Below are positions 1 through 37,993 of a DNA stretch of 37,993 nucleotides, one piece after another. The translations under genes and the position numbers were made by a program. A model generated the notes under the pieces. That model was given only the letters and a program-made list of their open reading frames with translations. It was not told the origin of the DNA and made no database searches. How positions within the stretch are numbered: position 1 is the first letter of the stretch; the number at the start of each line of letters is the position of its first letter. This DNA comes from SAR116 cluster bacterium AG-426-B08. GTDB taxonomy: Bacteria; Pseudomonadota; Alphaproteobacteria; Puniceispirillales; Marisalimonadaceae. The stretch lies in the NCBI GenBank assembly GCA_003213175.1, contig QCNN01000009.1, positions 1-37,993 of the forward strand, read 5' to 3'.

Positions 1-737
1 TTTTTATTATTTTCTATTAAATCATCAGATTTATTTTGTTTTTCTTCTAAAATATCATCTTTAGCATTTTTTAGACCCGCAGGCTTTTGAACATTATCCG
101 GAAGCTTATATTTTATAGAGTCCTTTAGTGTTACAAATGAATTTTTTGGGCCAGGCACAGATCCTTTAACAAAAATCAAATCTTGTTCATCATCTATATT
201 AACTACTGTAAGGTTTTGTATTGTTTTTTGGACATTACCATATTGACCAGCCATTTTTTTTCCCTTCCAGACTTTACCTGGATCTTGGCTATTTCCTGTC
301 GAACCATGAGATCTATGACTTATTGAAACACCGTGAGATGCTCTCAAACCAGCAAAATTGTGTCTTTTCATTGCACCAGAGAAACCTTTTCCTATTGATA
401 TACCTGTAACATCTATTTTTTGACCAATAATAAAATGTGAAGCAGCAAATGTATCACCTTCTTTCAGAATCATGTTTTCTGACACAATAAATTCTTTTAA
501 TATTTTTTTTGGCTCGATTTTTGACTTTGAGAAATGTCCTTTTAAAGACCCCGTAACATTTTTCATTTTTTTATTGCCCGCACCAACCTGAACAGCAGTG
601 TAACCATTTTTTTCGTTAGATAAAACAGCTGTGACCTGAACGTTTTCAAGTTTTAGTACTGTAACAGGTATATCTATACCATCATTAGAAAAGGTTCTAG
701 TCATACCAATTTTTTTTGCAATAATACCACTTCTCAT
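1..737 (-). CDS. rplC: 50S ribosomal protein L3 (partial, 3' end outside window)
   Basis: Ribosomal protein L3 binds 23S rRNA near the peptidyl-transferase centre and is an early assembly protein of the large subunit. The frame stays open from 737 to the window edge (245 codons). It begins [14 protein letters not shown], the usual L3 N-terminus, and contains the conserved glycine/histidine-rich loop (residues about 125-165, including [16 protein letters not shown]). The last 35 or so visible residues are a Lys/Asp/Asn-rich tail beyond the usual L3 fold, as in many alphaproteobacteria. An in-frame ATG at 743 is also possible; 737 is preferred because it gives the family N-terminus and leaves about 9 nt after an AGG. 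It follows rpsJ by only a few bases, as in the S10 operon. Confidence 0.96.
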
Positions 738-747
738 TATCATGAAC

Positions 748-1056
748 CTACAGTTTAATCTCTACATCAACACCTGATGCCAAATCTAACTTCATAAGAG
801 CATCTACCGTTTGAGGAGTTGGTTCTAAAATATCCAAGAGTCTTTTATGAGTTCTTATCTCAAATTGTTCTCTACTTTTTTTATCAACATGGGGACTTTT
901 TAGCACTGTAAACCTTTTTAAAGACGTAGGAAGAGGTATAGGCCCACGTACTTGAGCACCAGTTCTACGTGCAGTGTTAACAATTTCTGTCGTAGATTGG
1001 TCAAGTATCCTATGGTCAAAGGCCTTTAACCTTATTCTAATATTCTGATTTTCCAT
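748..1056 (-). CDS. rpsJ: 30S ribosomal protein S10
   Basis: S10 is a head protein of the 30S subunit and also the NusE partner of NusB in transcription antitermination. The protein is 102 residues, the normal length, with the conserved N-terminus [14 protein letters not shown] and the segments RGPIPLPT and [16 protein letters not shown] that identify the family. It lies 19 bp after tuf and a few bases before rplC, so str and S10 operon genes are physically fused here, as is typical of alphaproteobacteria. Expression is probably by read-through from the fusA-tuf transcript, because no room for a promoter exists in the upstream gap. Confidence 0.98.
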
Positions 1057-1072
1057 AAAAAGACTTTCTTAA

Positions 1073-2296
1073 AATTTAAGACTCAATACTTGCAACAACC
1101 CCTGCACCTACAGTTCGACCACCTTCTCTAATAGCAAATCTCAATCCTTCATCCATTGCTATTGGTGATATTAACTCCACCGTCATGGCAATATTGTCAC
1201 CCGGCATTACCATCTCTGTTCCAGATGGTAACTCCACTGAACCTGTTACATCTGTTGTTCTAAAGTAAAATTGTGGACGATAATTACTAAAAAATGGTGT
1301 GTGTCGCCCTCCTTCTTCTTTAGTTAATACATAAGCCTCAGCTTTAAACTTTTTAAACGGCTTAATTGATCCAGGTGCAGCTAACACCTGACCTCTCTCC
1401 ACTTCTTCCCTTTTTGTACCTCTTAAAAGAACACCAACATTATCTCCAGCTTCTCCCTGATCCAATAATTTACGGAACATTTCAACACCAGTACATGTGG
1501 TTTTTGTAGTATCTTTTAAACCAACAATCTCTATTTCTTCTCCTACCTTAACCACACCTCTTTCAATTCTTCCTGTAACAACAGTTCCTCTACCAGAAAT
1601 TGAAAAAACATCTTCAATAGGCATTAAAAAAGGCTGATCTTTAGGTCTTTCTGGTTGTGGTATATATTTATCAACTTCTTCCATAAGAGATGTGATTGAC
1701 TTTATACCGATCTCTTCATCACGACCTTCTAAAGCAGCTAAAGCACTACCCTTGATAATAGGTATATCATCTCCAGGAAATTCATAACTAGTTAGTAATT
1801 CACGTATCTCCAACTCAACTAATTCAAGAAGCTCTGCATCATCAACTTGGTCAACTTTATTTAAATAAACAACCAAAGCTGGCACCCCAACTTGACGGGC
1901 TAATAATATATGCTCTCTTGTCTGAGGCATAGGACCATCGGCAGCATTAACAACTAGTATCGCACCATCCATTTGTGCTGCTCCAGTAATCATGTTTTTA
2001 ACATAATCAGCATGACCTGGGCAATCGACATGCGCATAGTGCCTATTTTCAGTTTCATATTCAACGTGCGCTGTTGAAATTGTAATGCCCCTTTCTCTTT
2101 CTTCAGGAGCTTTATCTATCTGATCATAAGCAGAAAATTCAGCACGACCAGCATCTGCCATAACTTTTGTAATAGCAGCAGTAAGTGTTGTTTTCCCGTG
2201 ATCAACATGTCCAATTGTACCAATGTTTACATGGGGTTTGCTGCGATCAAATTTCTCTTTAGACATCTTTAAAACCTTTCAATCTATTAAGTTTAC
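1073..2296 (-). repeat. tuf long direct repeat, copy A
   Basis: These 1,224 bases match 16940-18163 without any difference that I could find on line-by-line reading, with a constant offset of 15,867. Identity continues 3 bases past the tuf stop codon and 30 bases upstream of the start. It runs through the whole fusA-tuf spacer and the fusA stop codon, then breaks at 2297 (g here, c in the other copy). This is the footprint of homologous gene conversion or duplication, not of an insertion sequence: there are no terminal inverted repeats or transposase. Confidence 0.93.
1076..2266 (-). CDS. tuf: Elongation factor Tu, copy 1 (str operon)
   Basis: EF-Tu is the GTPase that delivers aminoacyl-tRNA to the ribosome. 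The 396-residue protein has the P-loop [10 protein letters not shown] (about 19-28), switch [10 protein letters not shown] (about 81-88), NKVD (about 136-139) for guanine recognition, and the two C-terminal beta-barrel domains ending in [10 protein letters not shown]. An AAAGG Shine-Dalgarno sits 6 nt before the ATG. It follows fusA by 26 bp and precedes rpsJ, the standard str-operon position. The coding sequence and short flanks are identical in nucleotide sequence to the second copy at 16943-18133, which indicates recent gene conversion. Confidence 0.99.
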
Positions 2297-4431
2297 GCTA
2301 ATTTAGCCTTTACCTCTTCGGCAACAGCTTGTGGAACTTGTTCATAATGATCAAAAATCATTGTAAATTGAGCTCTACCCTGACTCATTGACCTTAAATT
2401 ATTTACGTATCCAAACATATTTGCAAGTGGAACCATAGCATCAATTACTCTTGCATTGGCCCTGCTATCCATACCACCAACTTGTCCTCTTCTACTATTT
2501 AAATCACCGATAATATCACCCATATATTCTTCAGGTGTAACTACTTCTACTTTCATTATTGGCTCTAATAGAGCTGGGGATGCTTTAGCCATACCCTCTC
2601 TAAAAGCAGATCTGGCAGCAATTTCAAAAGCTAAAACAGAAGAGTCTACATCATGACTTGCGCCATCGATTAAATCTACCTTAAAATCTATACATGGGAA
2701 ACCAGCTACAACTCCGTTATCTTTTGCAGCCTTAAGTCCTTTTTCAACTCCAGGAATATATTCAGTTGGTACAGCACCACCACGAATAGAGTTTATAAAT
2801 TCATAATCTTTTCCTTGGTTAGGAGAAAAAATTAATTTTACTCTTGCAAATTGTCCTGCACCACCTGATTGTTTCTTGTGAGTATAATCAACTTCAACTT
2901 CTTTAGTAATAGTTTCTCTGTATGCTACTTGAGGTGCACCTATGTTAGCCTCAACTTTGAATTCTCTTTTTAATCTATCAATTAAAATGTCTAAATGAAG
3001 CTCACCCATACCTTTCATAATAGTTTGTCCAGACTCTATGTCTGTTGATACTTGAAAAGATGGATCTTCAGCTGCAAGTCTTTGTAATCCAGCAGACATT
3101 TTTTCTTGGTCATTTTTTGATTTTGGCTCAACAGCAATTTCTATGACTGGGTTAGGAAAAGTCATGGTTTCAAGAATAACAGGTTTTTCCAAATCACAAA
3201 GTGTATCTCCAGTTGTGGTGTCTTTCATACCTGCTAAAGCTACAATATCGCCAGCAAAAGCTTCATTTATCTCTTCACGATTGTTAGAATGCATCATCAT
3301 CATTCTACCAACTCTTTCTTTTTTATTTTTGGTGGAATTTGAAATACTATCACCTTTTTTGATTGATCCAGAATAAATTCTCATAAATGTAAGAGATCCT
3401 ACAAATGGATCATTCATTATTTTAAAAGCTAAACCAGAAAAGGGATCTTGGTCACTCGCTTTTCTTTCAATGTTTCTAGTTTCATCTGGATCATTAGGAG
3501 CAAAACCTAAATATGGAGGAACATCTAATGGCCCGGGCAGGAAGTCAATCACGCTATTTAACATAGTTTGAACACCCTTATTTTTAAAAGCTGAACCACA
3601 AAGAACTGGAACAAAACTCATGTTGAGGGTACCTTTTCTAATAAGCTCTCTAAGAGAGTCAGCATCAGGCTCAGATCCATCTAAATATTTTTCCATCCAC
3701 TCATCATCTTGTTCAACTGCAAGTTCTATTAGTTCAGATCTCATTTCCTGAGCCTTTGTAATGAGACTATCTCTAATATCCTTTAATTCCCATGTTGCAC
3801 CAAGATCGTCTGAATCCCATATCCACTCTTTCATGGTTACAAGATCAATCAAACCTTCAAATTGATTTTCAGACCCAATAGGCAAATTAATAGGAATTGG
3901 TAATGCCCCAGTTCTATCTTTAACCATGTCCACGCATTTAAAAAAATCAGCTCCAATTTTGTCCATTTTATTGACAAAAACAATTCTAGGAACTTTATAT
4001 CTATCAGCCTGCCTCCAAACTGTTTCAGTTTGTGGCTCGATACCAGCATTTGCATCTAAAACACAAATAGCGCCATCAAGCACAGCTAGGGATCTTTCGA
4101 CTTCGATAGTAAAATCAACATGACCAGGCGTATCAATTATATTGAATCTAAACTTTGCCTCGTCAGCTGATGAACCATATTTTGGTTCATGATTTTCTCC
4201 ATCTTCAGTTCTATACCAAAAACATGTTGTTGCGGCAGAAGTTATTGTGATGCCTCTTTCTTGCTCTTGTTCCATCCAATCCATGGTTGCATTTCCATCA
4301 TGAACTTCACCAATTTTATGATTTTTGCCGGTGTAATACAAAATTCTTTCAGTAGTGGTGGTCTTACCAGCATCAATGTGCGCCATTATACCAAAATTTC
4401 TATATCGATTTAAACTATATTTTCTAGACAT
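2293..4431 (-). CDS. fusA: Elongation factor G
   Basis: EF-G is the ribosomal translocase GTPase and also acts with RRF in ribosome recycling. At 712 residues it is slightly longer than the E. coli protein (704). Visible motifs are the P-loop [17 protein letters not shown] (about 17-33), switch [11 protein letters not shown], switch [10 protein letters not shown] and NKMD, then domain II and the characteristic domain IV/V sequence ([32 protein letters not shown]). It lies between rpsG (15 bp upstream) and tuf (26 bp downstream) on the same strand, so it is co-transcribed with both. Its stop codon lies inside the tract shared with the second tuf copy. Confidence 0.99.
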
Positions 4432-4446
4432 TACAATTCCTCAATC

Positions 4447-5297
<851 letters not shown>

Positions 5298-5374
5298 ATC
5301 AATCCTTAATTAGTATAATAGATTTCTAATTTAGTGTCTGGAATTATCCACTACCTAAATTAAAATAATGCCGA

Positions 5375-5403
5375 AACATATACCTGAAATACTAAGAAAT
5401 CAA
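5375..5403 (-). promoter_or_regulatory. Possible sigma70-type promoter upstream of rpsL
   Basis: On the minus strand TTGATT (5398-5403) is followed after exactly 17 nt by TATGTT (5375-5380), each four of six matches to consensus. It lies inside the 133 bp rpoC-rpsL spacer and would give a leader of about 70 nt. A second, weaker candidate (CAGACA, 17 nt, TATACT) lies nearer rpsL but leaves almost no leader. In AT-rich DNA such matches arise by chance, so confidence is modest. Confidence 0.4.
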
Positions 5404-5430
5404 GTAAAAACATTAAAAAAAAAAATTCTT

Positions 5431-8400
5431 TTAGAGTTCGTTTGATAAAGACGTATTCTCGTCTTCTTTAGCCGCTTCTTCTAAAAGTTCTTTATCCCTT
5501 TTATTAGCTATACCTCTGAATTTATTTACTACTGAACCCGTTCCAGCAGGAACCAATCTTCCAACTATAACATTTTCCTTTAAACCCGCTAAAGAATCAG
5601 TTTTACCTGATACAGCAGCCTCAGTCAAAACTCTTGTTGTTTCTTGAAATGATGCGGCTGAAATGAAGCTATCTGTCTGAAGGCTAGCTTTGGTTATACC
5701 TAATAAAATATGGTTTCCTTTAGCTGGTTTTTTATTTTCTGAAATAACTTTGTCATTTACTTGTTTAAATTCAGCCCTATTAACATGCTCTCCATTTAAA
5801 AAGGTCGTATCTCCATGGTCTGTTATTTCTATTTTTTGTAACATTTGCCTAACAATAACCTCGATGTGTTTATCATTAATTTTCACACCTTGTAATCTGT
5901 AAACATCTTGGACTTCCTTGACCAAGTAATTTGCAAGAGCTTCAATGCCTAATATGTTTAATATATCATGGGGAACTGGACTACCGTCTATTATTAAATC
6001 ACCTTTTCTTATAAAGTCGCCTTCTTGAACAGCTAACAATTTTCCCTTTGGAACCATATATTCAACTGCTTCTATGTTTTCATCTTTAGGGTTTATTCTA
6101 ATACGTCTTTTAGTTTTGTAATCTGTTCCAAATTCTATTATACCATCAATCTCAGCTATGACTGCAAAATCTTTTGGCTTTCTTGCTTCAAAAAGCTCAG
6201 CAACTCTTGGCAAACCACCAGTTATATCTCTGGTTTTAGTACTTTCTCTTGGAATTCTAGCTAAAACTGTTCCAGCTTTCACTTTACTTCCATTGTCAAT
6301 CTGAAGAATAGCGTTAACAGACATAAAATATCTGGCTTCCAGACCATTATTTAAGTTGATAACATTTCCATCATCATCTCTAATGGTAATCCTTGGTCTT
6401 AAATCTGCTCCACCCTGTTGCTGCTTCCAATCTATAACTTCACGGTTAGCTATACCTGTAATGTCATCTACAACTTCCCTCATTGATATTCCATCAATTA
6501 AATCGACATAGTTAGCCGTACCCTTTTTTTCAGATATAATTGGAATCGTGTATGGATCCCATTCTACTAGAACTTCACCCCCTTTAACGTCATCACCCTC
6601 ATTCTTAAGCAATTTAGCCCCATATTGAAGCCTGTACCTAGCTTTTTCACGACCTTGAACATCAAGTATCATCATTTCTGAAGACCTAGACATAACAACT
6701 TGACTTCCATCTTCAGTCTTAATTAAAGAAGCATTATCGAGTTTTATTTTTCCATCAAAAGGAGCTTCTATATTTGATTGTTCTGCTCCTCTTTGAGCCG
6801 CACCTCCTATATGAAATGTTCTCATGGTTAATTGAGTTCCTGGCTCACCAATTGACTGTGCAGCAACCACACCAACAGCTTCACCCATATTAACCGGTGT
6901 TCCTCTTGCTAAGTCACGCCCATAACATACTCCACAAATGCCTTCCTTTGCTTCACATGTTAGCGGCGATCTAATCATCACATGATCTATTCCTGATTTT
7001 TCTATAAGATCTATAGCCACTTCATCAATTATTTGTCCAGCCTCTACTATTTTAATTTTATTTTCAGGAGATACAATATCTTCTACAGCAGATCTTCCAA
7101 GTATCCTATCACCAAGAGATTCAATTACTTCACCACCCTCAATAACTGCTCTGGTATCAAAACCGTTGGTTGTGCCACAATCAACCTCTTTAACGATACA
7201 ATCTTGTGCAACATCAACCAGACGTCTTGTTAAATAACCAGAGTTAGCTGTCTTTAATGCCGTATCAGCAAGTCCTTTTCTTGCGCCGTGTGTTGAATTA
7301 AAATACTCCAATACATCAAGACCTTCTTTAAAGGACGAAATGATTGGTGTCTCAATAATTTCGCCCGATGGTTTAGCCATTAAACCTCTCATTCCTGCTA
7401 ATTGTTTTATTTGAGCGGCTGAACCTCTTGCACCTGAATGAGCCATCATCCATACAGAGTTTACTGGTTCATCATCTTTTATTGTTGAAATGTTATTCAT
7501 CATTTCATCAGCCACGTCATCTGAACATTTAGACCACACATCAACAACTTTATTATATTTTTCACCTTGAGTTATCAACCCATCTAAATATTGTTGTTCA
7601 AAATTTTTGACTTTTTTCTCAGCTTCTGAAACTAAATCTGACTTTGCTTTAGGTGTCTCAAGATCTGATATTCCAAAAGAAATACCAGCGATACAGGCAT
7701 GATTAAAACCCATAGCCATTAACCTATCACAAAAAATCACAGTTTCTTTCTGACCACAATGTCTATAAACATAATCTATGACATTTGTAACTTCCTTTTT
7801 TGTCATCAATTTATTTAAAATTTCAAAAGTAATTGACGAGTGGTTTGGAAGAATTTTTGATAGCTTTGCTCTCCCAGGTGAAGTTTCAACTAGTTTGATA
7901 TTTTTGTTTCCATTTTCATCAACAGAGGAGATCCTAATTTTTACTTTTGCTTGTAAATCTACTTTCCCGTGATCAAGAGCAATTAAGGCTTCATCAGAAG
8001 ATGCAAATATCATGTTCTCACCCTTAGCCTTATTTTTCAACATAGAAAGATAATAAAGACCAAGAATAATATCTTGTGAGGGAACAATTATTGGTTTTCC
8101 ACTAGATGGTGAAAGAATATTATTTGTGGACATCATTAGAACTCTTGCTTCTAATTGTGCCTCTAATGATAATGGCACATGAACGGCCATTTGGTCACCA
8201 TCAAAATCTGCATTAAACGCTGTGCAAACAAGAGGATGTAAATTAACAGCCTTACCTTCGATCAAAACTGGCTCAAACGCCTGAATGCCTAATCTATGTA
8301 AAGTTGGAGCTCTGTTGAGAAGAACAGGATGTTCTCTTATGACTTCCTCTAAAATATCCCAAACTTCAGGCCTTTCTTTTTCTACCATTCTTTTTGCTGC

Positions 8401-9588
8401 TTTAATAGTATTTGCTAATCCGTAAAGTTCTAATTTTGAATATATAAATGGTTTGAATAATTCCAAAGCCATCTTCTTTGGCAGACCACATTGATGTAAT
8501 TTTAGTTCAGGACCCACCACAATTACTGAACGACCCGAGTAATCAACTCTTTTACCCAATAAATTTTGCCTGAATCTACCTTGCTTACCCTTAAGCATGT
8601 CGGATAATGATTTTAAAGGTCTTTTATTGACGCCAGTAATTACTCGTCCTCTTCTACCATTATCAAAAAGAGCATCAACTGATTCTTGAAGCATTCTTTT
8701 TTCATTTCTAATTATAATATCTGGTGCTCTTAATTCGATAAGTCTTTTTAATCTGTTGTTTCTGTTAATTACTCTTCTATACAAGTCATTTAAATCTGAC
8801 GTGGCAAATCTTCCTCCATCTAAGGGCACTAAAGGTCTCAGTTCAGGTGGAATAACTGGAACAACTTCTAAAATCATCCATTCAGGTTTTGATCCTGATT
8901 CTAAAAAGGCCTCCACAAGTTTTAAACGCTTGACAAGTTTTTTTCTTTTAATTTCTGAATTTGTTTGCTCTAAATCTTCTTTAATTTTTGATAACTCTTC
9001 TTTAAGATTTAGTTCCGATAAAATTTTTCTAATTGCTTCTGCACCAATTGCAACTTCAAAACTCTCATCACCAAAATCATCAAGAGATTTGTCGTACTCT
9101 TCTTCAGACAACAATTGCCCCTTTTTAAGTGAGGTCAACCCTGGTTCAGTAACAAGAAAACTTTCAAAGTAAAGAACTTTCTCTAAATCTTTCAATATCA
9201 TGTCTGTTAACAGACCTATTCGTGAAGGCAACGATTTTAAAAACCAAATGTGAGCAACTGGCGATGCTAACTCAATATGACCCATTCTCTCTCGTCTTAC
9301 TTTAGACAAAGTAACTTCAACACCACATTTTTCACAAATTATTCCTCTATATTTCATACGTTTGTATTTTCCACATAAGCATTCATAATCTCTAACCGGA
9401 CCAAATATTTTTGCACAAAACAAACCATCTCTTTCGGGTTTAAAAGTTCTATAATTAATCGTTTCTGGTTTTTTAATTTCGCCAAAAGACCAGCTTCTGA
9501 TGGCTTCAGGTGAAGCTATCGAGATTCCAATTTTATCAAATGCTTGTGAGGATTCAATTTGATTAAATGGATTTACAAGTTCATTCAT
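5431..9588 (-). CDS. rpoC: DNA-directed RNA polymerase subunit beta'
   Basis: This is the largest RNA polymerase subunit, forming the clamp and the catalytic centre. At 1,385 residues it has the usual proteobacterial length. The N-terminal zinc finger has Cys70, Cys72, Cys85 and Cys88, the same spacing as E. coli. The Mg2+-binding NADFDGD motif lies near residue 460, and the second zinc site is seen in [13 protein letters not shown]. The bridge helix/trigger loop region includes [16 protein letters not shown]. It begins 21 bp after rpoB on the same strand and must be co-transcribed with it. Confidence 0.99.
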
Positions 9589-9609
9589 TACATATACTCC
9601 AATAATTAT

Positions 9610-12600
9610 TTATTCAGAATTTTCCATATTTACATTTAAACCTAATGATTTTAGTTCTTTTATTAAAACATTAAAAGATTCTGGGATACCAGCTTCAAAG
9701 TCGTCATCACCTCTTATAATAGCTTCATAAACTTTTGTTCTACCAGATACATCATCTGATTTAACAGTAAGCATTTCTTGTAACGTATATGCGGCACCGT
9801 AAGCTTCAAGAGCCCAAACCTCCATTTCACCAAATCTTTGACCACCAAATTGAGCTTTGCCACCTAAAGGCTGCTGCGTAACAAGGGAATAGGGTCCTAT
9901 TGATCTTGCATGTATTTTATCATCAACTAAATGGTGTAATTTAAGCATATAAATGTAACCAACAGTCACTTTTCTATCAAATTTTTCACCAGTTCTTCCA
10001 TCGGTTAGATTTACTTGACCAGTTTTATCTAAATCTGCTAAATCCAACATTTTGTATACATCATCTTCATTGGCTCCATCAAAAACAGGTGTAGCCATTG
10101 GAACTCCCCTTTTTAAATTCTTAGCTTGTTGGAGAATTTCTTCATCTGTCAACTTTGTAAAATGAGCTTTATAATTTTCACCATATATATTTTTTAGCAG
10201 AGATTTCAAATCAGATAACTTTTTTCCTTTATCAATTTGATTAATCATATTTGAAATTTTTTTACCTAAACCCGATGCAGCCCAACCTAAATGAGTCTCT
10301 AATATTTGTCCTACATTCATTCTAGATGGAACTCCAAGAGGGTTTAATACCACATCAACAGGCGTACCATCATCCAAATAAGGCATATCCTCTACAGGTA
10401 AAATTTTAGAAATTACACCCTTATTTCCATGCCTGCCAGCCATTTTATCGCCAGATTGCAACTTTCGTTTTACTGCAATGAAAACTTTTACCATTTTCAT
10501 CACACCAGGTAACAATTCATCACCTCTTTGCAATTTATCAACACGATCATTAAATTTATTTTCAAGATTTTTTGATACTACTTCAAAGTGTTCATTTAAG
10601 TTTGAAATCTGTTTCTGAACTGCTTCGTCTTCTATGATCAATGATAACAATTCTTCTCTCGTAAACCCTTCTAAATCATTGGATTTTAAAATCTTACCTT
10701 TTTTAACCTTTCCTTGAGTCTTATTAACCTTTTGTCCGTCCAAAAGCTCGTGTAGTTTTCCGTAAAAACCTTTCTCTAAGATTAATTTTTCATCATCTCT
10801 ATCTTTTGCAAATTTCTCAATCTCGTATCTTTCTATAGCTCTTGACCTTTCATCTTTTTCAATTCCCCTTCTTGAAAAAACTCTTACGTCTACGACTGTA
10901 CCAGACACACCAGGAGGCACCCTTAATGATGTATCTCTTACATCCGATGCTTTTTCACCGAAAATAGCTCTAAGCAATTTTTCTTCGGGTGTTATGGGAC
11001 TCTCACCTTTTGGAGTAACTTTACCAACCAGAATATTTCCAGCTTGCACTTCAGCACCTATATAAATCATACCAGCCTCATCAAGACTTGCGAGAGCCTC
11101 TTCACCAACGTTAGGTATGTCACGTGTTATTTCCTCTTGACCTAGCTTAGTATCTCTTGCCATGACTTCAAATTCTTCAATGTGAATAGATGAAAAAACA
11201 TCATCTTTAACAATTTTTTCTGAAACAAGAATTGAGTCTTCAAAGTTATAACCATTCCATGGCATAAATGCTACTAATACATTTCTACCTAAACCTAGTT
11301 CTCCATCTTCTGTTGAAGGTCCATCAGCTATAATATCACCTTCTCTAACCAAATCCCCAACCTCTACTAAAGGCCTTTGGTTTATACAAGTATTCTGGTT
11401 ACTTCTTTGAAACTTCATTAAAGTGTAAATATCTACGGGAGATATATCTTTTTCATCATCAGTTAGAGCTCTAATAACTATCCTAGTTGAATCTACTTGG
11501 TCTACAACACCATTTCTTCTTGCCACGATATTAACGCCTGAGTCTCTAGCTACAGTAGCTTCAATTCCCGTTCCTACCAAAGGACTCTCTGCCTTTATCA
11601 AAGGCACTGCTTGTCTTTGCATATTTGATCCCATTAGGGCTCTATTAGCGTCATCATTTTCTAGAAAAGGAATTAAGGCTGAGGCTACCGATACTAATTG
11701 TTTTGGTGACACATCCATCAATTCAATATCTTCTGGCTTAGCTAATCCAATATCACCAGCCTTCCTAACTGGAATCAGCTCTCCTGTAAAAGCGTTATTA
11801 CTATCTATTTGGGCATTCGCTTGTGCAATTGTATATCTACCTTCTTCTATGGCAGATATGTAAGTCACAGTATCAGTAACCTTTCCACTTTCAACTTTTC
11901 TGTAAGGGGTTTCAATAAAGCCATATTTATTGACTTGTGCAAAAGTAGCTAAAGAGTTAATGAGACCAATATTGGGACCTTCTGGTGTTTCGATTGGACA
12001 AATTCTACCGTAATGGGTTGGATGAACGTCTCTAACTTCAAAACCAGCTCTTTCTCTTGTAAGACCACCTGGTCCAAGAGCAGAAACTCTCCTTTTGTGC
12101 GTAATTTCAGATAAAGGGTTTGTTTGATCCATAAATTGAGAAAGTTGGCTTGAACCAAAAAACTCTCTAATTGCAGCCGCAGCTGGCTTTGCATTTATTA
12201 AGTCTTGAGGCATTAATGTTTCAATTTCATTAGCAGAACTCATTCTCTCTCGAATAGCTCTTTCCATTCTTAATAAACCAACTCTATATTGATTTTCTAT
12301 CAGCTCACCTACCGATCTGACTCTTCTATTTCCAAGGTGATCAATATCATCAACTTCTCCATACCCATCCTTGAGACCAACTAGTACTTTAACAATTGTT
12401 AAAATGTCAACTTTTCTTAATGTTCTCTCAGAATCATCCACCTCTAAATTTAGTCGAGCAGACATTTTAACTCTTCCTACAGCTGATAAGTCATATCTTT
12501 CATTATCAAAAAACAAATTTTTAAAAAGAGCTTCTGCAGTATCATAAGCTGGAGGTTCTCCTGGTCTCATTACCCTATAAATATCCACTAATGCCTCTTC

Positions 12601-13779
12601 CCTTGAAGCATTTTTATCTACCCCAAAAGTATTTAATATCCAAGGACCTGCATTATTACTGTCTACAATTAATAAATTTATTGTTTTTGGTTCTAATTTT
12701 TTTAGACTATTTATTGCGTCTTCATCTAATTGTTGTCCTGCTTCAAATAAAACTTCACCTGTCTGCTCATTAATTAAATCTTCAGATAAATATGATCCGA
12801 TCAATTCTTCTTCTTGAATAAAAATTTTCTTCAATCCATCTTCTGACAATTTTTTTAAATTTCTGGGAGAAATTTTTTCATTGTTAGGCACAACAATAGT
12901 TCCATCTTCAGCATTAACTAAATCGAACTTTAATTTTTGATTCCTGTACTTTGCTGGGTTAAATTCAGATACCCATCCTTCATTTGTATTTGTGATTGTT
13001 TCACTTTTATAAAAATAATTAAGAATTTCCTCTTTTGACATCCCGTTTAACTTTGATCTCTCTGGATGAATGTTCTTCTTTAAGCATTCTTGGAGATAAT
13101 GTTCTGATTTCTCACTTAAAAGAGCCATCAAAAAAGTTGTACATGGAATTTTTCTTCTTCTGTCAATTCTAACATTAATTATGTCTTTTGGATCAAATTC
13201 AAAGTCAAGCCATGATCCTCGATAGGGAATAACTCTTGCTGCGAACAAGAACTTACCTGAAGCGTGTGTTTTGCCTTTGTCATGATCAAAAAATACACCA
13301 GGAGATCTATGCATTTGAGAAACAATTACTCTTTCAACGCCATTCACTACAAATGTTCCGTTTGGAGTCATTAATGGCATTTCTCCAAGATATACATCTT
13401 GTTCTTTCATATCTCTTACAGACTTTGTTCCTGATTCTTCATCTATATCCCATACTATTAATCTAAGGGTTACCCTTAAACCAGAGGCAAAAGTTAAATC
13501 TCTTTGCTGACATTCTTCAACATCATATTTTGGTGGCTCAAGATTATAGGAAACAAACTCTAATCTTGACTTTCCTGAGAAATCGTCAATTGGAAAAATT
13601 GATTTGAACACCTCTTGTAAACCCTCATCGATTCTATCTTCAGGATTTGTATACATCTGAAGATACTGCTCATAAGAATGTCTTTGAACTTCAATTAAAT
13701 TAGGCATTGATACAGCTTCGTAAATTTTTCCGAATGACCTTCTTTTTCTTCTTCTATTTAATAGAGTACTTGTTTCCAT
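9610..13779 (-). CDS. rpoB: DNA-directed RNA polymerase subunit beta
   Basis: The beta subunit forms the other half of the RNA polymerase active-site cleft. The 1,389-residue product starts in a typical alphaproteobacterial way ([23 protein letters not shown]). It contains the rifampicin pocket segment [20 protein letters not shown], where residues tied to resistance look wild type, then [26 protein letters not shown] and the C-terminal [19 protein letters not shown]. It is about 45 residues longer than the E. coli subunit. It follows rplL after a 76 bp spacer in which no clear attenuator hairpin was seen. Confidence 0.99.
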
Positions 13780-13855
13780 AGGTTTAGATATCCTCTAAAT
13801 GGTAAGTTAATTTCAAAAATGCGTTTATATTGTAAAAAATAATAAATCTACAAAT

Positions 13856-14233
13856 CTATTTTAATTCAACTGATGCGCCTGCTGCTTCAAGCTTACCTTT
13901 AATTTCGTTAGCTTCAGCCTCAGGAACACCTTCTTTTATCAGCTTTGGTGCACCTTCAACTAAATCTTTGGCTTCTTTTAAGCCTAGACCTGTTATTGTC
14001 CTCACCTCTTTGATAACGTTAATTTTTTGAGCTCCAGCAGCAGTTAAATGAATAGCGTATTCAGATTTAGCTTCTGCTTGTGGGGCAGCTGAATCTCCAG
14101 TAGCCGCGGCAGCAACTGCAACAGGGGCAGCAGCCGAAACTCCCCACTTCTCTTCCAATATTTTGGATAATTCTGCAGCTTCCATGACTGTGAGTGCACT
14201 CAAGTCATCTGCAATTTTTTGTAAATCAGCCAT
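13856..14233 (-). CDS. rplL: 50S ribosomal protein L7/L12
   Basis: L7/L12 forms the multimeric ribosomal stalk that recruits and stimulates translational GTPases. The 125-residue protein has the expected two parts: an N-terminal dimerisation helix (about 1-35, [21 protein letters not shown]), an Ala-rich hinge (about 36-55), and the C-terminal domain with [20 protein letters not shown] and [12 protein letters not shown]. It lies 21 bp after rplJ. L10 and L12 form a pentameric or heptameric complex, and their expression is expected to be controlled jointly through the leader upstream of rplJ. Confidence 0.99.
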
Positions 14234-14254
14234 CTTAATCTCCTTTTTGTTAAA

Positions 14255-14758
14255 TTAGCTTTTCTTCATATTTAATATTCGAGTTAATCCAGTTGAAGGC
14301 TCTACAACTGTTCTCAATAATTTCTCAGCAGAACCATTAACTATCCCAATTAATTTTGATCTAATTTCATCTAAACTAGGTAAGTTAGCAAGATTATTTA
14401 TTTCATCTACAGAAAGCGATTTAGATGGTAATCCCCCGCCAATAATTTTAATTTTCTCGCTTTCTTTTGCAAACTTTACTAATAGCTTTGCCGGAAGAAT
14501 TGTGTCCTCGGATAAACCTATAGCTGTGGGACCATTGAATAAATTTTCTAAATATTCATATTTTGTTTTTTTTAATGCTAATTTGGCAATCCTATTCTTA
14601 GTTACTTTAAACTTACAATTGCTATTTCTCATAATTGTCCTTAACTCAGTACTTTGAGATACCGTTAATCCATTTATATGAGTTACAATTACAGACGAAG
14701 AATCTACAAAATATTTATGTAATGTATCTACCAATTCTTCTTTTTGTTTTCTATTCAC
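14255..14758 (-). CDS. rplJ: 50S ribosomal protein L10
   Basis: L10 anchors L7/L12 dimers to 23S rRNA and represses its own operon. The reading frame can be extended to a TTG at 14770, but the GTG at 14758 is chosen: a strong GGAGG (14764-14768) lies 5 nt upstream of it, and the resulting N-terminus (NRKQKEELVDTLHKYF) matches alphaproteobacterial L10. This gives 167 residues. An RNA-binding N-terminal domain (SNCKFKVTKNRIAKLALKKT) and the C-terminal helix (SAEKLLRTVVEPSTGLTRIL) that binds L7/L12 are visible. The leader just upstream carries a recognisable L10-binding RNA. Confidence 0.96.
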   Translation of the reverse strand: MNRKQKEELVDTLHKYFVDSSSVIVTHINGLTVSQSTELRTIMRNSNCKFKVTKNRIAKLALKKTKYEYLENLFNGPTAIGLSEDTILPAKLLVKFAKESEKIKIIGGGLPSKSLSVDEINNLANLPSLDEIRSKLIGIVNGSAEKLLRTVVEPSTGLTRILNMKKS

Positions 14759-14796
14759 CAAGGCCTCCAAAAAAATTAAGTATTAATAATATAAGG

Positions 14797-14866
14797 CCTG
14801 TCCATGTTTTAATTTTAAGTCTGTGCAGGAAATTAAGAAATTACTTCACCTACAGTCTTGGACAGG
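14797..14866 (-). promoter_or_regulatory. L10 leader (autoregulatory RNA upstream of rplJ)
   Basis: The 108 bp rplA-rplJ spacer, read on the minus strand, contains CCTGTCC (14860-14866) followed by AAGACTGTAGGTG and, farther on, a closing GGACAGG (14797-14803). The two 7-mers are perfect complements. The AAGAC-TGTAGGTG sequence is the conserved signature of proteobacterial ribosomal L10 leaders, where the L10(L12)4 complex binds and represses translation of rplJL. The position directly upstream of the rplJ Shine-Dalgarno fits. The assignment rests on the signature and helix; no covariance model was run. Confidence 0.82.
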
Positions 14867-14878
14867 TATTAATTAAAA

Positions 14879-15559
14879 TTATGCTATTTCACAATTAAGA
14901 CTAACTCCCATAGTAGACGAAATTGAAATCCTTTTAACATATGTACCTTTCGAACCAGAAGGTTTTGCTTTCTTTATTGTATCAATAAACAAATTTATAT
15001 TCTCACAAATTTTTTCAACGCCAAAACTAGCTTTACCAACTCCTGCTTGTACTATTCCATTTTTTTCTGCTTTAAAATTAATCTGACCTGATTTAGCTAA
15101 TTTTACTGCCTCACCTACATTAGGTGATACAGTGCCCATTTTAGGGTTTGGCATCAGACCTTTTGGTCCCAAAATTTTTGCAATTTTCCCGACTACACCC
15201 ATCATGTCTGGAGAAGCAATAATCCTATCATAATTCAAATCGCCTTCTTCCATCTTTTTAGCAAGATCTTCTGAACCAACTGCGTCTGCACCCTCGGCTT
15301 TTGCTTCCTCAGCATTCTTGTCTTTAGCAAATACTGCAACTTTAATATCTTTACCAATACCATTTGGAAGAACAACTGTACCCCTTACCATTTGATCAGC
15401 GTGCCTAGGATCGATACCTAAGTTGATAGAAACTTCAATGGTTTCATCAAATTTTTTTCTTTTATTTTTTAAAATAATCTCTATTGCTTCTTTTACTTGA
15501 TAAAGTTTTGATTTATCAACCTCTTTATACGCATCTGAAATTAGTTTTCCTCTTTTCAT
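14879..15559 (-). CDS. rplA: 50S ribosomal protein L1
   Basis: L1 forms the mobile stalk that helps release deacylated tRNA from the E site and represses the L11 operon. Starting at the ATG at 15559 the protein has 226 residues, the usual size. A longer frame to a TTG at 15580 would overlap rplK, whereas this ATG has GGAG 7 nt upstream and lies 4 nt after the rplK stop. Conserved segments include KRGKLISDAYKEVD, SPDMMGVVGKIAKILGPKGLMPNPK (GLMPNPK being the L1 signature) and NINLFIDTIKKAKPSGSKG. It is translationally linked to rplK. Confidence 0.97.
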   Translation of the reverse strand: MKRGKLISDAYKEVDKSKLYQVKEAIEIILKNKRKKFDETIEVSINLGIDPRHADQMVRGTVVLPNGIGKDIKVAVFAKDKNAEEAKAEGADAVGSEDLAKKMEEGDLNYDRIIASPDMMGVVGKIAKILGPKGLMPNPKMGTVSPNVGEAVKLAKSGQINFKAEKNGIVQAGVGKASFGVEKICENINLFIDTIKKAKPSGSKGTYVKRISISSTMGVSLNCEIA

Positions 15560-15563
15560 TAAA

Positions 15564-15992
15564 TTACTCCACAACCTCAATGCCCATTGACCTGGCGGAA
15601 CCCTCTACCATCTTGACAGCACCATCTAAATCTGCAGCATTTAAGTCTTTCATTTTATTTTCAGCTATTTCCCTAACCTGTTTTGAATTAATTGAAGCAA
15701 CAATATCTCTGCCTGGTTCTGAAGATGCCTTATCTTTTCCTGCAGCCTTCTTCAAAAAATAAGACACAGGTGGTGTTTTTGTAACAAATGTAAATGATTT
15801 GTCAACAAATACAGTTATAATTACTGGGATTGGCATATTTTTTTCTAATTTCTCAGTTGCTGCATTAAATGCTTTGCAAAACTCCATAATATTTATACCT
15901 CTTTGTCCTAGAGCTGGCCCAACTGGAGGAGAGGGGTTTGCTGCCCCTGCTGGTATATTCAACTTTATATAACCATCTATTTTTTTTGCCAT
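15564..15992 (-). CDS. rplK: 50S ribosomal protein L11
   Basis: L11 binds the GTPase-associated centre of 23S rRNA and is needed for RelA activation and termination. The 142-residue protein has the conserved proline-rich N-terminal domain ([21 protein letters not shown], about 9-29, with [12 protein letters not shown] after it) and the C-terminal rRNA-binding domain (residues about 75-142). It lies 21 bp after nusG and ends 4 nt before rplA, the standard secE-nusG-rplK-rplA order. Confidence 0.98.
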
Positions 15993-16013
15993 ATTATAAT
16001 TTCCCTTATTACT

Positions 16014-16550
16014 TTAAACCTTTTCAACTTGAGTAAAATCCAGATCAACTGGTGTTGCTCTTCCAAAAATTGAAACTGTTACTTTAAGTCTTGATTTATC
16101 TTCATCGACTTCTTCTACGAGACCATTAAAGCTTTGAAATGGCCCATCAGAAACCCTGACTTCTTCGCCTATTTCAAAAATTACATTTGAACGAGGTCTT
16201 TCAACTCCTTCAGTTATTTGCTCTAGTAATCTTGTAGCCTCTTTCTCACTTAAGGCAACTGGCTTTCCTTTTGCTCCCAAAAAATTTGTTACTTTAGGTT
16301 GAGATTTGATAAAATGCCAGGATTCATCAGTCATTTCCATTTTAACTAATATATAGCCAGGAAAGAATTTTTTCTCGGTCTTAACCTTAGAACCTTTTCT
16401 AATTTCAAACAGCTCTTCGGTAGGAACCATAACTTCTTCAATAAATTCTGTCATGTTTTTTGAATTTGATTGTTCCTCTATGGACTCCTTTACTCTTTTT
16501 TCAGAACCCGAGTAAACATGAACAACATACCATTTTTTCTTAGCAATCAC
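16014..16550 (-). CDS. nusG: Transcription termination/antitermination factor NusG
   Basis: NusG binds RNA polymerase and links it to Rho or to the ribosome via S10. The 178-residue product has the N-terminal NGN domain starting KKWYVVHVYSGSEKRVKESI and containing KFFPGYILVKMEM, and a C-terminal KOW domain beginning near residue 125 (GEEVRVSDGPFQSFNGLVEEV). The length is normal. It follows secE by 25 bp and precedes rplK by 21 bp, so the five genes from secE to rplJ are probably one transcript. Confidence 0.98.
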   Translation of the reverse strand: MIAKKKWYVVHVYSGSEKRVKESIEEQSNSKNMTEFIEEVMVPTEELFEIRKGSKVKTEKKFFPGYILVKMEMTDESWHFIKSQPKVTNFLGAKGKPVALSEKEATRLLEQITEGVERPRSNVIFEIGEEVRVSDGPFQSFNGLVEEVDEDKSRLKVTVSIFGRATPVDLDFTQVEKV

Positions 16551-16575
16551 TTTAATAAAAACCTAAAACTTATTT

Positions 16576-16773
16576 TTAATTACCCAAACTTAAAATTAAT
16601 TCGACAATATTTGATAACAACAAATCTACTAAAAAAAAGAACAAAGAAGCTATAATAACCATTATTAAAACAGTTATAGTTGCGACTAATGTTTCTCTTT
16701 TAGTAGCCCAAGTTATTCTTTTAATTTCTTGTCTAACCTGTCTTACAAACTGGGCAGGATTTGTTCTAGACAT
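16576..16773 (-). CDS. secE: Preprotein translocase subunit SecE
   Basis: SecE is the essential clamp subunit of the SecYEG protein-conducting channel in the inner membrane. The 65-residue protein is the short, one-helix form: an amphipathic N-terminal region with the family motif VRQEIKRITWATKRET (about 14-29) followed by a single membrane span (about 30-53). The W-A-T/S-KRE core is diagnostic. It lies 25 bp before nusG and 81 bp after tRNA-Trp. Confidence 0.96.
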   Translation of the reverse strand: MSRTNPAQFVRQVRQEIKRITWATKRETLVATITVLIMVIIASLFFFLVDLLLSNIVELILSLGN

Positions 16774-16854
16774 TAGTTAACCTTTCTAATCGATTTGTCA
16801 ATATATCTTTTTTTTATTTTAAGTCAAAAGAATATGCAATCAAAAATAAATATT

Positions 16855-16930
16855 TGGCAGGAGTGGAGGGGCTCGAACCCCCAACCCCCGGTTTTGGAGA
16901 CCGGTGCTCTTCCAGTTGAGCTACACTCCT
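16855..16930 (-). tRNA. tRNA-Trp (CCA)
   Basis: The minus strand encodes a 76-nt cloverleaf with acceptor stem AGGAGTG pairing CACTCCT, discriminator G, and an encoded 3' CCA (16855-16857). The anticodon loop is CTCCAAA with anticodon CCA, which reads UGG (tryptophan). The TΨC arm has GGTTCGAGCCC. It lies between tuf copy 2 and secE, the location also seen in other proteobacteria, and is probably processed from a tRNA-Tyr-tuf-tRNA-Trp transcript. Confidence 0.97.
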
Positions 16931-16939
16931 AATTAAACT

Positions 16940-18163
16940 AATTTAAGACTCAATACTTGCAACAACCCCTGCACCTACAGTTCGACCACCTTCTCTAATA
17001 GCAAATCTCAATCCTTCATCCATTGCTATTGGTGATATTAACTCCACCGTCATGGCAATATTGTCACCCGGCATTACCATCTCTGTTCCAGATGGTAACT
17101 CCACTGAACCTGTTACATCTGTTGTTCTAAAGTAAAATTGTGGACGATAATTACTAAAAAATGGTGTGTGTCGCCCTCCTTCTTCTTTAGTTAATACATA
17201 AGCCTCAGCTTTAAACTTTTTAAACGGCTTAATTGATCCAGGTGCAGCTAACACCTGACCTCTCTCCACTTCTTCCCTTTTTGTACCTCTTAAAAGAACA
17301 CCAACATTATCTCCAGCTTCTCCCTGATCCAATAATTTACGGAACATTTCAACACCAGTACATGTGGTTTTTGTAGTATCTTTTAAACCAACAATCTCTA
17401 TTTCTTCTCCTACCTTAACCACACCTCTTTCAATTCTTCCTGTAACAACAGTTCCTCTACCAGAAATTGAAAAAACATCTTCAATAGGCATTAAAAAAGG
17501 CTGATCTTTAGGTCTTTCTGGTTGTGGTATATATTTATCAACTTCTTCCATAAGAGATGTGATTGACTTTATACCGATCTCTTCATCACGACCTTCTAAA
17601 GCAGCTAAAGCACTACCCTTGATAATAGGTATATCATCTCCAGGAAATTCATAACTAGTTAGTAATTCACGTATCTCCAACTCAACTAATTCAAGAAGCT
17701 CTGCATCATCAACTTGGTCAACTTTATTTAAATAAACAACCAAAGCTGGCACCCCAACTTGACGGGCTAATAATATATGCTCTCTTGTCTGAGGCATAGG
17801 ACCATCGGCAGCATTAACAACTAGTATCGCACCATCCATTTGTGCTGCTCCAGTAATCATGTTTTTAACATAATCAGCATGACCTGGGCAATCGACATGC
17901 GCATAGTGCCTATTTTCAGTTTCATATTCAACGTGCGCTGTTGAAATTGTAATGCCCCTTTCTCTTTCTTCAGGAGCTTTATCTATCTGATCATAAGCAG
18001 AAAATTCAGCACGACCAGCATCTGCCATAACTTTTGTAATAGCAGCAGTAAGTGTTGTTTTCCCGTGATCAACATGTCCAATTGTACCAATGTTTACATG
18101 GGGTTTGCTGCGATCAAATTTCTCTTTAGACATCTTTAAAACCTTTCAATCTATTAAGTTTAC
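16940..18163 (-). repeat. tuf long direct repeat, copy B
   Basis: This is the partner of 1073-2296, identical over 1,224 bases as far as I can read. Upstream of tuf it keeps 30 bases of the fusA-tuf junction, including the fusA stop codon, although no fusA gene is present here. That shows the direction or limit of copying: the sequence originated in the str operon and was pasted or converted between the tRNA-Tyr and tRNA-Trp genes. Confidence 0.93.
16943..18133 (-). CDS. tuf: Elongation factor Tu, copy 2 (between tRNA genes)
   Basis: This second copy of EF-Tu encodes a 396-residue protein identical to that of the str-operon copy, with the same P-loop [18 protein letters not shown] and NKVD motifs. 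Its context corresponds to tufB of other proteobacteria: it is flanked by tRNA-Tyr upstream (41 bp) and tRNA-Trp downstream (12 bp), then secE. Having two loci raises EF-Tu dosage and puts one copy under a tRNA-type promoter. Keeping two identical copies is notable for a genome that otherwise looks compact. Confidence 0.99.
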
Positions 18164-18174
18164 CTTTTAAAATA

Positions 18175-18259
18175 TGGTGGTGGGGGTAGGATTCGAACCT
18201 ACGTACGCTACGCGGGCAGATTTACAGTCTGCTGCCTTTAACCACTCGGCCACCCCACC
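18175..18259 (-). tRNA. tRNA-Tyr (GTA)
   Basis: The minus strand encodes an 85-nt class II tRNA with a long variable arm, acceptor stem GGTGGGG pairing CCCCACC, discriminator A and encoded CCA (18175-18177). The anticodon loop CTGTAAA gives anticodon GTA, reading UAU and UAC (tyrosine). The TΨC arm is GGTTCGAATCC. It is the first gene of the tRNA-Tyr-tuf-tRNA-Trp-secE series. The 121 bp between it and the rlmB promoter contains a TTGACA on the minus strand at 18332-18337 that could be its -35 box, but I found no convincing -10 box at the right distance. Confidence 0.97.
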
Positions 18260-18380
18260 AATATAAATATCATAATATTTACAACTTATATTATTGTTTA
18301 ATTATTGCCAATTAGAAAAGGTTTGAACAAATGTCAACAATAAAGTAGTTAAATAGTTAAATAAATTTATCAATTTAATT

Positions 18381-18410
18381 TTGATATTGTTCAAAAATAA
18401 AATTTATATC
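18381..18410 (+). promoter_or_regulatory. Possible rlmB promoter
   Basis: TTGATA (18381-18386) is followed after 17-18 nt by TTATAT/TATATC (18404-18410), a reasonable sigma70-like pair. Transcription would then begin near 18416, just inside the longest open frame of rlmB (ATG 18413). That would favour the in-frame ATG at 18437 as the real start. AT-rich composition makes chance matches common. Confidence 0.4.
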
Positions 18411-18412
18411 TT

Positions 18413-19189
18413 ATGAAAAAAACTAATAAAACTACAATGTCGTTAATAAAAAAAAATTTTTATCAAAAAAATCACGTTATTATTTATGGAAAACACTCTT
18501 GTTTATCAGCTATTAAAAATAAACAAAGAGAAAAATCACTATTATTAACTAATGAAAATAATCATAGTTTTTGGACTAGAGAGATTTCACAAAGAGGTCT
18601 TTCTTTAAAAGTTTTAACATTGAATCAAAAAGAATTAGATGAAATCTCAAACTATAATCCTCATCAAAATATAATTTTATTTGCGAAGCCACTTAAACGT
18701 ATTTCAATGAAAGATTATCTAACAAAAGCAAATGATAAAACTATACAAAAATTAGTTTTATTAGATCAAATTACGGATCCTCAAAACATTGGTTCAATTA
18801 TAAGATCAGCTTTTGCTTTTAATTTTGATGCAGTTGGACTTTTAAAGAACAACTCACCAAGTGAGTTGTCATCACTTATAAAAGCATCTTCAGGAGAAAT
18901 AGAAAAAATAACCTTAATTGAATTAAAAAATCTGGTCAACGATATAAAGTTGTTACAAGAAAATGGATATTTCGTTTATGGTTTAACAAATGAAGGTAAG
19001 AAAAATATTAATAAAATATTTAATACTGACCAAAAATTTGCATTGGTAGTTGGATCCGAAGGTAAGGGGTTAAGAAAGTTAACGACAAAAACAGTTGATG
19101 ATACAATTCATATTCCAATAAATAATCACTGTAACTCAATAAATGCTTCTAATGCTGCTGCAATAGCTTTTTATCAATTATCAAAATAA
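18413..19189 (+). CDS. rlmB: TrmH/SpoU-family rRNA 2'-O-methyltransferase, RlmB-like
   Basis: SPOUT-fold enzyme that transfers methyl from SAM to a ribose 2'-OH; RlmB acts on 23S rRNA G2251. The 258-residue protein has an N-terminal substrate-binding domain (YGKHSCLSAIKN, about 25-36) and the three SpoU motifs: LLDQITDPQNIGSIIRSA (motif 1, about 120-137), VVGSEGKGLRKLT (motif 2) and IPINNHCNSINASNAAAIAFY (motif 3), with the knot-forming asparagines intact. No Shine-Dalgarno is visible before ATG 18413, and the ATG at 18437 (250 residues) is a plausible alternative. TrmH-family members differ in target, so the exact nucleotide is inferred. Confidence 0.88.
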   Translation: MKKTNKTTMSLIKKNFYQKNHVIIYGKHSCLSAIKNKQREKSLLLTNENNHSFWTREISQRGLSLKVLTLNQKELDEISNYNPHQNIILFAKPLKRISMKDYLTKANDKTIQKLVLLDQITDPQNIGSIIRSAFAFNFDAVGLLKNNSPSELSSLIKASSGEIEKITLIELKNLVNDIKLLQENGYFVYGLTNEGKKNINKIFNTDQKFALVVGSEGKGLRKLTTKTVDDTIHIPINNHCNSINASNAAAIAFYQLSK

Positions 19190-19206
19190 ATAAATTATCT
19201 AACTTG

Positions 19207-19226
19207 TAACAAAGTTAATTTTGTTA
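19207..19226 (+). terminator. AT-rich hairpin after rlmB (possible weak terminator)
   Basis: TAACAAA (19207-19213) and TTTGTTA (19220-19226) form a perfect 7-bp inverted repeat with a 6-nt loop, 17 bp after the rlmB stop codon and before tRNA-Thr. It has no run of U after it and only one G-C pair per arm, so termination would be weak. A TATTAT at 19231-19236 may be the -10 box of the tRNA-Thr promoter. Confidence 0.3.
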
Positions 19227-19241
19227 TAAATATTATCTTGT

Positions 19242-19317
<76 letters not shown>

Positions 19318-19318
19318 T

Positions 19319-20353
19319 CTAAATCAGAATTGTTTTTTTTAATCTATTTGAATTATAGATAGCTTCTTCAATTTTGATGTTAATTAAATATTTTTCGATT
19401 TGACTGTTGATTGTTTTATTTTTGTTCAATTGTTCAATTACATGCTTTTGAAAAAAATACACACTATCTCCAGCAAATCCTTTATTACTCCATGAGTAAT
19501 TGATTTTTTTTTCATTATTACTTAAAAATTTTCGAAAAAAAATATTACCATTTCCATCTAACCTAATTGTTCCTTTCTCCCCTTCCAGAAACAAGTCTCC
19601 TATTGTAAGCCTTCTATCATCAGCAATATGATCGCTTAACCTATTCGCATCAAATATTCCTTTAATACCATTTTTAAATTGAAAAATAACAAAACCTTGA
19701 TCCTCTCCTTGAATGTTTTTATTCAATTTAAATAAAAACGCTGCAACACTATTTATTTCTCCAAAAAAAAATCTGTACAAATCTATAAAATGTATTCCAG
19801 TTTCATGTATTAAAAATTTCTTCATTTTTTGAAAATACGGTTGTCTATTTAGATAAGCATTTTGACCTCGACCATCACCGGGCCTCATTTTAAAAGTAAT
19901 TTGAAAAGGTTTACCTATAATTTTTTCTTTTAGCATCTTTTTTATTTGAATATGCCATGGTTGAAATCTAAAATTTTCATGCACAATTATCTTAATTCCC
20001 GATTTTTTAGCTAAATCTAGAACGCTTTTCGCTTCTTCTAGTGAATTTGTGAAAGGTTTTTGACAAATTATATCAATTCCATATTTGGATATCTTTTTAA
20101 TAATTTTCAGATGTTCTGTGGGTGGAGTAATAATGTCAATCAAAGTTGGGTTTGTTAACTTAATCATTTTTTCAAAATCAAAAAAAAAGTTACAATTTTT
20201 AAAAGAAGATGCTACTTGCCTTGCTTTTTTTTGATCCAATGAACAAACACCTACTAAATTAACTTTAAGGCGTCTCCATGCATCATAGTGAAATTGACTG
20301 AAGTAACCCGTCCCAATTACGGCAATTCTCTGAATTTTATTTGTATTTGTCAT
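19319..20353 (-). CDS. Gfo/Idh/MocA-family sugar or inositol dehydrogenase
   Basis: NAD(P)-dependent oxidoreductase of the glucose-fructose oxidoreductase/inositol dehydrogenase family, predicted to oxidise a sugar or polyol. The ATG at 20353 is chosen (344 residues); the longer GTG frame overlaps the upstream gene. A Rossmann motif AVIGTGYFSQFHYDAW lies at 11-26, and the catalytic-lysine motif reads QKP (98-100) where EKP is commonest. The neighbouring VHENFRFQPWH is typical of a subfamily found in sugar-catabolic clusters. The active-site histidine region is IHETGIHFIDLYRFF. It starts 4 nt after the SMP-30-type lactonase gene, so dehydrogenation to a lactone and then hydrolysis is a natural pairing; the substrate is unknown. 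Confidence 0.87.
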   Translation of the reverse strand: MTNTNKIQRIAVIGTGYFSQFHYDAWRRLKVNLVGVCSLDQKKARQVASSFKNCNFFFDFEKMIKLTNPTLIDIITPPTEHLKIIKKISKYGIDIICQKPFTNSLEEAKSVLDLAKKSGIKIIVHENFRFQPWHIQIKKMLKEKIIGKPFQITFKMRPGDGRGQNAYLNRQPYFQKMKKFLIHETGIHFIDLYRFFFGEINSVAAFLFKLNKNIQGEDQGFVIFQFKNGIKGIFDANRLSDHIADDRRLTIGDLFLEGEKGTIRLDGNGNIFFRKFLSNNEKKINYSWSNKGFAGDSVYFFQKHVIEQLNKNKTINSQIEKYLINIKIEEAIYNSNRLKKTILI

Positions 20354-20357
20354 TAAT

Positions 20358-21314
20358 CTAACAATTTTTCCAAAAAGCCGGTTCCAAACCACTTATGTTA
20401 TGTGAGAAATATGCTATCTGTTGACCAAGTAAACAACCTAAATAAATATCTTTTAATTCTTTACCACCAAATGCAAGACTAGAAATATTTTTTAGTTTTA
20501 TGCTTTTAAGGTCATTCATTATAGGCCTTGATAAATTTCCATTTTGAAACGCTTTTTCAATTAAATTTAAATATTTTTTATTACTATCTTCAAGAATAGT
20601 TTGTTTTTCTCCATTCGGTAAAACCCTAATTACTTTATTACTAAAAATTGAAGTTACCCAAAATGATCCCTCGCTATCAAGTGTTAACCCATCAGGAAAT
20701 TCTCCAAATTCAAAACTTGAAAGAATTTTTTTATTAATTAATTCTCCATTTCTACCAATGTCAAAAGAAGAAATTTTTTTTCCAAATGTCTCATTAACAT
20801 ATAGTTTTTTGTCAAAAGGATTAAAAAAACACTCATTGGCGAAGCCTAACCCATCAGCAACGATTCTTGGCTTGCCATCATCTATTAATATAATAAAACC
20901 GTCATCACAATATCGATTATGAGATAAGATTCTTGGAATTTTTCTGGTACTGACAGTCACCCAAATTCTTCCATGAAAATCGAAATGTACATAATTAGTA
21001 GGTGGGATTGGTTTGTTTTCAATTTCTAATAAATATGGTTCAATATCGCCATTAAAATTTAACTTGTAAACACCCCCCTCTTTTTCGTCTAAGTGAGTAA
21101 CTAACCAAGAATTTTTATTATATATTGTCAATCCGTTTGGCTTTATTTTAAAGCCATTATTTGGCTTTGTTAATTTAATTTTTCCACTTGAATATATTCT
21201 AGTAATTCCTCCTCTAAAATCTGATACATGAAGTGTGTTTTTTGGATCAATTAAAACACATTCAGGCCTGTTTAAATCTTTTCCAACAAATTTGATTTTA
21301 CCTAAGGAAATCAT
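20358..21314 (-). CDS. SMP-30/gluconolactonase-family lactonase
   Basis: Six-bladed beta-propeller enzyme of the SMP-30/LRE family, which hydrolyses sugar lactones with a divalent metal. In the 318-residue protein the metal ligands expected for the family are in place: Glu18 (RPECVLI), Asn160 (GFANECFF) and Asp208 (EFPDGLTLDSEG). Asn106 may contact substrate. No signal peptide is visible, so it is probably cytoplasmic. Its ATG overlaps the TGA of the GNAT gene (ATGA), and the dehydrogenase follows after 4 nt, so the three are translationally coupled. Likely role: opening the lactone made by the dehydrogenase. Confidence 0.87.
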   Translation of the reverse strand: MISLGKIKFVGKDLNRPECVLIDPKNTLHVSDFRGGITRIYSSGKIKLTKPNNGFKIKPNGLTIYNKNSWLVTHLDEKEGGVYKLNFNGDIEPYLLEIENKPIPPTNYVHFDFHGRIWVTVSTRKIPRILSHNRYCDDGFIILIDDGKPRIVADGLGFANECFFNPFDKKLYVNETFGKKISSFDIGRNGELINKKILSSFEFGEFPDGLTLDSEGSFWVTSIFSNKVIRVLPNGEKQTILEDSNKKYLNLIEKAFQNGNLSRPIMNDLKSIKLKNISSLAFGGKELKDIYLGCLLGQQIAYFSHNISGLEPAFWKNC

Positions 21315-21757
21315 AAAGTTTTAAAATTATAAATCATTTTTATGTGAGGTATGTCATCTTCAAAGAATTCGCCGCCCTCTGGCTCAAACCCTAATTTTTT
21401 GTAAAAATATTTTACTTGAGTCTGACTATGCAAAAGAATTTTTTCTAAACTTTTTTTGTTAAGAGAGTTTTTAATTACCTCTTTCATTAAAAATGCACCT
21501 AAACCCAAAAACCTATAATCTCTTAGAACAGCAACGCGCTCAATTTTATATACTCCTGGTTCCTTTTCCCTGAGTCTTGCAGTTCCAACTGGTTTATCAT
21601 TCTTAAGAATTAAAAAATGATCACATTCACTATCAAGCCCATCAAACTCAATATTTTTTGATACTTTTTGTTCTTCACAAAAAACAACTTCCCTAATTTT
21701 TTGAGAAATCTCTAATTCTTTATTATTACTAACGCATATAACTCTTATATCAGACAT
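21311..21757 (-). CDS. GNAT-family N-acetyltransferase (ElaA/YjcF-like)
   Basis: The 148-residue protein has the N-terminal signature of the ElaA/YjcF branch of GNATs, IREVVFCEEQKVSKNIEFDG (about 21-40) followed by DSECDHFLIL. It also has the acetyl-CoA pyrophosphate loop at RDYRFLGLGAFLMKEVI (about 79-95), a variant of RxxGxG/A. The C-terminal YKKLGFEPEG is typical. Substrates of this branch are mostly unknown. The Shine-Dalgarno AAGGA lies within the last codons of the upstream transporter gene, and the stop overlaps the lactonase start, so it is part of the same four-gene operon. Confidence 0.85.
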   Translation of the reverse strand: MSDIRVICVSNNKELEISQKIREVVFCEEQKVSKNIEFDGLDSECDHFLILKNDKPVGTARLREKEPGVYKIERVAVLRDYRFLGLGAFLMKEVIKNSLNKKSLEKILLHSQTQVKYFYKKLGFEPEGGEFFEDDIPHIKMIYNFKTL

Positions 21758-21759
21758 GT

Positions 21760-22632
21760 TTAAATTCCTTGTTTTTTAAAATGATCTCTCCATGCAGCGA
21801 ATAAACCACTACCTACAATCAAAAATCCACCTATCAAAATAGTTTGCGTTATTTTATCATTAAAAACAAAAATACCAATTGCAGAAGCAAACAATAATTG
21901 AAAATATGTAAATGGTTGCAAAATACTGGCTTGTGTTGTTTCAAGAGCTTTTATTAATAAAAAATGCCCGCATGTACTTAAAAAACACAATAAAATTAAA
22001 TATTTTAAATCTTCTAATAAAATTAGCTCCCAAAAAAAAGGTCCAATCAAGCTCATTATTAAACATCCCATCATAGCCACCCAAAAAAAACTGGTTTCCG
22101 AGCTATCAAAACTCGAAACTTTTCTTGTTAGAATTGTATAAAAAGCTAATAAAAATGATAATGAAATAGGCCATAAAATATTTAAATTAAAATTAAATGA
22201 TAATGGATTAATTATAATTAAAACTCCAATAAAACCTAGCAAAACAGCTAGCCACCTTCTCCACCCAATTTTTTCTTTTAAAAATGGACCTGATAATGCC
22301 AGTACAATCAATGGATAACATGAAATAATGCAATGAGATGTTACAAGTCCTAAAATTGTAAATGAATGAACACCAATACATACACAGCTAATAAGAATAG
22401 TTCCTCTAAGTATTTGTAAGAAATAATTATCTGATTTTGATACTTTTTTTATACCTTGTCCTTTTCTCATACTTATCAAAATAACTATTATTGCCAAAAC
22501 CCAAGCTCTAAGCATGTTGATCAGCATTACGTTATAAGTTTCAGCTAAATATCGAGAAACTCCATCCATAATTGCAAAAAACAAAGTCGCAGAAAGCATC
22601 AGAATAATTCCTAAACGAATATCATTTTTCAT
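21760..22632 (-). CDS. DMT-superfamily (EamA) membrane transporter
   Basis: The 290-residue hydrophobic protein has about ten predicted membrane spans arranged as two EamA repeats: residues about 8-135 (starting LGIILMLSATLFFAIMDGVSRY) and about 150-285. A short positively charged loop (MRKGQGIKKVSKSD) follows the second span. The family includes exporters of amino acids, metabolites and nucleotide sugars; the substrate cannot be told from sequence alone. It is the first gene of the operon with the GNAT, lactonase and dehydrogenase genes. A 125 bp spacer separates it from the divergent amidohydrolase gene. Confidence 0.88.
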   Translation of the reverse strand: MKNDIRLGIILMLSATLFFAIMDGVSRYLAETYNVMLINMLRAWVLAIIVILISMRKGQGIKKVSKSDNYFLQILRGTILISCVCIGVHSFTILGLVTSHCIISCYPLIVLALSGPFLKEKIGWRRWLAVLLGFIGVLIIINPLSFNFNLNILWPISLSFLLAFYTILTRKVSSFDSSETSFFWVAMMGCLIMSLIGPFFWELILLEDLKYLILLCFLSTCGHFLLIKALETTQASILQPFTYFQLLFASAIGIFVFNDKITQTILIGGFLIVGSGLFAAWRDHFKKQGI

Positions 22633-22757
22633 TATTTTCTCTTTACATAAATTTTTGTATATAAAAAAAATGAAGAATTATAAATTTACTATATGATATA
22701 TAAAAAATTTTTTAACATAAGTAATTTTTTCTTTTAAGTTAGTAAAATTTGTATCAA

Positions 22758-23666
22758 ATGACATCAAAACATGAAAAAAACCTCTCAATCCCAATTATAG
22801 ATGCACATCAACATTTTTGGGATCTTTCGATGTTGAAACATCCATGGCTATGTGAAAAACCATTAATAAAGTTTAGATACGGTGATTATTTAAAAATTTG
22901 CAAAAATTTTTTACCATCTGATTATTTAAAAGTTAGTAAAAACCAAAATATTGTTAAGACAATTCATATGGAAGCAGAATGGAATAAATCTAACCCTATT
23001 GAAGAGACAATTTGGTTACATAAAATTTTTGATAAATTTAATTTTCCTAATGCTCTGGTCGCTCAGGCATGGTTACATGAAAATGATGCAGAGAGTATTT
23101 TAAAACATCACTCACAATACCCCCTAGTAAGAGGTATAAGACAAAAACCTAATTATAACGATAAAAGTAAACCAATAATTAAATTAAATAATGAAAATTT
23201 TAGAAAAGGATATCAACTTTTAAGTAAATATGATCTACTATACGAACTACAAATCCCATGGGAATATCTTCCTGATGCAACCAATCTTGCAAAAACTTTT
23301 CCAGATATAACAATTATCTTAAATCATACAGGTTTACCAAATGATAGGAGTAAAAATGGTATTTTAAGATGGAAAGAAAATCTTACTGAGTTCTCTTTTC
23401 AATATAATACAGCTCTAAAAATTTCAGGTATCGGTCTAAAAAATCAACAATGGAATTTGAAAAATAATGGAGAAATAATTAATTCTGCAATAGATATCTT
23501 TGGGATTGATCGCTGCATGTTTGCCTCTAATTTTCCGGTTGATAGTTTGTGTGCAACATTTGATGAGATTTACGATACTTTCTTTGAAGCAACAAAAAGT
23601 TTGAGTTTTGAACAAAGAAAAAAGTTATTCCATGATAATGCATTAAAATATTATAGACCCATTTAA
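22758..23666 (+). CDS. Amidohydrolase-2 family hydrolase (fuconolactonase-like)
   Basis: TIM-barrel metal-dependent hydrolase of the family that includes L-fuconolactonase and 4-sulfomuconolactone hydrolase. The longest frame begins with TTG at 22749; the ATG at 22758 is chosen (302 residues) as a better start codon. The N-terminal HxH motif is IIDAHQHFWD (His17, His19), followed by LKHPWL as in L-fuconolactonases. Later conserved parts are VRGIRQK, ILNHTGLP and FASNFPVDSL (metal/acid region). It is divergent from the lactonase/dehydrogenase operon and may act in the same sugar-acid route; substrate unknown. Confidence 0.85.
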   Translation: MTSKHEKNLSIPIIDAHQHFWDLSMLKHPWLCEKPLIKFRYGDYLKICKNFLPSDYLKVSKNQNIVKTIHMEAEWNKSNPIEETIWLHKIFDKFNFPNALVAQAWLHENDAESILKHHSQYPLVRGIRQKPNYNDKSKPIIKLNNENFRKGYQLLSKYDLLYELQIPWEYLPDATNLAKTFPDITIILNHTGLPNDRSKNGILRWKENLTEFSFQYNTALKISGIGLKNQQWNLKNNGEIINSAIDIFGIDRCMFASNFPVDSLCATFDEIYDTFFEATKSLSFEQRKKLFHDNALKYYRPI

Positions 23667-23668
23667 AT

Positions 23669-24457
23669 TTAAAAACCTTGAAAGCTTGGTTTTCTTTTTT
23701 CCATAAAAGCTTTTCTTCCTTCTTTATAATCTTCGCTATCAAAACAATCAGATACTAGTTGCTCACATAATTCCAAATCTCTATCTTCTGGATTTTTGAG
23801 TATTTCAATGCCAATTTGTTTCATAGCCTTGATAGTTAAAGGAGCATTAATTGAAATCTTTTCAGCATAATCTTTGACAAAATCCTCAAGATCCTCGTTT
23901 TTAACCAACTTTTGAACCAAGCCAAAATTTAGTGCTTCAGTTGAACTTATTCTGTCAGCTGTAAACATAAAATGTTTAGATATTCCAGGTCCCATAGTAT
24001 CAAAAAGTCTTTTTATAGACGACAAAGGGTACCCTAAAGACAATTTTGCAGCAGGCATGGCAAATTGAGACTTTTCTGAACAGATCCTTATATCGCAGCA
24101 AACTGCTAAATTTAAACCTCCACCAATACAATACCCATCAATCATAGCAATTGTAGGTTTGGGAAAAGTCTCTATCCGATGGTAAATTTTTCCTGTTCGT
24201 TTATTATAATTTAAAACTTGTTCTTTCGAAGACCTATCTTTATCGAATTTTGAAATATCAGCCCCTGATACAAAAGATTTTCCTCCAGCACCTTTTAAAA
24301 CTACAACCCTTACATTATTATCTCTCTCTAGTTGGAGCATCATTTCTCCAAGAGTTTCCCACATCTCAAGTGAAACTGCATTATGCTTTTCTGGATTATT
24401 GAAGGTGATGTAACCTACTCCTTCTTTTATTTCTAAAATCATTTTAGAATTTGTCAT
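23669..24457 (-). CDS. Enoyl-CoA hydratase/isomerase-family protein lacking both catalytic Glu
   Basis: Crotonase-fold protein of 262 residues. The oxyanion-hole segments are intact (SGADIS, about 64-69; GYCIGGGLNLAV, about 108-119). Aligned by eye to rat mitochondrial enoyl-CoA hydratase, the two catalytic glutamates are replaced: Glu144 by Asn116 (GGGLNL for GGGCEL) and Glu164 by Ala136 (MPAAKL for QPEILL). It should therefore bind an acyl-CoA but probably does not do ordinary hydration; decarboxylation, isomerisation or thioester cleavage are alternatives. It follows a family III CoA-transferase gene by 27 bp on the same strand, so the pair probably activates and then transforms one organic acid. 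Confidence 0.88.
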   Translation of the reverse strand: MTNSKMILEIKEGVGYITFNNPEKHNAVSLEMWETLGEMMLQLERDNNVRVVVLKGAGGKSFVSGADISKFDKDRSSKEQVLNYNKRTGKIYHRIETFPKPTIAMIDGYCIGGGLNLAVCCDIRICSEKSQFAMPAAKLSLGYPLSSIKRLFDTMGPGISKHFMFTADRISSTEALNFGLVQKLVKNEDLEDFVKDYAEKISINAPLTIKAMKQIGIEILKNPEDRDLELCEQLVSDCFDSEDYKEGRKAFMEKRKPSFQGF

Positions 24458-24484
24458 ACTTTCTCCTTAAATTTTTAAATACTT

Positions 24485-25678
24485 CTATATAATTTTTTTA
24501 TCAATTAAACTTTGTAACTTGTCAGATGAGATCCCTAGCTCATCTAAAATTTCTTCTGTGTGCTCTCCTTTATGGGGCGGTCTTTGTTTAAACTCACTTG
24601 GAGTTCTGCTTAATTTAAAGGGTTGACTTACTAATTCTGTTTTTCCAAAAGGATGTGTTTCAATAGGTTTTGCCATTTGTAAGTGTTTAACTTGAGGATC
24701 ATTAAACATCTGATCTATTGTATAAATAGGCCCACATGGACAACCGACTTTTTCTAGAAGATCCACCCATTCTTCACTAGTTTTTAAAATAGTAACCTCT
24801 TCAATTAATTCATTCAAATAATCTCTATTTTTTAACCTAGATTTTGCGTCTTTAAATTCATCCATTTCAATCCATTCTTTTTTGTCAATTGCTTCAGCAA
24901 AACGTCTAAAAATAGCTTCTCCTGCTACAGCTAAATTCATAGTGCCATTTGATGTTTTAAAAACTCCTGTAGGAACGCTTGTTGGATGATTATTTCCCGC
25001 CTGTCCTGCTATTGTTTTTTCACATAACCACCTTGCAGCTTGAAAATCTAACATAAAAATCTGAGCTTGAAGTAAAGATGTATTTACCCATTGACCTAAT
25101 CCTGATTTTTCTCTTTCAATTAATGCAGTTTGAATTCCCATAGCACAAAACAAACCAGCTGTAAGATCAGCTACAGGGATTCCTACTCTCATAGGACCTT
25201 CTCCGGGAGCGCCCGTTATACTCATCAAACCACCCATACCTTGAGCTATTTGATCAAATCCAGGCCTTTTCTCATAAGGCCCATCTTGACCAAATCCCGA
25301 AATGCTTCCTAAAATTATTCTTGGATTAATTTTTTTTAAATCTTCATAGTTAATTCCGAGTCTATCCTTTACGTTAGGTCTAAAATTTTCTACTACAACA
25401 TCACTTTTTTTTACAAGTTTGTAAAATATCTCTATTGCCTCTTTTTCTTTTAAATTTAAAGTTAAACTTCTTTTATTTCGATGAAGATTTTGAAAGTCTG
25501 CTGTATCTCTTTTTGCACCTAAAGAACCATCTGGCTCTATACTCTCAGGCGCCTCTATCTTAATCACATTAGCTCCCCAATCCGCTAACTGTCTTACTGC
25601 AGTTGGTCCTGACCTTACTCTTGTTAAATCAAGAACAGTAATATGTGATAATGCTTCTGAAGCCTTTTTGTGAGGCAT
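24485..25678 (-). CDS. Family III (CaiB/BaiF) CoA-transferase
   Basis: Transfers CoA between carboxylic acids through an enzyme-bound aspartyl-CoA intermediate (formyl-CoA transferase family). The ATG at 25678, with AAAGGAG upstream, gives 397 residues; the longer TTG frame is unlikely. Features are VLDLTRVRSGPTAVRQLADWGA (about 15-36), VVVENFRPNVKDRLGI (about 94-109), SGFGQDGPY, and VADLTAGLFCAMGI, where Asp171 is the expected catalytic residue. The C-terminal GEHTEEILDELG is typical of the family. It is the first gene of a two-gene operon with the crotonase and divergent from an alpha/beta hydrolase. Substrates cannot be assigned. Confidence 0.92.
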   Translation of the reverse strand: MPHKKASEALSHITVLDLTRVRSGPTAVRQLADWGANVIKIEAPESIEPDGSLGAKRDTADFQNLHRNKRSLTLNLKEKEAIEIFYKLVKKSDVVVENFRPNVKDRLGINYEDLKKINPRIILGSISGFGQDGPYEKRPGFDQIAQGMGGLMSITGAPGEGPMRVGIPVADLTAGLFCAMGIQTALIEREKSGLGQWVNTSLLQAQIFMLDFQAARWLCEKTIAGQAGNNHPTSVPTGVFKTSNGTMNLAVAGEAIFRRFAEAIDKKEWIEMDEFKDAKSRLKNRDYLNELIEEVTILKTSEEWVDLLEKVGCPCGPIYTIDQMFNDPQVKHLQMAKPIETHPFGKTELVSQPFKLSRTPSEFKQRPPHKGEHTEEILDELGISSDKLQSLIDKKII

Positions 25679-25763
25679 AAATTCTCCTTTTAACAAAAAT
25701 AATTTGGCATATTCATTTTTTCATAATAATAATTTTATCACAATATATACAAGGTTTTTACAA

Positions 25764-26630
25764 ATGGTTTTAAATAACTTTGACGAAATTAAGCTTAGTA
25801 AAGAAATTTTGAAATATGAAGAAAAATCAAAAAAAATTTTTACTCAGACAAAGGATACAAATATTTGCTGGAGAGTTTGGGGTCAAGGTAAGCCAATTAT
25901 TTTTTTGCACGGAGGATATGGTAGCTGGAAACATTGGTTAAAACAAATTAATTTTTTCTCAAAAAAATATTCAATCTTCATTCCTGATATGCCGGGATTT
26001 GGAGACTCTGAAGATTTAACAAAACCTCATACTCCCGAAAAAATTGCTAAAAATCTTTTAGATGGCTTTTTGAAAATGAAAAATTCTGATTATAACCAAG
26101 TTAACATAGTCGGTTTTTCCTTTGGGGGTTTAATTGCTGGACATTTATCTTTTCATTTCGTGCAGTCAGGAGTTGCTCCAGAAAAAGTTATTTTAATTGG
26201 ACCAGGAGGTTTAGGTGCAAAAAGAGGACCAATGGAAGAAATGGTGAGAAGAACCCCTTCCATGACAAATGAACAAATTTTAGAGGCTCACAAAAAGAAT
26301 TTAGGAATATTAATGTTTGCAGATAAGTCAAAAATAGACAAATTATCGTTATATATTCAATTACAAAATACTAAACAACATAGAACAAAAAGTAGACCCA
26401 TATCTGCAACTGATACTTTAGCTAAAATTTTATCAAAACAAAAAATTCCTCTTTATGTTATATGGGGTGAAAAAGACTCAACGGTAGGACCATATCTAGA
26501 AGATAGAATGACAATATTAAGAAATATTAATCCAGATGTAAGATTTCATGTTGAATTAAATTCTGGTCATTGGATAATGTATGAAACACCGGAAATCTTT
26601 AATACAATTGTTTCTAATATTTTAGAATAA
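25764..26630 (+). CDS. Alpha/beta hydrolase (C-C hydrolase-like)
   Basis: Alpha/beta-fold hydrolase, 288 residues from the ATG at 25764 (a longer TTG-initiated frame from 25704 has an unlikely N-terminus). The catalytic triad is visible: Ser119 in GFSFGG, Asp238 in WGEKDSTVGP and His269 in NSGHWIMYE. The oxyanion segment is HGGYGSWKHW (49-58). The pattern resembles meta-cleavage-product hydrolases and related esterases, but the substrate is open. It ends exactly where the convergent nitroreductase gene ends (zero-base gap) and is divergent from the CoA-transferase operon. Confidence 0.88.
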   Translation: MVLNNFDEIKLSKEILKYEEKSKKIFTQTKDTNICWRVWGQGKPIIFLHGGYGSWKHWLKQINFFSKKYSIFIPDMPGFGDSEDLTKPHTPEKIAKNLLDGFLKMKNSDYNQVNIVGFSFGGLIAGHLSFHFVQSGVAPEKVILIGPGGLGAKRGPMEEMVRRTPSMTNEQILEAHKKNLGILMFADKSKIDKLSLYIQLQNTKQHRTKSRPISATDTLAKILSKQKIPLYVIWGEKDSTVGPYLEDRMTILRNINPDVRFHVELNSGHWIMYETPEIFNTIVSNILE

Positions 26631-27464
26631 TTATTTTAAATCAAAACCATTATTTTTTAACCAATTACTAAAATTTGTTCTTTCAGGTATAGATAATTGT
26701 CTTGAAATATTTTCTGACCACGTTCCTTTTTCAGCAGGTCCATATTTATCAACATGCCTTTGTTTGGAAACTGGAATTGGATTTTTTTTAAAAAATAATT
26801 CATCATAGTTTTTCAATTCTTCTATTATTTTTTCGTCAGAATATTTATTTTTATGAAAAATTAAGTTTTTTGATAATCTAGGTGACACTCTTTTTTTTTC
26901 ATCAGGCCAACCGACTGAAAGACCTGCTATTGGGAAAACTCCCTTAGGTAATTCACATATTAGTTTTATTTCCTCTAAATGGTTTCTTACCATGCTAATG
27001 GGACAAATGCCCAACCCCCAAGATTCAGCAGCAATAATTAGTGACTGCATGCTCAAAGCTGAATCAATGACAGCGTTCATGAAATGGTCCATATTATTGT
27101 TTTTATATTCATATCCTTTATATTCTGTAATTAACTGATTCCTTCTTATATCAGCAAGAAATAAAAAAAATATAGGAGCTTCCAACGCCCATCTAGTTTC
27201 TTTTAATAATTCGGCTATTTTTTTTTTATTTTTTTTATCTGAAACTATTAATATTGAATATTGTTGTAGATTTGATTTTGTTGGAGCAGATTGTGCAGTT
27301 GCAATTAGTGATTCTAAAATCTCGTCTGAAACTTTTTTTTTTGTAAATTTTCTTATTGACCCTCTTGAAATTATTTGACTTACGTTTTTTGGAATTTTTT
27401 GTTTAATATTTTTTGAACTAAATTTTCCATATCTTTCGATTAATAATTTTTTTAAATCATGCAT
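26631..27464 (-). CDS. Nitroreductase-family FMN oxidoreductase (NfsA-like)
   Basis: FMN-dependent NAD(P)H oxidoreductase of the nitroreductase superfamily. The 277-residue protein has the FMN-phosphate motif RGSIRKFTKKKVSDE (about 34-48), AQSAPTKSNLQQYSILIV (about 57-74), and a second cofactor-binding segment around AAESWGLGICPISMVRNH. The C-terminal extension (about 195-277), rich in basic residues, resembles NfsA-type enzymes. The physiological substrate may be a quinone, flavin or nitro compound. It is a single gene, convergent with the hydrolase and divergent from the SDR gene. Confidence 0.85.
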   Translation of the reverse strand: MHDLKKLLIERYGKFSSKNIKQKIPKNVSQIISRGSIRKFTKKKVSDEILESLIATAQSAPTKSNLQQYSILIVSDKKNKKKIAELLKETRWALEAPIFFLFLADIRRNQLITEYKGYEYKNNNMDHFMNAVIDSALSMQSLIIAAESWGLGICPISMVRNHLEEIKLICELPKGVFPIAGLSVGWPDEKKRVSPRLSKNLIFHKNKYSDEKIIEELKNYDELFFKKNPIPVSKQRHVDKYGPAEKGTWSENISRQLSIPERTNFSNWLKNNGFDLK

Positions 27465-27536
27465 AATTTATTTTCTTAGTAAATTTTTACTTTTTTTAAT
27501 GTTATGTTAAAAAAAATATATTTTAAAGAGGTATTA

Positions 27537-28331
27537 ATGTTAAATCTAAAAAACAAAATAGCAATCGTAACCGGCTGTGGTTCTGTAGGAAATGGTTGGG
27601 GAAATGGAAGAGCTATTGCTACAACCTTGTCTCGACAAGGGGCTAAAGTAATAGGGACAGATTTAAATATTAATCATGCTAACAATACTAAAAACTATAT
27701 TGTTAATGAAGGAAACTTTTGTGAAACTTTTGAGTTAAATATGGTTTCAGAAAGTGAAGTTGGTCTTTTTTTTCAAAAAGTCATAAACAAATATTCTACA
27801 ATTGACATTCTAGTGAATAATGTAGGTAGATCTGAGCCAGGGGATCCAGAAAATATGACCTTTGAAACATGGCATGAACAGTTTAATGTAAATATTGATG
27901 CTGCTTTTTTATGCATTAAACATGCTTTGCCAATTATGAAAAAAAATAAATATGGTTCTATAATTAATATATCTTCAGTCGCTGGATTGCGATACATAGG
28001 GAAACCTCAAGTTGCGTATAGTGCATCTAAAGCTGCTTTAATTCAAATGACCAAAACTACAGCAGTTATTCATGCCCGAGACAATGTAAGATTAAACTGT
28101 GTTGTACCTGGTTTAATTCATACTCCTCTTGTTGAAAGATTAGCTAAAAAATATGCTGACGGAAAATATGAAGAGTTTGTTCAGCACAGACACAACCAAG
28201 TACCAATGAAAAAAATGGGTGATGCATTTGATGTCGCTAATGCTGTTTTGTTTTTATCTTCAAATGAAGCAAAATATATTACTGGTACAGAAATCATAGT
28301 AGACGGAGGGTTAACTTCAGTTACACCTTAA
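27537..28331 (+). CDS. Short-chain dehydrogenase/reductase
   Basis: Classical SDR of 264 residues from ATG 27537, chosen because AAAGAGG lies 5 nt upstream; an earlier ATG at 27504 lacks a ribosome-binding site. The cofactor motif is an unusual, extended glycine-rich loop, VTGCGSVGNGWGNGRAIA (about 11-28), as in SDRs that read TGxGSxxxGxGxGxA. NNVG lies at 94-97, and Ser147, Tyr161 and Lys165 (YSASKAA) form the catalytic set. The C-terminal TGTEIIVDGGLTSV is standard. Substrate unknown; it stands alone between the nitroreductase and the channel gene. Confidence 0.92.
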   Translation: MLNLKNKIAIVTGCGSVGNGWGNGRAIATTLSRQGAKVIGTDLNINHANNTKNYIVNEGNFCETFELNMVSESEVGLFFQKVINKYSTIDILVNNVGRSEPGDPENMTFETWHEQFNVNIDAAFLCIKHALPIMKKNKYGSIINISSVAGLRYIGKPQVAYSASKAALIQMTKTTAVIHARDNVRLNCVVPGLIHTPLVERLAKKYADGKYEEFVQHRHNQVPMKKMGDAFDVANAVLFLSSNEAKYITGTEIIVDGGLTSVTP

Positions 28332-28348
28332 AAAAAATATGTTATAAT
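28320..28348 (+). promoter_or_regulatory. Possible promoter of the channel gene
   Basis: A perfect TATAAT (28343-28348) follows GTTACA (28320-28325, four of six) after exactly 17 nt, giving a start near 28355 and a leader of about 13 nt before the ATG at 28368. The -35 box lies within the last codons of the upstream SDR gene. Confidence 0.45.
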
Positions 28349-28367
28349 TTTAACTCGGATTTTAAAA

Positions 28368-29280
28368 ATGAAGAAATATAATCAAATTCAAAATAGGACA
28401 TATGAACTATTAGCTCGAGGTTCTGCTAAAGACTTACAAAGTTTGATCGTAGACATTTTTCTTTTTGTTTTAATTTTATTAAATGTAACTGCAGTTTGTC
28501 TGGAGTCAGTTAAATTAATTAGAGAAAGTTATTCAACTTCATTTCTATATTTTGAAATATTCTCAGTCATAATTTTTTCTATTGAATATATTTTAAGAGT
28601 TTGGTCAGCTCCCAGTCAAAAAAACCAAAGTTTCAAAGTCTGCTTTTAAAAAAAGATTAGGTTATATTTTTAGTTTTACAGGAATAATTGATTTAGCTGC
28701 TATCCTCCCATCTATTTTACCAATTTTCTTTGGTGGATTAGATCTCAGGTGGCTCAGAGTTTTAAGACTTTTAAGACTCCTGAAAATTTCTAATTATTCT
28801 TCTGCTTTAGAAGATTTTTTTTCAGCTATCAAGGAAGAGTGGCAATCATTTAGTGCTGCTTTATATTTAATTTTGATTGCCTTATTTTTATCTAGCTCAT
28901 TAATGTACATCGCTGAACATGAAGCTCAACCAGATAATTTTAGTTCTATCCCAGAGACGATGTGGTGGGGACTTATAACACTTACTACAGTTGGTTATGG
29001 AGACGTTTCACCGGTAACCCCACTTGGAAAAATTATTGGAGCTTTTACTGCCATAATGGGAGTTTGTACTGTTGCATTGTTGACTGGAATTGTTGCTACA
29101 TCTTTTTCAAATCAAAGGTCCAGAAAAGCTGCGATGTTTGAAGCAGAAATTAATGAGGCGCTTAAAGATGGTTTTATTTCAGATGATGAAGCAAAAAAAA
29201 TTGAAGAACTAAGAAAAAAATTAAACCTTTCTGAGGAGCATTCAAAGTCTTTAATTGATTTAATGTCAGATAAAAAATAA
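28368..29280 (+). pseudogene. Voltage-gated-type potassium channel, frameshifted at an A7 run
   Basis: Two open frames (28368-28649 in one frame; from about 28621 to 29280 in the next) together encode one six-helix K+ channel of about 303 residues. The first has S1-S2 and ends after VWSAPSQK. The second continues KTKVSKSAFKKRLGYIFSF, S3, the voltage-sensor-like S4 LRWLRVLRLLRLLKI, S5, the pore helix with selectivity filter TTVGYGD, S6, and a charged C-terminal coil. The break falls in seven A residues (28618-28624); six would restore one frame. All else is intact, so this may be an assembly or sequencing error, a very recent mutation, or slippage-rescued expression. No partner gene is evident. 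Confidence 0.85.
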
Positions 29281-29285
29281 TTTTT

Positions 29286-30356
29286 TTAAAGTTTCTTAAA
29301 TCTTCGTTCATATTGTTTTGGTAAATTTACATTCACACCTAAAACATGCCCAGCATCCCAAACCCATCTCGGATTTGTTAGAAAAGCTCTTCCTATAGCA
29401 ACCATATCAGCATTGTTATCTGATATAATTTTTTGAGCAGACTTGGGTTTGGTAATCATACCTACAGTTCTTACTAAGATATCTACATTATGTTTAATTT
29501 TTTTTGCTAAATGAACTTGATAATGAGGCTTTATTGGAATTTTGGGTCTTGGGGTGTTTCCTCCACTTGATACACACACATAATCACAACCTAAATTAGC
29601 AAGTTTTTTTGAAAATTTAATACTATCGTAAATAGTAAAACCTTCTTTTTCCCACTCAGTTCCAGTTATTCTAACACCTATCGGCGTTGAGCCAGAAATC
29701 ATTTTTATTGCTTCAATTACTTCAAGAGGAAATAACATTCTATTATCTAAACAACCACCATAAGCATCCTTTCTTTTATTAGATATTGGCGATAAAAATT
29801 GATGTAAAAGATAACCATGAGCTGCATGAATCTCTATAACATCAAATCCTATTCTCTTAGCTCTTATTACAGCGCTGACAAAAGCATCCTTGATCCTTTT
29901 CATATCGTCATAGCTCATTTTTTTTGGAATATGCCACCCTTTATCAAACGGAATGGAAGAAGGGGCATAAGTTTGCCAAGGACTTTCATGTTTTCTCAAA
30001 AATAACCTACCCTCCCATGGTCTTTGTGTTGAAGCTTTTCTTCCAGCATGACCAAGTTGGATACCAAATTTAGTTATATTATTAGAAATCTTTTTTACAT
30101 TTTCCAAATTTGATTTTATTGAAGTCTCACAATCGTCATTATACAGACCTAAACAATAATTTGTAATTCTTCCTTTTTCCTCGACTGCTGTTGATTCTAA
30201 CATCACTAAACCGGCTGCACTCAAACCCATTTGAACTAAATGTTGAAAGTGCCAATCATTCATCAAGCCATTTAGAGCAGAGTACTGACACATTGGAGAA
30301 ATTACAATTCTATTTGAAATTTCATTTTTTCCAATTAATAAAGGAGTAAAAAGCAT
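29286..30356 (-). CDS. Old Yellow Enzyme-family NADH:flavin oxidoreductase (YqjM-like)
   Basis: FMN-dependent ene-reductase that reduces alpha,beta-unsaturated carbonyl compounds. The ATG at 30356, 2 nt after the nudC stop, gives 356 residues with the family start MLFTPLLIGKNEISNRIVIS. YqjM-class features are PMCQYSA (Cys23), IQLGHAGRKAS (about 99-109), the histidine pair and tyrosine in IHAAHGYLLHQFLSP (His177, His180, Tyr182), KRKDAYGG and GVRITGTEW. FMN-binding glycines lie near the C-terminus (MVAIGRAFLTNPRWVW). It is co-transcribed with nudC. Physiological substrate unknown; detoxification of reactive enones is typical. Confidence 0.9.
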   Translation of the reverse strand: MLFTPLLIGKNEISNRIVISPMCQYSALNGLMNDWHFQHLVQMGLSAAGLVMLESTAVEEKGRITNYCLGLYNDDCETSIKSNLENVKKISNNITKFGIQLGHAGRKASTQRPWEGRLFLRKHESPWQTYAPSSIPFDKGWHIPKKMSYDDMKRIKDAFVSAVIRAKRIGFDVIEIHAAHGYLLHQFLSPISNKRKDAYGGCLDNRMLFPLEVIEAIKMISGSTPIGVRITGTEWEKEGFTIYDSIKFSKKLANLGCDYVCVSSGGNTPRPKIPIKPHYQVHLAKKIKHNVDILVRTVGMITKPKSAQKIISDNNADMVAIGRAFLTNPRWVWDAGHVLGVNVNLPKQYERRFKKL

Positions 30357-30358
30357 CT

Positions 30359-31297
30359 TTATTTTTTTTCCACTTTTTTCATCCAATGATTAACTAGACG
30401 CCTTGCTATAGAATCAACCCTTGGCAATTTAAAACCATCAATAATTTTAGGATGTTTTAATTCTTTCAAGTGTTCAAGACGGAACCAGTGAGCATCCTCA
30501 ATTTCATTATAATCAATACGTAAATCTTGGTTATCTGCCTCTGCAAAAAAACCTAACATTAAAGAAGCAGGAAAAGGCCACGGTTGAGAACCAAAGTATG
30601 CGATATTTTTAATCCTTACACCAGACTCCTCAAAAACTTCTCTTTGGACTGCCTGCTCAAGAGTTTCACCAGGTTCAACAAACCCTGCAAGTGTGCTATA
30701 CATTTTTTCTGGAAAACGTGACGACCTCCCCAGTAAAATTTCTTCTTTATAAGACACAAGTGTGATTATTGCGGGATCTGTTCTTGGAAAATGACTTGTG
30801 TTACAACTTTTATTTGAACATTTTAATACAAAACCAGCTTCTGCTGTTTTATTTTTTGACCCACAGACACTACAATAATTGTTTTTTAAATGCCAAAATG
30901 TCATTCCTTTAGCTAATGCTAATAGCGAACTTTCTAATTCACCTAAAAAACTTCCGTAAAATCTCAATTCTTCACAAAATATTTCCTTTTTGTTAATATA
31001 AGATGGAATATGATTTAATTTTTCACAGAGGTTTATGGAGAAATAGAAAATATCATTTACTTTTCCTAAAAAAATTAAATTTTCAAGGCTTATATTCGAG
31101 ATAATTAGCTCCAAATCAACTCTATTGATAATCAGTGCATCAATATCTTCATTATTTTTAATAAAAAGGTTTTTTGTATCCCAGACTGGAACAAATTTAG
31201 AATTTTTACTTTTAAAAATATTATTTAAAAATAAACTATTTGTCCTTAACTCTGAACACCTCTCTATCTTACTACTAGTGTATAATACTTTATTCAT
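30359..31297 (-). CDS. nudC: NAD+/NADH diphosphatase NudC (also RNA deNADding)
   Basis: Nudix hydrolase that splits NAD(H) into NMN(H) and AMP; the E. coli enzyme also removes NAD caps from RNA. The 312-residue protein has the zinc ribbon with Cys142, Cys145, Cys160 and Cys165, the Nudix box GFVEPGETLEQAVQREVFEE (205-224, continuing SG) with Glu220, Glu223 and Glu224, and the NudC-specific SQPWPFPASLM (237-247). The N-terminal 130 residues form the poorly conserved NUDIX-like domain. The ATG has only a very close AAGG upstream. It is first in a two-gene operon with the ene-reductase and divergent from the bactofilin gene. Confidence 0.93.
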   Translation of the reverse strand: MNKVLYTSSKIERCSELRTNSLFLNNIFKSKNSKFVPVWDTKNLFIKNNEDIDALIINRVDLELIISNISLENLIFLGKVNDIFYFSINLCEKLNHIPSYINKKEIFCEELRFYGSFLGELESSLLALAKGMTFWHLKNNYCSVCGSKNKTAEAGFVLKCSNKSCNTSHFPRTDPAIITLVSYKEEILLGRSSRFPEKMYSTLAGFVEPGETLEQAVQREVFEESGVRIKNIAYFGSQPWPFPASLMLGFFAEADNQDLRIDYNEIEDAHWFRLEHLKELKHPKIIDGFKLPRVDSIARRLVNHWMKKVEKK

Positions 31298-31450
31298 TAC
31301 CTTAGTTGTTTATTAGTCTAACTATAACAATGATTCTCTTTTATAAAAATTTTAATTTTTGACATACAAACTATTTATAAAAAAAATCAATAATTTCAAT
31401 ATTTTAAAAAAAATTCTTGAAGTTTCTTTTGTTCTTAGCAATATATACGA

Positions 31451-31864
31451 ATGATTAAAATTAGCAGAATTTCTTCTCCTTTAAAAGAAAAAATCAAAAA
31501 TGTTGATACTTGTTCTCAACTAGATGGCGATGGTTTATTTGAAGGAAAATATACTACTACAGGAACAGTACTTTTAAGAAATGGTTTTGTGGGAAGTTTA
31601 ACATCAGATCAAACCATTGTGGACTCTAATGGTAATTTTGATGGCGACTTATCCTGTTCTGAACTTATTATATCAGGAACTGTTAATGGCAAAATAAAAG
31701 CTGATAGTATAATCATAATGGAAACTGGTAAAATTTCAGGTGATATAAGTTACAAGCAAATTGCTGTTTTTGAGGGTGGTATTATTGACGTGGCTGGTAT
31801 GAAGCCACACAATGATACAAAATCTGATAAAGTTATTGAAATACCAAAAAAATCTATTAGCTAG
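31451..31864 (+). CDS. Bactofilin (polymer-forming cytoskeletal protein)
   Basis: Bactofilins assemble into nucleotide-free filaments at the inner membrane and place wall-modifying enzymes or organise curvature and stalks. The 137-residue protein is a short right-handed beta-helix: repeated hydrophobic-glycine rungs such as GDGLFEGKYTTTGTVLLRNG, GNFDGDLSCSELIISGTVNG and GKISGDISYKQIAVFEGGII (about 24-117), with short disordered ends. No transmembrane segment is seen. Unlike many bactofilin genes it is not beside an M23 peptidase. The 153 bp upstream gap (31298-31450) contains no convincing promoter pair and no Shine-Dalgarno. Confidence 0.85.
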   Translation: MIKISRISSPLKEKIKNVDTCSQLDGDGLFEGKYTTTGTVLLRNGFVGSLTSDQTIVDSNGNFDGDLSCSELIISGTVNGKIKADSIIIMETGKISGDISYKQIAVFEGGIIDVAGMKPHNDTKSDKVIEIPKKSIS

Positions 31865-31873
31865 TAGAAGATT

Positions 31874-32062
31874 TCAAATTTTAATTACGAACTCTAACCC
31901 TGAATGATTGCAAACATATAGGTTTGGTTTAATCTTACTAAATCTTAAAATGATATCATTAAGCTCTACATCTATTCCTTTTGGATGCATCCTAACTACT
32001 CTTGCTTTATTTGTTTTTTCTGTATCTGTGCAAGAAACAGAAACTATTTGATTTAAATACAT
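31874..32062 (-). CDS. Small protein of unknown function (62 aa)
   Basis: I do not recognise this family. The frame starts with ATG, has GGAG 7 nt upstream, and is the last gene of the tusA-plsC-DUF2237 operon (13 bp after the preceding stop), which supports its being real. The product is predicted to be soluble and all-beta: MYLNQIVSVSCTD, ARVVRMHPKGIDVELNDIIL and RFSKIKPNLYVCNHSGLEFV. It has two cysteines (11 and 51), no membrane span and no signal peptide. The VELND..LRF..IKP rhythm suggests a small barrel, perhaps nucleic-acid binding, but that is only an impression. Confidence 0.62.
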   Translation of the reverse strand: MYLNQIVSVSCTDTEKTNKARVVRMHPKGIDVELNDIILRFSKIKPNLYVCNHSGLEFVIKI

Positions 32063-32075
32063 TACTTATCTCCTG

Positions 32076-32489
32076 TTATGATTGCAAAGAAAATTTCTTG
32101 AGTGTATCAATATCAATTAAGGACAAAGTTAAAATATTTGTAGATTCTAATTTAACTAATGGAGCTTTGCCATTCAAAAATGCCTCTTTCCACCTTGAAG
32201 CACATAAGCACCAATGATCATTTTTTTTGAGCCCAGGAAAATTGTATTCCATTATAGGAGTACTTAAATCATTTCCAACATGTTTACTATAGTCTAAAAA
32301 CTCATCTGTCATAATACAACAAACAGTATGTAATCCAAAATCTTGATCATCCGTATTACAAAAGCCATCTCTAAAGAATCCTGTAATTTTAGTATTTCTT
32401 ATTAATTCAGACTGGCAGTTACATAACTCAAGTTTATTACCTAAAACATTAAGTTGATCATTTCTTTTTTTTTTAAAAAATCCATCCAT
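32076..32489 (-). CDS. DUF2237-family protein
   Basis: A 137-residue protein of a widespread family of unknown function. Conserved family features are NVLGNKLELC (about 14-23), TGFFRDGFCNTDDQDFGLHT (about 36-55), VCCIMTDEFL, GNDLSTPIMEYNFPGLKKND and WCLCASRWKEA (about 93-103), followed by a hydrophobic C-terminal segment. The many conserved cysteines, tryptophans and acidic residues hint at metal or cofactor binding. The ATG directly abuts the stop codon of plsC (TAAATG), so translation is coupled. Confidence 0.85.
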   Translation of the reverse strand: MDGFFKKKRNDQLNVLGNKLELCNCQSELIRNTKITGFFRDGFCNTDDQDFGLHTVCCIMTDEFLDYSKHVGNDLSTPIMEYNFPGLKKNDHWCLCASRWKEAFLNGKAPLVKLESTNILTLSLIDIDTLKKFSLQS

Positions 32490-33245
32490 TTATCTTTCTT
32501 TCTCAATAAGTTTTTTTGTTGCATTCTCTATTTTGCTTTCTAAAATTTGCATAAAATCATTTTTACTCAACCCTACTGGAATTTCATCTAATATCTCAAT
32601 ACTTACAGAATTTGATTTTAAATTATTTGTATACTTTAAAAAACTATTTTTTGGCCAAAACATACCGGCATTATGTGCAACAGGCACTATGGGAAGGTTT
32701 GATTGTTTATACATAAAATAAACGCCCGGTAAGTAGGGATACTTTTTTGTATTAGCATCAATCGGTACTCTTGTTCCTTGAGGAAAAATCATAATGGATC
32801 GACCTTTTTCTGATGCTTTTTTAGCTTTAACTGAAATTTTTTTTAATGAAGCTAAAGTATTTTCTCTTGAAATAGCTATTGAACCTCCAATCAAGAAATA
32901 TAAACCAATAATTGGAAGAAAAATTAATTCTTTTTTCAAAACAATTGCTGGCATTTTAAAAAAATCCGTGCAGAAAACTGTTTCCCATGCAGAGTGATGT
33001 TTAACCGCATAAATAACTTGTTTTTTTGTATTAAGTTTTCCAATAATATTTATATCTAATCTTAAACAAATTTTCATTCCACTTTTTAAAATCATTCCCC
33101 ATAGTTTACTTACGATTCTCATCCCTTTATAAGAAAACAACAAAAGTGGCAAGCATAACAATACTAAAACAATTGTTAGGAAATAAAAATAGATATTAAA
33201 TAAAATTGATTTAATAATATGTTCAAATCTTATAGAGTTATTCAT
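32490..33245 (-). CDS. plsC: 1-acyl-sn-glycerol-3-phosphate acyltransferase
   Basis: Membrane-bound acyltransferase that makes phosphatidic acid from lysophosphatidic acid in phospholipid synthesis. The 251-residue protein has an N-terminal hydrophobic region (about 11-38), the acyltransferase motif KHHSAWET (about 82-89, H-X4-E in place of the common H-X4-D), a substrate motif SRENTLASLKK (about 126-136) and FPQGTRV (about 155-161, the EGTR motif with Gln). VPVAHNAGMFWPKNSF follows as in the alphaproteobacterial branch. It lies 4 nt after the tusA-like gene and abuts DUF2237. Confidence 0.9.
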   Translation of the reverse strand: MNNSIRFEHIIKSILFNIYFYFLTIVLVLLCLPLLLFSYKGMRIVSKLWGMILKSGMKICLRLDINIIGKLNTKKQVIYAVKHHSAWETVFCTDFFKMPAIVLKKELIFLPIIGLYFLIGGSIAISRENTLASLKKISVKAKKASEKGRSIMIFPQGTRVPIDANTKKYPYLPGVYFMYKQSNLPIVPVAHNAGMFWPKNSFLKYTNNLKSNSVSIEILDEIPVGLSKNDFMQILESKIENATKKLIEKER

Positions 33246-33249
33246 GTAA

Positions 33250-33480
33250 CTATTTTTTCATAATTTTAAACATAAATTTTCCATCACTTTTGTTTGTAAT
33301 ATCAAGTTTCAATCCTTCATTATTACATAAATGCTTAAAATCTATTGGACTAGCAGGATCATCACATATGAAGATATGTTCTTCGTTGAAATCTATATTT
33401 TTGATTACTCTTTTAGCTTTCAAAACAGGCAAAGGACACTTTAAACCAGTATAATCATGAGTATTCAAATATCCCTCCAT
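33250..33480 (-). CDS. TusA/SirA/YeeD-family sulfur carrier protein
   Basis: Small sulfurtransferase-like protein with the defining CPxP motif (Cys15-Pro-Leu-Pro18, followed by VLKAKR), which carries persulfide sulfur in tRNA thiolation or sulfur trafficking. The protein is 76 residues from ATG 33480. However, a promoter at 33489-33516 would start transcription within about 2-3 nt of this ATG, and GGAGG (33474-33478) sits 5 nt before an in-frame TTG at 33468. So the true start may be that TTG (72 residues), or the mRNA is leaderless. It heads the plsC operon. The C-terminal half is typical of the fold (CDDPASPIDFKHLCNNEG). Confidence 0.88.
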   Translation of the reverse strand: MEGYLNTHDYTGLKCPLPVLKAKRVIKNIDFNEEHIFICDDPASPIDFKHLCNNEGLKLDITNKSDGKFMFKIMKK

Positions 33481-33488
33481 AAAAATTA

Positions 33489-33516
33489 TTTATATTAATT
33501 AACAAATTTTTGTCAA
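33489..33516 (-). promoter_or_regulatory. Near-consensus promoter of the tusA-plsC operon
   Basis: On the minus strand a perfect TTGACA (33511-33516) and TATAAA (33489-33494, five of six) are separated by 16 nt. The predicted start is around 33482-33483, right at the annotated ATG (33480). It is the strongest sigma70-type promoter match I found in the window. A TATAAT at 33526-33531 on the plus strand may belong to the divergent J-domain gene, but its -35 is not clear. Confidence 0.65.
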
Positions 33517-33561
33517 AAAGTATTGTATAATTGGAAATAAGATTTTTAAAAATAATTTGTT

Positions 33562-34302
33562 ATGAATATTTGGGGAAAACTTTTAGGAAGTACTGGAGGA
33601 TACGCCTTAGGAGGACCATTGGGTGCTCTATTAGGTGTAATTGCTGGACACGCAATTGATAAAATTAAAAATAAAAAGTTACCAGAACAAATGGTTGTAA
33701 AACAAATTGGATTTACAATTGGAGTAATTGCTTTATCAGCTAAAATGGCAAAAGCTGATGGAAAAGTCACAAGAGAAGAGATCTTATCTTTTAAAAGACA
33801 AGTAACAATTCCTAAAAAAGAAATAAATAATTTAGGAAAAATTTGGAATTTAGCTAAAAAATCAACTGCAGGGTATGAAATTTATGCTTCTCAACTAGCA
33901 AAGTTATTTGAACCTAAGTCTCAAGTGCTAGAACAATTAATATTTGTTCTTTACAACATAGCTATGTCAGATGGGAAAATCACGATTGAAGAAATGAGTT
34001 ATTTAGAAAATGTATCTAATATTTTTGGTTTTAATGAAAATGATTTTAATAGAATCAGGTATCATTATGAAGAAAATATGAGTGATCCATATAAAACTCT
34101 TGGAGTCGAACCACATACTAATATTAGAGAGATAAAAAATAAATGGATAAAAATGTCGAAGGAAATTCACCCTGACAAACTTTTAGCTTCAGGTGTACCA
34201 AAGGAATTTATAAACAAAAATACTAAAAAATTACAAGATATCAATAATGCTTGGGAAAAAATAAAAAAACAGAAAAATAATTCTAATTTTTTACAGAGTT
34301 GA
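33562..34302 (+). CDS. TerB/J-domain co-chaperone, DjlA-like
   Basis: A 246-residue protein with three parts: an N-terminal glycine-rich hydrophobic segment (about 8-32, GSTGGYALGGPLGALLGVIAGH) that may anchor it to the membrane; a TerB-like helical domain (about 50-170) with the typical MAKADGKVTREE and AMSDGKITIEE acidic repeats; and a C-terminal J domain (about 176-240) with HPD at 203-205. J domains stimulate DnaK ATPase. This layout is that of DjlA, thought to work with DnaK in envelope stress. It lies immediately upstream of rnpB. Confidence 0.9.
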   Translation: MNIWGKLLGSTGGYALGGPLGALLGVIAGHAIDKIKNKKLPEQMVVKQIGFTIGVIALSAKMAKADGKVTREEILSFKRQVTIPKKEINNLGKIWNLAKKSTAGYEIYASQLAKLFEPKSQVLEQLIFVLYNIAMSDGKITIEEMSYLENVSNIFGFNENDFNRIRYHYEENMSDPYKTLGVEPHTNIREIKNKWIKMSKEIHPDKLLASGVPKEFINKNTKKLQDINNAWEKIKKQKNNSNFLQS

Positions 34303-34326
34303 CATATTTGAAAATAAAATTACTTT
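34299..34326 (+). promoter_or_regulatory. Probable rnpB promoter
   Basis: A perfect TTGACA (34299-34304) overlaps the last codons of the J-domain gene. TACTTT (34321-34326) follows after 16 nt, and a start 7 nt beyond it falls at 34333, the first base of the RNase P RNA P1 helix. The agreement between promoter position and the RNA 5' end supports both calls. Confidence 0.65.
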
Positions 34327-34332
34327 TGAGTC

Positions 34333-34669
34333 GAGAGAGCTATGTAGTTGCTATGTATTAGAGGAAAGTCCGGACTCCACAGAAAAAAAGTGCTGGATAA
34401 CTTCCAGCGGGGGCAACCCTAGGGAAAGTGCAACAGAAATAATACCGCCATGATTTTGGTAAGGGTGAAATGGTGTGGTAAGAGCACACCGCGTTTATAG
34501 CGATATAAATGGCAGTGCAAACCCCACTTGGAGCAAGACCAAATAGAAGAAACAATAAGTTTTTCTGCTTAGTTTCTTGGGTGGGTCGCTAGAAAAACTT
34601 GGTAACAAGTTTTCGAGATGAATAACTACAATCATATAATGATACAGAATCCGGCTTATCAGCTCTCTC
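34333..34669 (+). ncRNA. rnpB: RNase P RNA (class A)
   Basis: Catalytic RNA that matures tRNA 5' ends. Recognised by its universally conserved pieces in order: GAGGAAAGTCCGGACTCC (about 34361-34378), GGGGCAACCC, AGGGTGAAATGGTGTGGTAA followed by GAGCACACCG, GGCAGTGCAAACCCCAC, GGAGCAAGACCAAATAG, GATGAATAACTACA, and ACAGAATCCGGCTTA near the 3' end. The terminal helix P1 is a perfect 9-bp pairing of GAGAGAGCT (34333-34341) with AGCTCTCTC (34661-34669), which sets the ends. About 337 nt, somewhat shorter than in E. coli. No U-rich intrinsic terminator follows, so the mature 3' end probably comes from processing. Confidence 0.97.
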
Positions 34670-34704
34670 ATAAATTTTTAACAAAAGTATAAAATTTTAA
34701 TTTT

Positions 34705-34738
34705 CCCATTGACACCCATAAAAACCCATGTTATCCCA
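34705..34738 (+). promoter_or_regulatory. Four CCCA boxes (10-bp period): probable MraZ operator over the mraZ promoter
   Basis: CCCA occurs at 34705-34708, 34715-34718, 34725-34728 and 34735-34738, a period of exactly 10 bp. Read on the minus strand these are four TGGG repeats separated by 6 nt. MraZ of E. coli binds TGGGN direct repeats separated by 5 nt, that is, the same 10-bp period, upstream of its own gene. A TTGACA (34709-34714) and a TTATCC/TATCCC at 16-17 nt spacing (34731-34737) interleave with the boxes, so a bound protein would block RNA polymerase. Together they imply that mraZ represses its own operon. Confidence 0.75.
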
Positions 34739-34778
34739 TTTATTTAAATAAGATTTGAGGTTTCTCGGTAATTAATCA

Positions 34779-35240
34779 ATGTTTCTATCAACCTCACATA
34801 ATAAAATAGATAAGAAAGGCAGAGTATCCGTTCCTGCCACATATAGAAATCAACTGGAAATTGAGGGAGGTTCATTAATTTTATTTCAAAGTTTACAATT
34901 TAAATGTTTAGAGGGAACAACTGTAAAAAGAATGAAGCAATACATTGACGCTATAGATGACCTAGATGCTATGTCTAATGAAGCATCAATTTTAAGAATG
35001 ATGATGGCTGATTCATTTGAACTAAAATATGATAGTGAAGGAAGAGTGGTTGTACCAGACAAATTACTTTCTTTTGCTAAGATAAAAAATACTGCTGTAT
35101 TCATGGGGATTGGTAGGTCTTTTTTGATATGGTCTGATGTAGAATATAAAAACCAATACGATAAAACTCAAAAAATACTTAGTAAAAGTGGTCCTCCAAA
35201 ATTGATTTTAAAAGCTAAGAGAAGTCAAGTTGATGATTGA
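34779..35240 (+). CDS. mraZ: Transcriptional regulator MraZ
   Basis: DNA-binding protein with tandem AbrB-like (SpoVT-type) domains that forms a ring-shaped oligomer and controls the dcw operon. In the 153-residue protein the two half-domains are clear: N-terminal HNKIDKKGRVSVPATYR (about 7-23) and C-terminal DSEGRVVVPDKLL (about 86-98), each with the DxxGRVxxP signature. It is the first gene of a plus-strand operon; its TGA is inside the start of rsmH. The CCCA boxes 40-75 bp upstream are its probable operator. No Shine-Dalgarno stands at the usual distance; a GAGG lies about 20 bp upstream. Confidence 0.95.
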   Translation: MFLSTSHNKIDKKGRVSVPATYRNQLEIEGGSLILFQSLQFKCLEGTTVKRMKQYIDAIDDLDAMSNEASILRMMMADSFELKYDSEGRVVVPDKLLSFAKIKNTAVFMGIGRSFLIWSDVEYKNQYDKTQKILSKSGPPKLILKAKRSQVDD

Positions 35241-36180
35241 TAATGAGATAACACATATACCTGTTCTTATTAATCAAATTATGTATCAAATTAAAGATAT
35301 TAAAAAAGGTCTTTGGATAGATGCAACCTTTGGATTAGGGGGTTATAGTCGATCATTTTTAGAAAATACTAATTGTAATGTTTTTGCCATTGATAGAGAT
35401 CCAGATGTGAAGAAATATGCTAATACTTTAATAAAAGAATTTAAAAATAGATTTGAGTTCAAGTCTGCTAAATTTTCTGACTTAAATAAATTTACACATT
35501 TAAAAAATGTTGTTGGAATTTCCTTTGATCTTGGATTATCGAATTTACAAATTAAAAAATCAGATAGGGGATTTTCCTTTAAACATAATGGTCCATTGGA
35601 TATGAGAATGTCAAAATCTGGATTAAAAGCCGAGGATTTTTTAAAAAATGTTGATGAAAAAACTCTTGCAGATATCTTGTTTGAATTAGGTGATGAGAGG
35701 CATTCTAGAAAAATTGCAAAAGCAATATTTAAGGCAAAAAGAGAAAGCAATATATCTTCGACTTTTAAATTAGCAGAAATTGTTAGAAAAGCTGTGCCTG
35801 GCAACAAATTTAAAATTGATAAAGCAACGAAAACTTTTCAGGCAATTAGGATGTTTTTAAATGACGAATTAAAAGAATTAAATAAAGGATTAATTGCAGC
35901 AGAAAAAATTTTACAACCAAATGGATTACTTGTTGTTGTTTCATTCCACTCTATCGAAGACAGAATAGTTAAAAATTTCTTTTCATTATGTTCTGGAAAA
36001 TCTAAAAGTTTTTCTAAGTTTTTTCCGGAAGATAAAAGAAACAAAAGTTTTGAGATATTAACAAAAAAACCTTTAGTTCCTACACAAGAGGAAATTTATA
36101 ATAATCCTAAATCAAGATCTGCTAAACTTAGAATAGCAATTCGAACCTCGTCAGATCCAGTCCACGAGGTAGCAGCATGA
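35233..36180 (+). CDS. rsmH: 16S rRNA (cytosine1402-N4)-methyltransferase RsmH (MraW)
   Basis: SAM-dependent methyltransferase that modifies C1402 in the ribosomal P site. The ATG at 35233 is chosen over a TTG one codon earlier, giving 315 residues that start MIDNEITHIPVL, the family N-terminus. The SAM motif is WIDATFGLGGYSRSFL (about 28-43), and the following acidic residue is seen in VFAIDRDPD. Conserved RsmH segments DMRMSKSG, TFQAIRMFLNDEL and VVSFHSIEDRIVKNFF (about 232-247) are all present. It overlaps mraZ by 8 bases and ftsL by 4 (ATGA), so the three are translated as a unit. Confidence 0.97.
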   Translation: MIDNEITHIPVLINQIMYQIKDIKKGLWIDATFGLGGYSRSFLENTNCNVFAIDRDPDVKKYANTLIKEFKNRFEFKSAKFSDLNKFTHLKNVVGISFDLGLSNLQIKKSDRGFSFKHNGPLDMRMSKSGLKAEDFLKNVDEKTLADILFELGDERHSRKIAKAIFKAKRESNISSTFKLAEIVRKAVPGNKFKIDKATKTFQAIRMFLNDELKELNKGLIAAEKILQPNGLLVVVSFHSIEDRIVKNFFSLCSGKSKSFSKFFPEDKRNKSFEILTKKPLVPTQEEIYNNPKSRSAKLRIAIRTSSDPVHEVAA

Positions 36181-36473
36181 TACGTTATCCATCAGTCTTT
36201 TGGTTTTTTATCATTCTGATTTCTGGGATTTTTATTTACGAAATTAAAAACTTAATAATTCTTAAAGAAAAAAGAATATTAAGTTTAGAACAGCAAATAA
36301 ACATTACAAAAGACAAAATCAAGTTATTTAATGCAGAATTTTCTTATTTATCACGTCCAGAGAGGATAGAACAAGTAGCATTAAATTTATTAGGTATGAA
36401 AAAAATTTTACCGATTGATATTTGGGATATTAGAGATTTATCAACCACGGAAACAAATGAAGATTTTAATTAA
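36177..36473 (+). CDS. ftsL: Cell division protein FtsL-like
   Basis: Small bitopic membrane protein of the divisome; FtsL with FtsQ and FtsB activates septal wall synthesis by FtsWI. The 98-residue product has a short cytoplasmic N-terminus, one membrane span (about 5-22), a heptad-rich coiled coil (about 28-60, ILKEKRILSLEQQINITKDK) and the C-terminal YLSRPERIEQVALNLLGMKK typical of alphaproteobacterial FtsL. The start overlaps the rsmH stop. FtsB/DivIC-like proteins are similar, but the position after rsmH favours FtsL. Normally ftsI would follow; here ftsZ does after 32 bp. Confidence 0.85.
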   Translation: MIRYPSVFWFFIILISGIFIYEIKNLIILKEKRILSLEQQINITKDKIKLFNAEFSYLSRPERIEQVALNLLGMKKILPIDIWDIRDLSTTETNEDFN

Positions 36474-36505
36474 AAAATTTTTATTAATTAAAGAGGAGAT
36501 CAAAA

Positions 36506-37993
36506 ATGACCCTTAACTTATCTATACCTTCAATTCTAGAAAACACTCAACCAAAAATCTCGGTCATTGGCGTGGGAGGAGCTGGCTGCAATGCTGTAAA
36601 TACAATGATTAATGCAAATGTTTTAAATGTTGACTTTATGGTTGCAAATACAGATGGACAAGCTCTGTCAAGAAGTCTCACAAAAAAACAAATACAATTA
36701 GGTAAACATTTAACCTCTGGTCTAGGAGCAGGATCTGACTCTCAAATAGGAGAACAAGCTGCTCTTGAATCATTAGATGAAATTATTTCTGAAATTGGAG
36801 AAATAAATATGTTGTTTATAGCAACAGGAATGGGTGGAGGTACAGGTACTGGTGCCTCACCAATAATCGCTCAAGCAGCAAAAGATAAGGGAATTTTAAC
36901 TATAGCAGTAGCTACCAAGCCATTTGATTTTGAGGGTAAAAAAAGAATGGAAACAGCTGAAGAGGGGTTAAAAAAATTAAAAGAAACAGTTGATACTATG
37001 ATAGTAATTCCAAATCAAAACTTGTTTAGAATTGCAAATGAAAAAACAACTTTTGCTGAAGCTTTTAAATTAGCAGATGATGTTTTATATGAGGGAATCT
37101 CTGGTATAACTGATCTCATCACTTCTCCTGGAATGATAAATTTAGACTTTTCTGATATCAAAACAGTAATGAAAAACATGGGTAAAGCAATGATTGGAAC
37201 TGGTGAAAGTTCAGGAGAAGGAAGATCTCAAAAAGCCGCAGAAACTGCTCTCAACAATCCTTTATTGGACAATACATCAATTAATGGAGCTACTTCAATT
37301 TTATTAAATATTAAGGGAGGACCCGATATGGGGCTTCTGGAAGTTGATGAGGCTGCAAGCTTAATAAGAGAAAAAGTAGATGAAAATGCAAATATAATCT
37401 TTGGTACTTCTGTGAACGAAGAATTGGATGGTATTATAAAAGTATCAATTGTTGCAACAGGAATAGACGGTACAAAATTTAATCTTGTTAAACAAAATGA
37501 AAAAGTAGCTACTAATGAATTAGATGATAAACCTAAAGATAATGATAGTTCTACTTTTAATAAAAATGAAAATTATTCAAATAAAACTATGGATGTTGAT
37601 AATTCAGAACAAATTGATATAGAAACAAAAATTGCTGATTTAGATAGTAATGATGATGAAATATATAACAAGAACCCAATCAATGAAAAAACTGACCCAT
37701 CAAAAGATTTAACTTCTTTGGACGCCCTAGAGGATAAAAAGAAAGAGTTATCTGAGATAATAAATAACAATAAGATAGATAACGAAGAAATTAACGTCAA
37801 AGAAAATACTTTTTTAAAAAAAATATCTGGCTTATTTCAAAACCAAAAAAAGGATGAAATTGCAAATGAAAAGAAAATTGATCCATCAATTTATTCTTTG
37901 AATTCTGAGCAAATAAAATTAAAGGAGGATGAAATGAATGAAAAAAATACCCCATTTCTCAAGCTTACTGAAGAACCAAACGAGGAAAAAATT
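36506..37993 (+). CDS. ftsZ: Cell division GTPase FtsZ (partial, 3' end outside window)
   Basis: Tubulin homologue that forms the Z ring. The frame is open from ATG 36506 to the window end (496 codons). AAGAGGAG lies 7 nt upstream of the start. The GTPase core covers about residues 15-325: ISVIGVGGAGCNAVN (18-32), the tubulin signature GMGGGTGTGAS (108-118) and the T7 catalytic loop NLDFSDI (212-218), so it should be active. From about residue 325 onward there is a hydrophilic Asp/Asn/Lys/Glu-rich linker of at least 170 residues; the C-terminal peptide that would bind FtsA or other membrane anchors lies beyond the window. It immediately follows ftsL, with no ftsA or ftsQ before it. Confidence 0.97.
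   Translation, partial: MTLNLSIPSILENTQPKISVIGVGGAGCNAVNTMINANVLNVDFMVANTDGQALSRSLTKKQIQLGKHLTSGLGAGSDSQIGEQAALESLDEIISEIGEINMLFIATGMGGGTGTGASPIIAQAAKDKGILTIAVATKPFDFEGKKRMETAEEGLKKLKETVDTMIVIPNQNLFRIANEKTTFAEAFKLADDVLYEGISGITDLITSPGMINLDFSDIKTVMKNMGKAMIGTGESSGEGRSQKAAETALNNPLLDNTSINGATSILLNIKGGPDMGLLEVDEAASLIREKVDENANIIFGTSVNEELDGIIKVSIVATGIDGTKFNLVKQNEKVATNELDDKPKDNDSSTFNKNENYSNKTMDVDNSEQIDIETKIADLDSNDDEIYNKNPINEKTDPSKDLTSLDALEDKKKELSEIINNNKIDNEEINVKENTFLKKISGLFQNQKKDEIANEKKIDPSIYSLNSEQIKLKEDEMNEKNTPFLKLTEEPNEEKI

Follow-up and report, generated by a model that had tools for sequence, protein, structure and literature searches.

In gamma- and alphaproteobacteria, the canonical dcw cluster places ftsZ between ftsA and lpxC. 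A minimal cluster, mraZ-mraW-MG_223-ftsZ, is described for Mollicutes (PMC8475190), and the idea of "genomic channeling", mentioned in two papers (PMC8475190, PMC5089854), underlies the question whether the order of dcw genes matters for FtsZ dosage. The window analysed here is the complete contig C9 (37,993 bases) of a SAR116 assembly (G000; 51.66% complete, 93 contigs), and, seen alone, it displays mraZ, mraW, a small gene and ftsZ, which a preliminary description likened to the Mollicutes arrangement. According to our analysis, the best explanation, in which we have high confidence, is that ftsZ alone was relocated while cell-wall synthesis was kept, and that the middle of the cluster falls into an assembly gap.

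The 5' end of the cluster in the window

The window contains mraZ-rsmH-ftsL, the genes found at the 5' end of the dcw cluster, followed directly by ftsZ:

34332..34674, + strand: RNase P RNA (class A; Rfam RF00010, 311 bits), an upstream neighbour outside the change
34705..34738, + strand: four CCCA repeats (TGGG on the other strand) with a 10-bp period, MraZ-box-like
34779..35240, + strand: mraZ, dcw transcriptional regulator (Pfam MraZ, 3.9e-20)
35233..36180, + strand: rsmH (mraW), 16S rRNA methyltransferase (Pfam, 3.7e-87; TIGR00006, 284 bits, cut-off 154)
36177..36473, + strand: ftsL (NCBIfam FtsL_COG5462, 54.3 bits, cut-off 50)
36474..36505, + strand: ftsL-ftsZ spacer of 32 bp with a Shine-Dalgarno sequence (GAGGAG, 36493-36498), the proposed new site of the relocated gene
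36506..37993, + strand: ftsZ, 496 codons, 3' end lost at the contig end (TIGR00065, 394 bits, cut-off 295)

The junction reported earlier, with the ftsL stop at 36473, the ftsZ start at 36506, and 32 bp between them carrying a separate Shine-Dalgarno sequence, is borne out by both profiles and sequence. The ftsZ product also matches Pfam Tubulin (1.1e-46) and FtsZ_C (5.3e-34), and it is the single ftsZ match in the genome. Two of the smaller products have additional matches below cut-off: the NCBIfam MraZ models reach at best 115.5 bits (vs 162) for the mraZ product, and Pfam DivIC reaches 17.3 bits (vs 28.9) for the ftsL product.

Gene order in SAR116 relatives and the move of ftsZ

In most of our locus surveys, a gene carries the name of its best phmmer match among a small set of reference proteins, which leaves small or diverged genes without a label. 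The other SAR116 genera examined exhibit the order mraZ-rsmH-ftsL-ftsI-murE-murF-mraY-murD-ftsW-murG-murC-murB-ddl-ftsQ-ftsA-ftsZ-lpxC, with ftsA next to ftsZ in 19/19 fetched loci and 26/26 named contigs (the genomes of these two sets partly overlap). The sister genus (g3) has mraZ-rsmH-ftsL-ftsZ-ftsI at all ten of its ftsZ loci, where the mur block extends to ddl in eight and to ftsA in six. It resembles the canonical cluster in its gene content from mraZ to lpxC, on one strand, and in the order of every gene except ftsZ, which comes after ftsL, not between ftsA and lpxC, in the sister genus and in the window. Across the class, ftsZ lies 13-25 kb downstream of rsmH in 95 of the 105 genomes that have both genes on one contig (four RsmH rows below the family cut-off were omitted from this survey).

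The position vacated by ftsZ can be seen in the genus of the window (g1, which includes G000, G001 and G002). Contig C16 of the same assembly opens in the tail of ftsQ, its first 22 codons being similar to the end of FtsQ in genus mate G001, and continues with ftsA-lpxC-bamD; contig C18 of G001 carries murD-ftsW-murG-murC-murB-ddl-ftsQ-ftsA and then lpxC. The dcw rule that ftsA is followed by ftsZ is broken in both, as lpxC stands directly behind ftsA, and the two genes also adjoin in six sister-genus loci. Neither ftsZ nor rsmH was found in G001, and within g1 the ftsL-ftsZ join is known from the window alone. The ftsA-lpxC neighbourhood lacking ftsZ, together with ftsL-ftsZ-ftsI in the sister genus, implies that ftsZ alone moved. 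On this comparison of sequences, a relocation of ftsZ appears nearly certain. The preliminary description had offered relocation as one of two alternatives and was right in this respect; what it took to have been displaced was the mur block, which in the sister genus lies directly behind ftsZ.

We propose that ftsZ left the interval between ftsA and lpxC and settled directly after ftsL; in the sister genus, ftsI comes next. Gene order and trees are most simply read as a single move in an ancestor shared by both genera, which form a clade with support of 100/99 for FtsZ, 100/100 for RsmH and 91/94 for FtsA, the last value falling below the star threshold of the tool. In the genome of the window both ends are visible, the ftsL-ftsZ part on C9 and the ftsQ(tail)-ftsA-lpxC part on C16, presumably separated by an assembly gap of about 13 kb if the middle is like that of the sister genus. 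This gap, just past the contig end, is the most likely place of the apparently missing wall genes. The divisome would then be ordinary, with FtsA anchoring FtsZ, and FtsL working with FtsQ, FtsW and FtsI.

Regulation and rival readings

The four-CCCA pattern at 34705-34738 occurs once in the window and in none of 100 dinucleotide shuffles; the same four repeats are present in nine of the ten sister-genus loci (at least three in the tenth), and boxes precede mraZ also in relatives with the canonical order. We take these repeats to be MraZ-box-like and presumably functional as such, and they are located upstream of mraZ, as in an MraZ-regulated operon. A TTGACA lies between the first and second repeat, and a sigma-70 promoter over the boxes was considered and rejected, as there is no + strand match at them; the region as a whole has fewer promoter-like matches (10) than the shuffle mean (17.4). 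Counted from the mraZ promoter region, ftsZ is now gene number four, and its transcription would follow MraZ feedback, while ftsA remains distal. That ftsZ transcription has come to be set by this feedback is a plausible outcome, to which we give somewhat less than even chances. Against it stand the lack of a + strand sigma-70 match at the boxes, the Shine-Dalgarno sequence that ftsZ has in either order, and the boxes of the canonical relatives. The relocation may instead be neutral and without regulatory effect because ftsZ brings signals for translation and perhaps a promoter with it, a reading we regard as evenly balanced. It is favoured by the Shine-Dalgarno sequence of ftsZ being present at both the old and the new site, and by the tolerance of shuffling in tight same-strand clusters, but moves are uncommon, as the class survey above indicates, and moves to the same end happened at least twice. 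Rarity and recurrence are nevertheless both compatible with neutrality.

Returning to the relocation of the native gene, one may ask whether ftsZ was replaced rather than moved, a foreign copy having entered behind ftsL and the old one having been lost. Each of the three trees marks the row of the window's genome as a long branch, and for FtsZ and RsmH this could hint at such an origin, but in an FtsZ tree widened by eight further alphaproteobacterial contigs, together with family f11 and the order of G143, FtsZ of g1 and g3 nests within its SAR116 family (100/100) and within the order (96/94). The widened tree does not support a foreign ftsZ, which we regard as improbable.

The preliminary description also considered that peptidoglycan synthesis had been lost, leaving a minimal Mollicutes-like cluster mraZ-mraW-X-ftsZ, a reading suggested by the order in the window and by the failure of G000 (52% complete) and G002 (77%) to yield any match to a Mur ligase. 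The genome, however, encodes PBP2 (525 bits, cut-off 455), RodA (370 bits, cut-off 336.7), a PBP1A-family protein (599 bits, cut-off 508.75) and MreB (525.6 bits, cut-off 293), as well as FtsA and lpxC; phmmer had labelled PBP2 and RodA as ftsI and ftsW, a naming corrected by the scores just given. Genus mate G001 has murD to ddl, the mur/fts block follows the moved ftsZ directly in the sister genus, and Mur ligases are present in 57 of 61 relatives (24/24 among the more complete ones), the four exceptions being 52-77% complete. We therefore reject loss of the wall as very improbable. The genome-wide search proposed earlier recovered the wall and division proteins listed above, but no mur genes, Mur ligases, FtsI or FtsW in the 52%-complete assembly, and the presence of ftsI, mur genes and ftsW in this species is inferred from relatives. 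The absence of mur and fts genes from the organism, one of the two options offered earlier, is not confirmed: the contig ends in ftsZ, and FtsA and the FtsQ tail, also thought missing, were found on C16. The likeness to the Mollicutes cluster (PMC8475190) arises because the contig ends within ftsZ: the small gene here is FtsL, the cluster continues in relatives, and the genome has wall genes (PBP2, RodA, PBP1A-family). Finally, although the assembly is fragmented and a contig ends inside ftsZ, a chimeric ftsL-ftsZ join is extremely unlikely and was rejected because the identical neighbourhood occurs in 10/10 ftsZ-bearing sister-genus assemblies, and ftsZ is correspondingly absent between ftsA and lpxC on C16 and on C18 of G001.

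What disappears with the wall-loss reading is the apparent sensation of a wall-less free-living alphaproteobacterium; what is left standing is a clade-specific change in a gene order that ranks among the best conserved in bacteria.

Comparison with a second lineage

The start codon of ftsA differs among the genomes of g1 and g3. For the sister genus, ORF calling yielded an FtsA of 384 aa that lacks the DIGNSK motif, but a truncation was rejected: the reading frame stays open further upstream, and a conserved ATT preceded by a Shine-Dalgarno sequence gives the full length, so that the start is apparently AUU in 9/9. It is ATG in G000 and TTG in G001. Of 13 regions from the G143 order and f11, six allow the FtsA start to be read, which is ATG in each, and seven gave none; a general link between a moved ftsZ and a weak ftsA start was rejected on these data. 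Among the literature matches listed (titles and abstract openings, with subscription journals mostly outside), we found neither a description of these ftsZ moves nor an AUU-started ftsA.

The order of G143 comprises small AT-rich alphaproteobacteria, possibly SAR11, and exhibits mraZ-ftsZ-rsmH in 39/39 genomes examined. Judged from sequence, it represents a separate, independent move of ftsZ to the MraZ-proximal end. We tentatively suggest, as a generalization that is less likely than not, that small-genome marine alphaproteobacteria more than once and independently moved ftsZ from the distal end of the cluster into the first few genes under MraZ control (the SAR116 clade, the SAR11-like G143 order and perhaps f11), with FtsA lowered by AUU in one SAR116 genus; if true, FtsZ supply would be governed by MraZ feedback at one promoter and not by distal promoters. 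In any case, two natural moves to the MraZ-proximal end let the effect of dcw order on FtsZ dosage be asked. The G143 order (families f87 and f125) and f11, with mraZ-ftsZ-rsmH-ftsL-ftsI, resemble the window in the MraZ-proximal position of ftsZ and in the CCCA boxes before mraZ, and ftsZ is absent between ftsA and lpxC in all five of their regions with both genes labelled. Unlike in the window, ftsZ sits a step further forward, with mraZ before it and rsmH after it, and their FtsZ proteins form branches of the FtsZ tree separate from that of g1 and g3.

The division gene cluster at the contig end

The right end of the window carries the following features:

34332-34674, RNase P RNA
34705-34738, four CCCA repeats with a period of 10
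right end of the window, mraZ, rsmH and ftsL, then the 496 first codons of ftsZ

The preliminary description placed and named these four genes correctly; it also proposed that the cluster had collapsed, with its peptidoglycan genes lost or relocated and with ftsQ and ftsA missing. The window is the entire contig C9 of an assembly of 93 contigs (1.47 Mb, 51.66% complete); the contig ends within ftsZ, whose product has SAR116 cluster bacteria as its closest named relatives, and the sequence 3' of ftsZ lies beyond it. By these relatives, the genome is that of a SAR116 alphaproteobacterium. FtsA is encoded on another contig of the same genome, C16 (TIGR01174, 269 bits), which opens with 22 codons, IDLRDKNKIIFQPLIKPLNIVQ-stop, similar to the FtsQ end of a genus mate, G001, and continues with ftsA, lpxC and bamD. 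Because of this order, C9 and C16 are the left and right ends of one cluster, the middle of which is unassembled; in a locus of sister genus g3 (L046, genes identified with NCBIfam) the middle block, from the ftsI start to the ftsQ stop, spans 13.1 kb. Loss of peptidoglycan synthesis is contradicted by FtsA together with PBP2 and RodA (adjacent on C31), a PBP1A-family protein (C43) and MreB (C44), the last four all above curated cut-offs. On the other side, searches of this 51.66% complete assembly gave no Mur ligase, FtsI or FtsW; Mur ligase matches occur in 57 of 61 genomes, including all 24 that are at least 90% complete, and the four genomes without them (the present one, G002, G032 and G050) are 52-77% complete. 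What was striking in the preliminary description comes from the point at which the contig stops.

Elsewhere in the window, a gene for bactofilin, a cytoskeletal protein (PF04519, 31451-31864), lies a few kb 5' of the cluster. An ion-channel gene (28368-29280) is split between two frames (Pfam Ion_trans 28368-28649, Ion_trans_2 28873-29280), an open stretch running on into the second; this is a frameshift, real or a sequencing error. Two tuf genes (1076-2266 and 16943-18133), on either side of the rpoBC/ribosomal block, are identical at 1191/1191 bases, likely by ordinary gene conversion.

Relocation of ftsZ in two sister genera

Beyond that effect there is a clean relocation of ftsZ, confined to one clade and paralleled independently elsewhere. 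In the rest of the order, ftsA is followed by ftsZ in 19/19 fetched loci (14 from genus g2, one each from genus g4 and families f2 and f4, two from f3) and in 26/26 named contigs, the genomes of which partly overlap with the former. Other bacteria contributed 42 more ftsZ loci, of which 29 have ftsA-ftsZ and none has ftsZ adjoining ftsL or ftsI, with the proviso that distant small proteins may be unlabelled. In g3 (13 genomes, ftsZ in 10) all ten ftsZ loci read mraZ-rsmH-ftsL-ftsZ-ftsI; the run extends at least to ddl in eight of these contigs and to ftsA in six, and lpxC adjoins ftsA in six loci. G001 (59% complete) has murD-ftsW-murG-murC-murB-ddl-ftsQ-ftsA-lpxC-bamD on one contig (C18), where ftsZ does not intervene between ftsA and lpxC, and neither ftsZ nor rsmH was found in the G001 assembly; in G002, the third genus member (77% complete), ftsZ, ftsA, rsmH and Mur ligases were not found. 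Most of the rows compared retain a stretch 5' of lpxC, about GAAATATTTRGTAAYTAWATKTGATTTG, both in the original and in the altered gene order, and therefore ftsZ left cleanly. A conserved element of ~28 nt 5' of lpxC (L189, ~1337-1402; L057, 11054-11153; and relatives), present with or without ftsZ ahead, is possibly the lpxC promoter.

In maximum-likelihood trees the present genus and g3 form one clade for FtsZ (100/99), RsmH (100/100) and, less firmly, FtsA (91/94); the row of the present genome is a long branch, and FtsZ and FtsA place g4 differently. With other alphaproteobacteria added, FtsZ of the present genus and g3 stays inside its own family (100/100) and order (96/94). One shared event, passed on vertically, is the simplest reading.

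The relocated clusters of g3 also show an unusual 5' end of ftsA:

L046 18124-18200 (equivalent place in L056, L145, L146, L147, L149, L151, L152 and L193), 5' end of ftsA with ATT

In the nine g3 genomes with a readable ftsA 5' end there is no ATG, GTG or TTG from the upstream in-frame stop to DIGNSK, the ATP-site motif, and all nine conserve ATT at codon -12, preceded by AGGTG or a close variant (Shine-Dalgarno). This ATT is likely the start codon of ftsA. AUU starts are very rare (infC); the start is ATG in 14/14 g2 genomes, in g4 and in the present genome, and TTG in G001.

Proximal ftsZ across the class

In an even sampling of the class (139 genomes, the present one included), RsmH and FtsZ both exceed their cut-offs in 134, and the genes share a contig in 105. 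There ftsZ lies 13-25 kb downstream of rsmH in 95 genomes, 0-5 kb downstream in one (the present genome), 5-13 kb away in two, farther in two, on the opposite strand in two, and directly upstream in three, all with mraZ-ftsZ-rsmH: G067 and G181 (family f11) and G143 (f87). Within the order of G143 (ftsZ in 55/58 genomes), this arrangement occurs in 30/30 loci (the best-scoring ones, all from f87; L222-L251) and in 15/15 longer regions (L254-L268) that bring nine new genomes (three f87, six f125), i.e. in 39/39 genomes examined of the 55; the two f11 genomes have it at loci L210 and L211. In none of the five regions with both ftsA and lpxC labelled (four from this order, one f11) does ftsZ lie between them. 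Period-10 CCCA boxes precede mraZ in 33/33 loci from 32 genomes (three boxes in 25, two in 8). The order of G143 consists of small AT-rich alphaproteobacteria (1.0-1.5 Mb; GC 26% in locus L209), and size and GC suggest that it may be Pelagibacterales. FtsZ of f11 branches separately from that of f87/f125 (midpoint root), and therefore ftsZ moved to the proximal end at least twice, perhaps three times. FtsA of f125 (L259, L260, L263) has AIDIRSDK or AIDIRADK at the first phosphate motif, where other FtsA proteins have DIG/DLG.

Possible control by MraZ

In E. coli the distal ftsZ relies on internal promoters. In fourth place here, and in second place in the order of G143, the gene would come under the control of MraZ, and TTGACA between the first and second CCCA boxes might serve as a -35 element; a promoter scan gave no match at this site. 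Since canonical SAR116 relatives carry the boxes too, the new part is not the boxes, it is the position of ftsZ. According to a study of Neisseria elongata, mraZ deletion lowers five downstream genes, mraW to murF, and MraZ overexpression raises the first seven (PMC9395523); in M. genitalium, ftsZ goes up without MraZ (PMC8475190). MraZ acts on the first genes of its cluster, and the relocated ftsZ may be among them. As far as our literature searches go, the relocation is new as a gene order, composed of ordinary parts.
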